Shown here: in pieces, positions 1 to 64,000 of the stretch
How positions within the stretch are numbered: the first letter of the stretch is position 1
Layout of the letters: each line of letters begins with the position of its first letter
NCBI RefSeq assembly: GCF_004114615.1
Contig: NZ_CP035300.1
Coordinates: 124,001-188,000, forward strand
Origin: Dyella sp. M7H15-1
GTDB lineage: Bacteria > Pseudomonadota > Gammaproteobacteria > Xanthomonadales > Rhodanobacteraceae
Direction: 5' to 3'
DNA length: 64,000 nt
The notes under the pieces: model-generated
Database searches by the model: none
What the model was told of the DNA's origin: nothing
Seen by the model: the letters and a program-made list of their open reading frames with translations, nothing else
Translations under genes and position numbers: made by a program

Positions 1-212
1 TCGTGCAGTGCATTGATAAGGTATTGCTGGTTCTGGCCGGCAATCTTCGGCACCGGATATTGTGGATAGGCGTTGTTGGTGCCGGGAACTCCATGGCAAC
101 CATTGCAGGTGTAGATCAACGTGCGGCCATTGGCTTTGTCGCCATTGGCGTAGGCGGTGCTCGAGACGAGAACAGCGGCAGCAGTTAGGCCAAACAATTG
201 CAATCGAGTCAT
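1..212 (-). CDS. c-type cytochrome, N-terminal part (runs off the window)
   Basis: Only the first ~70 residues lie in the window. The reading begins at ATG 212-210 with a Sec signal peptide of about 22 residues (MTRLQLFGLTAAAVLVSSTA), then a CNGCH haem c attachment motif (C36, C39, H40). This indicates a periplasmic, single-haem class I cytochrome that carries electrons; the distal Met ligand lies outside the window. An AGGGA-like ribosome site lies about 9 bases upstream. No partner oxidase or reductase is visible nearby, so the electron donor and acceptor cannot be named. Confidence 0.8.
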   Translation of the reverse strand, partial: MTRLQLFGLTAAAVLVSSTAYANGDKANGRTLIYTCNGCHGVPGTNNAYPQYPVPKIAGQNQQYLINALH

Positions 213-368
213 CAAGAGGATCCCTACGGTTCCAGCGAATGCGCGCAACGCATTTGGCCGAGTATAGAGGCTGCCCCAGAGCGGTCAATGGGATGCAGCA
301 ACGACTGGATCGCGACAAAAAGCCGCGCTCTGTGCGATCACTCGGATGTTGGCGGGGTGTTCCAGGGG

Positions 369-1601
369 TTAGAACAGGCTCTTCAGAATATGAATGCCGG
401 CGGCATATTCGCCAATGATTGTGCCCAGGCAGACCAGGAAGAAATTGAGCAAAGTGCGTGCGACGCGGTTGGTCCACCAGCCGCTCCAATGCACAATGTC
501 ATCGCGCAAGGTTTCGAAATCCGCCACGCGTGGGCGACGCACCCAGGCTTCGACCATCGCGCTGATCCCGCCAGAAGGAATGCCGGGGCGGAATGGCTTG
601 ATCGGTGCGGCAATAAAGGCCGCCAGGATACTCAGCGGATGCGCACGTGCCGCAAGCGCGCCCAGCGTGGCAAAACCGCCGGTGAACAGCACCCAGTCGC
701 GCAGTGCCTGTGCACCGAGTGCGGTATTGCGATGGAAGGCATAACCAATCGCCGCAAACACCAGCAGCACCAGGCCGATGGCCAGCCATTTCGGCCATTG
801 CGCCTTGGGTGGCGTTTGCGCCAGTTCGGCCACCGTTGCAGTCGGATCGGACTGTTGAATGCGCAGGTGTTCGCACATGCCCTTGAGGTGCCCGGCACCG
901 ATCACCACGAGCACCCGACACGGATTGGCAGTGATCGAGCTTCCTGCTTCTGCGCGCAGGCGCGCGGCCATGAAGGAATCGCGTTCGGTGATCAGGCTGC
1001 GATACAGCGGCGCCGATTCGCTGGCGAATTCGCTGAAGGCACTTTCCAGCATGTCACCCTGTTTGAGCTTTTCGATTTCTTTTTCGTCGATCGTTTCGCG
1101 TTCGAACACGCTGGCCAGCAGGCCACCAAGCAAGCCAAAACGCTGCCAAAAATTGACACTGTGCCAGGCACGCTTGAGCGTGGTGCCGACTTCGCGATCG
1201 ATCAGCCACAGCGGAATATCGCGCTCGGCTGCACCATCCATCGCCGCTTTCATCTCGGCGCCGGGCTGAATGCCGTATTGGTCGGCCAGCCGTTTCTGGA
1301 AGGTGGAAAGGACCAAGCTCGCGGCCACCATGCCGGCCTTGCCCTGGCGGATCACGCGGAACAGATCCATTTGCTTGAAAGCTTCCGGATCGCGCATGCC
1401 CTGGGCGCGGCTTTCGCACAGCTCCACCGCGATGGCGTCGAACTTTTCGTTCGCCAGCAGCGCCTGCACTGCCTCCAAGCTACTGCGAGACACATGTGCC
1501 GTACCGAGCACCACATATTCCACCCCGTCGCGTTGCACGCGCTCGATCGGCTGGCCGTGCAGGCCGGGGTTAGGAAGAACGTCAGTCTCGGTGACACTCA
1601 T
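369..1601 (-). CDS. traB: TraB/PrgY-like membrane protein (TraB/GumN domain)
   Basis: This 410-residue protein has a soluble N-terminal TraB/GumN domain with the hallmark motifs GTAHVS (residues 33-38), AVELCESR (E60 is the conserved acid) and GAGHLKG near residue 235. Hydrophobic segments follow from about residue 270 to the end, where the C-terminus is also hydrophobic. The family is related to the pheromone-shutdown protein PrgY/TraB and to Tiki-type metalloproteases, so membrane-anchored peptidase activity is possible but not shown. The length and layout are normal for bacterial members. The 121-bp gap to aguB upstream argues against tight coupling. No clear Shine-Dalgarno precedes the start. 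Confidence 0.8.
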   Translation of the reverse strand: MSVTETDVLPNPGLHGQPIERVQRDGVEYVVLGTAHVSRSSLEAVQALLANEKFDAIAVELCESRAQGMRDPEAFKQMDLFRVIRQGKAGMVAASLVLSTFQKRLADQYGIQPGAEMKAAMDGAAERDIPLWLIDREVGTTLKRAWHSVNFWQRFGLLGGLLASVFERETIDEKEIEKLKQGDMLESAFSEFASESAPLYRSLITERDSFMAARLRAEAGSSITANPCRVLVVIGAGHLKGMCEHLRIQQSDPTATVAELAQTPPKAQWPKWLAIGLVLLVFAAIGYAFHRNTALGAQALRDWVLFTGGFATLGALAARAHPLSILAAFIAAPIKPFRPGIPSGGISAMVEAWVRRPRVADFETLRDDIVHWSGWWTNRVARTLLNFFLVCLGTIIGEYAAGIHILKSLF

Positions 1602-1722
1602 GCGGTCGATGCAATCAGGGAAGGGGATGAGTCAAGCATGGGGATGCGGGAAACGCGGTGCAAGTCGGACATCTCCGACTTGCCAAACCTAACGCGCTGA
1701 AACGTCCTTAACTGCAACGTAA

Positions 1723-2613
1723 TCAATCGCGGAAGCGGCGCAGCAGGTCGTCATAGGCGTCGATCCGGCGATCGCGCAGGAACGGCCAGATCCGGCGGAC
1801 ATGCTCGCTTCGCGCCATATCCACCTCCACCACCAACAGTTGGCGCTGGTCCGTGCCCGCCTGCGCCAGGAACTCGCCCTGCGGGCCGGCCACGAAGCTG
1901 CTGCCCCAGAACTGGATGCCAGCGCCCACGCCGGACACGTCCGGCTCATACCCGGTGCGGTTGCAGGACAGCAACGGCACCCCATTGGCGACCGCGTGGC
2001 CGCGCTGCACGGTGATCCAGGCATCGCGCTGGCGGTCTTTTTCGGCTTGTTCGTCGTTCGGATCCCAGCCGATGGCCGTGGGGTAGAGCAACAGTTTTGC
2101 ATCGGCCAGGGCCATCAGACGTGCGGCTTCCGGATACCACTGGTCCCAGCAAACCAGCACGCCAAGACGGCCTACCGAGGTATCGATCGGCTCAAAGCCC
2201 AGGTCGCCTGGAGTGAAATAGAACTTCTCGTAGAACGCCGGATCATCCGGAATATGCATCTTGCGATACTTGCCGGCGATGTTGGTCGAGCGATCGAATA
2301 CCACGGCGGTATTGTGATACAGCCCGGCGGCGCGTTTTTCGAACAGCGAAGCTACCACCACCAACTTCAGTTCTTCAGCCAACTTGCCCAGGCGCGTTGT
2401 GCTGTGACCAGGAATGGTTTCAGCCAGATCGAACTCGTTCACGGATTCGTGCTGACAGAAATACGGCCCGTTGTGTAGCTCTTGCAGCAGTACCAGTTCG
2501 GCGCCCGCTGCGGCGGCTTCGCGCAGACCGGCTTCAATAGCATCGAGATTCGCATCACGGTTGCCGCGGTGAGTCTCCTGCAGCAGCGCGACCTTGAGTG
2601 TCTGGCGGGTCAT
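1723..2613 (-). CDS. aguB: N-carbamoylputrescine amidase
   Basis: This is a 296-residue nitrilase-superfamily amidohydrolase with the full catalytic triad: E45 (LVLLQELHNGPYF), K118 (KYRKMHIPDD) and C155 (VCWDQWYPEAAR). The long KMHIPDDPAFYEKFYFTPGD stretch is typical of AguB, which converts N-carbamoylputrescine to putrescine, CO2 and ammonia. It works after agmatine deiminase (aguA), found 1.6 kb away on the same strand with a transporter gene between them. This gives the arginine-decarboxylase route of putrescine synthesis, or use of imported agmatine. An AGGA site lies 8 bases before the ATG. The length matches the family. Confidence 0.93.
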   Translation of the reverse strand: MTRQTLKVALLQETHRGNRDANLDAIEAGLREAAAAGAELVLLQELHNGPYFCQHESVNEFDLAETIPGHSTTRLGKLAEELKLVVVASLFEKRAAGLYHNTAVVFDRSTNIAGKYRKMHIPDDPAFYEKFYFTPGDLGFEPIDTSVGRLGVLVCWDQWYPEAARLMALADAKLLLYPTAIGWDPNDEQAEKDRQRDAWITVQRGHAVANGVPLLSCNRTGYEPDVSGVGAGIQFWGSSFVAGPQGEFLAQAGTDQRQLLVVEVDMARSEHVRRIWPFLRDRRIDAYDDLLRRFRD

Positions 2614-2709
2614 GCTCGTGTCCTGTTCGCACGCTAGCGAAAGGCCGTAGTGTAGCGGGCCAGGCCGTTACCGTCTTGCGACATGGCTCGAATCCATGCG
2701 CGGAAATCT

Positions 2710-4041
2710 TCAGATGGTAGTCGGTGCTGAGGAGGAGATAGTGCCCCGCATCTGGGTATCCACCACCGTGGCCGTAACGATATCGCTGCCCACGTTCACC
2801 GTGGTGCGCAACATGTCCAGGATGCGATCCACGCCCAGCACAATGCCAATGCCTTCCGGTGGCACACCGAACATCGCCAGCAGGCCGGCGATCAAGGGTA
2901 GAGAGCCACCAGGAATGCCCGCCACCGCCACCGCGCTCAGCACCGACAACAACATCAACACACATTGCTGGCCCACCGCCAGCTCCACACCGAAGGTTTG
3001 TGCCACAAACAGCACCACGCAGCCTTCAAACAGTGCCGTGCCGCTCATATTCATCGTGGCGCCGAGCGGCAACACGAAACCTACCGTGCTCGGTGTTAGC
3101 TTCAGGTCATCACGTGCCATGGCAATCGACGCCGGCAGCGAAGCGCTGCTGGAGCTGGTAGAAAATGCAGTGACGAGCAATGGGCGGATCTGGCGGAAAT
3201 AACTGAACGGCGAACGTTTCGCCAGCAGGCGCAGCCACACCGACATGGTGCCGAACAAGTGCAAAGCCAGCGCAACGGTGCAACCGACCACGAATACGGA
3301 AAGCGTCAGCAGGATGCCGGCGCCTACTTTCACAATCACGCTGTAGATCATCGCCGGCACAGCATAGGGTGCGAGTTTCAGGGCGAAACCGACGATGCCG
3401 GTCATCACATCGCAGATAAGGTCCAGGCTTGCTTGCAGTTTCTGCCTCTTTTCATCATCCAATTGCGTGCCCGCGGCACCAACCAGAATCGCGAATACGA
3501 TCAAGGGCAGCACATCGCCCAATACCGCCCGATGGTTGCCGACGAATGCGCCGAACAGATTGCGCGGCATGAACATATCCACCAGCAGAGCAAAGCTCAT
3601 TGCCGGGCGCTCTTGGGAGCGTTCCACTGTTTGCCCGGCGCTGACGCCGTATTGCTGCATCAGCAGGTCTTTGGATGCAGGGTCAAGATGATGACCTGGC
3701 TGCAGTACATTCATCATGATCAGGCCGATGATCACGGCGATCACCATGTTGGCGGCAAACAACGCAAACGTACGCCATGCCAGCGGGCCCAGCCGATTCA
3801 GTTGGCCCAGTTGCACCACGCCAGAAGCGAGCGAGGCAAACACTAGCGGGATCACCACGAAGAACAACATGCGCAGAAAGATCTGTCCGAGCGGATCGAA
3901 TACCGCGATCGATATCGACTGCATAGTCTTCAACACGCCTGGAAAAAATTGCCCCAGTCCCAGGGTGATGATGGCGGCGACCACACCGATGACCAGGCCC
4001 CAGAGAATGCGTGTGGCAAGTGAAGCGGATACGCTGCTCAT
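2710..4041 (-). CDS. dicarboxylate/amino acid:cation symporter (DAACS family)
   Basis: This 443-residue inner-membrane protein has about eight transmembrane helices plus the re-entrant hairpins of the GltP/DctA family. Diagnostic C-terminal motifs are a serine-rich loop (SSSSASLPAS) and LGATMNMSGTALFEG, the counterpart of the GATxNMDGTA cation/substrate site, here with Ser for Asp. The family imports glutamate, aspartate or C4-dicarboxylates with H+ or Na+. It sits between aguB (97 bp downstream) and aguA (178 bp upstream), so a link to nitrogen or polyamine metabolism is possible. Substrate cannot be read from the sequence, and agmatine transport would be atypical for this fold. Confidence 0.88.
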   Translation of the reverse strand: MSSVSASLATRILWGLVIGVVAAIITLGLGQFFPGVLKTMQSISIAVFDPLGQIFLRMLFFVVIPLVFASLASGVVQLGQLNRLGPLAWRTFALFAANMVIAVIIGLIMMNVLQPGHHLDPASKDLLMQQYGVSAGQTVERSQERPAMSFALLVDMFMPRNLFGAFVGNHRAVLGDVLPLIVFAILVGAAGTQLDDEKRQKLQASLDLICDVMTGIVGFALKLAPYAVPAMIYSVIVKVGAGILLTLSVFVVGCTVALALHLFGTMSVWLRLLAKRSPFSYFRQIRPLLVTAFSTSSSSASLPASIAMARDDLKLTPSTVGFVLPLGATMNMSGTALFEGCVVLFVAQTFGVELAVGQQCVLMLLSVLSAVAVAGIPGGSLPLIAGLLAMFGVPPEGIGIVLGVDRILDMLRTTVNVGSDIVTATVVDTQMRGTISSSAPTTI

Positions 4042-4219
4042 TGGACGAATCCCTAACCAAAGTGGCGTAATGGCAAGTCAGCCTATGGACGGCGCCATTA
4101 TGAAGGCGTGAACTCTCTTGCGCACGAAACAGCCCCTCTTTGCGGCGTAGGGGAGGGCTGGCGCGGGTCAGGCCATCCTGCCTTATGGCGAGTGCGAGCC
4201 GCCTCTCTGAAATGTCGAA

Positions 4220-5254
4220 TCAGCCAGTCAGCCCCGCCGGTAGCTGCATCGTGATGCAATGCAGGCTGCCGTTCTGCCAAATCAGCGGACGGCAGGGTAT
4301 TTGCACCATCACGCGCCCCGGGTGCGCCTCACCGATAATGCGTGCCGCTTCATTATCCATGGCATCACTGTAGGCTGGCACTAGCACAGCGCCATTGACG
4401 ATCAGGTAATTCGCATACGACGCGGCCAGGCGACGGCCTTCGTCGATGATCGGTTGGCCCCAGGGCAGCGGATGCAGCGAGTACGGCTTGCCATCCGCCG
4501 TGCGCAACGCAGCGAGTTCTTCGCCCATGCGTTGCAATTCGTCATGATGCGTATCGCGGGTATCACTGCAGGCCTGGTAAACGATGCGATCACCCGGCGC
4601 AAAACGTGCCAGCGTGTCGATGTGGGCGTCGGTATCGTCACCTTCCAGGTAACCGTAATCGAGCCAGAGCACACGCTGGGCATGCAGGCCACGACGCAGG
4701 ATCGCGCTCATTTCCTCGCGCGATTGCTCCGGGTGACGCTGCGTCAGGCAACGCCAGGTGGTGAGGATGGTGCCAGCGCCATCGCTTTCGATACCGCCGC
4801 CCTCCAGTGCCCAATCGATGCGCAGGTGCGCCGCCAAACCGAACACGCCGGCTTCGACCAGTCCGGCGATCAGTGCATCGTCCTGCGCGGCGTCGAACTT
4901 TCCACCCCAGCCGGTGAAGCGGAAATCGGTAAGTTGGAAGCGATTGCCGTCGCGCAAGGTGATCGGGCCGGAATCGCGCAACCAGGTGTCGTCATAAGGC
5001 AATTCGACGAAGCGGATGCGTGACAACTCCGCATCGGTACCTTGCAGCTTGGTCGTGACGTGGGCGCGCAGCGTCGCATCGGCCACCACGATGATCAGCG
5101 GCTGGAAGCGTGTCACCGCCGCGGCCAGTGCGACATAGGTGATCTCAACCTGATCAAGTCGCTCGGCCCAATCGGTATTGGCATGCGGCCAGGCAATCAG
5201 GACGGCAGCCTGCGGCTCCCATTCGGCCGGCAGGCGCAAGGTGGATTCGGTCAT
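4220..5254 (-). CDS. aguA: agmatine deiminase
   Basis: This 344-residue guanidino-modifying enzyme (peptidyl-arginine-deiminase fold) hydrolyses agmatine to N-carbamoylputrescine and ammonia, feeding aguB downstream. The visible signature runs from WEPQAAVLIAWPH at the N-terminus through YDDTWLRDSGP and the GGGIESDGAG loop to the catalytic cysteine in NGSLHCITMQ near the C-terminus. An in-frame ATG 15 bases upstream (5269) could also be used; I chose MTESTLRLP because family members start just before LPAEWEPQ. Length is normal. With aguB it completes agmatine-to-putrescine conversion in the cytoplasm. Confidence 0.93.
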   Translation of the reverse strand: MTESTLRLPAEWEPQAAVLIAWPHANTDWAERLDQVEITYVALAAAVTRFQPLIIVVADATLRAHVTTKLQGTDAELSRIRFVELPYDDTWLRDSGPITLRDGNRFQLTDFRFTGWGGKFDAAQDDALIAGLVEAGVFGLAAHLRIDWALEGGGIESDGAGTILTTWRCLTQRHPEQSREEMSAILRRGLHAQRVLWLDYGYLEGDDTDAHIDTLARFAPGDRIVYQACSDTRDTHHDELQRMGEELAALRTADGKPYSLHPLPWGQPIIDEGRRLAASYANYLIVNGAVLVPAYSDAMDNEAARIIGEAHPGRVMVQIPCRPLIWQNGSLHCITMQLPAGLTG

Positions 5255-5418
5255 GGGGCGCACTCGCATAGGAAGGAATGCCCCGGAGCTGCACCCCGGC
5301 AGGCAAGCGCATCAGTTTACAGGCAGGGACGAGAGGCGAGTAGCGAGGGCTCAGTGCTTAACATCGAGGGAACGTCTAGGCTTGCGCCCTCGCAACTGCC
5401 CCTGGACTCTTGGGTCGA

Positions 5419-5763
5419 TCAGTTCACCGCGTCAGGATTCCGATTATTGCCGGTCGGCGTATTCAGCACCGAATGGATGATGTGGCTGTTTTCGAAATAC
5501 ACGATGAAAGTGGCGTATTCCCAGCGATTGATCGTCGGATGCTTGGCCGAATCGCCGCCGCGTGGTGAAAGTTTGCGCAACGGGGCGCCGTATTTCTTCT
5601 CGACCTGGGCCATGGACAAGCCACGGGCCGGCAGATTCATGCTTTTCTCTTCCTGCACGCGTTGGGTCAGTGTCTGTTCGGCGTAGGCTGCCTGTGTCGC
5701 GGCAAGGCCGCTGGCGCTGGCGATCGCGGCCAGCAAGGGCAGGCGGTAACAGTGCTTGAACAT
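5419..5763 (-). CDS. small periplasmic protein, BamE/SmpA-like fold suspected
   Basis: This 114-residue protein starts at ATG 5763 behind a strong GAGAGGGGACC ribosome site; an upstream in-frame start at 5820 lacks one. Residues 1-25 form a signal peptide cut after AYA. The mature part has the pattern GLSMAQVEKKYGAP...INRWEYATFIVYFENSHIIHSVLN, which resembles the short alpha-alpha-beta BamE/SmpA fold: a glycine-initiated helix, G-x-P, then an aromatic strand pair. No lipobox cysteine is present, so it is soluble periplasmic rather than lipid-anchored. It faces yheS divergently across 152 bp. Function unknown. Confidence 0.72.
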   Translation of the reverse strand: MFKHCYRLPLLAAIASASGLAATQAAYAEQTLTQRVQEEKSMNLPARGLSMAQVEKKYGAPLRKLSPRGGDSAKHPTINRWEYATFIVYFENSHIIHSVLNTPTGNNRNPDAVN

Positions 5764-5915
5764 GGTCCCCTCTCCGCGAAAAGCGTTGCCGCGTCGTTGT
5801 ATCAGAACTGTCTGCACCATGCCATGAGCAAAACCGGCAGATGTGACTCAGGCATGCCCAGCAACCGTTATCATGTGTTGCTGCGGGCGCTCAGGCCCGG
5901 CCCGAGTCTGTTCCC

Positions 5916-7931
5916 ATGATTGCGTTTCGCCACTTCGCCTTGCGCCGCGGCAGCCGATTGCTGCTTTCCGATATCGACCTGGTGATTCAGAGCGGTTGGC
6001 GCCTGGGGGTGATCGGCCGTAACGGTTGTGGCAAATCCAGCCTGTTTGCCGCCTTGCAAGGGCAATTGGAAGCCGATTCCGGCGAGCTCGACATGCCGAC
6101 CCGGTTGCGTCTGGCCTCGGTGGCACAGGAAACGCCGGCCCTGCCCGATCCTGCTATTGAATATGTGATGGGCGGCGATGTGGAATTGGCCTCAGCCCTG
6201 CGCGACGAGCTCGACGCCCAAGCGCGCGGTGACACTGAAACCATGGCGCGTGCGCATCACCGTATCGAAGAACTGCATGGTTATGATGCACGGGCCCGCG
6301 CCGGACGCCTGCTGCACGGACTCGGCTTCAGTCCCGACACACACGAACGTGCCGTGTGCGAGTTCTCTGGCGGTTGGCGCGTACGCCTGAACCTGGCGCG
6401 TGCGCTGATGGCACCCTCGGACCTGTTGTTGCTCGACGAGCCGACCAACCACTTGGACTTGGATGCCGTACTGTGGCTGGAAGAATGGCTGCGCCGTTAC
6501 CAGGGCACCTTGCTGGTGATTTCGCATGATCGCGAATTCCTCGACGGCGTGATCACGCATACGCTGCATTTGAACGAGGACAGGGCGAAGCTCTACACCG
6601 GCAACTACAGTGCGTTCGAATTGCAACGTTCCGAGCAATTGCGCTTGCAGCAGATAGCTCATGAGCGCGAGCAGTTCGAGCGCGCGCATCTGCAATCCTT
6701 TATCGATCGCTTCAAGGCCAAGGCCAGCAAAGCCAAGCAGGCGCAGTCGCGCATGAAACGGTTGGAAAAAATGGCCGGCACCGAGGCGGTGCGTGCGGAG
6801 CGTCCATTCCGTTTCCAGTTCGCTGTGCCGGACCGACTGCCCGATTCCATGTTGCAGTTGGAAGAGGTGGTCGCGGGTTACGTTTTGCCCCCTCTCCCCT
6901 CCGGGGAGAGGGCTGGGGTGAGGGGACATTCTGGCGATGAGCCGACATCAGCGCACCACAAAAATGTAGATGGCCGCGAGGTTGACCCCTCACCCCAACC
7001 CTCTCCCCAAGAGGTAGAGGGAGTAAGTGTGATCCTGCGCAACGTTCGTTTTCGTCTGGAGGCGGGCGAACGCATCGGTCTGCTCGGTCCGAATGGTGCC
7101 GGTAAATCGACCATGGTCAAAACCCTGGTGGGTGAACTGGCGGTACTGCGCGGCGAGCGCAAGGCGCACAAAGATCTGAAGATCGGTTACTTCGCCCAGC
7201 ACACCGTGGAGAGTCTGCGCGAAGGCGCCAGTCCATTCGATCATCTGCAGGACAAGGCGCCAGGTGTGGCGGCGCAGATGCTGCGCGATTTTCTCGGTGG
7301 TTGGAATTTCGCTGGTGATCGCGCGTTCGAATCGGTGGACGGTTTTTCCGGTGGCGAACGCGCACGTCTGGCGTTGGCGTTGATCGCGTGGGACAAGCCC
7401 AATCTGCTGCTGCTCGACGAGCCCACCAACCATCTTGACCTGGACATGCGCGAAGCGCTGGCCGATGCATTGGCCGATTTCGACGGTGCATTAGTGCTGG
7501 TCTCGCATGATCGCCATCTGCTTGGCATGGTTTGCGACAGTTTCTGGCGTGTGGCCGATGGCAAGGTTGAGTCGTTCGACGGCGATTTGAATGATTATGC
7601 TCGCTGGCTGCGCGCACGTGGCAACGCACCCAGGAAAAACGTCGAAGCCGAAACCAGGCCGGTCGAATCCGCCGCCGATCGTCGTCGTGCCGCCGCGGCG
7701 CAGCGCGAGAATGAGAAGACCGCCCGCCAGCGCGTCAAGAAAATCGAAACGCGCGTCGCCGCGATTGATGCCGACCTCACTGCGCTGGAGCAGAAGCTGG
7801 CCGATCCGGAAACCTACAACGGTCCAACGACCGAACTGATGAAGCTCGGTCAGCGCCAGGCCGAACTGCGCAAAGAAAAGGAAACACTCGAAGCCGAATG
7901 GCTTGAGCTTTACGAGCTACTCGAAGCCTGA
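5916..7931 (+). CDS. yheS: ABC-F family ATPase YheS, with an in-frame repeat insertion
   Basis: This 671-residue soluble ABC-F protein has two nucleotide-binding domains: NBD1 with Walker A GRNGCGKSS and LLLLDEPTNHLDLDA, and NBD2 with GPNGAGKST and LLLLDEPTNHLDLDM. A charged linker (SKAKQAQSRMKRLEKM) joins them and a coiled coil ends the protein. It closely follows E. coli YheS, which acts on ribosomes. E. coli YheS is about 637 residues; most of the excess is a proline/glycine-rich stretch at residues ~323-371, between VVAGY and VILRNVRF at the start of NBD2. That stretch is encoded by two opposed REP palindromes (6888-7023) without breaking the frame. The next gene starts 4 bp after the stop. 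Confidence 0.93.
   Translation: MIAFRHFALRRGSRLLLSDIDLVIQSGWRLGVIGRNGCGKSSLFAALQGQLEADSGELDMPTRLRLASVAQETPALPDPAIEYVMGGDVELASALRDELDAQARGDTETMARAHHRIEELHGYDARARAGRLLHGLGFSPDTHERAVCEFSGGWRVRLNLARALMAPSDLLLLDEPTNHLDLDAVLWLEEWLRRYQGTLLVISHDREFLDGVITHTLHLNEDRAKLYTGNYSAFELQRSEQLRLQQIAHEREQFERAHLQSFIDRFKAKASKAKQAQSRMKRLEKMAGTEAVRAERPFRFQFAVPDRLPDSMLQLEEVVAGYVLPPLPSGERAGVRGHSGDEPTSAHHKNVDGREVDPSPQPSPQEVEGVSVILRNVRFRLEAGERIGLLGPNGAGKSTMVKTLVGELAVLRGERKAHKDLKIGYFAQHTVESLREGASPFDHLQDKAPGVAAQMLRDFLGGWNFAGDRAFESVDGFSGGERARLALALIAWDKPNLLLLDEPTNHLDLDMREALADALADFDGALVLVSHDRHLLGMVCDSFWRVADGKVESFDGDLNDYARWLRARGNAPRKNVEAETRPVESAADRRRAAAAQRENEKTARQRVKKIETRVAAIDADLTALEQKLADPETYNGPTTELMKLGQRQAELRKEKETLEAEWLELYELLEA
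6888..7023. repeat. Pair of inverted REP-like palindromes inside yheS
   Basis: The left unit (6888-6925) is a hairpin, CCCTCTCCCC-TCC-GGGGAGAGGG, followed by CTGGGGTGAGGGG. The right unit (6986-7021) is the reverse: CCCCTCACCCCAACCCTCTCCCC followed by a decayed second arm. The units face each other across ~60 bp, like a bacterial interspersed mosaic element. A third copy lies at 34788-34823 outside genes. All codons stay open, adding about 49 residues to YheS. Confidence 0.85.
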
Positions 7932-7935
7932 GCCG

Positions 7936-8856
7936 ATGACAAATCTTTCGCCCTGTCCGCTGGAATGCTGGCTGCCCGATTTGCGGCGCTTCGGTCCGGT
8001 CCACCCATTGCGTGCGCTCTTGCAACGCGCCGATCGTCTCGAAGATGGCGCGAGCGGTTATCTGGACGGTCTTGCTGCTTATTTTCAATGCCGCGACGGC
8101 ATGCCTGCTGCCGCACTCACGCGCGAACATCTGGCGGGCGACGCAGGTGATGCCAGTTGGCTCAACGCAGATCCTGCGTGGGTACAACCGGATCTCGGTG
8201 GTGCACGGTTGTTGGCCTGCGGCCAATTGCAGCTACACATGGACGAAGCACTAGCACTTGCCGAGCCCTTGAAGCCCGTATTCGACGACGCCGGCATCAC
8301 GCTCGAAATCTCATCACCGGATCGCTGGCACCTGCGCTTGCCATCATCCATGTCTTTGCCGGATTTCGCTGCGCCGGAACAGGCGCTGGGCGAAGATCTA
8401 TACGAACATCTACCGCGGGGACAGGAAGGCCGTCGCTGGCGCATTCTATTGAATGAAGTGCAGGTACTGCTGCATCAGCATCCTGTGAATGCAGCACGTC
8501 GCGCCCGTGGTTTGCCGCCGGTCAACAGTGTGTGGCTGTGGGGCGGTGGTGCCTTACCCTTGCAGGTAACGACGGCGTTGGCTGGTGTTATCAGCGAAGA
8601 CCTGTTGCTGCTCGCCTTGGCCAATCGCGCCGGCATTAAGGTACAGCCACGCAGTGCGCATACGGTCAGTGGCGCGCAGGCGGGTTGGTTGATTGATCTT
8701 CAAGATCTTGGCGTTGATGACATTGCCATCACCTGGTGGCCGTTGTTACAGATGCAATGCAAACGCCAATCGCTGAGATGCAGCTTCGCCAGTGGCGAGC
8801 GCTGGCTCTATCGTTCATGGCACCGTCTGCGTTTCTGGCGGTGGGTCGCAACATGA
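7936..8856 (+). CDS. rpfE: RpfE-like protein (phosphoglycerate-mutase-like regulatory family)
   Basis: This 306-residue protein shares its position with RpfE of Xanthomonas, which lies next to recJ in the rpf region. It is recognised by the N-terminal CPLECWLPDLRRFGP-type start, the LPRGQEGRRWRILLNEVQVLLHQHPVN block and NSVWLWGGGALP. These are typical of a conserved gammaproteobacterial family with weak likeness to cofactor-independent phosphoglycerate mutase. The biochemical role is unknown. The start chosen is ATG 7936, just after the yheS stop; an upstream in-frame start would overlap yheS. Its TGA overlaps the recJ ATG (ATGA), so the two are translationally coupled. Confidence 0.75.
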   Translation: MTNLSPCPLECWLPDLRRFGPVHPLRALLQRADRLEDGASGYLDGLAAYFQCRDGMPAAALTREHLAGDAGDASWLNADPAWVQPDLGGARLLACGQLQLHMDEALALAEPLKPVFDDAGITLEISSPDRWHLRLPSSMSLPDFAAPEQALGEDLYEHLPRGQEGRRWRILLNEVQVLLHQHPVNAARRARGLPPVNSVWLWGGGALPLQVTTALAGVISEDLLLLALANRAGIKVQPRSAHTVSGAQAGWLIDLQDLGVDDIAITWWPLLQMQCKRQSLRCSFASGERWLYRSWHRLRFWRWVAT

Positions 8857-10574
8857 GCAAACTGCAATTACGCCAGCGCCTTTTGCTGAGTGAACCGGCA
8901 GGATGGGGTGATAGCTTGCACCCGTTGCTGCAGCGTATCTATGCCGCGCGTGGCGTCTTCAGCCCCGATCAGGCGGAACACCGTTTGAATCGTATGTTGC
9001 CGCCGCGGCAGTTGGGCGGCATGCAGCCTGCGGTCGCATTGCTGGCGCAAGCCATTCGCGACGATGCCTCGATCATGATCACCGGCGATTACGATTGCGA
9101 CGGTGCCACTGGCACGGCGGTGGCTGTGCGCGGGCTACGCCTGCTCGGCGCGCGCAAGGTGGATTACGCGGTGCCGAACCGCTTTGTCCACGGCTACGGC
9201 CTGACGCCGGAATTGGTGGCTTCGCTGCCCGATCACGTACAGCTTGTGGTAACCGTTGATAACGGTGTCGCCAGCGTAGCTGGCGTCGCCGCTGCGCGGG
9301 CGCGTGGCATGCGCGTCATCGTTACGGATCATCACTTGCCCGGCGAGCTCCTCCCGGCTGCGGATGCCATCGTCAATCCCAACCTGCATGGCGATGATTT
9401 CCCTAGCAAGGCATTGGCTGGTGTAGGTGTCATGTTTTACGTACTGCTCGCACTGCGAGCGCATTTGCGCGAACAGGGGCATTTCAGCGTCGGCGCCGAG
9501 CCCGATCTCTCAGTGCTGCTCGATCTGGTTGCGCTGGGTACGGTGGCCGATCTGGTGCCGCTGGATTTCAACAATCGCGTGTTAGTGGAAGCCGGCATGA
9601 AACGCTTGCGCAGCCGCCGTGGCTGCGCCGGTATCACGGCGCTGATCGAAGCCAGCCAACGCAGCGTGTTCACGCTGTGCACTAGCGATCTTGGTTATGC
9701 CGTCGGGCCACGCCTGAACGCAGCGGGCCGACTGGAAGATATGCGGCTGGGCGTGGAGTGCCTGCTTACTGATGATGCCCGCCAGGCGCGTTATTACGCC
9801 GAGATGCTCAGCTCGATCAACCAGGAACGCCGCGACCTGCAAGCGACGATGGTGGCCGAGGCCGAGCTGATGGTGGCGCAGACCACCGGCGTGGATGAAA
9901 ACAAGGTTGGCGTGAGCTTGTTCGAGCCGAGCTGGCATGCAGGCGTGGTGGGTTTGGTGGCTGCCAAGCTGAAGGAGCGACTGCATCGTCCGGTCATTGC
10001 GTTTGCGCCGGCAGGTGAAGACGATCCGGATCACCTACGTGGTTCGGCGCGCTCGATTTCCGGTTTCCACATTCGTGATGCACTGGCGGCCATCGATGCG
10101 CGCCATCCGGGATTGATCGAACGCTTCGGCGGGCACGCCATGGCGGCTGGCCTGAGTTTGCGCACGCAGGACTACCTGCGTTTCGCTGCCGCTTTCGATG
10201 CTGTGGCCCGCGAGTGGTTGAGCGAAGAGCAACTGCAAGCGGTGCTTTACACCGATGGCGAAATGCCGGCCGGCATGTTCACGTTGGAGATGGCCCGCCT
10301 GCTGCGTTTTGCGGGGCCATGGGGCCAGGCATTTCCCGAGCCGGTGTTCGAGAATTGCTTCGAGTGTTTCCGTTGGCGCCAGATGGGCGAAAAACATCTG
10401 CGCATGAGCTTACGCGATCCGCGTGACGATGCGCTCTATGATGCCGTGATGTTCAACGCCTACGATGGGCATCCTCCGCCTACCATGTTGCGCGCGGCCT
10501 ATGAGCTGACTATTAACGATTGGCAGGGGCGCGCATCGCCGCGCCTGCTATTGCGGCACATCGAGGCCACCTGA
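8853..10574 (+). CDS. recJ: Single-stranded-DNA-specific exonuclease RecJ
   Basis: This 573-residue DHH-family nuclease degrades single-stranded DNA 5'-3' in RecF-pathway recombination and mismatch repair. The DHH phosphoesterase motifs are visible: ITGDYDCDGATGT (motif I), VTVDNGVAS, VIVTDHHLPGE (DHH motif) and YAVGPRLNAAGRLEDM. The DHHA1 motif RFGGHAMAAGLSL follows, then an OB-fold-like C-terminal part. I chose ATG 8853 because it overlaps the preceding stop (ATGA) and gives normal RecJ length. Longer in-frame starts lie inside the upstream gene. Confidence 0.95.
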   Translation: MSKLQLRQRLLLSEPAGWGDSLHPLLQRIYAARGVFSPDQAEHRLNRMLPPRQLGGMQPAVALLAQAIRDDASIMITGDYDCDGATGTAVAVRGLRLLGARKVDYAVPNRFVHGYGLTPELVASLPDHVQLVVTVDNGVASVAGVAAARARGMRVIVTDHHLPGELLPAADAIVNPNLHGDDFPSKALAGVGVMFYVLLALRAHLREQGHFSVGAEPDLSVLLDLVALGTVADLVPLDFNNRVLVEAGMKRLRSRRGCAGITALIEASQRSVFTLCTSDLGYAVGPRLNAAGRLEDMRLGVECLLTDDARQARYYAEMLSSINQERRDLQATMVAEAELMVAQTTGVDENKVGVSLFEPSWHAGVVGLVAAKLKERLHRPVIAFAPAGEDDPDHLRGSARSISGFHIRDALAAIDARHPGLIERFGGHAMAAGLSLRTQDYLRFAAAFDAVAREWLSEEQLQAVLYTDGEMPAGMFTLEMARLLRFAGPWGQAFPEPVFENCFECFRWRQMGEKHLRMSLRDPRDDALYDAVMFNAYDGHPPPTMLRAAYELTINDWQGRASPRLLLRHIEAT

Positions 10575-10653
10575 CGCGCCTGAACGATAAGACACTTGCG
10601 CGTGCATGCAAATCGCGTTTGGATAAGCAAAACCGCTGCAAGGAGTGATCGCC

Positions 10654-11022
10654 ATGATCGAACAACTCCCCAGTCTGCCTGCCGGTATTCTGGGTTTTCG
10701 CCTGCGCGGCATCGTTACTGCGGATGACTACGAGAGCGTGATGGTGCCGGACATCGAAGCGGCCTTTGCGCTCAATCGCAAAGTGCGCTCCATCATCCAC
10801 CTGGGCGACGATTTCACCGGTTTCGCCCCGGGCGCCATGTGGGACGACGTCAAACTCGGCTTCCGTCACATATCTGGTTGGGAGCGTACCGCCGTGGTCA
10901 CGGATGTGGGTTGGGTGCGCGTGATGTCTAGCGTATTCGGCTTTGCTATCCCTTCGCATTTCAAACTTTTCAGCAATGCCCAGATGGACGATGCTATGCG
11001 CTGGATCGCGGAGCCCAGATAG
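10654..11022 (+). CDS. SpoIIAA-like (STAS-superfamily) protein
   Basis: This 122-residue protein matches the SpoIIAA-like family: an N-terminal strand GILGFRLRGIVTADDYESV, then central HLGDDFTGFAPGAMWDDVKLGF, and the C-terminal WERTAVVTDVGWVRVMSSVFGF...FSNAQMDDAMRWI. Such proteins are small, cytosolic and mostly uncharacterised; some are thought to bind lipids or act in stress responses. An AAGGAG site at 10640-10645 fixes the start at ATG 10654; a GTG at 10645 overlaps that site and is less likely. It is 79 bp after recJ. Confidence 0.8.
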   Translation: MIEQLPSLPAGILGFRLRGIVTADDYESVMVPDIEAAFALNRKVRSIIHLGDDFTGFAPGAMWDDVKLGFRHISGWERTAVVTDVGWVRVMSSVFGFAIPSHFKLFSNAQMDDAMRWIAEPR

Positions 11023-11089
11023 CCTGTCAGCAGTGTGCGGCAGTATCATGCAGATGGGAGAGGACGCAGCGGGACGGCGATGGCACAAA

Positions 11090-11112
11090 TTTGGCACACA
11101 CGATGTGCCAAA
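11090..11112. other. Perfect 9-bp inverted repeat TTTGGCACA-N5-TGTGCCAAA
   Basis: TTTGGCACA (11090-11098) and TGTGCCAAA (11104-11112) flank a 5-base spacer, and TGGCACAAA also occurs just before. It lies between the SpoIIAA-like gene and the tRNA terminator. It could be a regulator site or remnant recombinase site. No U-run follows, so it is not a terminator by itself. Confidence 0.5.
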
Positions 11113-11128
11113 GCTTGTATCCAAATGC

Positions 11129-11169
11129 AAAACAACGCACTACATCGCAAGACACAGTGCGTTGTTTTT
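11129..11169. terminator. Intrinsic terminator, probably bidirectional
   Basis: A perfect 13-bp stem, AAAACAACGCACT (11129-11141) with AGTGCGTTGTTTT (11156-11168), encloses a 14-base loop. A T-run ends the right arm and an A-run begins the left one. It sits 12 bp beyond the 3' end of tRNA-Ala (minus strand) and can also end transcription coming from recJ and the SpoIIAA-like gene. Confidence 0.8.
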
Positions 11170-11180
11170 ATTGAAACTAA

Positions 11181-11256
<76 letters not shown>

Positions 11257-11308
11257 ACTCGAACTTTGCATGGTAGCAGTGGACCCTTGATCGAGCCAAG
11301 CCCTCGGT

Positions 11309-12424
11309 CTAGTCCGGCAACAGGCTGCCCAGGCGACCGTAAAGCACGCCGCAGCGCCATCCTTCCAGGGCTTCCGGCCATGCCTGCGTGACCACGTACT
11401 CCTCCAGCACCTTGCGCGAGCAGAGCAGGCCGGCGGGCAGGTCAAGTTCGATGGCCAAGGTGTTGACGGCTTCTTTCATCGCATTCAGGGCCTGCTTGGT
11501 CTTGCCTTGCGGAAGGGAAGGGATGGCTTGGGTGGTGGCGATTTCTTCGTCTGTTACGGGTTGGGCGAGCAGCTCGAGCAGCTCGGCGCGCTGCTGGGAG
11601 CGTAGGGCACGCTGTCCGCTGCTGCGCTGCTCCAGTTCGTCGGAGCGTTTGGGCGGTTGCTGGGCCAGGCTCATGGTGAGTGCATCTTCCAGCAGCCAAG
11701 GGCGTGGGCGATCGAGTCGGCGTGCGGCAGCATCGCGCCATAGCAGGATGCGGCGCAGCAATGCCTGTTGCTCGCGCGGCCATTCGGCGGCGCTGCGCAG
11801 GGCCAGTTGTGGTTGCTGGTCGCCCAAGCGCTGGCAGCTTTTGCGCTTGAGCCGCGCGCAATCTTCCGCGTGCCACGCGTTGCGGTCGCGTTGCGCAAGG
11901 CGCTCGGCCAGTTGTTGGTGGATGGTGTGCAAGTACACCACGTCCAGCGTGGCGTAAGCCCTTTGCGAGGCAGTGAGCGGTCGCTGCATCCAGTCCGAGC
12001 GTGTTTCGCCCTTATCGAGTTCGGCGCCAGCGAGTTCGGCGACCAGCGCACGGTAGCTGATCCCCAGGCCCATGCCGATGAATGCCGCGGCAATCTGCGT
12101 GTCGAACAATACGCGCGGACCTTCCGGCAGCCAGGGCGCTAGCGTTTCCAGATCTTCGCTGGCGCTGTGCATTAGTGTGATCACGTTCGCGCTTTCGAGT
12201 GGTTGCAGTGCCGTGGCGATGTCGAAAGCAAGTGGATCGACCAGCGTATAGCGTCCATCCAAGCCAAGCTGCAGCAAGGCAAGCTGAGGATAGAAGGTAT
12301 TTCGGCGCATGAACTCAGTGTCTAGCGCCAGTACCGTGCCGGATGCGGGGGCGTCCAGCCACTGTTCAAGTTTGTCGCGTTGATCGATCCAGTCCGCCAG
12401 GGGCGGCTGCACAGGAAGAGGCAT
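11309..12424 (-). CDS. rnd: Ribonuclease D
   Basis: This 371-residue DEDD-family 3'-5' exoribonuclease trims tRNA and other small RNA 3' ends. The DEDDy motifs are VLALDTEFMRR, an ITLMHSASEDL block, LFDTQIAAAF and YATLDVVYLHTIH. A C-terminal HRDC-like helical region follows. ATG 12424 is preferred because AAGGAA lies 6-7 bases upstream; an ORF start 30 bp earlier has no such site. Length matches E. coli RNase D (375 residues). It is divergent from the next gene across 106 bp. Confidence 0.93.
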   Translation of the reverse strand: MPLPVQPPLADWIDQRDKLEQWLDAPASGTVLALDTEFMRRNTFYPQLALLQLGLDGRYTLVDPLAFDIATALQPLESANVITLMHSASEDLETLAPWLPEGPRVLFDTQIAAAFIGMGLGISYRALVAELAGAELDKGETRSDWMQRPLTASQRAYATLDVVYLHTIHQQLAERLAQRDRNAWHAEDCARLKRKSCQRLGDQQPQLALRSAAEWPREQQALLRRILLWRDAAARRLDRPRPWLLEDALTMSLAQQPPKRSDELEQRSSGQRALRSQQRAELLELLAQPVTDEEIATTQAIPSLPQGKTKQALNAMKEAVNTLAIELDLPAGLLCSRKVLEEYVVTQAWPEALEGWRCGVLYGRLGSLLPD

Positions 12425-12530
12425 GCATGTTCCTTGGAGCGACAGGACACGCAATTGGCGATTGCCCCATCAGCGGTGGTGCCATATGTTAAACATTGAA
12501 CCATAGCAGGACAGCCACGGAACGCCCACC

Positions 12531-14480
12531 ATGCCAAGCAAGGAAACCGTACAACGCCAACGCGCATTCGGCGGGGCGCTTGGCGTGCTTGTGCTGGCCT
12601 TTGGCCTCACATATCACTTTTTTCCGGAAATCTTCCACGTCAGCCCTGAGGAAGTGGCTAACCCGCCTTCGCCGGTAGTCGGCGGCCCGATGCGCTCACA
12701 GCCTGCCCGTGTGGGCAGCGTGTTGCCCTCGCCGCAGGAGGAATTCAGCGCCGGTCCGCCGTTGACACTGGCGCCGACAGCGGTGATTGCCGCGCGCCTC
12801 AGCCGTAGCCATGCGGTACTGCCCGAACAGCTCACGGCGGATCCGCCGGCGGTACGGGCCTTGATCGAGCGTGCGAACAAAGCTTTCCTGGCAGGGCAGG
12901 TGGCGGGGAACAAGAACAGCGCGGCAGCCTTGTATGAGCAGGCCGTGAAGCTTAAGCCCGATAGCCGTGCCGCGGTACAGGGCTTGGAGCAGGTGCGCAC
13001 CCATTTGATTGCAGAGATCACCCAGGACATTGCTATCGGCGATTCCGAAGCGGCGGGTACGCTGCTGGATAACCTCAAGGCCATGCCCAACACGGCCACC
13101 GACATCGCTCCGCTGGAAGCCAGCATGAAGACCCTGATGACGGTGCGGCCGATATTGGCCAAAGCGGCGGACTTGTTGCAACAAGGCAAGGGCGACAAAC
13201 CCAGCGGCGACGATGCACTGGAGTTGTATCGCCTGGTGCAGAAGCTTGATCCGGAGAACGCCGTGGCCGCGCAGGGCATCTTGCGCGTGCAGCGTGTGGT
13301 ACTCGACCGCGCACTGGCAGCCGTCGCGCAGAACGACTTTGCCGGCGCCGAAACCGAGATTGCCGAGGCGCAGTCGATCCAGCCCGATTCACCACAAATG
13401 CAGGATGTGCGCAGCCAGGTCGACAGTATCCGCCAGCAGCGTGCGACGGGCGTGCTGGCGCAGGCACGCTCCGCGCTGGACGCCGGCAATATCGCGCTGG
13501 CCAAACAACTGGCGGGACAGGCGCAGTCGATCAGTCCGCAACTGACTGGCATCGCGGAGTTTGAGGAGCAGATCACCAATGCGCGCCTCTACGCCAGCTA
13601 TCGGCCCGGCCAGGTATTTACCGACCGTTTTGTGGATATGAACGGACAATCGCCCACCATGCTGGTAGTGCCCACCGGCAACTTCATGATGGGTGCGCCG
13701 GATGGTGAGCAAGGCCGTACCGATGCGCAGACGCCGCAGCATCGGGTCACCATCAGCAAGGGCTTTGCGCTGTCGCAAACCGATATCACAGTGGGCCAGT
13801 TCCGTGAGTTCGTGCGTGCCAGCGGTTACAAGCCCGATTCGGTGACCCATGGCGGTGCCAGCGTCTACGACGAGCGCACCGGCGTGATGCGCGATGATTC
13901 CGGCGCCACTTGGGAAGACGATTATGCCGGTCATTCGGCCGCCAACAATCTACCTGTGGTGAATATTTCCTGGAAGGATGCCAACGCCTACGTGCAATGG
14001 CTAAGTCAGCGCACGGGCAAGATATTCCGCCTGCCTAGCGAAGCAGAGTTTGAATATGCCCTGCGTGCAGGCAGCGCCGCGCGTTACTGGTGGGGCGCTG
14101 GCACACCCAAGAGTAAGGTGGAAAACCTCACGGGTTCGCTCGACCGTTCACCCAGTGGGCGTCGCTGGAGTCATGCATTCCAGGACTACGGCGATGGCTA
14201 TTGGGGCCCTGCGCCAGTGATGAGTTTTGCGCCCAATGCATTTGGCCTGTACGACATGGATGGCAACGTTTCCGAATGGATGACCGACTGCTGGCACGAC
14301 AATTACATTCGTGCACCCATGGATGGCAGTGCATGGGTGAACCCCGGATGCTCGATACGCGTGGTGCGTGGCGGCTCCTGGGGCAGTTCGCCGGAGCAGG
14401 CGAATTCGGCGTATCGGCAGGGGGCGGATGCGAATGTTCGCAGCGGGCGTGTTGGGTTCCGTATTTTGCGCGAGTTGTGA
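12531..14480 (+). CDS. Membrane-anchored SUMF1/formylglycine-generating-enzyme-like protein
   Basis: This 649-residue protein has one N-terminal membrane helix (about residues 14-33, GALGVLVLAFGLTYHFFP). A long alpha-helical, repeat-rich middle (about 100-355) looks like tetratricopeptide-type pairs. The C-terminal FGE-sulfatase domain begins near residue 370 (VVPTGNFMMGAPDGEQGRTDA) and shows ISWKDANAYVQWLS, RLPSEAEFEYALR, FGLYDMDGNVSEWMTD and VVRGGSWGSS...VGFRILREL. True formylglycine-generating enzymes use copper-binding cysteines that I do not see in the usual place, and no sulfatase is nearby. It is more likely a non-enzymatic relative exposed in the periplasm. Confidence 0.8.
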   Translation: MPSKETVQRQRAFGGALGVLVLAFGLTYHFFPEIFHVSPEEVANPPSPVVGGPMRSQPARVGSVLPSPQEEFSAGPPLTLAPTAVIAARLSRSHAVLPEQLTADPPAVRALIERANKAFLAGQVAGNKNSAAALYEQAVKLKPDSRAAVQGLEQVRTHLIAEITQDIAIGDSEAAGTLLDNLKAMPNTATDIAPLEASMKTLMTVRPILAKAADLLQQGKGDKPSGDDALELYRLVQKLDPENAVAAQGILRVQRVVLDRALAAVAQNDFAGAETEIAEAQSIQPDSPQMQDVRSQVDSIRQQRATGVLAQARSALDAGNIALAKQLAGQAQSISPQLTGIAEFEEQITNARLYASYRPGQVFTDRFVDMNGQSPTMLVVPTGNFMMGAPDGEQGRTDAQTPQHRVTISKGFALSQTDITVGQFREFVRASGYKPDSVTHGGASVYDERTGVMRDDSGATWEDDYAGHSAANNLPVVNISWKDANAYVQWLSQRTGKIFRLPSEAEFEYALRAGSAARYWWGAGTPKSKVENLTGSLDRSPSGRRWSHAFQDYGDGYWGPAPVMSFAPNAFGLYDMDGNVSEWMTDCWHDNYIRAPMDGSAWVNPGCSIRVVRGGSWGSSPEQANSAYRQGADANVRSGRVGFRILREL

Positions 14481-14669
14481 GTCTTGCCGTGCACGTACGC
14501 ACCTTGAGATACATCGAGAAGTGGACATCTCCTACGTTTGTCCGTCACAACGGTCTCAGAATAGGACATGGCCGGTTCATGCTACTGTGCGATTGCAAGA
14601 CAATTCATCGCACTGTCGCGTCTTCGCCGCAGTTTTCCTCTGTTTTTCGATGACGGAGCATCGATCCTG

Positions 14670-15337
14670 ATGTCGTTTGACCGTTTGATCCCTGACATCC
14701 TATTCGGCTTTACCGGTTTGATCAGCATCATCAACCCGGTCGGCATGGCGTTTGTCTTCCTGGAGCGCACGCGATCGCTCACGGATGCGGAACGCTCGCA
14801 GCTCGCGAAGAAAGTGGCGGCCAATATTTTTTTACGCTGCTTGCGATTTTCTTCGTGGGTGCTCCGGTGCTGAATTTTTTCGGGATATCCATAGAAGCGT
14901 TGCGCATCGGTGGTGGTTTTGCGGTTGCGGCGGCCGGCTGGTACATGTTGAACGAGCCTCACGTGCCGGCAAGCGAGGCGCCCCAGCCAGGAGGCGATCT
15001 GCCCAGCCTTATGGCCAGTGCTTTCTTCCCGCTTGCCGTGCCGTTGACGGTTGGGCCAGGCACGATTGCAGCCGGCATTGCGCTGTATGCGAATCGCCCA
15101 AGTGGAGCGCGTGAGTATGTGCTTACCACCGTCGTTTCTTTTGCCGTCGCTGCACTGGTGGCGTGCGTGATATGGCAAACCTATAGTCGCGCGACGTTGT
15201 TGGCTCGCTCTCTGGGCGCGGAAGGCACCAAGGTTGCCGTGCGTATCTCTGCCTTTCTGCTGCTCTGTATTGGCGTGCAGATCATGTTGACTGGATTCTC
15301 CGAGTTCCTGCAGTCGATCGCTGCACGGGGCAGGTGA
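14670..15337 (+). pseudogene. marC: MarC-family integral membrane protein, frameshifted in a T-run
   Basis: The N-terminal part (MSFDRLIPDILFGFTGLISI, then INPVGMAFVFLERTRSL) and the C-terminal part (ISIEALRIGGGFAVAAAGWYML, LPLAVPLTVGPGTIAAGI, ending GVQIMLTGFSEFLQSI) belong to one MarC protein of about 222 residues. They are in different frames. The break is at a run of seven T (14826-14832); with eight T the reading continues as ANIFFTLLAIFFVGAPVLNFF, matching a family membrane helix. So one T is missing, by mutation, slippage-based variation or sequencing error. MarC proteins are six-helix inner-membrane proteins of unclear function. Confidence 0.85.
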
Positions 15338-15455
15338 GGCCGTTGCGTATTTGCTTGTCGTCCAAGCGCATCATGGTCCACTGCAGGCTATACCACGGGT
15401 CGTTCGTGCCTGCCGTCACCACGCACCTCACCCTGGATCTACGCGAGGCAGGCCA

Positions 15456-18400
15456 TTGAATAATCCGAATAACGAACCTCAGCGCGTCCTGCGGTTTTGG
15501 CGCGACCTGGAAATCTTCAACATCCCCAATCCACCCACGACGAAGGACAACACGCCGCAAACCAAGGTCACCACGTTGCGACGTAGCGACGTTCTTTCGA
15601 CCTTGCCGTGGCACCTGCCCGAATGGGCGGCCACCGAGCACCACACCGCCGTGCACGTGGTGTACATCGGTGTCGCGGACATCGAAGACCTGGCCCGTTT
15701 GACGCTGCGGGCACTCCTGCCCGATGAAAGCCTGAGCGAGCGAGAGATCCAGCGCCTCAAAGGCCTAGGCTGGCTGGCCGCGTTCGTGGTCAACGAGCAG
15801 GGCATCCCGAAGCCTGACAGCTACCTGCCCGCGAGTTTCGCGCACGGCGTGGACGCCTTCCGAAAAACCGGCACCCTGGACAACATCAACGCCCGCCTGC
15901 AAAGCGCCCAGGAGGAATTCGCGCAGCGCTGCCATCGCGCCGCCTCCGCGCCGCCTCCGCGCAGGACAACGCCGATGCACCCGCGGTGTTTGCGGGCCTG
16001 CCGATGGACTGGGACACGCTCGATGCCGAGCGCGAGATCGTGCGCGCGCTGATGGGGGATGCGGCCCAAACCGCGAAGCTGCGTTGGCGTGTGGTCGTGC
16101 GGTCCAGTCACATCAAGAAAAGTCGAGAGAAGGACGCGCTCGAAGCCGCGGCCGATTACCTCAATTCGTTTTATCTGGACGATCTCGATCGGCTGATCAA
16201 GCAGGCGGACCAGCAAAGGCCGTTCGGCAGCGCGCTGACCCGTTATCTGGGCGAGGCGATTCATCCGCAGGGACGGGTCGACATCCTCACCACGCACACC
16301 TCGATGGCGGAGCTGGTCAGCGCGCAGCACCTGCCCAGCGCGCGCTGGGCAGCGCCGTCGAAGTACCCGCTGGTACTGGCTCAGCAGGCCGCGGTTGCCT
16401 ACGTGTTGCGTACCTTGCAGCAAGGCTCGGGCATGATCGGCATCAATGGGCCGCCGGGCACGGGCAAGACCACGTTGCTGTGCGACGTGATCGCCGAGAT
16501 CGTTACCGAACGCGCCCGGCGCATCGCGGCGCTCGACCGCCCCGTGAGCCTGTTCGACGAAGCCATCACCCTGGCGGGCAAACGCTTTACGCCGCTCAAA
16601 GCGTCAGTGATGGAAGGCACCGCCATCGTCGTCACCAGCAACAACAACAACGCGGTCAAGAACATCACGCAAGAGTTGCCCGCCCGCGCCAAGATCAGCC
16701 ATGACGAATTCCCCTCCGCGGCGTATTTCGAGGAGGTCATCCGCGAGGTCTTCCACTACCAGAAAGTGTTCGACGACGAGAAACAGCCCGTGGACGGCAA
16801 GAAGCAGCCGATCGACGCCTGGGGTCTCATTGCCGCCGCACTTGGCAATGTCGGCAATCGCCGTTCCTTCGCAGCGGGATTCTTTCGCGACGAGTATGCG
16901 GCCAAGCCTGCGCCCGAACAGACGGAATCGTCCGGCGAAGCGGACGACGTGGATGCGGATGCCGATATCGAAGCCACCCATGATCCCGTCGCGATCAATG
17001 CGGGCGATCAAGAGCCCCCCAGCATGAAGCAGTTGCTGGAAGCCGCCACCAACGAGTACAGGCGCTATCAGGACGAGTGGTTACAGGCCAAGCGCAGCTT
17101 CCTCGATCTGTACGCGGAGTGGGAGTGCCAGCGCGACGTCCTCATCCAAGCCGAGAACGCGGCTCGCGAACTGGATCGAAGCCAAGCGCAGCTCGACCAG
17201 CTCCAAGCCGATTGCCAAGCGGCCGACAAGGCCGCAGCCTCGCAGGAACGAGCACTGACGGCCTGCCGCGAACGACAGGCGGATCAGCGCACCCTCGTCC
17301 AGGCGAATCAAGCGGCGCTGGCCCACTGCCAGGCAACACATTTGCCCAACCTATGGGATCGTCTGATGCAATGGCTGGGCCAGGAAACACCGCGCATGGC
17401 GACACGGCGGCACGCGTTGGAAGCGCCTACACGCACCCTGCACGAGGCCAGCGCCTTGCTGGCCACCCTGGCACGCGAGGCGGTGGAAGTGGAAGCGGCC
17501 TTGCGGCGCGAGCGCGAAAAGCAGCAAACCGCCTCACGCGATCTGGCAACGTTGCAGCGGCAACGCCAGATGCATCAGCAAGCCGTCGACGCCGGGTTTG
17601 CCGCGGGCGCGAAACACTTCCCCAATACCGCGTTCGCGTCGCTACCGACCGAACTGCGCCATCGCGCCAGCATCGCGGTCCATCCCGCACTGGACCAGCT
17701 CCGTGCGAAGCTGTTTCTACAGGCGGTCGAACTGCATCGCGTGTCCATTCTCGCCAACGCCGGCAAGTTCATTGGCAACCTGTGGGTCGTGAACGGGATG
17801 CTCACCAACGGCTTGCAAGACAAGCTGCCCCTCGATCAACGTCACTGGCTGTGGAATGTGTTCTTCTTCGTCGTGCCTGTCGTGTCCACCACGCTGGCCT
17901 CGTTCGATCGGCTGTTCGCCGGCATGGAGCAGGACAGTCTCGGCTGGCTGTTAATCGACGAAGCAGGACAGGCTACGCCGCAGTCGGCCGCCGGTGCCAT
18001 CTGGCGCAGCCGGCGCGCCGTCATCGTGGGCGATCCGTTGCAGATCGAGCCGGTCTTCACCGTGCCCTTGCGCTTGACCGAGCAGTTGCGTCGCCAGCAT
18101 GAGGTCGATCCCATCTGGTCGCCCGCCGACGAATCCGTGCAGACGCTCGCCGACCGCATCACCCCGTTCGGCTCGTGGGTCGAGCAGGCGGCCGACTGCG
18201 ACGATGACGCCTCCCGCATCTGGACCGGCATGCCGCTGCGCACGCACCGACGCTGCGACGATCCGATGTTCTCGGTTGCCAATCGCATCGCCTATGCCGA
18301 TCAGATGGTGCACGGGAACGTCGATGAGGCCGGCGTACCGAAGCCCACGCTGTTTTTCTCCGTCCTGGGCGAGAGTGCCTGGTTTCAGGTGGCGTCGACG

Positions 18401-18823
18401 CGCGTGAGGCATCCGGTCTCGCAGGATGAATTCGACGTGCTGCGCCAATGCCTCGCCGACCTGCGACGCGAACCCGCCCGACTCGTGAATGACTCAGGCA
18501 AGCCCGTTCGCACCTACGTCATCTCGCCATTCCGCAAGGTGAAGAACGCCTGCCAGAAGGTCGTGAACGATGGCGCGTTCAAGGGCGTCGAGTGTGGCAC
18601 CGTGCACACGTTCCAGGGCAAGGAAGCCGAGATCGTGTTTCTGGTGCTCGGCACGGCCCCCGGAGCGCAAGGCGTCGGCGCGCGCGAGTGGGCCAAGAGT
18701 AAGCCCAACTTGCTCAACGTCGCGATCACGCGCGCGAAATACCGGCTGTATGTGATCGGCGATGCGCAACAATGGGGCGGCCTCACTTATTTCCGCGCGT
18801 TGCATGCCGCGCTAACGTGCTAG
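15456..18823 (+). pseudogene. Large superfamily 1 DNA/RNA helicase, broken by an 11-bp tandem duplication
   Basis: The likely start is TTG 15456 behind GAGGCAGG. The first ~168 residues (to CHRAASA) and the following ~950 are in different frames. The unit CCGCCTCCGCG occurs twice in tandem around 15940-15961; removing one copy restores CHRAASAQDNADAPAVF and one protein of ~1,120 residues. The second part has Walker A GPPGTGKTT (~16457-16483), a long coiled coil (~17050-17590), a DEAG Walker B (LLIDEAGQATPQSAAGAIW), VVGDPLQIEP-type motif III, a Q-rich GTVHTFQGKEAEIVF and NVAITRAKYRLYVIGD (Upf1/Dna2-like motifs V-VI). Its TAG stop is shared with the IS end at 18823, so the natural C-terminus may be altered. 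The 945-residue part could be made from GTG 15986. Confidence 0.85.
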
Positions 18824-19667
18824 AGCCTGTCGTCATGAGGTGTTGAAATATGGTTAACTACCCGCCATCGAATCTTGCTGGATGGAATCCTCTGTGACTG
18901 CAGCCTATCGACGCCATGACATTTCCGATGAAAAATGGGGTTTGCTTGAACCCCATTTGCCGGGTCAAGCGGGCCGATGGGGGCGTGTAGCCAAAGATAA
19001 TCGGCAATTCATCAACGCAGTGTTCTGGATACTTCGCACCGGAGCGCCGTGGCGAGATTTACCACCCGAGTACGGCGATTGGAAGAATACCCATCGGCGC
19101 TTTTGTCGCTGGCGCGATAACGGCACATGGGAAGGTCTGTTGGAACGTGTGATGGATGAGCCGGACTTTGAGTGGCTGATGATCGATGCCAGTCACTGCA
19201 AGGTTCATCCTCATGCAGCGGGAGCTCGTGGCGGCAATCAGGGCATAGGTCTCACAAAAGGGGGCGCAACACCAAGATACATTTGGCCGTGGATGCGCAT
19301 GGTATGCCAGTCCGAATTCTTGTTACAGAGGGTACCCGGGCAGATTGTTCGCAGGCTGCGGAACTGATCAAAGACATTCCTGCTGAGCATCTCATGGCCG
19401 ACAAAGGTTATGACAGTGATGCCATTGTTGAGCAGGCTCATGAGCAAGGCATGCAGGCGCATATTCCGCCACGTAAAAACCGAAAAGAGCCGCGCGACTA
19501 CGACACGTACCTGTATCGTCATCGCCACCTGGTTGAGAATGCGTTTTTGTACCTGAAACAGTGGCGTGGTGTGGCGACACGCTACGCGAAGAATCTGTCC
19601 TCTTTCCTTGCCGCTGTGCAAATTCGCTGCCTCGTCATGTGGCTCAGAATCTTATGACGACATGCTC
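18823..19667 (+). mobile_element. IS5-family insertion sequence, IS427-like, 845 bp
   Basis: The ends are imperfect inverted repeats: GAGCCTGTCGTCATGAG at 18823 and, reversed, GAGCATGTCGTCATAAG ending at 19667 (15 of 17 match). TA occurs on both sides (18821-18822 and 19668-19669), fitting the 2-bp target duplication of the IS427 group. The single transposase is made from two overlapping frames. The left flank is the helicase 3' end and the right flank is group II intron reverse-transcriptase coding sequence. Confidence 0.88.
18882..19657 (+). CDS. IS427-type transposase, two frames joined by -1 frameshifting
   Basis: Frame A starts at ATG 18882 (RRHDISDEKWGLLEPHLPG...TGAPWRDLPPEYGDW...) and holds the first catalytic acid in WLMIDASHCKVHPHA. 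Frame B continues with KIHLAVDAHGMPVRILVTEG, HLMADKGYDSDAIV (second Asp) and LVENAFLYLKQWRGVATRYAK (catalytic Glu). The join lies at AAAAGGGGG (19256-19264), the slippery run usual for this group, so a -1 ribosomal shift gives a ~258-residue DDE transposase. All three catalytic residues are present, so the element may still be active. Confidence 0.87.
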
Positions 19668-19935
19668 TATGGATATCGGCCGGGAAAATCGGCAAGGCAG
19701 GCCATTGCTGTCACGCGAAAGCGCTGCTGGCGATATGACTGGGTGGTGGAATTTGACATCAAAGCGGCGTTCGATCAGATCGACCATGCGTTGCTTCTGA
19801 AGGCAGTGCGCAAGCACATCAAAGAGGACTGGATGGTGCTGTATATCGAACGGTGGCTACATGCGCCGTTCGAGATGAGCGACGGAACTCAGCTTGTGCG
19901 AGATCGCGGTACCCCGCAAAGGGGTGTGCTGACGC
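19668..19935 (+). pseudogene. ltrA: Group II intron reverse transcriptase, internal fragment (5' piece)
   Basis: From the IS border the frame reads YGYRPGKSARQAIAVTRK, then WVVEFDIKAAFDQIDHALLL and RDRGTPQRGVL. These are RT motifs 1-3 of a bacterial group II intron maturase, including the FDIKAAFD catalytic-acid strand. Nothing upstream of this point survives; the IS abuts it directly. The sequence stops being RT-like at about 19936, where the serine-recombinase element begins, and resumes at about 21942 with PLLMNLFMHYVFD. It cannot make a working enzyme. Confidence 0.85.
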
Positions 19936-21608
19936 CTCGAACAATGTTGCATACTTTTCATTCCGTCGCCCGAATCATTCGAATCCTCGCTGGTGAGCGC
20001 TCCCGGCTGCGGATCAACCCTGAACACAACGACGATGTCGTCCTTGTGGATTTCGACGCGCTTGACCAGGCCCAATACGATCCTGCGCTTCGTTTCCAGG
20101 TCAAGCGTGCCAAGTTTCTTGCTAAGGGCACCTGCAAATTCCTCAAGCCGATTGATGACCAGAAATAGTTCGCGTTGTACGGCCCCTTGTTGCCTTGACT
20201 CAAGGATCTGCTGGTCAATCTGCTCAAGCCGGCCCTTCAGTTGCTGCATCTTCGGCTCAAAGTCGGTCTTATCAATGATCCCATCTGCATAGCTATCGAT
20301 CAGCCTGGACTTGCCTTTTTCCAGTTGCAACCGCTGCTTTTCAAGGCTGCTCGTATCGAAGCTATTTCTTTCATTGCGCTCCATCATATCCAGTCGACGC
20401 TGATATTCGTTCTTCAATCGCTCCGGATGTCTAAGTAATTCCACTACCTGCTGCCATACCAGATCATCGAGTTTGTCCGTTCGAACCTGCAGATTGTCAC
20501 AGATGCGTTGACCGCCGAAACGATAGGCGTCGGTTCCAACACAGCGATAATAGGCATAGTCTCGCGGATGGCTCTTGGACGCGGCCTTGCTCACCTTTTT
20601 CGCATAGTAAGCGTAGTGACATTGACCGCAGACTGTCAGTCCTTGCAGCAGACGCAGCGGCGCACTCTCGCGCCTCTGGCGTGCCAGCTTGCGGTTCTCG
20701 ACGAGTTGTTCTTGCGCCGATTCAAACAGCGCCGCGCTGATGATGGCTGGCACCGGAATCTCGATCCAGTCTTGTGGGTCGGTACGTGTTGTTGAATGCG
20801 GTTTTTTTGGCACGTCAGCACTATGACGCTGGGCACGCACGCGCACCTGCAGGTGATCGCACGACTTCGTCTTGCCGAACGCAGCCCGCCCCATGTACGC
20901 GGGATTGCGCAATATGCCCCACACCACGCTTCGATCCCAATAGGGTTTGCCTGACGCCGTCACAGTACCCGACTCGGTGAGGCGGCGTACCACGTCCCCT
21001 ATGCTCAAGCGGTCCATTCCCACCCACTGGAAAATTGCCCGGACCGTCGCTGCTTGGGGTAGCTCGATCACGTACCGGGCCGGCGTTCCATCGAGCTGCC
21101 GGCGAATGTAACGGTAGCCGTAGGGTGCCCCGGACAGGACATTGACGCTGCCACGTTTTGCGCCGTGAAGCTTGCCACGGCGGTGACGTTCGGTGATCTT
21201 CGCCCGCTCGTATTCCGCGATCATGCCCTGCATCTGCAGTAGCAGTGATTCTTCCGGTGACGCACCGATGGCGTGATTGAGGAACACGACCTGCATGCCA
21301 CAAGCTGTGAACTCTTCCATCAGCAATGCCTGGTGCGCATATTTGCGCGCCAGCCGGTCCGGTGACAGGATGTAGAGCTGGTCGATCGTGCTGAGCGCAG
21401 CACAGTCCCTGAGTCGCTCTAGCTGTGGCCTGATGAGCGTCGCACCACTCACGCCAGCGTCAACGAAACACATGTCATCGGCGATCTGCGCGCCATCAGC
21501 TGAAATACGCTCCTTCAGTGCAGCCAGCTGGCTTTCAATGGTGCCGCGTTTGTTTTGCTGCTCGGAGGATACCCGCGCATAGAGCGCGACCATCGTATCT
21601 TTGCTCAT
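19857..21608 (-). CDS. Large serine recombinase
   Basis: This 583-residue site-specific recombinase has an N-terminal resolvase domain with the nucleophile serine in ALYARVSSEQQNKRGTIESQ and the catalytic-arginine block ILSPDRLARKYAHQALL. Then come a recombinase domain (APYGYRYIRR...WDRSVVWGILRNPAYMGRA), a zinc ribbon (GLTVCGQCHYAYYAKK...YYRCVGTD...RICDN) and a C-terminal coiled coil. The last ~27 codons, after about 19935, read antisense through the reverse-transcriptase target, so the natural C-terminus is probably shorter. It starts inside the stop of a small upstream gene (ATGA), suggesting coupling. It is the only sizeable gene of the ~2-kb element. Confidence 0.9.
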   Translation of the reverse strand: MSKDTMVALYARVSSEQQNKRGTIESQLAALKERISADGAQIADDMCFVDAGVSGATLIRPQLERLRDCAALSTIDQLYILSPDRLARKYAHQALLMEEFTACGMQVVFLNHAIGASPEESLLLQMQGMIAEYERAKITERHRRGKLHGAKRGSVNVLSGAPYGYRYIRRQLDGTPARYVIELPQAATVRAIFQWVGMDRLSIGDVVRRLTESGTVTASGKPYWDRSVVWGILRNPAYMGRAAFGKTKSCDHLQVRVRAQRHSADVPKKPHSTTRTDPQDWIEIPVPAIISAALFESAQEQLVENRKLARQRRESAPLRLLQGLTVCGQCHYAYYAKKVSKAASKSHPRDYAYYRCVGTDAYRFGGQRICDNLQVRTDKLDDLVWQQVVELLRHPERLKNEYQRRLDMMERNERNSFDTSSLEKQRLQLEKGKSRLIDSYADGIIDKTDFEPKMQQLKGRLEQIDQQILESRQQGAVQRELFLVINRLEEFAGALSKKLGTLDLETKRRIVLGLVKRVEIHKDDIVVVFRVDPQPGALTSEDSNDSGDGMKSMQHCSRRQHTPLRGTAISHKLSSVAHLERRM

Positions 21609-21941
21609 CGTCTACCTCGCTTGGTGGTCGCTTGCCTGGTCACTGCAGACGGCTTCGCGGACGGCTTTGCCGTGGACCGTGCTTCGATGGGATTGATTTG
21701 CTCGTACGCCTTTTGCAGCTGTTCCTGGGCGTGGCGGTTCGGCTCGAAGGCCAGATGTACCCGCCATTGTTTACGTCCTCGGCGCATCACCGCACCTTCC
21801 TATCAATGGGAGTGACCGTCTCAAGGACGAGGTTCACATCAACCTTGGAGCAGCTTCTGGACCACGGCGCCAAACACTCCCTTGAAATGCGCAGGCCCCA
21901 TTTTAAGCGGCAGTTTGCTCTGTTGTTGGTGGTGTTATAAG
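19936..21941 (-). mobile_element. Compact serine-recombinase element inserted in the intron RT
   Basis: The two halves of the reverse transcriptase rejoin as RGTPQRGVL + PLLMNLFMHYVFD if about 2,006 bp between ~19936 and ~21941 are removed. That DNA holds only the serine recombinase and one or two very small leading ORFs on the minus strand, with no cargo. Junction sequences are GTGCTGAC|GCCTCGAAC on the left and GTTATAAG|CCCACTCTTG on the right; I could not define a shared crossover core. Borders are inferred from loss of RT coding and are good to a few bases. Confidence 0.75.
21605..21790 (-). CDS. Small basic protein coupled to the serine recombinase
   Basis: This 61-residue ORF reads MMRRGRKQWRVHLAFEPNRH, AQEQLQKAYEQINPIEA, then a Lys/Arg/Thr-rich tail. 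Its stop overlaps the recombinase start as ATGA, the usual sign of translational coupling. The composition (basic ends, one amphipathic helix) would suit a DNA-binding or directionality accessory factor. That role is inferred only from position. I do not recognise a named family. Confidence 0.5.
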   Translation of the reverse strand: MMRRGRKQWRVHLAFEPNRHAQEQLQKAYEQINPIEARSTAKPSAKPSAVTRQATTKRGRR

Positions 21942-22245
21942 CCCACTCTTGATGAACTTGTTCATGCACTATGTATTCGATACCTGGATGCAACGCTTAT
22001 ACCCGCCATGTCCTTTCGCCCGTTATGCCGATGATGCAGTGATTCACTGTCGCAGCGAGAAGCAGGCGCAGGAGGTCATGATGGCCATCGCCCAGAGGCT
22101 GGCCGAATGCGGACTGACGATGCATCCGGAGAAATCGAAGTCGTGTACTGCAAGGACAGCAAGCGCACGCAGACCTATGCTGAGAGGTTCACGTACAGTT
22201 TTGCGAGAGGCTCCGGGTGAAACTCCTGGGGTCTACTCTCCCCGG
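21942..22245 (+). pseudogene. Group II intron remnant: RT 3' piece and intron 3' end
   Basis: The frame resumes the reverse transcriptase: PLLMNLFMHYVFDTWMQR and FARYADDAVIHCRSEKQAQE (the YADD catalytic motif), then LTMHPEKSK. A frameshift near 22140 moves YCKDSKRTQTYA to another frame. The maturase X and endonuclease parts are missing. From about 22190 the DNA reads GGTTCACGTACAGTTTTGCGAG...GGGTGAAACTCC...TCTACTC, which resembles the 3' strand of intron domain V and the bulged-A hairpin of domain VI. So a deletion joined the RT to the intron tail. Confidence 0.7.
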
Positions 22246-22278
22246 TGGATATTTACTTATTGAATATATAGCGTATCA

Positions 22279-22327
22279 ACGACCTGCAAAGCCGTGTGCG
22301 CCGGTTCGATTCCGACCTCGGCCTCCA
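22279..22327 (+). pseudogene. 3' fragment of tRNA-Cys(GCA), decayed
   Basis: The anticodon arm (22279-22295) has loop CTGCAAA with GCA anticodon at 22286-22288. A 4-base variable region, T-arm GCCGG-TTCGATT-CCGAC, acceptor strand CTCGGCC, discriminator T and CCA (22325-22327) follow. The 5' half (acceptor GGCCGAG and D-arm) is absent; AT-rich DNA stands in its place. Two pairs are broken, A30-C40 and C50-A64. This is a typical leftover of tRNA-targeted integration. Confidence 0.75.
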
Positions 22328-22343
22328 TTGCAAACAAAGACTT

Positions 22344-22368
22344 AGCGCCCTTGTTGCGCTTTTTCTTT
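22344..22368 (+). terminator. Intrinsic terminator behind the tRNA-Cys fragment
   Basis: AGCGC (22344-22348) pairs with GCGCT (22356-22360) around a 7-base loop and is followed by TTTTCTTT. It lies 16 bases after the tRNA CCA, as a native tRNA terminator would. It also shields the tetR gene from readthrough. Confidence 0.65.
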
Positions 22369-22424
22369 ATTGGCAGCGCGAGCAGCTATGAGGTGTGCGC
22401 AGATGTCAGGCGATCAGGCGAATA

Positions 22425-23066
22425 TCATCGGACGTAAGGGGTCCCGGCGAACGCGGCGTTGACGCCGACGAAGCCGCGTTGCATCACGCTTACGAAAGCC
22501 GTTTCAGGCTTCCGCTTCTTGCGAAAGGCGTGGAGTGCCTCGCCGTAAGCAACCACTAGTGTGGCCATCAGCATGGCTGCTGCGAGACGAGCATCAGGGT
22601 CGGAGTGTGGTCTACCCACTGCATCGGACAGCACTCCTGCAAGATCATCAGCGAGCGTCACCTGAAGTTCGCGTGCGCGTGCTGTAAGTGCCGGACTCTC
22701 CGCGACGGTGCGCCAAAAGCGGATGGGTCGCTGGGTGATCCGAAACAGAGGATGTTGTTTCTCCACCAGCGTACGCATCAGTGCCTGGAACGCAAGGATG
22801 GGCGATTGCTTGCCGCGATCGGTGAGTGCTTGACGCACCAAGGCCCGCACTTCCTCTTCGCGATCGAAAACCAGGTCCTCTTTACGAGGGAAGTAATTGA
22901 ATACGGTCTTTCTGGCGACGGATGCTTCGCGCGCAATGTCGTCGACCGAAACGTTTTCGAAGCCGTGTTCGACGAACAAGCGTGTTGCGACGTTTGAAAT
23001 CGTCTGACGCGTCATCGCCTTCTTGCGGTCCCTGACGCCAGGTTGATTTGACATGCGGATGCTCAT
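22425..23066 (-). CDS. TetR/AcrR-family repressor of the adjacent monooxygenase
   Basis: This 213-residue regulator has an N-terminal helix-turn-helix (TRQTISNVATRLFVEHGFEN, then VSVDDIAREASVARKTVFNYFPRKEDLVFD) and a helical ligand-binding C-terminal domain. The reading frame stays open for 148 more codons upstream, but that part is antisense to the monooxygenase. Starts are ATG 23066 or ATG 23054; the second leaves more room between start and operator. It is divergent from the flavin monooxygenase across ~54-66 bp containing an inverted repeat. This arrangement predicts autorepression and control of the monooxygenase by its substrate. Confidence 0.85.
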   Translation of the reverse strand: MSIRMSNQPGVRDRKKAMTRQTISNVATRLFVEHGFENVSVDDIAREASVARKTVFNYFPRKEDLVFDREEEVRALVRQALTDRGKQSPILAFQALMRTLVEKQHPLFRITQRPIRFWRTVAESPALTARARELQVTLADDLAGVLSDAVGRPHSDPDARLAAAMLMATLVVAYGEALHAFRKKRKPETAFVSVMQRGFVGVNAAFAGTPYVR

Positions 23067-23069
23067 ATC

Positions 23070-23093
23070 GTAAAAATTTACACTGAGTATAAT
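23070..23093. promoter_or_regulatory. Candidate TetR operator and promoter for the monooxygenase
   Basis: GTAAA-AA-TTTAC (23070-23081) is a palindrome with a 2-base centre, followed by TATAAT (23088-23093), a consensus -10 for the plus strand. No good -35 lies 17 bases upstream, and the operator covers part of the -35/spacer region, so a bound repressor would block polymerase on both strands. The monooxygenase start lies 27 bases past the -10. Confidence 0.6.
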
Positions 23094-23119
23094 ATTTATG
23101 CCGTAATGAGGATATTGCC

Positions 23120-24712
23120 TTGATTTATGACGTTGTTGTTGCGGGAGCGGGCCCTGTCGGCCTGTTTCTAGCCTGTGAACTACGCCTCGCGAACCTTTCC
23201 GTGTTGGTGCTGGAGCAAACCGAAGATCCGCGCTCCCCCTTGAAACGGCTTCCGTTCGGCATGCGCGGGCTTTCATCGCCCACCCTTGAAGCTTTCTACC
23301 GTCGCGGCTTGCTGGACGATGTCGCGGGTGCAAGCCCGATGCAAGGTGGGAAGGGCTTTGTGGCGCTGCAGGCAAAAGATGGCTCTGGCAGTGGCGCTCC
23401 GGCCGCCGCGCATTGGATGAACCAGCCGCATCGTCCGGGCGGGCATTTCGCCGGCATCCAGTTCTATCTGGACAACGTCGATGCTTCGAAATGGCCGTAC
23501 CGCCTGCCAAGTCCGGCCGGCACCAACATGATGGTCGATATGGAGTCCCTCGAATCCATCCTGGCTGCTCGCGCGCGCGAGATGGGTGTCGACATCAGGC
23601 GCGGTTTCGCTGTTGAAGCGTTCGATCAGTCGTATGACGAGGTAACCGTTCGTGCTGATGGCGAGACGTTCCGTGGACGCTGGCTGGTTGGATGCGATGG
23701 CGGTCGCAGCACGGTGCGCAAGCTTGGCAGTTTCGAGTTCGTCGGCACCGATCCCGAGTTCACTGGCTATTCCGTTGAAGTCGAGATGGCTGATCCTGAC
23801 AAGCTCAGCCCGGGTCGCCACTACACTCCAGCGGGCATGTATACCTACTCGCCGCCGGGGACGGTTGGGATGGTTGAGTTCGACGGCGGCGCTTTCCATC
23901 GGACTCAACCCATTACGCGTGAACACGTGCAGGCAGTGTTGCGTCGTGTTTCCTGCATGGACGTCACTGTGGCGAATCTTCAGCTTGCAACGACCTGGAC
24001 GGATCGCGCCTATCAGGCGACCACTTACCACAAAGGACGGGTGCTGCTTGTCGGCGATGCCGCGCATGTTCATTCGCCCTTGGGCGGCCAGGGGCTCAAT
24101 CTCGGGCTGGGTGATGCGATGAATCTTGGCTGGAAGCTGGCTGCCACGATCCGTGGCGATGCGCCGGACGATTTGCTCAACAGCTATGCGAATGAACGGC
24201 ATCCAGTGGGGAGGCAGGTTCTTGACTGGTCGCGCGCCCAGGTCGCGCTCATGCGGCCAAGCCCGAGTTCACGCGCGGTTGAGGCCGTCATCCGTGACCT
24301 TATCGACACACGCGATGGCGCGACCTACTTCGCTGAGCGTGTATGGGGTGTTTCTCTTCGCCATGACCTTGGCGATAGCCATCCGCTGGTGGGTCGCAGC
24401 GTCCCTGATTTCGAGTTAGCCGATGGAACGCGGCTTGGCGAACTGCTCAGAACAGGTGGAGGCTTATTCCTGGACTTTGAGGCGGGTGCGTCGCTTCAGA
24501 TGCTTGTCACTCGCTGGGGTGGCCGAGTCGCTTATGTCGCAAGCGATGCAAAGGATAGGCTGGGCTTGTGTGCTGTGCTCGTACGACCCGATGGCATGGT
24601 TGCCTGGGCCGTTGAAACCACTCCTGATCTGGGTGAAGTTGCTCAAGCCATGTCGCGATGGTTTGGCGAGCCCGGTGAGGTGCGTGAGTTGGACGCTGCA
24701 GCATGCGTTTAA
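23120..24712 (+). CDS. Class A flavin-dependent aromatic monooxygenase (PHBH fold)
   Basis: This 530-residue FAD enzyme starts at TTG 23120 with GAGG 8 bases upstream; no in-frame ATG is near. Motifs in order are the Rossmann dinucleotide site VVAGAGPVGLFLACEL, the middle DG motif LVGCDGGRSTVRK, and VLLVGDAAHVHSPLGGQGLN for FAD ribityl binding. A C-terminal thioredoxin-like domain (about residues 430-530) is typical of the phenol/polyketide/rifampicin hydroxylase branch. It would hydroxylate an aromatic compound with NAD(P)H and O2; the divergent TetR gene suggests an inducible detoxification or drug-inactivation role. Substrate unknown. Confidence 0.87.
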   Translation: MIYDVVVAGAGPVGLFLACELRLANLSVLVLEQTEDPRSPLKRLPFGMRGLSSPTLEAFYRRGLLDDVAGASPMQGGKGFVALQAKDGSGSGAPAAAHWMNQPHRPGGHFAGIQFYLDNVDASKWPYRLPSPAGTNMMVDMESLESILAARAREMGVDIRRGFAVEAFDQSYDEVTVRADGETFRGRWLVGCDGGRSTVRKLGSFEFVGTDPEFTGYSVEVEMADPDKLSPGRHYTPAGMYTYSPPGTVGMVEFDGGAFHRTQPITREHVQAVLRRVSCMDVTVANLQLATTWTDRAYQATTYHKGRVLLVGDAAHVHSPLGGQGLNLGLGDAMNLGWKLAATIRGDAPDDLLNSYANERHPVGRQVLDWSRAQVALMRPSPSSRAVEAVIRDLIDTRDGATYFAERVWGVSLRHDLGDSHPLVGRSVPDFELADGTRLGELLRTGGGLFLDFEAGASLQMLVTRWGGRVAYVASDAKDRLGLCAVLVRPDGMVAWAVETTPDLGEVAQAMSRWFGEPGEVRELDAAACV

Positions 24713-24839
24713 CGGTGTGCCAATTTGAGCGAAGGAAGCCAGCCGTTCAACACCATCAGGTACCGGTGGTAGCAATGACCTTTGGGAGCTGTGTGGCATA
24801 GGTCTCCGATATCGGATTTACGAATATATGGCCACCCGA

Positions 24840-26048
24840 TTAGGCGTTGTTCGGTTGCGCGGGCGATCCCTTGACGACATGACGCAATAACCAAGCCAGA
24901 ATGGGCGGGGTCACCATCGCGGTCAGCAAGGACATGGCCACAATGATCGCGTACATCTGATCGTTGAAGACCCCGGCAGCCAGTCCAAGGCTGGCAATCA
25001 CCACGCCCACTTCGCCACGTGGCACCATGCCGAAGCCCACGATGGCGGCACTCATTTTGCCGAGCGACAGCGAGCCAAGGAAGCCGCCCAGCAGCTTGGA
25101 CACAATGGCGATCAACGTGACCACACCTAGTGCGATCAGTGCATCGACGTTGGCGAGCTGCTGCAGGTCGATCTTGCTGCCGGTCAGCACAAAGAAGAAC
25201 GGGGTGAGCAAAGCCAGCAAGGGCTGGATCTGTTGTTCCAGCGTGTGTTGCTGGCGGGTTTCGGAAGCGATCATGCCGGCCAGGAAGGCGCCGATAATGG
25301 CGGCAAGTCCGAACAACGTGGAGACATAGGCCAGGCCCAGGCACAGCGCCAGCACGATCAGCAGCGGCGAATACACGTTGCGCGGCTTGTCCAGCCAGGT
25401 GGAATTCCAGCGCATCACGCGCGTGCCCCCCCAGCCAATCACCGCGATAAAGCCCATGGCACCTGCGAGCACCATCACCAGATGTATGGGATTGAAGCCC
25501 TGGCCGCTTTGCAGTGATACCACTACACCGAGCAGCAGCATGGCGAGGATATCATCGATCACTGCCGCCCCCAGGATGACCTTGCTTTCCATCCGTTGCA
25601 GCACACCAAGCTCTTGCAATACGCGTGCGGTGATGCCGGCGGAGGTTGCGACGAATGCAGCCGCGACAAACAGTGATTTACCCCACTCATAACCGCTGGC
25701 ATGGGCCCAGAAACCGCCCATGGTAAAGGGCAGTAGTACGCCTAGCACACCGACCAGAAAGGCCGATTTGCCGACTTTCTTCAGATCTTCCAGGCGGGTT
25801 TCCAAACCGACAGAAAACAGCAACAGCACCACACCGATTTCCGACAGTACATCCAGCGGCGTGCCTGCCGCGATCTGATCTGGCGTAATCCAACCAAGCA
25901 ATGAGGGGCCGATCACACAGCCGGCAGCAATTTCGCCGACCACGCCGGGCAATTTCAACCGTTGCGCGATCTCAGCGCCGATCTGGGCGGCGATGAACAC
26001 AATAAACAGTGAGAACAGAATTTCGTTGGCATGGTGCATGGTCGGCAT
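24840..26048 (-). CDS. CPA2-family monovalent cation:proton antiporter
   Basis: This 402-residue protein is almost entirely hydrophobic with about 12 helices, matching the Na+/H+ exchanger domain. Landmarks are LPGVVGEIAAGCVIGPSLLG (helix 2), LLLFSVGLETRLEDLKKVG, AAVIDDILAMLLLGV with the paired acids (DD) of the ion site, and PRGEVGVVIASLGL near the end. It lacks a C-terminal TrkA-N domain, unlike KefB/KefC. It would exchange Na+ or K+ for H+ at the inner membrane. It is convergent with the monooxygenase and 35 bp downstream of the MFS exporter gene on the same strand. Confidence 0.88.
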   Translation of the reverse strand: MPTMHHANEILFSLFIVFIAAQIGAEIAQRLKLPGVVGEIAAGCVIGPSLLGWITPDQIAAGTPLDVLSEIGVVLLLFSVGLETRLEDLKKVGKSAFLVGVLGVLLPFTMGGFWAHASGYEWGKSLFVAAAFVATSAGITARVLQELGVLQRMESKVILGAAVIDDILAMLLLGVVVSLQSGQGFNPIHLVMVLAGAMGFIAVIGWGGTRVMRWNSTWLDKPRNVYSPLLIVLALCLGLAYVSTLFGLAAIIGAFLAGMIASETRQQHTLEQQIQPLLALLTPFFFVLTGSKIDLQQLANVDALIALGVVTLIAIVSKLLGGFLGSLSLGKMSAAIVGFGMVPRGEVGVVIASLGLAAGVFNDQMYAIIVAMSLLTAMVTPPILAWLLRHVVKGSPAQPNNA

Positions 26049-26083
26049 CCATCGATCATGAGCATCCTGCTCATCCTACCTGT

Positions 26084-27538
26084 TCATGAAGCCGATGACA
26101 CGGTTGCCGGGCTTGGGATTTTGTCTAGTCTGGCGAAAACGCGGCTGGCTATCGCGGTGATCACGGCAAGCACGATTACTGTCCAGCGGAACGCCCCTAC
26201 ATAAGCTTCACTTCCCTGGCCGTGTAGCAAGGTCTGCATCAGTATGGTGGCCAGGGCAATGCCGAAGCTCATTGACAGATATTGCGTGGTGGAGGCCATC
26301 GACGACGCCATGGAAGCATGCTTCACGTCCAGATCAGCATAGATCAGTGTGTTCATCACGGTGTATTGCATGCCCATGAAACCGCCGTAAACATAGACCA
26401 GCAGCACAATCAGCGCCATGGGTGTATGCGGACTAAGCAAGGCAAACATGGCCAGCAGCACGGCCACGATCAGCGTGTTGCCGAACAGCAGACGGCGATA
26501 GCCCATGCGCACCAGCATGCGGTTGACCAGCCACTTGACACTGATCAAGCCAAGTGCCTGCGGCATCATCATCAGGCCTGCCATCAGCGGCGACCAGCCG
26601 CAGCCCACCTGCAAAAACAGCACGATCAGCAGGAACATGCCGCTCACGCCCAACCGGGTAAGCAGATTGCCCGACAGCGCCACCCATACGCTGCGCACCT
26701 GCAACAGGCTCAGATCTGCCACGGGATGATCAGTGTGACGGCTATGCCAGACGTAGGTGCCGCCGAAGACAATGGCCATGACTATCAGTGAGCCCATCCA
26801 CACCCAGCGAATGTCCTGCTCCGTGGCGAATTCCGAAGCGGCCAACAGCAAGGCCGAAGAGGCGGCAAACAGCATAAACCCAAACAGGTCGAAACGAGGG
26901 GCCTTGTCCAGCCGGTACTCGGGCATCTCGCGCCGGTTGAGCCACAGCCCGACGATACCGACCGGCACATTGAGCAGAAAGATCAGTCGCCAGTTGGTGT
27001 ATTCCACCAGCGCGCCACCCAGCAACGGCCCAAGCACGGAACCCAGCAGGCCAAAGGTGGCGACGATACTCATTACCTGCACGAACTCACGTTTGTCGAT
27101 CGTGCGCACCAGCACATAACGACTTACTGGCATCAGCGCCGCGCCACCACAGCCCTGCAACACGCGCGCCAGCACCAGCTCCGGCAGGGTTTGCGAAATG
27201 CCGCAAAATAAGGAGCCGATGGCGAACACGCTGATCGCTACGCCAAACACCCGACGGGTACCGAAGCGGTCGCACAGCCAGGGGCTGGCCGGGATCAGTA
27301 TCGCTAGGGTCAACACATAACTGGTCAGCGCACTGCGCATATTCAGCGGTGTTTCGCCCAAGGCGTTGGCAATGGCCGGTACCGCCGTGTTGACAATGGT
27401 GGAATCCAGCGTCTGCATGAAGAACGCTGCGGAAACCAGCCAGATCAGGCCGCGGTAACGCTCACGTGTGGAGAATGTATGTCCGACTGCTGTGGCCGAG
27501 TCGCTGGCGGCGGAGGAGGCGGGAGAAGCGGCGGGCAT
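26084..27538 (-). CDS. MFS multidrug exporter, DHA2 family (MdtD-like)
   Basis: This 484-residue, 14-helix major-facilitator protein has the DHA2 signature MQTLDSTIVNTAVPAIANAL in helix 1, motif A as LCDRFGTRRVFG, and motif C as LGSVLGPLLGGALVEYTNWRLIF. Such proteins expel drugs or metabolites against the proton gradient at the inner membrane. The pattern resembles MdtD. It is divergent from ligA across 147 bp, with no regulator adjacent. A second DHA2 gene lies at 33121-34575 and is clearly related but not a recent duplicate. Confidence 0.85.
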   Translation of the reverse strand: MPAASPASSAASDSATAVGHTFSTRERYRGLIWLVSAAFFMQTLDSTIVNTAVPAIANALGETPLNMRSALTSYVLTLAILIPASPWLCDRFGTRRVFGVAISVFAIGSLFCGISQTLPELVLARVLQGCGGAALMPVSRYVLVRTIDKREFVQVMSIVATFGLLGSVLGPLLGGALVEYTNWRLIFLLNVPVGIVGLWLNRREMPEYRLDKAPRFDLFGFMLFAASSALLLAASEFATEQDIRWVWMGSLIVMAIVFGGTYVWHSRHTDHPVADLSLLQVRSVWVALSGNLLTRLGVSGMFLLIVLFLQVGCGWSPLMAGLMMMPQALGLISVKWLVNRMLVRMGYRRLLFGNTLIVAVLLAMFALLSPHTPMALIVLLVYVYGGFMGMQYTVMNTLIYADLDVKHASMASSMASTTQYLSMSFGIALATILMQTLLHGQGSEAYVGAFRWTVIVLAVITAIASRVFARLDKIPSPATVSSAS

Positions 27539-27661
27539 GGGCGCTATGATACTTGTTGCAACAGTTACTTGCTCGGAAAGGGCTGTGCCGGAGTCGGCCC
27601 GATTTTATGGAGGTCGACTGCCATCCCTGTATCACGAGTTCTTCCATCCCCTTATCCATAA

Positions 27662-30073
<2,412 letters not shown>

Positions 30074-30078
30074 ATCCC

Positions 30079-31047
30079 ATGGTTGCCCATACCGTTACGC
30101 CTTTCCACCAGCGCCTGCAGGGACGTGCCCAGCTCTACGCATTGATTCGGGCTTTTTTTGCCGAGCGCAGCGTGCTGGAAGTGGAAACGCCGATCCTGTC
30201 CGCGGCCGGCAACACCGACCCGAATATCGAAAGCTTCAGTGCGCCGTTCAGCGGTCATGTCGACGCTGGCGCACGCGAACGCTGGCTGCGTACCTCACCG
30301 GAATATCCGCTCAAGCGACTGCTCGCCGATGGGGTGGGTGACTGCTATGAACTCGGCCGCGTGTTTCGCAATGGTGAGGCAGGGGAACGGCACAACCCCG
30401 AGTTCACCATGCTGGAGTGGTATCGCGTCGGTTGGACGCATCGTCAGTTGATGGAAGAAACCATCACCTTGGTTGAAGCCGCACTCGCCACGGTAGGACG
30501 CCGTGCCGAAGTGCTGATTGAAGGGTATCGCCAGTTTTTTATCGACGAACTGGGCATCGATCCGTTGCATGCGGCCATCGACGAACTACGCGAGCCGCTG
30601 GCGCCATACCGCATCGACCCGGAAGGGCTGACACGCGACGATTGGTTGGATCTGTTGATCACCCACAAGCTGCAACCTCATTTCCCGCGTGGCCGTATCA
30701 CAGTGATTCACGATTATCCGGCTAGCCAGTCGGCGCTTGCACGCATTCGTCCAGGCGAGCCGCCGTTGGCCGAACGCTTCGAGCTTTATCTGGGGCCTCA
30801 TGAGCTGGCCAACGGCTATCACGAACTCAACGATGCAGCCGAACAACGAGCGCGGTTCAAACACGACAATGCGCGTCGGCGCGAGCGTGGTCTGCGTGAA
30901 ATGCCTATTGATGAGCAATTGCTCGCCGTGCTTGGCCAGATGCCCGATTGCGCGGGTGTAGCGCTTGGGATCGAACGCCTGTTGATGTGTCTTGCAGACA
31001 CCGACCGCATCGGCGACGTGCTTACTTTCCCTTTCTCACAAGCTTGA
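30079..31047 (+). CDS. epmA: EF-P lysine lysyltransferase (GenX/PoxA)
   Basis: This 322-residue paralogue of the lysyl-tRNA synthetase catalytic core lacks the tRNA anticodon-binding domain. It attaches beta-lysine to a lysine of elongation factor P, helping ribosomes through polyproline. Class II motifs are VETPILSAAGNTDPN, RTSPEYPLKRLLADGVG, YELGRVFRNGEAGERHNPEF, TMLEWYRVGW and GVALGIERLLM (motif 3). Length matches E. coli EpmA (325). The expected partner epmB and efp are not in the window. It follows ligA by 5 bp. Confidence 0.94.
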   Translation: MVAHTVTPFHQRLQGRAQLYALIRAFFAERSVLEVETPILSAAGNTDPNIESFSAPFSGHVDAGARERWLRTSPEYPLKRLLADGVGDCYELGRVFRNGEAGERHNPEFTMLEWYRVGWTHRQLMEETITLVEAALATVGRRAEVLIEGYRQFFIDELGIDPLHAAIDELREPLAPYRIDPEGLTRDDWLDLLITHKLQPHFPRGRITVIHDYPASQSALARIRPGEPPLAERFELYLGPHELANGYHELNDAAEQRARFKHDNARRRERGLREMPIDEQLLAVLGQMPDCAGVALGIERLLMCLADTDRIGDVLTFPFSQA

Positions 31048-31070
31048 CCCGCCGAAAGTTCTCTCTTTTC

Positions 31071-31715
31071 CTAACCTGGCTTTTGCGTCAATCCAAGCTC
31101 AATGGCGTACTTGAACAGATCCGCATCCGTCTCGATGCCGAGCTTGCGCATCGCGCTGACTTTCTGCGTGCTGATGGTCTGCTTGCTGCGTTCAAGCTTC
31201 TCCGCGATGTCATTGATGGTGGTGCCGCTCACATACAGCTTGATCACCTCAAGCTCTCGCGGGGAAAGTCGTGAAGAATTCGTGGAGGGAAGTGCCTTGA
31301 TCATCTTGGTGATGCGTGGCGAGTAATACTTGCGCTTGCTATGCACGGCCTGCACGGCGCTGCGCAGGTGCGACATGTCGTCGCCCTTACTCAGGATGCC
31401 ATCCACGCCACACACCAGGAGGCTGCGGATCAGCACGGCCTTGTCCATGCTCGTAATGATGACGATGCCCAAGTCCGGGTAGCGTTCGCGCAAAAAGCCT
31501 ATCAGCTCAAGCCCATCACCGTACTGGCCGCCCGGCATGGCGTAGTCGGTGATGAGTATGTCGCAGGCTTGCGAATCGAGCAGCGCGACCAACTGGGTGG
31601 AGTCAACCGCAGCCCCGATCCGCTTCACCATGGGGATGTCATCGAGCGTCGCTTCAATACCTAGGCGGATGACCGGATGGTCGTCGGCCAAGGCGACACG
31701 AATATGGTTATCCAT
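31071..31715 (-). CDS. RcsB-like response regulator (NarL/FixJ family), copy 1
   Basis: This 214-residue regulator has a receiver domain with acidic pair D11/D12, phospho-acceptor D57 (ILITDYAMPGGQYGDGLELI), T88/S89 and K110, and a LuxR-type helix-turn-helix (LSPRELEVIKLYVSG...DIAEKLERSKQTISTQKVSAMRKLG). The MPGGxYGDG insert after the Asp is specific to RcsB-type regulators. No histidine kinase or Rcs phosphotransfer gene is nearby, so the sensor is unlinked. It is convergent with epmA (23 bp) and divergent from a paralogue 142 bp away. Confidence 0.88.
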   Translation of the reverse strand: MDNHIRVALADDHPVIRLGIEATLDDIPMVKRIGAAVDSTQLVALLDSQACDILITDYAMPGGQYGDGLELIGFLRERYPDLGIVIITSMDKAVLIRSLLVCGVDGILSKGDDMSHLRSAVQAVHSKRKYYSPRITKMIKALPSTNSSRLSPRELEVIKLYVSGTTINDIAEKLERSKQTISTQKVSAMRKLGIETDADLFKYAIELGLTQKPG

Positions 31716-31857
31716 CCTGGTCCGTGCCTATTGCAAAGTCGAGAGGAAGTTGCACCTGACTGCCCAAATTATCGTAATACAACTCGTCAGGTTGAACACT
31801 TATGGCGTGTGCTAGCTTAAGCACTGTATGAAGGGTCGCGAACCCAAGGAGCCTGCT

Positions 31858-32553
31858 TTGACGATACGGGTAGCCATAGCCGATGACCATCCTACCTTGT
31901 TGGCGGGAATGGAGCACCTGTTATCCAAAGTGGAAGGGATCACCCTGATCGGGCTGGTCACCAACTCGACGGAGCTGGTGGAACTGCTGGGCCGCTCAAG
32001 CTGTGACGTCGTCGTGACGGATTTTTCCATGCCAGGCGGTCGCTATGGTGATGGTCTTACATTATTGCGCTTTCTCAAGCGTCGCTTCCCTAACGTACGG
32101 CTGGTGGTGCTGACCAGCATCGAAAACAGCGCAGTCATGAAAGGCATTATGGACGTGGGCGCGCTAGGGCTGGTCAGTAAATCAGATGACCTTAGCCACC
32201 TTGAGGTCGCCATTCGCATGGCCCAGCTTGGCAATCGCTACATGTCGCCGGCAAAGAGCGAACAATTGCTGGAACAGTCCCCGGAGATACGGGCCATCGA
32301 TGATCACGCCGTGCACCTCAGCAAGCGCGAAACCGAAGTGTTGCGCATGTATGCGGAAGGTCTGACCGTATCGGAAATTGGGCAGCGAGCCGGTCGCAGC
32401 AGCAAGACCATCAGTGCGCAGAAGATGGCTGCCATGAAAAAGCTTGGCCTTCGGCACGATGCTGACATCTTCAAGTATGCGCAGGCTCATGGTCTGGTTC
32501 AGGCATCACAAACATCACAGAAAAATGCACATCGCGGTGACAATGATGTCTGA
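31858..32553 (+). CDS. RcsB-like response regulator (NarL/FixJ family), copy 2
   Basis: This 231-residue paralogue of the divergent neighbour has a receiver domain with D9/D10, D55 in VVVTDFSMPGGRYGDGLTLL, TSIE switch and K at GLVSKSDD, then a LuxR-type helix-turn-helix (LSKRETEVLRMYAEGLTVSEIG...SSKTISAQKMAAMKKLG). I place the start at TTG 31858 because a perfect AAGGAG (31846-31851) stands 6 bases before it. The in-frame ATG at 31828 has no ribosome site. The two regulators share the promoter region, so cross-regulation or heterodimers, as for RcsB partners, are possible. Confidence 0.88.
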   Translation: MTIRVAIADDHPTLLAGMEHLLSKVEGITLIGLVTNSTELVELLGRSSCDVVVTDFSMPGGRYGDGLTLLRFLKRRFPNVRLVVLTSIENSAVMKGIMDVGALGLVSKSDDLSHLEVAIRMAQLGNRYMSPAKSEQLLEQSPEIRAIDDHAVHLSKRETEVLRMYAEGLTVSEIGQRAGRSSKTISAQKMAAMKKLGLRHDADIFKYAQAHGLVQASQTSQKNAHRGDNDV

Positions 32554-32685
32554 ATAATCTTACGTGTTGTGGGTTTTGCTGTGGTGTTCGATAGGTATCG
32601 TCCGATAGCGCGTCGCTGTGCGTGCAGGTAGCCTCTGTTCAGTCGAGGCCGATCTGTAATTGGCCTTTCACGTACAAAGGGCCTT

Positions 32686-32946
32686 ATGGACGAGTCGTAC
32701 GACGCCGCCGTCTCTGCCGTGCTGCTTGGGTACAGCGCACTTAGCAAAACACAGCGTGCAGTCTTCATGGACCTCCTTAATCAATTCACGTTCGTGTCGC
32801 CACAACAGCAACGGCGCATCGCGAACGACTGGTTGCGCTCTTGTCAGACGTCTGCGAACCCCGCTGTCCGCATGATTGCTGAATCGGCTGCTGTGTACGT
32901 CATCGATAGCAAAAAGTCCCGCACGGCCAGAAAAAGCAAGGTCTGA
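32686..32946 (+). CDS. Small hypothetical protein
   Basis: This 86-residue ORF starts at ATG 32686 after AAGGGCCTT. It is predicted mostly helical and soluble (AVSAVLLGYSALSKTQRAVF, PQQQRRIANDWLRSC), with a basic C-terminus (KKSRTARKSKV). Its base composition fits the neighbours and it lies 132 bp downstream of the RcsB-like gene with no other gene on that strand. I do not recognise a family. It could be a small accessory of the regulator pair, but nothing in the sequence shows this. Confidence 0.55.
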   Translation: MDESYDAAVSAVLLGYSALSKTQRAVFMDLLNQFTFVSPQQQRRIANDWLRSCQTSANPAVRMIAESAAVYVIDSKKSRTARKSKV

Positions 32947-33120
32947 CTGGAGAGCGACGATTTCTCCATACCTGCTTTACCCGCGCAGCATGAGCTTGCC
33001 AATGCGCGTGCTGGTTTCCATTAAGACAACGCTGAATAAGTATCACCGTCGATCAATTTCAAGGTGTGGCGTCGACGAGCCCCATTCCGCATCTTCGAGC
33101 GCCTTGATCGTCTCCCACGC

Positions 33121-34575
33121 TCAGTGATCGCCGGTGCGATGGCGATGCCCGCTTAGTTCATGCCCGGCATCATGCGCAAAGGCACGGTGCCAGTAGGTCG
33201 AGCTGAGCGAGACCAGGGCGACGATCAGAAAGGCGGCGGAAAAATTGAGCCGACTGGGTTCGACGTTATGGCTGACCGCCATGGCGATCTTGAGGATCAG
33301 CGCGCCGCTGCACACACCGATCGATAGCATCAGTTGCTGCAGCGTGGAATAGAAACTGTTGGCTGCACTCATGCGCTCGGTCGGCACGGCCTCGTACGCG
33401 ATAGTGTTGTAAGCGGTGAATTGCACCGACATGGTGATGCCGCAGCAAACCAGCAGGCCGAACATCAGCCAGAACGGCCAGTCCGCGCGGAAGAACGCGC
33501 ACACGGCATAGCTCAACGCCGCCATCACGCCGTTGTAAACCATCACGCGACGAAAGCCGATCCCGCGCAACAGGCGCGTCATCAACACGCGTGCCAACAG
33601 CGCACCCACGGAAATGGCCAGGATCAACTGGCCACTGCGCAGCGCGGAGAAACCCAGCCCGATCTGCAGCAGCAGCGGGAGCAGAAACGGTTGCGCGCCT
33701 GTGGTAATACGCATCAGCGAGCCGGAGATCACCGACAGCCGGAATGAATCGATGCGCAGCAGGGTCAGGTCCACCGCTGGATGAGTGTGCTGCCTTGCAT
33801 GTCGGACATAGGCCACGCAGGCCGCCGCGCCGACCGTCACGAGCAGGAATGCGTTGCGAGGGTCGGTGTTTTCGCCAAAGCTCTCCATCCCGAACAGCAG
33901 GCAGCCCAGACCTACGCTGCAGAGCATGAACCCGAGCCAATCGAACGGTGCGGGCTGGCCAGTGTTGTGAATGATCGGAATGTAGCGCCGTACCAGCCAG
34001 AAGCCGAGCACGCCGATGGGCAAGTTGATGTAGAAAATCCAGCGCCAGTCGAGGTATTGCACGATAAAACCGCCTAACGGCGGCCCTGCCATGGTGCCTA
34101 GCACGGCTGGGATTAGCGTCCACATCATTGACGACACCAGATGGCGGCGCTCCACCGTACGCAGGATCACCAACCTTCCTACCGGCGCCATCATCGCGCC
34201 GCCCGCGCCCTGCAGCAGCCGCGCCGCTACCATCGCGGACAGACTGTGCGTGAGCGAGCACAGGATTGAGCCGATGATGAACACCACCATCGAACTGTTG
34301 AACACCCGCTTGGTGCCGAAGCGGTCCGCGATTGCACCGCTCACCGGGATCAGAATCGCTAACGCCAGTAGATAGCTGGTAACCGCCACGCTCATGGCGG
34401 GTGCGGTGACGCTGAAATCACGCGCCATGGTGGGCAGGGCGGTGGCGAGCACCGTGCCATCCATCTGTTCGAGGAAGATGGCGCAACCGACGATCAAGGA
34501 AATAATGCGGTAATCGGGATACGCCGGCTGACGTGCGGCCGTGGAATCCAGCTTTTCCTCACTTAACGCGCTCAC
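33121..34575 (-). CDS. MFS multidrug exporter, DHA2 family, second copy
   Basis: This 484-residue, 14-helix exporter has FLEQMDGTVLATALPTMARD (helix 1 signature), motif A ADRFGTKRVFN and motif C GTMAGPPLGGFIVQYLDWRWIF. It has the same length and layout as the protein at 26084-27538 but differs widely in sequence. It would pump a drug or metabolite out with proton influx. No MFP or outer-membrane partner is adjacent, so it probably acts alone. A 259-bp region containing two repeat hairpins separates it from fadA, which lies upstream on the same strand. Confidence 0.85.
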   Translation of the reverse strand: MSALSEEKLDSTAARQPAYPDYRIISLIVGCAIFLEQMDGTVLATALPTMARDFSVTAPAMSVAVTSYLLALAILIPVSGAIADRFGTKRVFNSSMVVFIIGSILCSLTHSLSAMVAARLLQGAGGAMMAPVGRLVILRTVERRHLVSSMMWTLIPAVLGTMAGPPLGGFIVQYLDWRWIFYINLPIGVLGFWLVRRYIPIIHNTGQPAPFDWLGFMLCSVGLGCLLFGMESFGENTDPRNAFLLVTVGAAACVAYVRHARQHTHPAVDLTLLRIDSFRLSVISGSLMRITTGAQPFLLPLLLQIGLGFSALRSGQLILAISVGALLARVLMTRLLRGIGFRRVMVYNGVMAALSYAVCAFFRADWPFWLMFGLLVCCGITMSVQFTAYNTIAYEAVPTERMSAANSFYSTLQQLMLSIGVCSGALILKIAMAVSHNVEPSRLNFSAAFLIVALVSLSSTYWHRAFAHDAGHELSGHRHRTGDH

Positions 34576-34697
34576 TGTGATTCCTGCAAAGAGCGCAGTG
34601 ATGAGATTGGGCGCGCTCGGAAAGCGGGCGCATTGGTGAGTGCACCGCAGATTGCGGTTATTATTGGCCGGCTAGGGGATCAGGACAAGGGTGGCGT

Positions 34698-34762
34698 TGT
34701 AGGCTGGGATGGAATTCTAGCTTTCTTGGTTTCTGATGCTGGGGTTTGCACCCCAGCCTACA
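34698..34762. repeat. Composite hairpin: TGTAGGCTGGG inverted repeat
   Basis: TGTAGGCTGGG (34698-34708) and CCCAGCCTACA (34752-34762) are perfect inverted copies 43 bases apart. Inside, GCTGGGG (34738-34744) and CCCCAGC (34751-34757) form a competing smaller hairpin. It lies downstream of fadA and upstream of the exporter gene on the minus strand, next to a REP unit. It looks like a second interspersed palindrome family. Confidence 0.65.
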
Positions 34763-34787
34763 CCGTTTGAGTTCGCAGCGAGGTGTG

Positions 34788-34823
34788 CCCCTCACCTCAT
34801 CCCTCTCCCCGAAAGGGAGAGGG
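34788..34823. repeat. REP-like palindrome, same family as in yheS
   Basis: CCCCTCACCTCAT precedes CCCTCTCCC-CGAAA-GGGAGAGGG, matching the right-hand unit inside yheS. It lies 11 bp past the fadA stop, where it may stabilise or end the fad transcript. There is no T-run. Confidence 0.8.
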
Positions 34824-34834
34824 ATCGCCAAACA

Positions 34835-36040
34835 TCAAACCGCTTCAAAAATACCGGCCGCACCCATGCCTGTGCCGATACACATCGTCACCATGCCGTA
34901 CTTCTGCTTGCGACGACGCAGACCGTGCAGCAGGGTGGCGACGCGAACCGCACCGGTGGCGCCGAGCGGGTGACCGAGGGCAATGGCGCCGCCCAGCGGA
35001 TTGACCTTGCTCGGGTCCAGGCCCAGATCGCCAATCACCGCGAGCGCCTGTGCAGCAAACGCTTCGTTGAGTTCGATCCAGTCCAGTTGATCCTGCGTGA
35101 CACCGGTTTGCTTGAGCACCTTCGGGATCGCTTCCTTCGGACCGATGCCCATGATGTCCGGGCGCACGCCGGCCACCGAGTAGCCGACGAAGCGGGCGAT
35201 GGGGGTGAGGTTGTAATCCTTGATCGCCTGCTCGCTGGCCAGCAGCACGGCGCCGGCGCCGTCGGAGGTTTGCGAGGAGTTGCCGGCGGTGACGCTGCCG
35301 CCGAACTGGCCATTGCGGAACACGGTCTTGAGCTTGCCTAGCACATCCGGCGTGCTGCCGGCGCGCGGGCCTTCGTCGGTGTCGATCACGCGGTTGTCGG
35401 TCTTGATGCCACGGGTGGCCAGATCGGGGTAATGGTCGTCGAGCTTGAAGGGGGTGATTTCATCCTTGAATTCGCCGGCTTTGATGGCGGCCAATGCACG
35501 GTCGTGACTCTGCGCGGCGAACGTATCTTGGGCCTCGCGCGACACCTTCCACTGCTTGGCCACGTTCTCGGCGGTGATGCCCATGCCGTAGGCGATGCCG
35601 ATGTTTTCGTCGCTGAAGATCGCCGGGTTCATCGCAATCTTGTGGCCCATCATCGGCACCATGCTCATGCTTTCGGTGCCGCCGGCCAGCATCAGGTCGG
35701 CTTCGCCCAGACGAATGCGGTCGGCTGCCATGGCCACGGCTTGCAGGCCGGACGAGCAGAAGCGGTTCACGGTGACCGCCGGTACGGTATCCGGCAGGCC
35801 GGCGAGCAGCACGGCGATGCGCGCCACGTTCATGCCTTGCTCGGCTTCCGGCATGGCGCAGCCGATGATGGCGTCGCTGATGCGGTGTGGGTCGATACCC
35901 GGCGCCTGCGCCATCACGCCGCGGATCACGTGGGCGAGCAGGTCGTCGGGACGGGTGTTGCGGAATACGCCGCGTGGCGCCTTGCCTACGGGTGTGCGGG
36001 TGGCGGCGACGATGTAGGCGTCTTGGATTTGCTTGGTCAT
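34835..36040 (-). CDS. fadA: Acetyl-CoA C-acyltransferase (thiolase II)
   Basis: This 401-residue thiolase cleaves 3-ketoacyl-CoA with CoA in the last step of beta-oxidation. The acyl-accepting cysteine is in VTVNRFCSSGLQAV; the C-terminal catalytic motifs are GGAIALGHPLGATGAVR (His) and VTMCIGTGMGAAGIFE (second Cys). Length is normal. It is the last gene of the cluster psrA-fadN-fadA on the minus strand, separated from fadN by a 158-bp gap containing a long inverted repeat. The pairing with a FadN-type partner recalls the Bacillus fadN-fadA order. Confidence 0.94.
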   Translation of the reverse strand: MTKQIQDAYIVAATRTPVGKAPRGVFRNTRPDDLLAHVIRGVMAQAPGIDPHRISDAIIGCAMPEAEQGMNVARIAVLLAGLPDTVPAVTVNRFCSSGLQAVAMAADRIRLGEADLMLAGGTESMSMVPMMGHKIAMNPAIFSDENIGIAYGMGITAENVAKQWKVSREAQDTFAAQSHDRALAAIKAGEFKDEITPFKLDDHYPDLATRGIKTDNRVIDTDEGPRAGSTPDVLGKLKTVFRNGQFGGSVTAGNSSQTSDGAGAVLLASEQAIKDYNLTPIARFVGYSVAGVRPDIMGIGPKEAIPKVLKQTGVTQDQLDWIELNEAFAAQALAVIGDLGLDPSKVNPLGGAIALGHPLGATGAVRVATLLHGLRRRKQKYGMVTMCIGTGMGAAGIFEAV

Positions 36041-36056
36041 ATGCTGTTCCTCGGTC

Positions 36057-36196
36057 GGGAATCGTAAATCGGGAATCGTTAGAAGCGGTTGGCGCTTCGA
36101 CGCGAAATGAGAGGGAACAGAATCGAGGCGTGGTCGGTCATGCGAAGCCAGAGCTGCTTTGACGATTTACGATTCCCGATTCTCGATTCCCGCTCC
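36057..36196. repeat. Long inverted repeat of GGGAATCGTAAATCGGGAATCG type between fadN and fadA
   Basis: The left arm (about 36057-36080) contains CGGGAATCGTAAATCGGGAA; the right arm (about 36162-36196) contains ACGATTTACGATTCCCGATT followed by CTCGATTCCCG. The arms can pair over ~20 bases around an ~80-base interior. The same kind of arrangement occurs between guaB and guaA (50098-50218), so this is a dispersed family in this genome. Confidence 0.75.
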
Positions 36197-36198
36197 CA

Positions 36199-38586
36199 TC
36201 AATTCCGCAGCGGCTTGCCGGTCGTCATCGTGTGAGCAATGCGCGCCTGCGTCTTTTCCGTCTGCGCCAATGCCACAAAGTGTTTGCGCTCCAGCTCTAG
36301 CAACCATTCCTCATCCACCAGCGAGCCGCGTTCAATCGCACCACCACACAGCGCATCGGCGATGCCGGTGGCGATCAAAATGTCGTGCTCGGAAGCGAAG
36401 TAGCCGGCCTGCAGATTGGCAAGCGACGCCTTGAAGGTGGCGGTGCCGACATCGCCGGCCACCGGGATATTGCGCTGGTACATCGGGGGGCGATAACCGC
36501 TTTCGGCCAGTGACAGCGCCACTTGCTTGGCCACATGCAGCAGTTCGTAGACGTTGAAGACCACCACGTCGCTCTCGCGCAGCAGACCAAGCTGCTGGGC
36601 TTCCAGTGCACTGGCGGAGACTTTCGCCATCGCCACCGTTTCGAACACTTTCTTGAGCGATTCGAACGGATCGCCCGGGTTGCTCCGCGCCGCGCGCACA
36701 GCCAGTTCATGCAGACCGCCGCCGGCCGGCAGCAGGCCGACGCCGGCTTCGACCAGGCCGATATAGCTTTCCAGCGCTGCTACGGTGCGGGCCGAATGCA
36801 TCTGGAATTCGCAACCGCCGCCCAGGCACAAGCCGCGCACGGCGGAAACCACCGGTACCAGCGAGTGTTTGATGCGCATGCTGGTGCGCTGGAAGTTCTC
36901 GACCATGGCAGTGAACTGATCGATCTTGCCGGCTTGCAGCAGACCCAGTGCACCCTTCAGGTCCGCACCGGCGGAGAACGGTTCGGCGCTCTGCCAGATC
37001 ACCACAGCCTTGAGCTTTTCTTCGGCAACGCCGATGGCGTGCTGGATGCCGTCGAGCACGTGGTCGTTGACCGTGTTCATCTTGGTTTTGAAGGAGAGGA
37101 TGCCCACGCCGTCGTCACCCAGGGTCCACAGGCGAACGCCGTCGTTTTCCCACACGGTGTTACCCAGATCGAACTTCTCGCCCAGGATCGGATCGGGGAA
37201 CAACTGACGCTTATAAACCAGATGCTGCGAACGCGGCTTGTCAGCATGGGCGGCGGCGGAGTAGGAGCCCTGCTTGCCGTGCACGCCGGTGCGGCCGTCG
37301 GTTACCCATGCCGGCAGCGGCGCCTTGCTCATGGCCTTGCCGGCAGCGATGTCTTCGGCGATCCAGCCGGCGACCTGCTGCCAGCCGGCAGCCTGCCAGG
37401 TTTCGAACGGGCCGAGCTTCCAGCCGTAACCCCAGCGGATGGCGAAGTCGACATCGCGGGCGGTATCGGCGATATCGGCCAGGTGATAGGCGGTGTAGTG
37501 GAACAGGTCGCGGAACATGGCCCACAGGAACTGCGCCTGCGCGTCGCTGGACGCACGCAGTTTGGCGAATTTCTCGGCGGGGTCCTTGATGGCGAGAATC
37601 GCCGATACTTCATCCGAAGCCTTCTGTTCGGAGGGGGTGTAGTCGCGCTTGGCAACGTCCAATACAGCGATGTCCTTGCCGACCTTCTTATAGAAGCCGG
37701 CACCGGTCTTCTGGCCCAGTGCACCCCGTTCGACCAGGCTGCTCAGCGCGGCCGGTGTTTTGAAGTAACTGTGCCAGGGATCGTTGGGCAAGGTATCGGC
37801 CATGGTCTTGATCACGTGTGCCATGGTGTCCAGGCCGACCACGTCCGCCGTGCGATAGGTGGCGCTCTTGGGGCGGCCGAGCGACGGGCCGGTCAACGCA
37901 TCGACGGTGTCGAAGCCGAGCTTGAATTGCTCGGTGTGGTACATGGTGGCCAGCATCGAAAACACGCCGATGCGATTGCCAATAAAGTTCGGGGTGTCCT
38001 TGGCGTAGACCACGCCTTTGCCGGTGGTGGTGGCGAGGAAGGCTTCCAGGCCCTCAAGCACGCGGGCATCGGTGAGCCGGGTCGGGATCAGTTCGACCAG
38101 GTGCATGTAGCGCGGCGGATTGAAGAAGTGCACGCCGGTGAAGCGGTGGCGCATTTCCTCCGGCAGGGCTTCGGCCAGGCTGTTGATCGACAGGCCGGAA
38201 GTGTTGCTCGCCAGCACGGCGGTCTTGGATACGTGCGGTGCGATCTTCTTATAGAGATCCAGCTTCCAGTCCATCCGTTCGGCGATCGCTTCGATCACCA
38301 GGTCGACATCCTTGAGCAGGTCCAGATGCTCGTCATAGTTGGCCGGAATGATGGCGGCGGCACGGGTGCTGTCCGCCAGCGGGGCGGGGGAGAGCTTCTT
38401 GAGGTTCTCGATGGCCTTCAGGGCAATGCCACTCTTGGGGCCTTCTTTTGCAGGAAGATCGAACAAGACGGTCTCGACGTTGGCGTTGGTCAGGTGCGCG
38501 GCGATTTGCGCGCCCATGACGCCGGCGCCGAGTACCGCAGCCTTGCGGATGCGTAGCGCTGACGGGGATGAAAATGGAGCGGTCAT
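36199..38586 (-). CDS. fadN: Bifunctional 3-hydroxyacyl-CoA dehydrogenase/enoyl-CoA hydratase, FadN type
   Basis: This 795-residue enzyme does the hydration and NAD-dependent oxidation steps of beta-oxidation. The dehydrogenase half comes first (IRKAAVLGAGVMGAQIAAHL Rossmann motif; SNTSGLSINSLAE; HFFNPPRYMHLVELIPT; KDTPNFIGNRIG). The hydratase/crotonase half is C-terminal (SAGADLKGALGLL, GLCLGGGCEFQMHSAR, GLVEAGVGLLPAGGG). This order is opposite to FadB and equal to Bacillus FadN (789 residues), down to the GKPLRN C-terminus. It is followed by the thiolase, its pathway partner, and preceded by a PsrA-like repressor (89 bp). Confidence 0.92.
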   Translation of the reverse strand: MTAPFSSPSALRIRKAAVLGAGVMGAQIAAHLTNANVETVLFDLPAKEGPKSGIALKAIENLKKLSPAPLADSTRAAAIIPANYDEHLDLLKDVDLVIEAIAERMDWKLDLYKKIAPHVSKTAVLASNTSGLSINSLAEALPEEMRHRFTGVHFFNPPRYMHLVELIPTRLTDARVLEGLEAFLATTTGKGVVYAKDTPNFIGNRIGVFSMLATMYHTEQFKLGFDTVDALTGPSLGRPKSATYRTADVVGLDTMAHVIKTMADTLPNDPWHSYFKTPAALSSLVERGALGQKTGAGFYKKVGKDIAVLDVAKRDYTPSEQKASDEVSAILAIKDPAEKFAKLRASSDAQAQFLWAMFRDLFHYTAYHLADIADTARDVDFAIRWGYGWKLGPFETWQAAGWQQVAGWIAEDIAAGKAMSKAPLPAWVTDGRTGVHGKQGSYSAAAHADKPRSQHLVYKRQLFPDPILGEKFDLGNTVWENDGVRLWTLGDDGVGILSFKTKMNTVNDHVLDGIQHAIGVAEEKLKAVVIWQSAEPFSAGADLKGALGLLQAGKIDQFTAMVENFQRTSMRIKHSLVPVVSAVRGLCLGGGCEFQMHSARTVAALESYIGLVEAGVGLLPAGGGLHELAVRAARSNPGDPFESLKKVFETVAMAKVSASALEAQQLGLLRESDVVVFNVYELLHVAKQVALSLAESGYRPPMYQRNIPVAGDVGTATFKASLANLQAGYFASEHDILIATGIADALCGGAIERGSLVDEEWLLELERKHFVALAQTEKTQARIAHTMTTGKPLRN

Positions 38587-38675
38587 TGGCTTCTCCGGAA
38601 TACGAACAAAACGGGTAGAAAAACATGAAGGTGGAGGACGACCGTGGCCGGCCGGTGACAGAAATTCAGGATGTA

Positions 38676-39290
38676 TCAGGTGGCGCTCAGGCCGGCGGCG
38701 GCAAAGCGGATCAGATGCGCAGCCGTCTGTTCGCGATGAATGGTTTCGCTGACATCACTCTTGCGCTGGATGATGCCGAAGCCGGACATGGCATGAGTCA
38801 GTGCGCCGGTGACCAGGTCGATGCGCCAATACAACTCTTCTTTGCTGAGGTTGGGCAGCAGGCGGGCAAACTCGGCGGTGAACTGGCGCATGACGTGTCC
38901 GTAATTGTCGGACAGGAACTTGCGCAGGCTGTCGTCGTGCTCTGCAAAGGCGCGGGCCAGCACACGCATGAACAGGTCACCGCCGCCATCGTGCGACAAA
39001 TCTAGGGCGGGGTGGATAAAGGCTGCCAGTACGTTCTCCAGGGTCGAATCAGGCTGCCCCGCAACCTGCTTCAGGGCCGCCAGACGGCGCACATTGAGCT
39101 GGTCCAGGCGGCGTTTGAACACCTCTTCGACCAGATGGTCCTTGGAGCCGAAGTGGTAATTGACTGCGGCCAGATTGACACCGGCGGCGGTAGTCAACTG
39201 GCGAAGCGAAGCCCCTTCGAAGCCACGTTGAGCGAACAGTGCCTCGGCGGCAGTGAGAATGCGTTCCTTGGTGGAAGCGGAGCTATTCAC
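38676..39290 (-). CDS. psrA: TetR-family fatty-acid regulator, PsrA-like
   Basis: This 204-residue repressor has the DNA-binding domain KERILTAAEALFAQRGFEGA, SLRQLTTAAGVNLAAVNYHFGSKDHLVEEVF, closely resembling Pseudomonas PsrA, and a ligand domain ending RFAAAGLSAT. PsrA proteins release DNA on binding long-chain acyl-CoA or fatty acids and so induce beta-oxidation genes. Two CAAAC-N4-GTTTG palindromes, the known PsrA consensus, lie 24 and 65 bp upstream of the start. It leads the cluster with fadN and fadA, predicting autoregulation and fatty-acid induction. Confidence 0.88.
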   Translation of the reverse strand: MNSSASTKERILTAAEALFAQRGFEGASLRQLTTAAGVNLAAVNYHFGSKDHLVEEVFKRRLDQLNVRRLAALKQVAGQPDSTLENVLAAFIHPALDLSHDGGGDLFMRVLARAFAEHDDSLRKFLSDNYGHVMRQFTAEFARLLPNLSKEELYWRIDLVTGALTHAMSGFGIIQRKSDVSETIHREQTAAHLIRFAAAGLSAT

Positions 39291-39313
39291 GGGTATCGCC
39301 TATCCGATCGAAT

Positions 39314-39368
39314 CAAACGATCGTTTGAGCATACGCGCGAGAATCGAAGGGAGTCAAACGATCGTTTT
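39314..39368. promoter_or_regulatory. Tandem PsrA-type operators
   Basis: CAAACGATCGTTTG (39314-39327) is a perfect palindrome. CAAACGATCGTTTT (39355-39368) differs in the last base. Both fit (G/C)AAAC-N2-4-GTTT(G/C). Their centres are 41 bp apart, close to four helical turns, so dimers would sit on the same face of the DNA. Confidence 0.85.
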
Positions 39369-39564
39369 GTTTGCCCCCGTCATCCGGTGCCTGAATGCTT
39401 CCGAGGGGTGCCCCCAGGCCATCGGGCGGGTTGCTTATGGGCTAGAATCTGTCAAACTTTCGTGCGCTAAATCCGCATTTCGCAGCGCTTTTAGTTCTAA
39501 ATTCCGCTGACGTCGTGTCGTCAGGCCGCCCATTAAAATAATCTGAATACCCGGAGCAGACCGT

Positions 39565-39990
39565 ATGGCGCTGGAGCGCACCCTTTCCATCATCAAACCC
39601 GATGCCGTTGCCAAGAATGTCGTCGGTGAAATCTACGCTCGTTTCGAGCAGGCCGGGCTGAAAGTTGTTGCTGCCAAGATGAAGCATCTGTCGCGCAAAG
39701 AGGCCGAAGGCTTCTACGCGGTGCATCGCGAGCGCCCGTTCTTCGGCGCGCTGGTCGAGTTCATGATTTCCGGTCCGGTCATGATCCAGGTGCTGCAAGG
39801 TGATAATGCGGTTCTGAAGAATCGCGAGTTGATGGGCGCTACCAATCCGAAGGATGCTGCCAAGGGTACGATCCGCGCCGATTTCGCCGATTCGATCGAC
39901 GCCAATGCCGTGCACGGTTCGGACGCTACGGAAACGGCCGCCGTCGAAATTGGCTACTTCTTCGCAGAAACCGAAGTTTTTCCGCGCTGA
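39565..39990 (+). CDS. ndk: Nucleoside diphosphate kinase
   Basis: This 141-residue enzyme transfers the terminal phosphate between nucleoside tri- and diphosphates. Family motifs are [35 protein letters not shown] and the active-site histidine in [22 protein letters not shown]. Length is exactly that of bacterial Ndk. GGAG lies 7 bases before the ATG. It opens the run of co-directional genes from ndk to bamB/der; rlmN follows after 12 bp. A short GC hairpin (CTGACG/CGTCAG) lies ~40 bp upstream in the 274-bp region shared with psrA. Confidence 0.96.
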
Positions 39991-40002
39991 GATAGAAAGC
40001 AA

Positions 40003-41121
40003 GTGAACCAGGTGGAAAAAGTCAATTTGCTCGATTTCGATCGTCAAGGGTTGCGCGAGTTTTTTGCGTGGCTTGGCGAGAAGCCGTATCGCGCCGAGCA
40101 GGTGATGAAATGGATGTATCACCACCTGGAAGACAACTTCGAAAACATGACCGATGTCGGCAAGGCCTTGCGCGCCAAACTTGAGGCCGCTTGCTACATC
40201 GGTCCGCCCAAGACGATGTTCGACAAGGGCGCCGCAGACGGCACGCACAAGTGGCTGCTGGGCATGGACGGCGGCAACGCCGTGGAAGCGGTTTACATCC
40301 CCGAGCCCACCCGTGGCACGTTGTGCGTGTCCTCGCAGGTGGGTTGCGGCTTGAACTGCCAGTTCTGTTCCACTGCCACGCAAGGTTTCAATCGCAACCT
40401 GGCCGCCTCTGAAATCATCGGCCAGATGTGGGTGGCCGCGAAATACCTAGGCAATGTCACACACCAGAACCGCCGCATCACCAATGTAGTGATGATGGGC
40501 ATGGGCGAGCCGCTGCTGAACTTCGACAACGTCGTGAAGGCGATGAGCCTGATGCGCGATGATCTGGGCTTTGGCCTGGCCTCCAAGCGCGTCACGCTAT
40601 CCACCGCCGGCCTGGTGCCGATGATCGACAAACTGTCCGAAACGATCGACGTTTCGCTGGCCGTGTCGTTGCACGCCGCCAACGACGAATTGCGCACCGA
40701 GTTGGTGCCGCTCAACAAGCGTTATCCGATCGCCGAGCTGATCGCCTCCTGCCAGCGCTGGATTGCGCGCAAGCCGCGCACGTCGATCACTTTCGAATAC
40801 ACGCTGATGAAGGGCGTGAACGATCAACCCGAGCATGCGCGCCAGCTGATCAAGCTGATGCGTCGCCTGCCGACATGCAAGGTCAATCTGATCCCGTTCA
40901 ATCCGTTCCCGGGCACGCGCTTCGAGCGCTCGGAGCCGGACGTTATCCGCGCCTTCCAGACGCAATTGCTCAACGCCAACATCCTGACCATGTTGCGTCG
41001 CACCCGCGGCGACGATATCGATGCAGCCTGTGGCCAGCTCAAGGGCCAGGTGCTCGATCGCACGCGTCGTCAGGCCGAATTCCAGAAACGTCTGGCCGAG
41101 GATGCAGCTGATGCGGCGTGA
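40003..41121 (+). CDS. rlmN: Dual-specificity 23S rRNA (A2503)/tRNA (A37) methyltransferase RlmN
   Basis: This 372-residue radical-SAM enzyme makes 2-methyladenosine. The iron-sulfur cluster cysteines are C115, C119 and C122 ([18 protein letters not shown]). Other blocks are [37 protein letters not shown]-type [45 protein letters not shown] and the catalytic cysteine region DIDAACGQL. It starts at GTG 40003, 12 bp after ndk. Its end overlaps the pilF start by 11 bp. Confidence 0.95.
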
Positions 41122-41911
41122 TCGTGTTTTACTCGGTATCTGTCTTGCCCTCGCATTGACAGGGTGTCACCGCTCCGCTGTGATCCAGCCGCCGCTGGCC
41201 AATCCCGATCCCCAATTGCCCAAGCAAACCAAGGCGGAGAAAGCACAGAGCGCTGCGGATGTGCATACACGCCTGGCGCAGCACTACATTGAGATCGGCA
41301 AGATGGAGGGCGCGCTGGAGAAGGTGAAGATTGCGGTCAGCGAAGATCCCACCTTTGTTCCGGCACAGACGGTGATGGCGTATATCTATGAGCGCATCAA
41401 CGACATGCCGAATGCGGAAATTCACTACCGTCGCGCGGTCGAACTGCAACCGGACAAGGGCGATACCAATAACAACCTTGGCCAGTTCCTGTGCCATGAG
41501 GGCAAGGTGCGGGAAGCGCTGCCTTATTTCGACAAGGCTATTGCCGATCCGTTCTACCAGACACCGGATGTGGCGTTTGCCAACAAGGGCGGATGTCAGC
41601 TCCAGATCAATGACCGCGTGGGGGCAGAAGCCAGCCTGCGTGAAGCGGTGAAGCGCAACCCGGGCAATCCCTTGGCGCTGCTGCAGCTCACCAATCTGCT
41701 TTACCTCAACGGGCGCTACTTCGATGCCAGTGCCTTCCTGCAGCGCTTTGACGCGCTAGGCCAGTCCAACCCCGACTCGCTGAAGCTTGGCTACGAAATC
41801 GAATCTCATTTGGGCAACACGGACGCTGCCCATCATTACAGCAAACGGCTACTCAGTCAGTTCCCGGATTCGGAACAGGCGCAAGCCCTCAATCAAACCG
41901 TACGCCCATGA
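41111..41911 (+). CDS. pilF: Type IV pilus biogenesis/stability lipoprotein PilF (PilW)
   Basis: This 266-residue outer-membrane lipoprotein carries tetratricopeptide repeats. The signal peptide ends in a lipobox, ALTGC, with the lipidated cysteine at about residue 18; TPR units run from about 60 to 255 ([40 protein letters not shown]). It acts as pilotin for the PilQ secretin, supporting twitching motility. ATG 41111 is chosen because GAGG lies 9 bases upstream; ATG 41102 is possible. Its stop overlaps the rodZ start (ATGA). Confidence 0.9.
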
Positions 41912-42951
41912 TTTCCAAGCAGTCCAATCCGGCCGGCCAGGAGGAAACCACCTCCGAGACACCCGCCGTGACCGCAGCGAACATGGATCAGAACGCTGCC
42001 GAATTTCGTTTCAACGTAGCCTCCGGCTTTGGTTCGCACCTGCGTGCCGTTCGTGAGGTGCGGGGTCTAGATCTGGAAACCTGCGGCCACGCTCTACGCC
42101 TGCCGGTACGTGTGCTGCGTCAGCTCGAAAACAATGAGTTCGACGGTATTGACTACCAGATCTATCTGGAGGGTTACATCCGCAAGTACGCGCGTTACCT
42201 GGATATCGACGAGGCGGAAACCGAGACAGCCATAGCCGGGCTAAAGCCAAGCCAGCCTCCGCTGGTGGCTACCGGTGGCGTGTCGCATTCGCGTTACCTG
42301 CTGGATCGCTATGCCACGGCGGCCACCTATATGGTGCTGACCCTGGTCATTGCCGTACCCATCGTGTGGCTCGGCATGCGCGGCACCCTCACGCATGATG
42401 TGAGCCATCTGGCGCCGTTGGATGCCGCACCCGTTGCACAGCAGGATGCGCCACCACCGATTCCGGCATCGCCCGGCAGCACGGCGAAGGTTCCTGTGGG
42501 CAATGTCGACGCGTTGGCCCAGGCGACTCCGGCGGCACCGATTTCCGCCGCCTCGGTGGTGCATCCGGCCGAGCAGCAGCCGTTGCTGGCGTCGATGGTG
42601 CCGGTGCCGAACTTGGACAGCGATGTCAACATCACGCCGCCGTCGGGCAATGCCGGCGATCCGACCAGCGTGGGTAGCGGCAATCACAGCCTCACACTCA
42701 GTCTCCCCAACAGCAGTTGGGTGGAAGTGATCGGCAAGGATGGTTCACGGCTGGAATATGGTTTGCTTCCGGCGGGCACCGCCAAGACCTATCACAGCGA
42801 CCAGCCGCTTGAAGTGCGCATCGGCAACGCAACAGGCGCGCAGGTCAATGTCGATGACCAGCCAGTGACGCTGGATGCGTACCGCAGGGCCAACGTGGCC
42901 CACTTCCGCGTCGATATCCAGGATGGTAAAGCCGCCCCTACGGGAGCCTGA
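41908..42951 (+). CDS. rodZ: Cytoskeleton protein RodZ-like
   Basis: This 347-residue bitopic protein has a cytoplasmic helix-turn-helix domain (GSHLRAVREVRGLDLETCGH, RLPVRVLRQLENNEFDGID, YIRKYARYLDID), one membrane helix near residues 143-162 (YMVLTLVIAVPIVWLGM) and a Pro/Ala-rich periplasmic linker. It ends in a beta-rich DUF4115 domain (SLTLSLPNSSWVEVIGKDGS). RodZ links MreB filaments to the elongasome and sets rod shape. The pilF-rodZ order is common in gammaproteobacteria; ispG, often next, is not here. Confidence 0.9.
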   Translation: MISKQSNPAGQEETTSETPAVTAANMDQNAAEFRFNVASGFGSHLRAVREVRGLDLETCGHALRLPVRVLRQLENNEFDGIDYQIYLEGYIRKYARYLDIDEAETETAIAGLKPSQPPLVATGGVSHSRYLLDRYATAATYMVLTLVIAVPIVWLGMRGTLTHDVSHLAPLDAAPVAQQDAPPPIPASPGSTAKVPVGNVDALAQATPAAPISAASVVHPAEQQPLLASMVPVPNLDSDVNITPPSGNAGDPTSVGSGNHSLTLSLPNSSWVEVIGKDGSRLEYGLLPAGTAKTYHSDQPLEVRIGNATGAQVNVDDQPVTLDAYRRANVAHFRVDIQDGKAAPTGA

Positions 42952-43107
42952 AGACGAGGGCGCCTGGCGCCCCTCGATCATCCTCGATCGGTTATGCTTG
43001 CGCATTGTCCGTTCCTAGGACGGCAATGCCGGCTGTCGCCGGACCGCGGCGGCTTAAAGAACACCCTTTCTGGCGCCTGATGGCGTCTCTTGCGATACGG
43101 TGATTGC

Positions 43108-43758
43108 ATGGCATTTGATGCATACGACGACCACGAACAAAGCGAACGCGTACAAAAATGGCTACGACAGAATGGTCTGTCGATCGTTGTGGGTGTCGTC
43201 ATCGGCTTGATTGCCATCTTTGGTTACCAGCAGTGGCGCAACCATCGTGTTGGGTACCAGACGGTCGCTTCCGGCCTCTACCAGCAACTCCAGTCCGTCA
43301 TCGACACCGGCAACACCCATGCCACCGATGTATTGATCCAGCAGTTGATGAACGATTACGCCGATACGCCTTATGCGATGTTCGCGGTCAGCGACCGTGC
43401 ACGTCGCCAGGTTGAGGCCAAACAGTACGACAAGGCGCTCGATTCACTTTCGTGGGCCGAGCAGCATGCCCCCAGCCCGGAACTCAAGGCCCTGGTGGAA
43501 CTGCGTATCGCTCACGTGCAATTGGCTAAGGGCAATGCCAAGGATGCTCTGAACGCACTGGATCTCATGCCGACCGACAGTTATGCGATCGCGAGCCAGG
43601 AACTGCGCGGCGATGTGCTGGTCAAGCTTGGACGGCGCGAGGATGCGCTCAAGGCGTACCAGGCCGCGGTGAAGGCCATGGGTCCGAATGCGCAGCAGAA
43701 CAATGAAGTGCAATTGAAAATCGACGATCTGGCCACGGCCGGGAAGCAGGGTGCATGA
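43108..43758 (+). CDS. yfgM: YfgM-like membrane-anchored TPR protein
   Basis: This 216-residue protein starts with AFDAYDDHEQSERVQKWLRQNG, then one membrane helix (LSIVVGVVIGLIAIFGYQQW, about residues 26-44) and a periplasmic TPR domain. It fits YfgM (UPF0070), which associates with the SecYEG translocon and PpiD and helps outer-membrane protein export. The ATG at 43108 is preferred to a TTG 18 bp upstream because family members begin just before AFDAYDDHEQ. The stop overlaps the bamB start (ATGA). Confidence 0.88.
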   Translation: MAFDAYDDHEQSERVQKWLRQNGLSIVVGVVIGLIAIFGYQQWRNHRVGYQTVASGLYQQLQSVIDTGNTHATDVLIQQLMNDYADTPYAMFAVSDRARRQVEAKQYDKALDSLSWAEQHAPSPELKALVELRIAHVQLAKGNAKDALNALDLMPTDSYAIASQELRGDVLVKLGRREDALKAYQAAVKAMGPNAQQNNEVQLKIDDLATAGKQGA

Positions 43759-44954
43759 AACGTTTTGGGCTGATCGTACTGACCGCTTCGCTGTTGGCGC
43801 TCGCGGGCTGTCATTCCTTCAAAAAAGAAAACATCCAGCCACCCACCCCGCTGGATAAGGATTTCAAACCCACGGTGCAGGTAACGCGGGTGTGGAAAAC
43901 GCGCGTTGGTCACGGCGCTGGTGTTAGCGGTGTGCGCATGGAGCCGACCGTAGTGGGTGATGTGCTCTACGCAGCTAGCACGGATGGCGTGGTGGGTGCT
44001 TACGACGCAGCCACCGGCAAAACCATCTGGGAACACAAGTCACGCACCCATGGTTGGTTCGGCTGGGGCGACAAGCATCGCAAGGATGCTTTCTATTCCG
44101 GCGGCCCCGCGGTATCGGGCGATTTGTTGGTGATCGGCACCCTGGATGGCCATGTCTATGGCCTCAATGTGAAAGACGGCAGCGAGCGCTGGACCAGTAC
44201 CCTACCTTCGGAAGTGATTGACTCACCAGCGATTGCCAGCCCGCTCACCATCGTGCGCACCCAGGATGGTCGCGTGTACGGCCTGGACAGCAACACCGGC
44301 GAGCGCCGTTGGGTGAATGACCAGGGCAACGTGCCTCTGCTCAGCTTGCGCGGCAATGGTCCGCTGCTGGTTGCCAACGGCGTGGTGTTCTTCGGCAGCG
44401 ACGACGGGAAGCTCACGGCGCTGCGCCTGGACAACGGCGAAAAGCTGTGGGAGCAAAAGCTGGCGAGCGGCGAAGGCCGTACGGATATCGACCGCATGAA
44501 CGACGCCGACGGCAGCGTTCTGCTCGATGGCAGCACGCTCTATGCCGCCGCTTACCATGGCAACCTCACGGCGATCGATGGTCCCAGTGGCCGTCCGCTG
44601 TGGACGCGTCCGTTCCCCACCTATACCTCGCTGGCTGCGAGCGGCAACAGTCTGTTTGGCGCCAACACCGATTCGCAGGTGTGGGCCTTCGACAAGAGCA
44701 GCGGTGCTGATATGTGGAAAAACGACAACCTCAAGTATCGCTGGATAACAGCACCGGCCGTGCAAGGCAATTACGTGGTGGTTGGCGACATCGAAGGCTA
44801 CGTGCACTGGTTGCAGGTGGGTGACGGCGCGCTGGCCGGTCGTGAGCGCCTTTCCAAGAAGGCCGTCCGTGCGCAGCCGGTAGTCGCTGGCGATCTGGTC
44901 TACGTCGAGGATGTCGAAGGTCACCTCGCCGCTTATCGCATCGGCGCTAAGTAA
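43755..44954 (+). CDS. bamB: Outer-membrane assembly lipoprotein BamB
   Basis: This 399-residue lipoprotein begins MKRFGLIVLTASLLALAGCH, giving an LAGC lipobox. The rest is an eight-bladed beta-propeller of PQQ-type repeats (VVGDVLYAASTDGVVGAYDA, GTLDGHVYGLNVKDGSERW, VFFGSDDGKLTALRLDNGEKLWEQ without interruption in the family pattern). It is part of the BAM complex that folds outer-membrane porins. It is coupled to yfgM and followed by der after 18 bp, the conserved yfgM-bamB-der order. Confidence 0.94.
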   Translation: MKRFGLIVLTASLLALAGCHSFKKENIQPPTPLDKDFKPTVQVTRVWKTRVGHGAGVSGVRMEPTVVGDVLYAASTDGVVGAYDAATGKTIWEHKSRTHGWFGWGDKHRKDAFYSGGPAVSGDLLVIGTLDGHVYGLNVKDGSERWTSTLPSEVIDSPAIASPLTIVRTQDGRVYGLDSNTGERRWVNDQGNVPLLSLRGNGPLLVANGVVFFGSDDGKLTALRLDNGEKLWEQKLASGEGRTDIDRMNDADGSVLLDGSTLYAAAYHGNLTAIDGPSGRPLWTRPFPTYTSLAASGNSLFGANTDSQVWAFDKSSGADMWKNDNLKYRWITAPAVQGNYVVVGDIEGYVHWLQVGDGALAGRERLSKKAVRAQPVVAGDLVYVEDVEGHLAAYRIGAK

Positions 44955-44972
44955 TCCCTGGAACCATGATTC

Positions 44973-46373
44973 GTGCTACCCGTTATCGCTCTGGTTGGTC
45001 GTCCCAACGTTGGTAAATCGACCCTTTTCAACGCGCTGACGCGTAGCCGCGACGCCCTGGTGGCTGATATGCCGGGCGTCACTCGCGATCGTCACTATGG
45101 CGTCTGCCGTACTAGCGAGCGTGCTTTTGTCGTCGTCGATACCGGTGGTTTGTCCGGTGTCGACGAAGGCCTCGACGCACTCACCGCACAGCAGGTGCGC
45201 CTCGCTATCGACGAGGCGCACCTGCTCGTGTTCGTGGTCGATGCGCGCGATGGCCTGCTGCCGCAGGATCGCAGCATCCTCCACGAGTTGCGCCGCAGCG
45301 GCAAGCCGATCATCGTCGCGGTCAACAAGACCGATGGCCTTGACCTGCAGGACGCACTGGCCGATTTCACCGTTTTCGGCATCGCTCAGACCTTGCCGCT
45401 TTCCGCCGCGCATAACCGCGGTACGGAAGAACTGATTGCCGCCGTCCTGCCGCTGTTGCCGGAAGATGCGCATGAAGAGTTGGGGCTCGAAAACGACGAC
45501 AGTATTCGTGTTGCTATCGTCGGCCGACCCAATGCCGGCAAGTCGACCCTGATCAATCGCCTGCTTGGCGAAGATCGCTTGATCGTTTCCGACGTAGCGG
45601 GTACTACGCGCGATCCGATCCGCGTGCCTTTGGAGCGCGACGGCAAACGCTACACCCTGATCGATACCGCCGGCGTGCGACGCAAGTCGCGTGTCGAAGA
45701 AGCTATCGAGAAGTTCAGCGTCATCAAGACGCTGCAATCGATGGCGGCCGCGCAGGTCGTGGTGGTGATGATCGATGCGCGCGAAAACCTGTCCGACCAA
45801 GATCTCACGCTCATCGGCCATGTGCTGGACGAGGGCCGGGCGCTGGTGATTGCCATCAACAAGTGGGATGGCATGGATGCCTACCAGCGCGAACAATGCC
45901 AGCGCGCACTCGAACGTCGCCTGGTGTTTGTCGACTGGGCCAAGCAAGTGTTCATTTCCGCCTTGCATGGCTCTGGCTTGCGAGAGTTGATGCGCGTCAT
46001 TGTGCGCGCGCACACCGCGGCCACGCGGGAGCTGGGTTCCTCGGATCTCACCTGCACACTCGAGCGCGCCTACGAAAGCTACCAGCCGCCGCTGGTGCGT
46101 GGCCACGCACCCAAGCTGCGCTTTGCCCATCCGGGTGGCAACAATCCGCCCACTATCGTGATCCATGGCAGCCGCACCAAGCACATCGCCCCGGCTTATC
46201 GGCGCTACCTGGAAAACTTCTTCCGCCAGCGCTACAAGCTGGAAGGCACGCCGATCCGCATCGATTTCCGCGATGGTGACAACCCCTATGCCGGCAAAAG
46301 AAACGCGCTTACCGAGGCGCAGCAGCGCAAGCGGCAGCGCATGATTCGCGAGATGAAGAAGCGCAAGCGCTGA
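44973..46373 (+). CDS. der: Ribosome-associated GTPase Der (EngA)
   Basis: This 466-residue protein has two tandem G domains. The first has GRPNVGKS (residues 9-16), DTGG and NKTD; the second has GRPNAGKS near residue 185, DTAGVRRKSRV and NKWD. A C-terminal KH-like domain follows (LRFAHPGGNNPPTIVIHGSR), with a basic tail (RKRQRMIREMKKRKR). It is essential for 50S ribosome assembly. The start is GTG 44973; no in-frame ATG is nearby. Confidence 0.95.
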   Translation: MLPVIALVGRPNVGKSTLFNALTRSRDALVADMPGVTRDRHYGVCRTSERAFVVVDTGGLSGVDEGLDALTAQQVRLAIDEAHLLVFVVDARDGLLPQDRSILHELRRSGKPIIVAVNKTDGLDLQDALADFTVFGIAQTLPLSAAHNRGTEELIAAVLPLLPEDAHEELGLENDDSIRVAIVGRPNAGKSTLINRLLGEDRLIVSDVAGTTRDPIRVPLERDGKRYTLIDTAGVRRKSRVEEAIEKFSVIKTLQSMAAAQVVVVMIDARENLSDQDLTLIGHVLDEGRALVIAINKWDGMDAYQREQCQRALERRLVFVDWAKQVFISALHGSGLRELMRVIVRAHTAATRELGSSDLTCTLERAYESYQPPLVRGHAPKLRFAHPGGNNPPTIVIHGSRTKHIAPAYRRYLENFFRQRYKLEGTPIRIDFRDGDNPYAGKRNALTEAQQRKRQRMIREMKKRKR

Positions 46374-46475
46374 ATGGCGTATCGTAGGGACAGGCACAGG
46401 GTGGCTACCCGTGTGGTCACAACCTGAGGGCTATAACTGGACGGCCATGAGGGGCGCCTCTACTAGACTGTCGGT

Positions 46476-47648
46476 ATGAACTTTCCTCTCGACCGCGACA
46501 CTTGGCTAACCGCTCTCCGCCAGCGGGTAGTCGAAATTTCTCCCGCAGAAGCCTTCGCCTGGCAGGCACAAGGCGCTTTGCTGATCGACGTACGTGAAGA
46601 CGGCGAACGCGCCGCCGGTTCGCCCACAGGTGCCCTGGGCTTATCACGCGGCTTCCTCGAATTGCGCATCGAAGACAACGAACCCAACCGCGATCGCCCG
46701 ATCCTCGCTGTGTGCGCCAGCGGTCGCCGCTCGCTGCTTGCAGCCGAAGCCCTGCAGCGCATGGGCTACCACAACGTAGCTTCCGTCGTCGGCGGCTTCG
46801 AACGTTGGAAAAGCGAAGGCTTGCCGGTGACGGCTGGCAGCCATCTTGATGCGGATGCAACGGAGCGTTACGCACGCCAACTGTGTTTGCCGCAGGTGGG
46901 TGAAGCAGGGCAACTGAAGCTCCAGCAGGCGAAGGTCGTGGTGCTTGGGGCAGGTGGCTTGGGTGCACCCGCTGCGCTCTATCTCGCGGCGGCAGGAATA
47001 GGGCAGCTCACGCTGATCGACGATGACCGTGTCGAGCGTTCGAATCTGCATCGCCAAGTCATTCATGCCGACGCACGCGTCGGCATGGCCAAAACCGAAT
47101 CGGCGCGCATGACATTGGCAGCACTTAATCCGCGCATCCGGGTGGAACCTCGCAACGAACACCTGCGCGCCGACAACGTCGAAAATTTGTTGGATGGGCA
47201 CGATCTGGTGATCGACGGTGCGGACAATTTTCCTGCTCGTTACTTGCTCGCCGCGGCAACACGTCGCTTGAATATGCCGATGGTCTACGGTGCGGTTGAG
47301 CGCTTCACCGGACAGGTCAGCGTGTTCGATCCGCAGTGTGCAGATTCGCCGTGCTATCGCTGTCTCTTTCCCGAACCACCCTCGGCGGCGGATGCGCCCA
47401 ACTGCAGCGAAGCAGGTGTGCTCGGCGTGCTGCCCGGCATCGTCGGTTTGCTGCAAGCGACAGAGGCGCTGAAGTTGATTCTTGGTATCGGCAAACCTTT
47501 GATCGGCCGCTTGTTGTCCATCGACACGTTAGGCATGCATTTTCGCGAAACACGCTTGCCGCGCGATCCCGAATGCCCAGGTTGCAGCCAGAACGCTGTG
47601 TTCAGGGGTTACGAAGATCAGTCATCGATTTGTGCGGGCAAGAGGTAG
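46476..47648 (+). CDS. moeB: Rhodanese-MoeB/ThiF fusion (sulfur-carrier adenylyltransferase)
   Basis: This 390-residue protein joins an N-terminal rhodanese domain (residues 15-115, LLIDVREDGERAAGSPTGA and active cysteine C80 in ILAVCASGRRS) to a ThiF/MoeB E1-like domain. The latter has the ATP site VVLGAGGLGAPAALYLAAAG, DDDRVERSNLHRQ, VIDGADNFPARYLL and zinc pairs CYRC and CPGC. MoeB adenylates a sulfur-carrier C-terminus (MoaD or ThiS), and the rhodanese could supply the sulfur. In eukaryotic MOCS3 the rhodanese is C-terminal; here it is N-terminal. Target carrier unknown. Confidence 0.87.
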   Translation: MNFPLDRDTWLTALRQRVVEISPAEAFAWQAQGALLIDVREDGERAAGSPTGALGLSRGFLELRIEDNEPNRDRPILAVCASGRRSLLAAEALQRMGYHNVASVVGGFERWKSEGLPVTAGSHLDADATERYARQLCLPQVGEAGQLKLQQAKVVVLGAGGLGAPAALYLAAAGIGQLTLIDDDRVERSNLHRQVIHADARVGMAKTESARMTLAALNPRIRVEPRNEHLRADNVENLLDGHDLVIDGADNFPARYLLAAATRRLNMPMVYGAVERFTGQVSVFDPQCADSPCYRCLFPEPPSAADAPNCSEAGVLGVLPGIVGLLQATEALKLILGIGKPLIGRLLSIDTLGMHFRETRLPRDPECPGCSQNAVFRGYEDQSSICAGKR

Positions 47649-47687
47649 TCGGGATAATGTCTCGCTTTGCGGGACAGGAAAACACCT

Positions 47688-48542
47688 ATGAGCGCACGTG
47701 TCCTCGACGGCAAACGCATCGCGCAGGAACTGCTGGAGCGCATCGGCAAGCGCGTCAGCGAGCGCACGGCCCAGGGTGAGATCGAGCCCGGACTGGCCGT
47801 GGTGCTGGTCGGTGATGATGCGGCATCGTCAGTTTACGTGCGCAACAAACGCAAGGCCTGCCATCAGGTAGGGTTTCGTTCTTTCGATTACGACTTGCCA
47901 TCGCGCACCACTCAGGAAGAGCTGTTCGCGCTCATCGACCGATTGAATGCCGACCCAGTCGTGCACGGCATTCTGGTGCAGTCGCCGCTGCCGGAACATA
48001 TCGACGAGGATGCGTTGGTCGACCGCATTGATCCGAACAAAGACGTGGATGGCTTCCAGGCGGTCAATGTCGGCCGTCTTGCGTTGCGCCGCTTTGGTCT
48101 GCGCCCGTGTACGCCCAAGGGTGTGATGACCTTGCTCGGCCATACCGATCGTCCGGTGCGTGGACAGCATGCGGTGGTCGTTGGTGTTTCCAACCATGTG
48201 GGACGCCCGCTTGCGCTGGAACTGTTGATTGCCGGCTGCACCACCACCTGTTGCCATCGTTTCACTCGCCATCTGGAAAGCTATGTACGGCAGGCCGATA
48301 TTCTCGTCGTTGCCGTGGGTAAGCCTGGGCTGGTGAAGGGCGAATGGATTAAGCCGGGTGCTGTGGTGGTGGATGTGGGCATCAATCGTCTCGACGACGG
48401 ACGACTGGTGGGCGATGTCGATTTTGACATGGCATCGCAGCGGGCAAGCTGGATTACCCCAGTGCCTGGCGGCGTTGGTCCGATGACGGTGGCCACCTTG
48501 ATGGAAAATACGCTGGAAGCCGCAGAGGCGCGCGAACCCTGA
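47688..48542 (+). CDS. folD: Bifunctional methylenetetrahydrofolate dehydrogenase/cyclohydrolase
   Basis: This 284-residue cytosolic enzyme interconverts methylene-, methenyl- and formyl-tetrahydrofolate. Motifs are the catalytic lysine block [15 protein letters not shown] (K in SVYVRNK), [15 protein letters not shown], the NADP site [17 protein letters not shown] (Ser-Asn where many have Ser-x-Ile) and the C-terminal [22 protein letters not shown] 47688 follows CAGGAAAACACCT. The stop merges with a strong hairpin (48541-48580). Confidence 0.93.
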
Positions 48543-48580
48543 TTTTCTCCCTCTTTCCAGCGGAAAGTAGGGAGAAAATC
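48541..48580. terminator. Strong hairpin between folD and guaB
   Basis: GATTTTCTCCCT and AGGGAGAAAATC are perfect inverted copies, extended by TTTCC/GGAAA around a 3-base loop. It starts on the folD stop codon. There is no T-run after the stem, so it may be a transcript-stabilising or factor-assisted stop rather than a classical terminator. Confidence 0.6.
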
Positions 48581-48604
48581 GTCGCATCATCAGCCACTAC
48601 TGCG

Positions 48605-50094
<1,490 letters not shown>

Positions 50095-50097
50095 TCG

Positions 50098-50218
50098 AGG
50101 GAATCGTCAATCGGGAGTCGTAAATAGCGAAGAGCGATAATCGGCAAGCTCGTCGTTGCTGTGCTCTTACGATTTCCGATTCTCGATTTCCGATTCACGG
50201 CTATTGACGAGTCCCGAG
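50098..50218. repeat. GGGAATCG-type inverted repeat between guaB and guaA
   Basis: The left arm GGGAATCGTCAATCGGGAGT (50099-50118) is answered by TTACGATTTCCGATTCTCGA and further CGATTTCCGATTC copies up to 50218. It belongs to the family seen at 36057-36196, with the same outward order of units. It may form a long stem in the guaBA leader. Confidence 0.7.
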
Positions 50219-50224
50219 TCCCGC

Positions 50225-51808
50225 ATGACACACAACATCCACAGCGACAAAATCCTCATCCTCGATTTCGGCGCGCAGTACACGCAACTGATCGCGCGGC
50301 GCATCCGCGAGATCGGCGTCTACTGCGAAATTTGGGCCTGGGATCACAATCCGGCCGACATCGCTGCATTCGGCGCCAAGGGCATCATCCTTTCCGGTGG
50401 ACCGGAATCCACCACCGTGCATGGCGCACCCAAGGCGCCGCAGGAGGTGTTCGATGCGGGCTTGCCGATTCTCGGCATTTGCTACGGCATGCAGACCATG
50501 GCCGCGCAACTAGGCGGCGCAACGGAAGCGGCCGATGTGCGCGAGTTCGGGCATGCACGTGTTGATGTGGTTGCCGTGGACCAGTTCTTCGCCGGCCTTA
50601 GCGATCACGATTCCAGCCACACGCTGGATGTATGGATGAGCCACGGTGATCACGTTGCCAAGGCGCCGCCCGGCTTCACCGTCACGGCTGTCACCGATCG
50701 CATTCCGGTGGCAGCCATGTCCAACGAAACCAAGCGCTGGTACGGTGTGCAATTCCATCCGGAAGTGACACACACCAAGCAGGGCAATGCTTTGCTCAAG
50801 CGTTTCGTGACCGAAATCTGTGCTTGCCAGACACTATGGACCGCAGCGCACATCATCGACGACCAGATCGCACGCGTACACGAGCAAGTCGGCAAGGATC
50901 ATGTGTTGCTCGGCCTGTCCGGCGGGGTGGATTCGTCCGTCGTCGCCGCACTGTTGCATCGTGCCATCGGCGACCAGCTGACCTGCGTCTTCGTTGACAC
51001 CGGCCTGCTGCGTTGGCAGGAAGGCGATCAGGTGATGGCCACCATGGCCGAGCACATGGGCGTGAAGGTGATCCGCGTCAACGCCGCCGAACGTTATTTC
51101 AAGGCGCTGGAAGGCGTGGCCGATCCGGAAGCCAAGCGCAAGATCATCGGCCGCTTGTTCGTGGAAATCTTCGACGAAGAATCGTCCAAGATCACCGAAG
51201 CCGGTCACGGCCAGGTGAAGTGGCTAGCACAGGGCACCATCTATCCTGACGTGATCGAATCGGCTGGTAGCAAGACCGGCAAAGCGCACGTGATTAAAAG
51301 CCACCACAACGTAGGTGGTTTGCCGGAGCATATGAAGCTCAAGCTGGTCGAGCCGTTGCGCGAACTGTTCAAAGATGAAGTGCGCCACATCGGTGTGGAG
51401 CTTGGCCTGCCGCGCGAAATGGTCTACCGCCATCCGTTCCCGGGCCCAGGTCTAGGCGTACGCATCCTCGGCGAAGTGAAAGCCGAATACGCCGAACTGC
51501 TCGCGCGTGCCGATGCCATCTTCATCGAAGAGCTACGCAAAGCCGATCTTTACGACAGCACCAGTCAAGCCTTCGCGGTGTTCCTGCCGGTGAAGTCGGT
51601 AGGCGTGGTGGGTGACGCCCGTGCGTACGAATGGGTGATCGCATTGCGCGCAGTCGAAACCATCGACTTCATGACCGCCCACTGGGCACACCTGCCGCAT
51701 GAGTTCCTTGGCAAAGTATCAAATAGAATTATCAATGAGTTACATGGTATATCTCGTGTTGTTTATGACATAAGTGGCAAGCCACCCGCTACCATTGAGT
51801 GGGAGTGA
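50225..51808 (+). CDS. guaA: GMP synthase (glutamine-hydrolysing)
   Basis: This 527-residue enzyme aminates XMP to GMP. The class I glutaminase domain has the nucleophile in [10 protein letters not shown] and the His/Glu in FHPEVTHT. The ATP-pyrophosphatase domain has [17 protein letters not shown], and the dimerisation domain ends [11 protein letters not shown] 50225 is the first start matching the family N-terminus ([17 protein letters not shown]). The last ~30 codons switch abruptly to AT-rich codons (AGA, TTA, ATA), although the protein stays normal, showing that an integrating element replaced the gene's 3' end. Confidence 0.96.
51716..51808 (+). other. Probable island attachment site within the 3' end of guaA
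   Basis: From [20 protein letters not shown] to the stop the DNA is AT-rich with codons AGA, TTA, ATA and AGT, unlike the GC-rich rest of guaA. A tyrosine integrase starts 310 bp beyond. Integration into the guaA 3' end with restoration of the reading frame is a known behaviour of genomic islands. The displaced original end (attR) was not found in this window. Confidence 0.75.
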
Positions 51809-51849
51809 ATTTACGTCCTTCGAGGACTATCGCTAGCTATCGAAAAAGT

Positions 51850-51887
51850 GCCGTAACGTATTGATTTTAAAATAAATACGTTGCGGC
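51850..51887. other. 13-bp hairpin downstream of guaA
   Basis: GCCGTAACGTATT (51850-51862) and AATACGTTGCGGC (51875-51887) pair with a single G-T mismatch around an AT-rich 12-base loop. It may end the guaA transcript or form part of the attachment region. No T-run follows. Confidence 0.55.
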
Positions 51888-51935
51888 AGCTATCGGTGAC
51901 TATCGCCGGCCAGCAGAAAAAGTTGGCGGTAGAGC

Positions 51936-52093
51936 TGACGGTAAAAATCGAGGCCGGATTAAGACATTCTCGTTCACTATTCAGACTTTTACCGTCTTTG
52001 ACGGTAAAAGCCTTCTCGGGAAAGCTTGTTTTATACGGCTTTCCGGGCATCAGCAGGTCTCCAGGTCCTTGACGGTAAAGCCTGACGGTAAAG
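51936..52093. repeat. Integrase arm-type repeats TGACGGTAAA
   Basis: Four direct copies, at 51936-51946, 51999-52009, 52070-52080 and 52083-52093, plus one inverted copy (TTTTACCGTC, 51987-51996) fill the 310-bp space between guaA and the integrase gene. The inverted copy and its neighbour form a palindrome with a TTT centre. Spacing and place fit arm sites bound by the integrase N-terminal domain beside the attachment core. No gene is seen in this gap. Confidence 0.75.
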
Positions 52094-52118
52094 CCGTCAA
52101 AAGCCGGAGGAAACCTCG

Positions 52119-53375
52119 ATGCTCACTGACGCTGCACTACGAAATCTGAAGCCTAAGTCCAAGATTTATAAGGCTTCTGACCGGGACGGAATGTACGTGA
52201 CGGTATCGCCTGGCGGCACTGTCACCTTCCGCTACGACTACCGCCTCAACGGCCGCCGCGAGACGCTGACCCTCGGGCGCTACGGCCCCGGCGGCATCTC
52301 ACTGGCGATGGCACGCGAACTGCTCCTGGACGCGCGCAAAGCCGTGCTCAAGGGCATCTCGCCTGCGCTCGAAAAGCAGCGCGAGAAGCGCCGGGTGGTC
52401 GCCATCAAGACCTTCGGCACGGCGATGGAGACGTGGCTGGCCAATGCACGATTGGCCGACAGCACGCGCGTCATGCGCAAGCACATCATCGACCGGGACA
52501 TCCTGCCGGTCTTCCAGAACCGCCTACTGACCGAGATCCAGGCCGAAGACCTGCGAGCCTTGTGCAACAAGGTCAAGGAACGCGGGGAGCCCGCCACGGC
52601 GGTCCAGATTCGGGACATCGTGAAGCAGGTCTATGTCTACGCCATCGCCCACGGCGAAAAGGTGGACAACCCCGCCGACAGCGTGGGAGCGGCCTCGATC
52701 GCCACCTTCGTACCGAAGGATCGGGCCTTGTCGCCTCTGGAAATCCGACTGTTTGTGCAACAGATGGAATCAGTGGCGACCTATCCGACCATCAAGCTGG
52801 CGCTGCGCCTGATCCTGCTGACGTTGGTGCGCAAGAGCGAACTGATTCAGGCCACTTGGGATGAGGTCGATTTCGAGAGCAAAACTTGGACGATCCCGAA
52901 ACAGCGGATGAAAGGGCGCAACCCACACGTGGTCTACCTGTCGCGTCAGGCGCTCGACATCTTCGTGACGTTGCACGCCTGCGCGGCCGGCTCAAGGTTC
53001 GTTTTTCCTTCTCGTTACGATGCCGAGCGGTTCATGTCCAATGCGACCTTGAATCGCGTCACGCAACTCGTGGCAGAAGCTGCAAAGACCAAGGGGCTGC
53101 CGCTACAACCGTTCACCGTCCACGATCTGCGCCGTACCGGCTCGACGCTGTTGAACGAAATCGGCTTCAACCGCGACTGGATCGAGAAGTGCTTGGCGCA
53201 CGAGGACGGACGTTCCTCGCGCTCGGTCTACAACAAGGCCGAGTACGCGGAGCAACGGCGTCACATGCTGCAAGAGTGGGCCAACCTGGTCGATGCCTGG
53301 GGCGGCGGGCAGACCTACGTGCCGAAGCTGTTGCCGAAGAACGTGGTCGTGCCGGCGTTGAGCGCAATTGCCTGA
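52119..53375 (+). CDS. Tyrosine integrase of the guaA island (P4-type)
   Basis: This 418-residue recombinase begins with the DUF4102-type arm-binding domain (MLTDAALRNLKPKSKIYKAS, DGMYVTVSPGGTVTFRYDY), a core-binding domain and a catalytic domain. The catalytic set is visible: LVRKSELIQATWDEVD (Arg), the HDLRRTGSTLLNEIG box (His, Arg), LAHEDG (second His) and SVYNKAEYAEQRR (nucleophile Tyr). GGAGG stands 8 bases before ATG 52119. It is transcribed away from guaA, as usual for islands using this target, and all residues needed for activity are present. Confidence 0.93.
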   Translation: MLTDAALRNLKPKSKIYKASDRDGMYVTVSPGGTVTFRYDYRLNGRRETLTLGRYGPGGISLAMARELLLDARKAVLKGISPALEKQREKRRVVAIKTFGTAMETWLANARLADSTRVMRKHIIDRDILPVFQNRLLTEIQAEDLRALCNKVKERGEPATAVQIRDIVKQVYVYAIAHGEKVDNPADSVGAASIATFVPKDRALSPLEIRLFVQQMESVATYPTIKLALRLILLTLVRKSELIQATWDEVDFESKTWTIPKQRMKGRNPHVVYLSRQALDIFVTLHACAAGSRFVFPSRYDAERFMSNATLNRVTQLVAEAAKTKGLPLQPFTVHDLRRTGSTLLNEIGFNRDWIEKCLAHEDGRSSRSVYNKAEYAEQRRHMLQEWANLVDAWGGGQTYVPKLLPKNVVVPALSAIA

Positions 53376-53380
53376 AATAG

Positions 53381-53424
53381 CGACAAGGTTGTCATTTGAC
53401 AACCTTGTCGACTATCCCCATACT
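53381..53424 (+). promoter_or_regulatory. 30-bp palindrome overlapping a promoter for the HicA-like module
   Basis: CGACAAGGTTGTCA (53381-53394), TT, and TGACAACCTTGTCG (53397-53410) form a perfect palindrome. Its right arm contains TTGACA (53396-53401); 17 bases later CATACT (53419-53424) gives a good -10. A repressor on the palindrome would cover the -35, the usual plan for autoregulated toxin-antitoxin operons. Confidence 0.7.
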
Positions 53425-53435
53425 GGAGATCACTG

Positions 53436-53711
53436 ATGGCTCGTTCCCCTCATCCGAAGAAAGAGGTCGAGGAAGCTCTCAGGTACGCCGAAGGGCAGGG
53501 CTGGCGCGTCGAAGTTGGCGGCAGCCATGCTTGGGGGCGGATGTATTGCCCGTACAACGATGAAGAATGCCGCTGCGGCGAGTTCTGCATCACCAGCGTA
53601 TGGAGCACGCCGAAGAACCCAGGCAACCACGCACGTGCCTTGCGGCGTGTCGTGGACAACTGCACCACGCATCGCAAGCAGCGCGAGGCTGACGGCGGTG
53701 CCAAGGAGTAG
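53436..53711 (+). CDS. Small HicA-like protein (putative toxin)
   Basis: This 91-residue protein reads EEALRYAEGQGWRVEVGGSH, AWGRMYCPYNDEECRCGEFC, ITSVWSTPKNPGNHARALRR. The helix-strand start with GW-x-V-x-x-GGSH, a histidine in the loop and a closing helix resemble HicA mRNA-interferase toxins (dsRNA-binding fold, GSHH motif). Extra cysteines (CPYNDEECRCGEFC) are unusual and could bind metal. It is the first gene of a two-gene unit; the partner starts 4 bp after the stop. GGAG lies upstream. The toxin role is inferred, not shown. Confidence 0.6.
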   Translation: MARSPHPKKEVEEALRYAEGQGWRVEVGGSHAWGRMYCPYNDEECRCGEFCITSVWSTPKNPGNHARALRRVVDNCTTHRKQREADGGAKE

Positions 53712-53715
53712 AGCG

Positions 53716-54240
53716 ATGGAATACACCTTCACCCTGAAGTACCAACTCGCCGACGACGATAGCGACCCGGGAGCGCTGGTTGAGCGCTTGGGCGAAGCTG
53801 GCTGCGACGATGCTTTGGTCGGCATCGGGCAGCCGGGGCGCCTGGCGCTGGAGTTCACCCGCGAAGCGGCCGACGCCGGCGCCGCCGTGCGCAGCGCATT
53901 GGCGGACGTGCGCCGCGCGGTACCGTCGGCAAAGCTGATCGAGGTGGCGCCGGATTTGGTCGGCCTGACCGACGTGGCCGAGATCGTCGGCGTGTCGCGG
54001 CAGAACATGCGCAAGCTGATGCTGGCGCATCCGAGCAGCTTTCCGGCGCCGGTGCATGAGGGCAGCGCGTCGATCTGGCACCTGGCGGACGTGCTGACCT
54101 GGTTGCAGGCCAAGGGCAGCTACGCGCTGGCCAAGGACGTGCTCGATGTATCGCGGGTGGCCCTACAGGTCAACGTGGCGAAGGAAGGCCAGCGCTTGCC
54201 GCGCTCGGCGTCCAAGGAACTGCAAGCCTTGGTTGGATGA
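53716..54240 (+). CDS. Helix-turn-helix partner of the HicA-like protein (putative antitoxin)
   Basis: This 174-residue protein has an N-terminal beta-rich part (MEYTFTLKYQLADDDSDPGA) resembling small ligand- or partner-binding domains, and a central DNA-binding helix-turn-helix (LTDVAEIVGVSRQNMRKLML, then SIWHLADVLTWLQ). A perfect AAGGAG lies 7 bases before ATG 53716, within the end of the preceding gene. By position and DNA-binding domain it could neutralise the upstream protein and repress the shared promoter at the 30-bp palindrome. I know of no proven function. Confidence 0.6.
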   Translation: MEYTFTLKYQLADDDSDPGALVERLGEAGCDDALVGIGQPGRLALEFTREAADAGAAVRSALADVRRAVPSAKLIEVAPDLVGLTDVAEIVGVSRQNMRKLMLAHPSSFPAPVHEGSASIWHLADVLTWLQAKGSYALAKDVLDVSRVALQVNVAKEGQRLPRSASKELQALVG

Positions 54241-54256
54241 GCGCTGTAGCTCGGTT

Positions 54257-54643
54257 TCATCCCTCACTCGAACCCGCCCGGACAGGGCGAGTTTTTCGTA
54301 GATGGACATCCGGCTTCGAGACGCTACCGCGACGAGTTTGCTTGCGCTGCTCGATCCAGGCTTCCACTTCGGCCAAGTCCCACACGACGCAGCGTGGTGT
54401 CAGGTTGAAGCGGCGCGGGAACTCTCCCCGGCGTTCCATTTCGTAGATCGTCGTCTCGGCTAAGGGGACGATTTGCCGCAATTCTTGGCGCCGGATGGTG
54501 CGGCGGAAGGGCAAAACACAGTGCTTTGGAAACTGCGGGATATCGTCGTAGGCGTCAGAACCGGGCAACGGGGCGGATACGGGGTTCGCGTGCTCCGTGG
54601 CATCGTTGCCTCGGCTAATGAGTGGTGACGGGTTATTCTCCAT
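54257..54643 (-). CDS. AlpA-family helix-turn-helix regulator
   Basis: This 128-residue protein has the AlpA/MerR-like core RTIRRQELRQIVPLAETTIY, EMERRGEFPRRFNLTPRCVV, WDLAEVEAWIEQRK. AlpA proteins are typical of P4-like islands, where they activate integrase or excision genes. An unstructured N-terminus of about 45 residues precedes the core. GGAGGG stands before ATG 54643. It is convergent with the putative antitoxin gene and divergent from the nuclease operon across 138 bp, so it could control that operon. Confidence 0.82.
   Translation of the reverse strand: MENNPSPLISRGNDATEHANPVSAPLPGSDAYDDIPQFPKHCVLPFRRTIRRQELRQIVPLAETTIYEMERRGEFPRRFNLTPRCVVWDLAEVEAWIEQRKQTRRGSVSKPDVHLRKTRPVRAGSSEG
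54271..54296 (+). terminator. Intrinsic terminator of the HicA-like operon
   Basis: CGCCC (54275-54279) pairs with GGGCG (54285-54289), extended by AAC/GTT after one mismatch, and is followed by TTTTT (54292-54296). It lies 31 bp past the antitoxin stop and overlaps the end of the convergent alpA gene. Confidence 0.65.
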
Positions 54644-54781
54644 ATTGCCCTCCGTGAGTGCTCGGCGCTGCTAAGTTCGTTGCCGCACGAAGTAATGGTG
54701 GCTTTCATTGGCTATCGCGGAAACTCATTGGGGCGTAGTGGAGCGTATTGAGGAATAGATAGCTACGGAAAGGGTGGGGAC

Positions 54782-55720
54782 ATGGCGACGGTGACGGTTT
54801 CTCCGATTCATTTCGAGGACTACAGCGGAATCCAGTTCGAGCGCCTTGTCTTTGCGTACCACGTGCGCGCAGGCTGGCGTGATTTGGCTTGGCGCGGCCA
54901 ATCGGGAGGCGACCAGGGGCGGGACATCTCCGGCGTCGAACCTTTTGATGGCCGACCGTCACGTAAGACCATCATCCAATGCGCCAACCGGGATACGTTG
55001 ACGCTGGCGAAGGCCAAGGCAGACATGGGAAAGGCGGTGAAGGCTTTTGGTGGAACGCCAGATGCCTTCAAGTTCGTCTCTCGTGGCGCTGTTTCGGACA
55101 CCAGCCGCACCCGGATCGAGCAAGCTGCAGCGGATTTGGGTGTTGCGTATGTAACGATATGGTCTGGCGTTGAGTTCGAGGAAAACCTGCGGCTTCGCGC
55201 TGAATACCTGTTACACCGATTCGTCCAAGGCATCGAGTTTCCGGATGCCGGGGTAGAGATCCGCAAGTTTGTAGATGATTTTCCCGATCTCTCAGATGCC
55301 GAGACGCTGCAACTCATGGCGGCTGTGTTCGATCGGCCGGTCTTCTATACACCGTTTCATCAGGAAAGCTCCCTGCCTGCTTTTCAGCAGGCGATCGAGG
55401 ACACTATCGGCGCCCTCAATACCGGTGTATGGCGCACTCGTGAGGGTGACGAGATCAGGCGTATCCCGTCGATCCATCATCTCCGAGATCAACGCATCCG
55501 AGGAGTGCTCGAAAAAGTAGTTCGTCAGGTCGACGAGCTGCGTCGCATCTTCGTGACTCGCCTTAGGGAGGGGGAGATCAGACACTGTGGATGCGGCCAG
55601 CCGGATTGCCCCACGTACATGCTCTCGCAAGGTGTTGCGGACGAACTGGATAAGGCCAGACGAGAAATCCTGACGGCATTTCGATCAGTGCATGCGCCCT
55701 TCGGCGTGAGCCTTCGTTAG
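54782..55720 (+). CDS. Mrr-like restriction-endonuclease-fold protein, active site apparently altered
   Basis: This 312-residue protein begins with a restriction-endonuclease-like core: helix with E20 (GIQFERLVFAYHVRAGW), then GGDQGRDISGVE with D48 and the strand KTIIQCANRD. Mrr-family enzymes have QxK at this strand; here Q66-C67-A68 lacks the lysine, so cleavage may be lost or use another residue. The C-terminal half is helical, with a cysteine cluster HCGCGQPDCPTYM that may bind zinc. It is the first of four closely spaced plus-strand genes. It could sense or bind DNA for the nucleases that follow. Confidence 0.65.
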   Translation: MATVTVSPIHFEDYSGIQFERLVFAYHVRAGWRDLAWRGQSGGDQGRDISGVEPFDGRPSRKTIIQCANRDTLTLAKAKADMGKAVKAFGGTPDAFKFVSRGAVSDTSRTRIEQAAADLGVAYVTIWSGVEFEENLRLRAEYLLHRFVQGIEFPDAGVEIRKFVDDFPDLSDAETLQLMAAVFDRPVFYTPFHQESSLPAFQQAIEDTIGALNTGVWRTREGDEIRRIPSIHHLRDQRIRGVLEKVVRQVDELRRIFVTRLREGEIRHCGCGQPDCPTYMLSQGVADELDKARREILTAFRSVHAPFGVSLR

Positions 55721-55753
55721 CCCATTGGTATTTGACTAGATGCGAGCACGGCA

Positions 55754-56233
55754 ATGGCACTGTCCGCCGAACAAATTCAATATCTCAACCGGCATGCACC
55801 GGGTGAGGCTGTGGCGCGTGTGCTGTCCGAACTACTCCTCAATGACCGTGACTTACTCGGCATCGACGCTAACGAACGTTCCATCACCTTTCGATTCGCG
55901 ATGTATCTCCAACGTCGGTGCGCTGACTGGACCGTGGACTGCGAATACAACAGGGATGGCACAGAACCCAAGAGGCTCGGGCATCTAGAGCTTTACCCCG
56001 ACTGCGAGGACGATGAGGCGAAGACAGTATTTCCGGATGTGATCGTGCATCGGCGGGGTACAAGACAGAATCATCTCGTTTTGGAGTTCAAGAAATCGAC
56101 GAGCCGCGTTGACCGACAGATCGACCTACGAAAACTTCGGGGCTACAAGCAGCAGCTCGGCTACGAGCACGCGTTGTTTGTGGAGGTTGGTACGGAGGGG
56201 CGCGCAATTATCACCGCGCTCGAATGGGCTTGA
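55754..56233 (+). CDS. Small PD-(D/E)XK nuclease-like protein
   Basis: This 159-residue protein has the complete motif set of the PD-(D/E)XK fold: a helix with E42 (ERSITFRFAMYLQRR), D95 in VFPDVIVHRRG and E111-x-K113 in NHLVLEFKKSTS, then a helical tail (RKLRGYKQQLGYEHALFVEV). The protein is only the nuclease core, so it may work as a dimer or with neighbours. The gap to the previous gene is 33 bp and to the next 21 bp. Substrate is unknown; proteins of this kind are frequent in defence islands. Confidence 0.68.
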   Translation: MALSAEQIQYLNRHAPGEAVARVLSELLLNDRDLLGIDANERSITFRFAMYLQRRCADWTVDCEYNRDGTEPKRLGHLELYPDCEDDEAKTVFPDVIVHRRGTRQNHLVLEFKKSTSRVDRQIDLRKLRGYKQQLGYEHALFVEVGTEGRAIITALEWA

Positions 56234-56254
56234 TAGGCGATAAAGAGATAGATC

Positions 56255-57070
56255 ATGACACGCATCCCGCCGTTCAACTCGCAGCACCTTGAAGCTGCAT
56301 GCCGAGTTCTTGCCGATACCGATCGGGGCTTGAGCGGTACGCAGATCGAGAGGCTGCTGCAAGAGATAGAGGTAGCTGACCCGTCGCCAGGCATTACTAA
56401 ATGGAAGCGACTGTTCAATGCATTGGCCGGCGTACAGAACCAACATCAGGTCGGCAATCACCTCATCATGTTCATCAACCGTGCGATGAATCCGGTGAGC
56501 TACGCACGAGACCCAGGCTCGTTCGCTTGGCGGCGCGATGAACTCAACGTTGTGTTGGCGTTTTCGGGTTTCTACGTTCGAGAGGATGGCAAGGTCGGAC
56601 ATGCCGATAAGGCAACGACCTTGGATGCGGCGCGTGCGCGTGCGGGTCGGCTGAAGGTGGCACTGGAAAGCCGAAGCGTACATGCAGAAGTTCTGAGCTA
56701 TTGTCGAGCTGAACTACTGGATGAAAACTATTTTCATGCCGTCTTCGAGGCCAGCAAGGGTGTCGCGGAGCGTATTCGATTGCTCTCCGGCCTCACCGGC
56801 GACGGTGCTGACCTGGTGAACAAGGCATTCGCCGGTCAGCAGCCCACTCTGGCCTTGGGGCCACTCACCACTGATTCCGAAAAAAGCGAGCAGAAAGGTT
56901 TTGCGAATCTGCTGATCGGCCTGTTCGGTGCCGTGCGTAACCCGCTTGCTCACGCGCCCAAGACGAACTGGCCGATGTCTGAGCAAGATGCGCTCGATAT
57001 TCTCACGCTCGTCTCCCTAATCCATCGTAAGTTGGACCGCGCACAGAAGGCACCGACTGTATCGCCGTAA
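56255..57070 (+). CDS. TIGR02391/Ymh-like protein with HEPN-type RNase motif
   Basis: This 271-residue protein has a variable N-terminal part (1-145) and a C-terminal domain that I recognise as TIGR02391/Ymh-like: NYFHAVFEASKGVAERIRLL, SGLTGDGADLVNKAF, then GFANLLIGLFGAVRNPLAHA. R228-N-P-L-A-H233 fits the R-x4-6-H signature of HEPN ribonucleases, which often act as toxins in abortive infection. AGAG precedes the ATG. Spacing of 21 bp on both sides puts it firmly within the four-gene operon. It may be the killing effector of the system. Confidence 0.68.
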   Translation: MTRIPPFNSQHLEAACRVLADTDRGLSGTQIERLLQEIEVADPSPGITKWKRLFNALAGVQNQHQVGNHLIMFINRAMNPVSYARDPGSFAWRRDELNVVLAFSGFYVREDGKVGHADKATTLDAARARAGRLKVALESRSVHAEVLSYCRAELLDENYFHAVFEASKGVAERIRLLSGLTGDGADLVNKAFAGQQPTLALGPLTTDSEKSEQKGFANLLIGLFGAVRNPLAHAPKTNWPMSEQDALDILTLVSLIHRKLDRAQKAPTVSP

Positions 57071-57091
57071 GCATCCCAATTCGGGGAGAAC

Positions 57092-58525
57092 ATGACTTAT
57101 CCAGATTGGCGAGCCTATCAAGAGGCCGCAGCAGAAGTCTTTCGACGCCTTGGGTGCAACGCTCAGGTTGACTACCGAGCGAAAGGTGTCCGTGCGGCAC
57201 ACGACATTGACGTGTACGTAACTTTTGTCCGTTCGGGCATCCTTTGTACTTGGGTAATCGAATGCAAGCTATGGACAAGTCGCGTGCCCAAGGAAAAGGT
57301 TCTCGCGCTCAAGAGCATCATCGACGATCTTGGTGCCGATCGCGGCATCATGATCAGCGAAGCAGGGTTTCAGCCTGGCGCCCAGGATGTTGCGCGCGGA
57401 ACGAATATCACACTGGTAACTTCGCTGGAAGATTTCGCTCGCACAGCAATAGCTGCTGCGTCGGAGATTCCGCTCGCGCTAGACGGCCAGGACGAAGGGA
57501 CGGCTATCTATCAGTTTCCGGAAAGAGCTGAACCACAGGATTTACTCTTGCACGGCGAATTCATTGTCACCGCAAACTGGGCGGGACGAAGCATTTCGAT
57601 TGTCAATCCGTCTTCCAAGACGATTGTCCGTACCATCGACTTGGATAAATACGAAACGATTTCTCCACAGAGCGGGGCGTGCGAGATTCAAGGTCATCCC
57701 CCGGGAAGTTTAGCTATTGCGGACGGCCGCCTGTTTGTGGGTCAGGTTTTCTCCGACGTGATTCTCGTCATTGATCTAGCAACGCATGCCATCGTCAAGA
57801 GAATTGCTGTGCCCGGCGGTGGCGAGGGACAGCTCGCGGTGTCACCTGACGAAAAGGCAGTCTATTTTGCTAGCAATCGTCTGAATCAGTTCTACATCAT
57901 CGATAGTGCGACATATACGTTCACGATTGTTGCATATCCAACCGGTGGCAGGGGCTGTATGTCGCTGCTAAGGCATCCTGTACGCCCCCTCCTTTATGTC
58001 GGCATCCAGCGGGGCGGGCATATCGAAGGAAGAGGGTATCCACACGCCAACTGTTATTTGGCCATTTACGATCTCAGTCAGAACGCATACGTCGGGAATT
58101 CGCAGCTTGCCGAGATTATTGATGGCAGAGCCGACGATGCTACCCCTGCGTGTCTCACCTATGATGATCGTTACAATCGCCTCTATGCCGGCATGTTTCA
58201 GTCCATGCGAGGTATCTGCGTACTGGAGGCCGACTCCGGTGAGCTGATTCAAGACATTCGCTTTGCACGGAGTCCTTGGAATAATTCGTTTCGGTGGGCA
58301 GACCCTTTGTCACAGGCCCTCACGGGTCACTCGCTCCTGTCGGTAAACAGAAATAATCGCGAACTTGTAGCGCTGGATCGGACCTCGCTGCAAGTAAAGA
58401 AAAGCCTATTCTTAGGTGATGCGCCAAATGGCCCGAGGGCCGTTTTAGTATGGAGAGAGCACGCGGTGGTCAGCTATCCAGGGAGAAATGGACTGATCTT
58501 CATCCCACTCGAAGCATTAGCCTGA
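57092..58525 (+). CDS. Mrr-like nuclease fused to a beta-propeller
   Basis: This 477-residue protein has two parts. Residues 1-135 are an Mrr-type restriction-endonuclease fold: YQEAAAEVFRRLGCNAQVDY, D38/D40 in AAHDIDVYV, E57-C-K59 in TWVIECKLW, and DRGIMISEAGFQPGAQDVA. Residues ~145-477 are a beta-propeller; at least six repeats share a D-x2-[ST]-x3-5-hydrophobic turn (VNPSSKTIVRTIDLD, IDLATHAIVKRIAVPG, IDSATYTFTIVAY, LDRTSLQVKKSLFLG). The nuclease site looks intact. A propeller would bind a protein or ligand and gate the nuclease. GGGGAG lies before the ATG. I know of no described system with this fusion beside a HEPN protein. Confidence 0.75.
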   Translation: MTYPDWRAYQEAAAEVFRRLGCNAQVDYRAKGVRAAHDIDVYVTFVRSGILCTWVIECKLWTSRVPKEKVLALKSIIDDLGADRGIMISEAGFQPGAQDVARGTNITLVTSLEDFARTAIAAASEIPLALDGQDEGTAIYQFPERAEPQDLLLHGEFIVTANWAGRSISIVNPSSKTIVRTIDLDKYETISPQSGACEIQGHPPGSLAIADGRLFVGQVFSDVILVIDLATHAIVKRIAVPGGGEGQLAVSPDEKAVYFASNRLNQFYIIDSATYTFTIVAYPTGGRGCMSLLRHPVRPLLYVGIQRGGHIEGRGYPHANCYLAIYDLSQNAYVGNSQLAEIIDGRADDATPACLTYDDRYNRLYAGMFQSMRGICVLEADSGELIQDIRFARSPWNNSFRWADPLSQALTGHSLLSVNRNNRELVALDRTSLQVKKSLFLGDAPNGPRAVLVWREHAVVSYPGRNGLIFIPLEALA

Positions 58526-58664
58526 AGAGGTGTTTGTTGGTTGTTCGCCAGTGGTTTCTCAATTAGATGTATGTCCCGGCGTAGGGCCGCGCGCCGCAAC
58601 TCGTGCCGAGTTGCGGTCGTCAGGCTTTGATCCCTTGACTTCCTATCAAGTGGGCGCGGGGCAT

Positions 58665-59621
58665 TCAAATATCTTCAGCGCGCCCGCGAATCCAGTCGTG
58701 GTCGGGGACGACCAGTGACCCAACAATGCCGGTTGTCCGTCGCGCCAAAACTTGTTCGTGCTGCGAAATTGAAAGGGCGAGCATTTGGATCGCTGACCTG
58801 GCAACACGTAGAGCGCGCAGTGCTTCCTGCATAAACAGCTCCCGTTGGTGACGTTCGATTTCAGGTGCCTGTCTGCTGTGTGCTGGGTCCCCAAAATCAT
58901 GCAGCACCACGAATCGGTGAGTGCCCGCATTGCGGAGGTCCTTTTGAGAACGCAGAATGCCCGCGCTGCTGTCGTAATCTTCGGCAAGCTCCACGAGGCC
59001 ATAGAGCGCACTGACACCCCCACGAATCGTCTTTTCAACCTTCTCGGCGAGGGGGCGCACGCCAGTCACTTTGTCGAGGTCCCGGCGCCATAGCTTGCCG
59101 AAATAGATCTTATTTGGTGGTTGTCCAAGCTCGAAATAATGGTTCGCCGTTACGGCGATCTTGTCGAGCAGATCAAGGGCTGTCCGATGCGCCAAGATAA
59201 GCGCAGATGCATCCGGGCCATAGGTCGCATAATCTAGGGTATCGCCAAATCGCCCCGTCGCTGGCCATGCGCTCTCATCGAGCGCTCGCCATGCAAGATC
59301 ACGAGCGAGAATGAAGTCGCTCTTGAGCACATTGAACATAGCGAATACGGGCGGCGGCATTGCGATCGCACCCGCTTCACGCTCCCGAATCCCAGGGAGC
59401 ATGAGCCAGTCCAGCTTGCCTAGGGTGGCGTCGATGAGTTCGACGGCTGGTGCAAGCGTCAGGCGCTCGTGCTCGACCCATTCAATGAATGGATCTGTGT
59501 GAGGTGATCGCGGTAGCGGATCTTCCAATTCGCTGGCGAAGGCAGCGATCTGCTCTGCGGCCTGCGTACCAGCGTATTGGATAACGCGATCCTGATGCCG
59601 ATGTGCAATCTTGGCCAACAT
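58665..59621 (-). CDS. HEPN-domain protein, LA2681-like; N-terminus possibly truncated
   Basis: This 318-residue, mostly helical protein shows ALDLLDKIAVTANHYFELGQ, PPNKIYFGKLWRRDLDK and QKDLRNAGTHRFVVLHDFGD, with R230-x4-H235 matching the HEPN ribonuclease signature. The spacing resembles the LA2681-like HEPN family. It faces the four-gene operon tail to tail across 139 bp in which I see no gene. The open frame continues upstream for ~19 codons (YEQGGCSELTRVEAI) to a stop at the junction near 59680, without a start codon, so the original N-terminus may have been cut off. Confidence 0.62.
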   Translation of the reverse strand: MLAKIAHRHQDRVIQYAGTQAAEQIAAFASELEDPLPRSPHTDPFIEWVEHERLTLAPAVELIDATLGKLDWLMLPGIREREAGAIAMPPPVFAMFNVLKSDFILARDLAWRALDESAWPATGRFGDTLDYATYGPDASALILAHRTALDLLDKIAVTANHYFELGQPPNKIYFGKLWRRDLDKVTGVRPLAEKVEKTIRGGVSALYGLVELAEDYDSSAGILRSQKDLRNAGTHRFVVLHDFGDPAHSRQAPEIERHQRELFMQEALRALRVARSAIQMLALSISQHEQVLARRTTGIVGSLVVPDHDWIRGRAEDI

Positions 59622-59667
59622 GATTGCTTCGACGCGGGTGAGTTCTGAACAGCCACCTTGCTCATAA

Positions 59668-60927
59668 AGCCAGAGGGATTACGCTGACTTCAGCGGCCTG
59701 TTGCGTGCCCTGCCGGGTGTGCTGGCCAAAGCGGGCAGCACTCCAGAGGTTTTCGAAAAGACCTTCATGCAGAACTTGGTCGAGTTTGTCACCAGGCAGG
59801 TGCCCAATCGCTTCGTCATCCGCTATCGCGGCAAAGAGCTGAAGCACCACTCGCTCGGGCAGCGCGCTTCCGCGCTGCTGCTGTACGTGCTCAGCCAGCG
59901 ACAGAACGACGTGATCATCATCGACCAGCCGGAAGACGATCTGGACAACCAGACCATCTACGACGATGTGATCAAGCTGTTGCGCGAGATGAGGCCGCAT
60001 GCCCAATTCATCTTCGCCACCCACAACGCCAATTTCCCGGTGCTGGGTGATGCGGAGCAAGTGCACGCTTGCCGCTATCAGGACGAGAAAGTTGCAGTGC
60101 AAAGCGGCAGCATCGACGCCCGCCCAATACAGGACGCCATCATCAACATCATGGAGGGAGGCCAGGAAGCCTTCAGTCGACGTAAAGAGGTTTACAACCT
60201 ATGGAAACTCGACCTGCTTAGCCAGGGAGAAGACAGTCGCCATCAGTTCAAGGAAAACTTCACCAATGCCGATGCGCTGGCGGCGGAGATCGTCGCCTTC
60301 AGCAACACAGCAGGGGGGAAGTTTTTCATTGGCGTACAGAACGATGGCTCGGTACTGGGCTTGTCTGGCGTGGATATAGACCGCCTGAATCAGCTCATCT
60401 CAAACAGCGCATCGCAAAATGTGCGGCCTGCTGTGAACCCGCTCACCGAAAACGTGCCGCACCCGAATGGCACCGTGATGGTGGTCACCATTGCCGAAGG
60501 CGTCAGCAAACCCTACATGGATAAGAACGGCGCCATCTGGGTGAAGAACGGCTCGGACAAACGCCGCGCCACCTCGCGCGAAGAAATCCAGCGCCTGTTC
60601 CAGCAGGCGGGCTTGGTGCACGCCGACGAAACGCCCGTGGCGGGCTTGGGCGTGGGCGATGTGGACATGCCCTATTTCGAAGCCTTTTTCGAACAGCAGT
60701 TCGGCGAGCCGCTCGTCCAGCACAATCAGCCCCTGCCGCTGTTGCTGACCAATATGAATCTGATTAACCAGGGACAGCTCAACGTGGCTGGTAGCCTGCT
60801 GTTCGCTAGGGCACCGCAGTACGCGCTACCTGCTTTCATCGTCAAGGCGGTCGCATTCGTCGGCATTTTTCATGGCATCGAAGATGTGCGTATGTGCAAA
60901 TCAATGATTTTTTTGAGCAAAATTTGA
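59668..60927 (+). pseudogene. Headless SMC/TrlF-like ATPase fused to an AlbA_2 (Schlafen-like) domain
   Basis: The open frame begins at a stop (59665-59667) without a proper start and reads DYADFSGLLRALPGVLAKAG. An ABC-type C-terminal half follows: signature HHSLGQRASALLLYV, Walker B VIIIDQPEDDLDN and the ATHNANFPVLGDAE switch. The Walker A half is missing. After about residue 177 the same frame becomes an AlbA_2 DNA/RNA-binding domain (EDSRHQFKENFTNADALAAE, IVAFSNTAGGKFFIGVQNDG), usually a separate gene in such loci. It ends abruptly in non-family sequence. It is a decayed two-gene defence-type locus rather than a working protein. Confidence 0.7.
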
Positions 60928-61308
60928 CTATCAACAATGTGGGGGTGATTCGGCGTCTGGCAGAAGCCGAAATTCGGTAACCAGAAACGGGTAGAGATTA
61001 CTCACGAGGACTTGTGGGCGCTGACCGATGCCATCGTGGAGCGCGGCGCGCCGGCAACCGCAGTGCCACCCTTAACCAGGTGCTGACGGTGATTGGCAAA
61101 AAACGCCAGCACCTGACCACGCTTTAGCTGCTTGCTCCATACCTTACGACCACGCTCATCCGCGCTGTGCCGTTGAAACACGTGCTCTTTGCCAGATCGA
61201 TTCCAATGGCTGTAAGGTTCATAGCGGTCGCCCTTTCCGGTTGAAGTGGTTGTCACACCACTCTGGCACATGGATGCCGTTTCAGGAGGGGGCGACCATC
61301 CCATTAAC
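60928..61308. other. Island right-end debris without an intact gene
   Basis: These 381 bp hold the tail of the broken ATPase/AlbA_2 locus, a short open stretch on the plus strand (VEITHEDLWALTDAIVERG, about 60989-61045) with no start and no family I recognise, and an IS110-type fragment on the minus strand. No copy of the guaA 3' end is present. upp begins (as its stop) at 61309. Confidence 0.6.
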
Positions 61309-61310
61309 CT
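61100..61310 (-). mobile_element. IS110-family 5' fragment, frameshifted
   Basis: From ATG 61222 the minus strand encodes MNLTAIGIDLAKS, the start of IS110/IS1111 transposases (GIDLAK with the first DEDD acid). After a one-base frameshift near 61180 it continues FQRHSADERGRKVWSKQLKR, GQVLAFFAN. The match stops at about 61100. The leader (61223-61310) contains GGTCGCCCCC and GGGCGACC, inverted copies typical of the upstream end of such elements. Over 80% of the transposase is absent. Confidence 0.75.
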
Positions 61311-61947
61311 ACGTGTGCAACGGCTTCGTCCCAAAAATCTTGTCTCCCGCATCCCCTAGCCCCGGCAAGATGTAGCCATGCTCATTAAGCCGCTCATCAA
61401 CCGATGCGGCGTAGATCTCGATGTCCGGATGACTTTCCTCAATGCGTTGGAGTCCTTCTGGAGCAGCGACCAGGAATAGTCCTTTGATGCGCTTGCAGCC
61501 CGCCGCTTTCAACATGTCGACGGTGGCAACCAGCGTTCCGGCGGTGGCGAGCATGGGATCTACGATCAGCGCGATGCGCTCGTCCAGGCGGCCGGTAAGC
61601 TTTTCGTAATAGGCAATGGGCTTGAGCGTCTGTTCGTCACGCTGCAGGCCGACCACGCTGACCTTGGCGGCTGGAATCAGCTCCAGCACACCCGGCAACA
61701 TGCCTAGTCCAGCGCGCAGGATCGGCACGATGGTGATCTTCTTGCCCTTGATCTGTTGCACGCGCACGGGTCCGGCCCAGCCTTCGATCTGCGCTTCGAT
61801 GGTTTCCAGATCTTTGGTCGCTTCGTAAGTCAGCAACGAGCCGACTTCCGAGGCTAGTTCGCGAAATTCCTTGGTGCTGATGCCGGCACGGCGCATCAGT
61901 CCGAGTTTGTGTTGGATCAGGGGATGACAGACTTCAACGATCTTCAT
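61309..61947 (-). CDS. upp: Uracil phosphoribosyltransferase
   Basis: This 212-residue enzyme salvages uracil to UMP using PRPP. Motifs are [29 protein letters not shown], the PRPP-binding loop [18 protein letters not shown] and the C-terminal [17 protein letters not shown]. The start is ATG 61947 (MKIVEVCHP); a longer frame extends 26 codons upstream without family similarity. It lies at the right border of the island, whose debris begins directly beyond its stop codon. Confidence 0.95.
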
Positions 61948-62056
61948 GTCGCGAGCGTTTTCGAGGGAGATATCCAAAGCATAGCGGCAAATGAAAAGGG
62001 CGCCGCCCGTTGGCGCCGCCCTCATTGATACGCGTTTTCACCAAGGTTTGGTGTGC

Positions 62057-62374
62057 TCAGGAACCCTTCAAGCAGGCTGCTTCCGCAGCCTTGTAGTCGG
62101 CGCCCCTCTTGCCCGCATTCTCCTTGCTGCACCTGGCCATTTTCTGCTGCTGCGTCTCTTTGACCGCGGAGGCGGCGCTGTTGTTGCCCTTCATGCAGGC
62201 GTCGACGGCGCTCTTGTAGTCGGCGCCGGTCTTGCCGGTATTGGCATGGCTGCATTGCCCCAACTTGGTGGAATGCCCCTCCGTGCTGGACGAGCTTTGC
62301 GGTGTGGCGAAGGCGGTAGTGGTCGCTAGGGCCAGAACTGCACTGGCGGCGAGCAGGCTGAAACGCATGGACAT
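62057..62374 (-). CDS. PsiF-repeat periplasmic protein
   Basis: This 105-residue protein starts at ATG 62374 behind AGGAGGAAG. A signal peptide ends at AFA (SLLAASAVLALATTTAFA). Two PsiF repeats follow: QCSHANTGKTGADYKSAVDA-C and RCSKENAGKRGADYKAAEAA-C, each with a Cys pair likely to form a disulfide. PsiF was first seen as phosphate-starvation-inducible in E. coli; its function is unknown. No Pho box was recognised upstream. Confidence 0.85.
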   Translation of the reverse strand: MSMRFSLLAASAVLALATTTAFATPQSSSSTEGHSTKLGQCSHANTGKTGADYKSAVDACMKGNNSAASAVKETQQQKMARCSKENAGKRGADYKAAEAACLKGS

Positions 62375-62510
62375 GATGCTTCCTCCTGAAGTTATGACCG
62401 GCGATTGTGCCGGCTGGGGCAGTCTATGCTGGAGTGTGATCAAGGGGAAGGCACGTCGGTAAAAGCCTTTTATGCTTTTGGTTAGACAGTGCCGGAAGCT
62501 GGCATAAGGC

Positions 62511-62552
62511 GCACATCATCCCGGTCTGCACCGGGATGATGTGCGTATTTTG
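62511..62552. terminator. Perfect 16-bp hairpin beyond the aminotransferase gene
   Basis: CGCACATCATCCCGGT (62511-62526) and ACCGGGATGATGTGCG (62531-62546) pair perfectly around CTGC, with TATTTT following on the plus strand. It lies 14 bp past the minus-strand aminotransferase stop. A second small hairpin, AAAAGC/GCTTTT, lies at 62462-62480. Confidence 0.65.
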
Positions 62553-62560
62553 ATTGGCCC

Positions 62561-64000
62561 TTACGCCGCCCGTGCCTCGCTCTTGCGCGGTCCTTCCAGT
62601 AATGCATGGCGCACATGGGCAATCACCATATCCACCTCTGCGCTGGTGACTTTGAAGTGCGGAGTGAAGCGCAATGAGTTCGCGCCGCCGTGGATCACGC
62701 CAAGGCCGCGTTCGCGTAGGTATTCCTCGGTGGAACCCGCGCCGTAGCACTTGAACTGCGGAGCCAGTTCGCAGGAGAACAGCAGGCCGGTGCCCTGCAC
62801 CTTGGTGATCAGGCCGCCCAGTTCGTCCTTCAGCGTGTTGAGCTTGTCGACGAATTCCTTGCCACGCACGCGGATGTTGATGCGTACTTCGTCCGTAAGC
62901 TGGTCGAGCGTTGCCAGTGCTACATCGAGTGCGCGCGGGTTGGCGGTCATCGTGTTGCCGTAGATACCCTTGCGATACAGGTTGGCGGTGCGTTCGGTCA
63001 CCGCCAGGATCGACAGCGGATATTGACCGGCGTTGAGCGCCTTGGAGAAGGTTTCCATATCCGGCGGCGCGAGCTTTTCAAAACCAGGGTAGTCAGTGAT
63101 CGATAGCACGCCGTGCGCACGCAGTCCTGCCTGGATCGAATCGACCAGCAGCAACGAACCGTGTGATTCGGTGAGTTCGCGCGCCGCCTGATAGAACGCT
63201 GGCGTCACGGCGCGCCCCGGGTCACCTTCGCCCATCACCGGTTCCAGGAACATCGCTTCGATGAACCAGCCGTGGCGATCAGCGTCCGCAAAGATGGCTT
63301 CCAGTTGCGCCAGGTCATACGGCGCAACGGTGAGCAGCGTGTCTTCGTGGCGATAGCTCGCCAAATGCTGCTGATACGTGCGACGCGACGAATCGGAGTA
63401 CAGCGCGGGCTTGTCGGTGCGACCGTGGAAGGCGCCTTTCACAGCGGCGCGCTTGATGGTGCGGCCAGCATAACGGCCACCCGCATCCGTCATCAGCTTG
63501 GCGTTGACGTCGGCAATACGGCAGGCTAGGCCCACCGATTCCGAACCGGAGTTCAATGCAAGGTATTGCGTATAGGGATTAGCCCCACGGTTGCGGCCGA
63601 GTTCGCGATTCATCGCCTGGGTGAAGCGCATCTGCGACACGCTCGGTGTCATCACGTTGGCCATGATCTGCGGACGTGCCAGTGCGGCGTCGATCGCTGC
63701 GTTGTTGTGACCGAAACCGAGCATGCCGTAGCCGCCGTTGTCGTGCACTACCGCGCCTTTCAATGTGACGATCCAAGGGCCGCGTGCGGCTGCGGACAAA
63801 TAAGGATTGATGGCGTCATCCGGGTAGAAGTTGACGAAACCGGCTTGCGTCTGCGCGAGCTGTGCGGCTTCATCCAACTTCAGGAAATCGCTCAGTTCAG
63901 TGCGCAGTTCATGGTGGCGCGTAACGGCTTCGGTAATGGCCTTGCCCAGTTGCGGATCTAGCGCGGCCATGCGCTCTATGGTGGCGTCATCCAGGCCAGT
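62561..64000 (-). CDS. Class III PLP-dependent aminotransferase (5' end outside the window)
   Basis: At least 480 residues lie in the window. The frame is open through TGLDDATIER above the first ATG (63970), so the true start is probably beyond position 64000. Fold-type I features are DNGGYGMLGFGHNNAAI, NSGSESVGLACRIADVNAKL, AAVKGAFHGRTDKPALYSDS, VDSIQAGLRAHGVLSITDY, the likely PLP-binding lysine in METFSKALNAGQYPLS, and FKVTSAEVDMVIAHV at the end. It belongs near lysine-6- and 4-aminobutyrate aminotransferases; the amino donor cannot be assigned. Hairpin 62511-62552 follows the stop. Confidence 0.85.
   Translation of the reverse strand, partial: TGLDDATIERMAALDPQLGKAITEAVTRHHELRTELSDFLKLDEAAQLAQTQAGFVNFYPDDAINPYLSAAARGPWIVTLKGAVVHDNGGYGMLGFGHNNAAIDAALARPQIMANVMTPSVSQMRFTQAMNRELGRNRGANPYTQYLALNSGSESVGLACRIADVNAKLMTDAGGRYAGRTIKRAAVKGAFHGRTDKPALYSDSSRRTYQQHLASYRHEDTLLTVAPYDLAQLEAIFADADRHGWFIEAMFLEPVMGEGDPGRAVTPAFYQAARELTESHGSLLLVDSIQAGLRAHGVLSITDYPGFEKLAPPDMETFSKALNAGQYPLSILAVTERTANLYRKGIYGNTMTANPRALDVALATLDQLTDEVRINIRVRGKEFVDKLNTLKDELGGLITKVQGTGLLFSCELAPQFKCYGAGSTEEYLRERGLGVIHGGANSLRFTPHFKVTSAEVDMVIAHVRHALLEGPRKSEARAA

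Follow-up and report, generated by a model that had tools for sequence, protein, structure and literature searches.

An apparent variant of the PD-lambda-3 defence system with two additional restriction-endonuclease-fold genes on a guaA island of Dyella

PD-lambda-3 is a published defence system of E. coli, and all systems of the screen it comes from, PD-lambda-3 included, reduced plaquing when cloned (Vassallo et al. 2022, PMC9519451). In the SNIPE paper it serves as a control for abortive infection (the infected cells do lyse, but a second round of infection is prevented), and a review table files it under PD(D/E)XK; PMC13190303 and PMC10952713 are among the sources used. Among the 21 systems of the E. 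coli paper, one has a protein that joins an Mrr domain to a 7-bladed beta-propeller (PMC9519451). For the Ymh family of HEPN proteins (PF09509), Anantharaman et al. (2013, PMC3710099) report solo proteins, fusions to AbiJ-NTD1 and operons shared with restriction-modification genes.

Here we analyse a locus in 64,000 nucleotides of DNA from Dyella sp. M7H15-1 (the window), for which a first-pass annotation made from the letters alone had proposed a new four-gene defence system. Its genes (g1 to g4) and the preceding part of the island are as follows.

52119..53375, plus strand: tyrosine recombinase of the island, adjoining guaA (Phage_integrase 1.1e-23, Arm-DNA-bind_3 1e-18)
53436..54240, plus strand: PDC-M06A (53436-53711) and PDC-M06B (from ~53716), a PADLOC candidate pair (6e-55 and 2.4e-85)
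54257..54643, minus strand: AlpA-type regulator, divergent from g1 (Phage_AlpA 1.2e-12)
54782..55720, plus strand: g1, 312 aa, N-terminal Mrr/REase-like domain and a C-terminal part
55754..56233, plus strand: g2, 159 aa, PD-Lambda-3_A with a PD-(D/E)XK motif
56255..57070, plus strand: g3, 271 aa, PD-Lambda-3_B with a Ymh/TIGR02391 HEPN domain
57092..58525, plus strand: g4, 477 aa, Mrr_cat and a YVTN/YncE-type beta-propeller, the variable gene behind g3

The four genes and their island

The first-pass annotation placed the four genes correctly, all on the plus strand and spaced by 33, 21 and 21 bp, and its motif readings proved right. All four frames are open, which is not expected by chance. 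When each gene was compared with its relatives using our own dN/dS script, g1 gave 0.08-0.11 in 10 of 11 comparisons, the remaining one being saturated at synonymous sites, and g2 0.05-0.09 in 12/12; for g3 and g4, pN was much lower than pS, and saturation of synonymous sites affected 5/12 and 2/2 comparisons, respectively. A promoter scan found none, and a terminator scan found five terminators against 4.7 in shuffled sequences.

The integrase gene adjoining guaA and the AlpA gene on the minus strand ahead of g1 agree with the integrase-bearing island that had been annotated, and AlpA also stands in front of g1 in seven other loci (L002-L006, L009, L011). A search for att repeats between 51650-52118 and 58530-61450 gave none. 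The PDC-M06A/B pair lies between the integrase and AlpA. Carriage by phages was considered as well but is not supported; the scan of viral_contigs for g1, g2 and g4, which covered close relatives, gave no confirmed relatives.

The PD-lambda-3 pair and its flanking genes

Going by the PADLOC and DefenseFinder naming, PD-lambda-3 presumably has two components, and both are present in the window: g2 matches PADLOC PD-Lambda-3_A (E 1.7e-98, 1-159/159) and g3 matches PD-Lambda-3_B (E 2.7e-176, 1-266/270), both at full length. The former gene lies directly upstream of the latter on the same strand with a 21-bp gap, and the order is the same in the four E. coli loci inspected. Furthermore, both proteins keep catalytic-type residues. 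Among the PADLOC PD-lambda-3 models, A and B alone were matched at the locus, and the g2-g3 pair is also found without g1 and without g4. These matches bear out the annotated defence operon and, at the same time, deprive it of its novelty, as the pair belongs to an already described system, an outcome that the first-pass annotation had itself named as refuting its proposal.

In g2, the residues D95, E111 and K113 look intact as had been annotated, being invariant in 13/13 sequences of the close set and, with the window counted, in 10/10 of a set that extends down to 36% identity. No significant match to Pfam or PDB families was obtained for g2, and hhalign of g2 against the Mrr-domain and g1 profiles gave none either; therefore, its PD-(D/E)XK reading rests on the motifs and the review table. 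The annotation of g3 as a Ymh/TIGR02391 HEPN protein is confirmed by Pfam Hypoth_Ymh (1.3e-44), TIGR02391 (3.5e-37) and PADLOC Aga_HEPN (2.7e-13, residues 142-265) and by the R-x4-H motif (R228-H233), which is kept in 15/15 full-length sequences including that of the window. The AlphaFold model of g3 is poor (pLDDT 52.5), and a PDB sequence search returned nothing convincing, the matches to PPR proteins spanning ~30 residues.

A HEPN protein and a small partner often make up a toxin-antitoxin-like pair. A reading in which g2 restrains the HEPN toxin g3, and g1 and g4 add further regulation, would fit both this common arrangement and the abortive infection by which PD-lambda-3 acts. However, the systems listed as toxin-antitoxin-like in the E. 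coli paper (PMC9519451) are PD-T4-5, -7, -9, -10 and PD-lambda-2, PD-lambda-3 not being in this list, and g2 keeps a full nuclease motif. Nor is the pairing obligate, as g3 stands without g2 in 17 distant loci, in L036 and in a second, 91% identical g3 copy of the same Dyella genome (L096); a search of this genome found one g2. Such a pair is thus highly unlikely.

The least-known part of the quartet is g1. It resembles Pfam Mrr_cat with E 0.0013, below the cut-off of Pfam, and a REase-like fold is supported by weak Foldseek hits, the best with E 2.7e-3, to MspJI and to the entries for Avs4 and SPARDA. Its structure model is middling (64.9); a Foldseek search of this model against the PDB gave no match at E<=0.001, and a PDB sequence search gave nothing convincing. 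The first-pass annotation had noted that the usual lysine is lacking. Indeed, D48 is present, and the strand expected to bear the (E/Q)-x-K of an Mrr-type (type IV) restriction enzyme reads QCAN in 9/9 close-set sequences, window included; L027, L028, L037 and the large protein of L029 likewise have no lysine there (QCVN, or ACAN in L028), so that the D...(E/Q)-x-K signature is absent. However, K77, near the start of the next predicted helix, is kept in all homologues aligned, and a loss of activity should therefore not be assumed. The C-terminal part is mostly helical with a conserved CxC...C(P) cluster, and the N-terminal domain also heads an NTPase-like protein of 1152 aa.

In g4, Mrr_cat matches with 5.4e-13, D40 and E57-C-K59 supply the D...(E/Q)-x-K signature of Mrr-type (type IV) enzymes, and YVTN/YncE-type propeller repeats follow (top PDB match the surface-layer propeller 1l0q, 3.7e-13), which upholds the annotated fusion of an Mrr-like nuclease to a beta-propeller. 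No PADLOC model matched g4 at E<=1.

Linkage of the genes in other genomes

Five other islands are co-linear with that of the window from guaA through g3 (76-81% DNA identity), and homology ends where g3 ends; a sixth island, L004, is homologous on through g4. The junction behind g3 is a cargo site, where related islands carry different genes. Among 46 E. coli records with g2-g3, a DNA search found g1 in 8, a g4 match in 37, neither in 1 and both in 0. When present, g1 was upstream of g2g3 in 8/8 records, and g4 was directly behind the pair in 37/38 records with a g4 match. Similarly, among plasmid records that contained g4 over at least 80% of its length, 18/18 also had g2 or g3, and full-length g1 lay upstream in 8 of 14 genome loci selected by g2. 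In one genome (L036), g1 is located 17 bp before g3, and g2 is missing.

The more distant loci analysed show no such linkage. The g1 loci L027, L028, L029 and L037 lack g2, g3 and g4 within the stretch, nine g2 loci (L030-L032, L038-L043) have no g1, g3 or g4, and g1, g2 and g4 are likewise absent from the stretches around 17 g3 loci (40-50% identity), most of them apparently solitary; the stretches around g3 without g2 were 4-19 kb long, L104 ending just upstream of g3. We also considered that g3 might always be paired with some REase-fold gene and rejected this, since a neighbour of this kind was recognised in 2 of the 17 distant loci (Shedu in L076, HSDR_N-AAA in L078), the neighbours being judged by annotation or, in the unannotated L097-L100, by scanning two neighbours.

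Hence the quartet is not one conserved unit: g1 and g4 can each be separated from the pair, either can be present where the other is not, and in one genome the g2 between g1 and g3 is lacking. Neither g1 nor g4 can be essential, because g1 is missing in 38 of the 46 E. coli records and g4 in the five co-linear islands. On the PADLOC matches and this modular linkage, we rejected a new four-gene system.

The same data could mean that defence genes were simply stacked, PD-lambda-3 and two unrelated single-gene nucleases sharing a promoter on a cargo island; the separate occurrence of the g1, g2 and g3 families, the variable junction behind g3 and the E. coli records without joint g1 and g4 would all fit. 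On the other hand, close g1 (from ~80% identity upwards) and g4 at full length almost always touch g3 with short spacing, g1 directly precedes g3 even where g2 is missing, and the linkage, including that of g4 in the E. coli and plasmid records, spans chromosomes and plasmids of different genera. We regard stacking as a possible but doubtful explanation. Alternatively, g1-g2-g3 might mainly keep competing mobile elements away from the guaA island instead of protecting the cell against phages, and its position on the integrase side in the five co-linear relatives and L004 could be read in this way. This is quite unlikely, given the plaquing results for the cloned E. coli systems and the stretches from four E. 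coli, one Serratia plasmid and one Enterobacter plasmid, which contain no match to the window integrase or PDC-M06.

Proposed action and relation to known systems

We consider it probable that the locus is a PD-lambda-3 abortive-infection locus (g2 as A, g3 as B) with two REase-fold accessory genes, g1 and g4, on a mobile guaA island. This explanation is built on homology, motifs, purifying selection and modular linkage; abortive infection by the window copy would follow by analogy with the published E. coli system. In the scheme we infer, g3 would be the executor, a HEPN ribonuclease cutting cellular or phage RNA and halting the infected cell. The minimal PD-(D/E)XK partner g2 may bind or cut DNA and could trigger or gate g3 when phage DNA is present. 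With its altered active site, g1 probably has a binding or adaptor role; the intact-looking Mrr nuclease g4 might use its propeller for recognition, and g1 and g4 may act jointly with the pair to widen or tune the response triggers. The positions of g4 behind g2g3 and of g1 upstream, kept before g3 even without g2, speak for accessories; the many PD-lambda-3 loci lacking them and the unlinked distant relatives of g1, g2 and g3 speak against. Furthermore, the enterobacterial g4 is followed by more genes (for a 1040-aa protein and a metallophosphoesterase) and could therefore belong to another module.

More tentatively, PD-lambda-3 might be a modular platform built around g3, a HEPN executor that is portable and can travel by itself; as many as three unrelated REase-fold proteins (the altered g1, the minimal g2 and the propeller-fused g4) would be its partners and act as interchangeable sensors of phage DNA. 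The window would then hold the fullest version, with g1 as a catalytically altered REase adaptor, as its domain may also be in the NTPase-like protein. Loci that naturally have or lack g1, g2 and g4 (e.g., g1-g3 lacking g2, or g3 alone) form a ready series for telling sensor from killer, and should g1 and g4 work together with the pair, an annotation naming A and B alone would miss half of the larger loci.

Compared with described families, g1 resembles the PADLOC candidate PDC-M58A in its N-terminal domain (4.6e-6, residues 14-95; 9.9e-10 for a 40%-identical g1 relative), but this model has 154 aa and leaves the C-terminal half of g1 uncovered. The HEPN domain of g3 is that of the Ymh family (PF09509) and of Aga_HEPN, whereas no Pfam family matched its N-terminal ~140 aa. 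The published Mrr/7-bladed-propeller protein shares the architecture of g4, and E. coli g4 lies directly behind PD-lambda-3; the main text names no system for that protein, and its identity with g4 is a possibility. The closest described system is PD-lambda-3 of E. coli (PMC9519451), with full-length homologues of g2 and g3 in identical order and a g2-g3 DNA ~75-78% identical to the window pair; the window differs in having g1 before and g4 after the pair. As two of its genes correspond to a pair with demonstrated phage defence in E. coli and the remaining two come and go, the quartet is best described as a variant of PD-lambda-3, an enlarged known system rather than a new one.

Layout, constraint and active-site residues

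The features considered here are, in the coordinates of the window:
52119-53375: integrase, adjoining guaA
53436-54240, plus strand: PDC-M06A and PDC-M06B, PADLOC candidates between the integrase and AlpA
54257-54643: AlpA gene, divergent from g1
54782-55720, plus strand: g1, Mrr/REase-like protein
55754-56233, plus strand: g2, PD-(D/E)XK protein
56255-57070, plus strand: g3, Ymh-type HEPN protein
57092-58525, plus strand: g4, Mrr domain with beta-propeller
58665-59621, minus strand: LA2681-type HEPN gene (PF18733, 2.2e-38), the island's second HEPN gene
59701-60927, plus strand: single open frame in which the C-terminal ~155 aa of a TrlF-type ATPase (profile positions 790-944 of 944) are joined to a Schlafen/AlbA_2 domain, apparently a remnant left by truncation or fusion

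The first-pass annotation is confirmed for the four open reading frames, their orientation and their spacing (33, 21 and 21 bp), and the locus is real, intact and constrained, with none of the four genes disrupted. Ten of the 11 comparisons of g1 with relatives gave a dN/dS (calculated with a purpose-written script) of 0.08-0.11, the remaining one being saturated, and all 12 comparisons of g2 gave 0.05-0.09. For g3 (12 comparisons) and g4 (two), pN was 0.055-0.155 versus a pS of 0.67-0.77, with synonymous sites saturated in five of the g3 comparisons and in both for g4. Because of the low dN/dS of g1 and g2, and a pN far below pS in g3 and g4, the four frames are constrained genes and chance frames are ruled out.

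The residues D95, E111 and K113 of g2 are kept in 13/13 sequences of a close set and in 10/10 of a set reaching down to 36% identity, and the R-x4-H motif of g3 in 15/15 full-length sequences (window included in each case). Residues ~141-265 of g3 form the Ymh-type HEPN domain, on which Pfam, NCBIfam and PADLOC agree. The Mrr domain of g4 carries D40 and E57-C-K59; outside it, g4 has matches to YVTN/YncE-type propellers. The absence of the usual lysine from g1 was borne out: the strand reads QCAN in 9/9 close sequences, QCVN in the distant relatives L027, L029 and L037, and ACAN in an Achromobacter relative (L028). K77, which lies close to where the following predicted helix (75-89) begins, is conserved in all aligned homologues. 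The lysine is able to migrate in this fold, and g1 may or may not cut DNA. Its structure model (pLDDT 64.9) gave weak matches to MspJI, an Avs4 entry and SPARDA entries, of which not one reached E<=0.001. For the C-terminal half of the protein a largely helical structure is predicted; this half contains a conserved CxC...C cluster.

Islands at guaA and linkage of the genes

Five loci are co-linear with the window between guaA and the end of g3, at a DNA identity of 76-81%: two from MAGs (L002, L011), one from Lysobacter chinensis (L003) and two from Acidovorax (L005, L009). The main block starts at window position 50435 in L009 and at 50227-50249 in the other four, and homology stops in all five at the end of g3 (57042-57071). 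In the window, g3 is followed by g4 and then the LA2681 gene; in L003 and L009 the LA2681 gene comes directly after g3, and L002, L005 and L011 carry other genes there. Since homology ends at g3 with differing genes behind it, g1-g2-g3 is the constant part of these islands and g4 lies at the cargo junction. In a sixth island (L004, Paraburkholderia gardini), most of PDC-M06 is missing, the genes g1-g4 are all present and homology extends as far as window position 58466; among the loci found, only this island and the window hold all four genes. PDC-M06A/B, kept in five of 14 loci selected via g2 (L002, L003, L005, L009, L011), seem to belong to the machinery of the island itself. By eye, they are a candidate HicA-like small protein and an HTH partner.

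In the same 14 loci, g1 is full-length in eight, partial in two and absent from four; g3 is present in 13 (split into two parts in L005 and L007) and g4 in two, one of them cut by the contig end. In one genome (G728), g3 follows g1 after only 17 bp and g2 is missing from its usual place; a search of the rest of this genome gave no g2 either (it lacked its own positive control, the same query having matched in another search). Among 5426 E. coli genomes, g2g3 was found in 46 records (44 genomes), accompanied by g1 in eight, by a g4 match in 37 and by neither in one; a DNA search revealed g1 and g4 together in 0/46. As many of these records are near-clonal (six are 0H isolates), they hint only weakly at an exclusion of g1 and g4 in E. 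coli. Strain C8 has g1 and a 52-aa g4 remnant, and BKQ37E is g4-positive (partial) without a g2g3 match; 33 of 38 E. coli g4 records reach 80% coverage. On plasmids, g4 at 80% coverage or more occurs in 18 records, of which 17 also carry g2 (broken in part) and the remaining one g3. In 398 genomes of the phylum (the window's own included), g1 was matched in four, g3 in 12 and g4 in 35, the latter at full length only in the window's own genome and as partial domain matches in the other 34.

Relatives of g3 and g1 outside the locus

The window's genome possesses a second g3 copy outside the window (91% identical; L096:8725-9543, C1 ~73.7-74.5 kb), located behind a different integrase, with no g1, g2 or g4 within 19 kb. 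An LA2681 HEPN gene lies ~4 kb from this copy as well. In none of 17 distant g3 loci (40-50% identity; L076-L082, L097-L100, L104-L109) was g1, g2 or g4 matched within the stretch compared, which in L104 is cut just upstream. A recognised REase-fold gene is adjacent in two of them, Shedu (L076) and HSDR_N-AAA (L078); in others g3 is solitary or stands beside an ABC-3C, recombinase or abortive-infection gene. In view of the solitary copies and of REase-fold neighbours in only 2/17 loci, partnership with such genes as a rule was rejected, and g3 is probably an activatable HEPN effector, self-contained in itself, that has gained partners. A 416-aa frame (L101:7538-8788) combines the first 155 residues of g3 (83% identity) with an unrelated C-terminal part for which Pfam gave no significant match, by either fusion or decay.

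The distant g1 relatives L027, L028 and L037 have no g2, g3 or g4 match within 13-17 kb. The g1 N-terminal domain (residues 6-181, 50% identity) also stands at the head of a 1152-aa protein (L029:4866-8324), which is encoded on an Acidisarcina plasmid and contains a P-loop-like stretch; its sole Pfam match, AAA_5, is sub-threshold (0.17). From its sequence, this NTPase-like protein may be STAND/Avs-like. Its gene adjoins a Swt1-family HEPN gene.

Relation to PD-lambda-3

The first-pass annotation had proposed the four genes as a candidate new defence system. For the middle pair this does not hold, because g2 and g3 match the published PD-lambda-3 over their full length (g2, PADLOC PD-Lambda-3_A, 159/159 positions, 1.7e-98; g3, PD-Lambda-3_B, 266/270 positions, 2.7e-176). 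According to PMC9519451, PD-lambda-3 is among 21 systems from wild E. coli that were selected by challenging with phage, and every one of them was confirmed to lower plaquing by the phage that had served to select it. A 2026 paper (PMC13190303) uses it as an abortive-infection control, in which infected cells lysed and a second infection round was prevented, and a review table lists it under PD(D/E)XK (PMC10952713).

For g4, no match was obtained in PADLOC 2.0.0 at E<=1; its Mrr domain and E. coli g4 matched only PDC-S02 (0.01-0.03). Since E. coli g4 lies directly behind PD-lambda-3, it may be the Mrr/7-bladed beta-propeller protein described in PMC9519451. Alternatively, g4 might belong with a 1040-aa gene and a metallophosphoesterase gene, which follow it in E. 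coli H15 and an Enterobacter plasmid and are absent from the window. In L017 (10860-16642) a HAD hydrolase is also encoded behind E. coli g4, together with the 1040-aa protein (no PADLOC match) and the metallophosphoesterase (matched by PADLOC Effector at 3e-9).

The homology, conserved residues, constraint and linkage of the locus are direct observations; defence and abortive infection by PD-lambda-3 are taken from print (PMC9519451, PMC13190303). The locus would most likely act through abortive infection with the HEPN nuclease g3 as executor, presumably by RNA cutting; g2 would be a DNA-directed trigger or partner of g3, and g1 and g4 accessory recognition modules, sensing by these three proteins and any joint action being putative. 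The core of the locus is already known; with g1 and g4 added, the locus is a variant of PD-lambda-3, which together with its relatives provides a useful natural deletion series.
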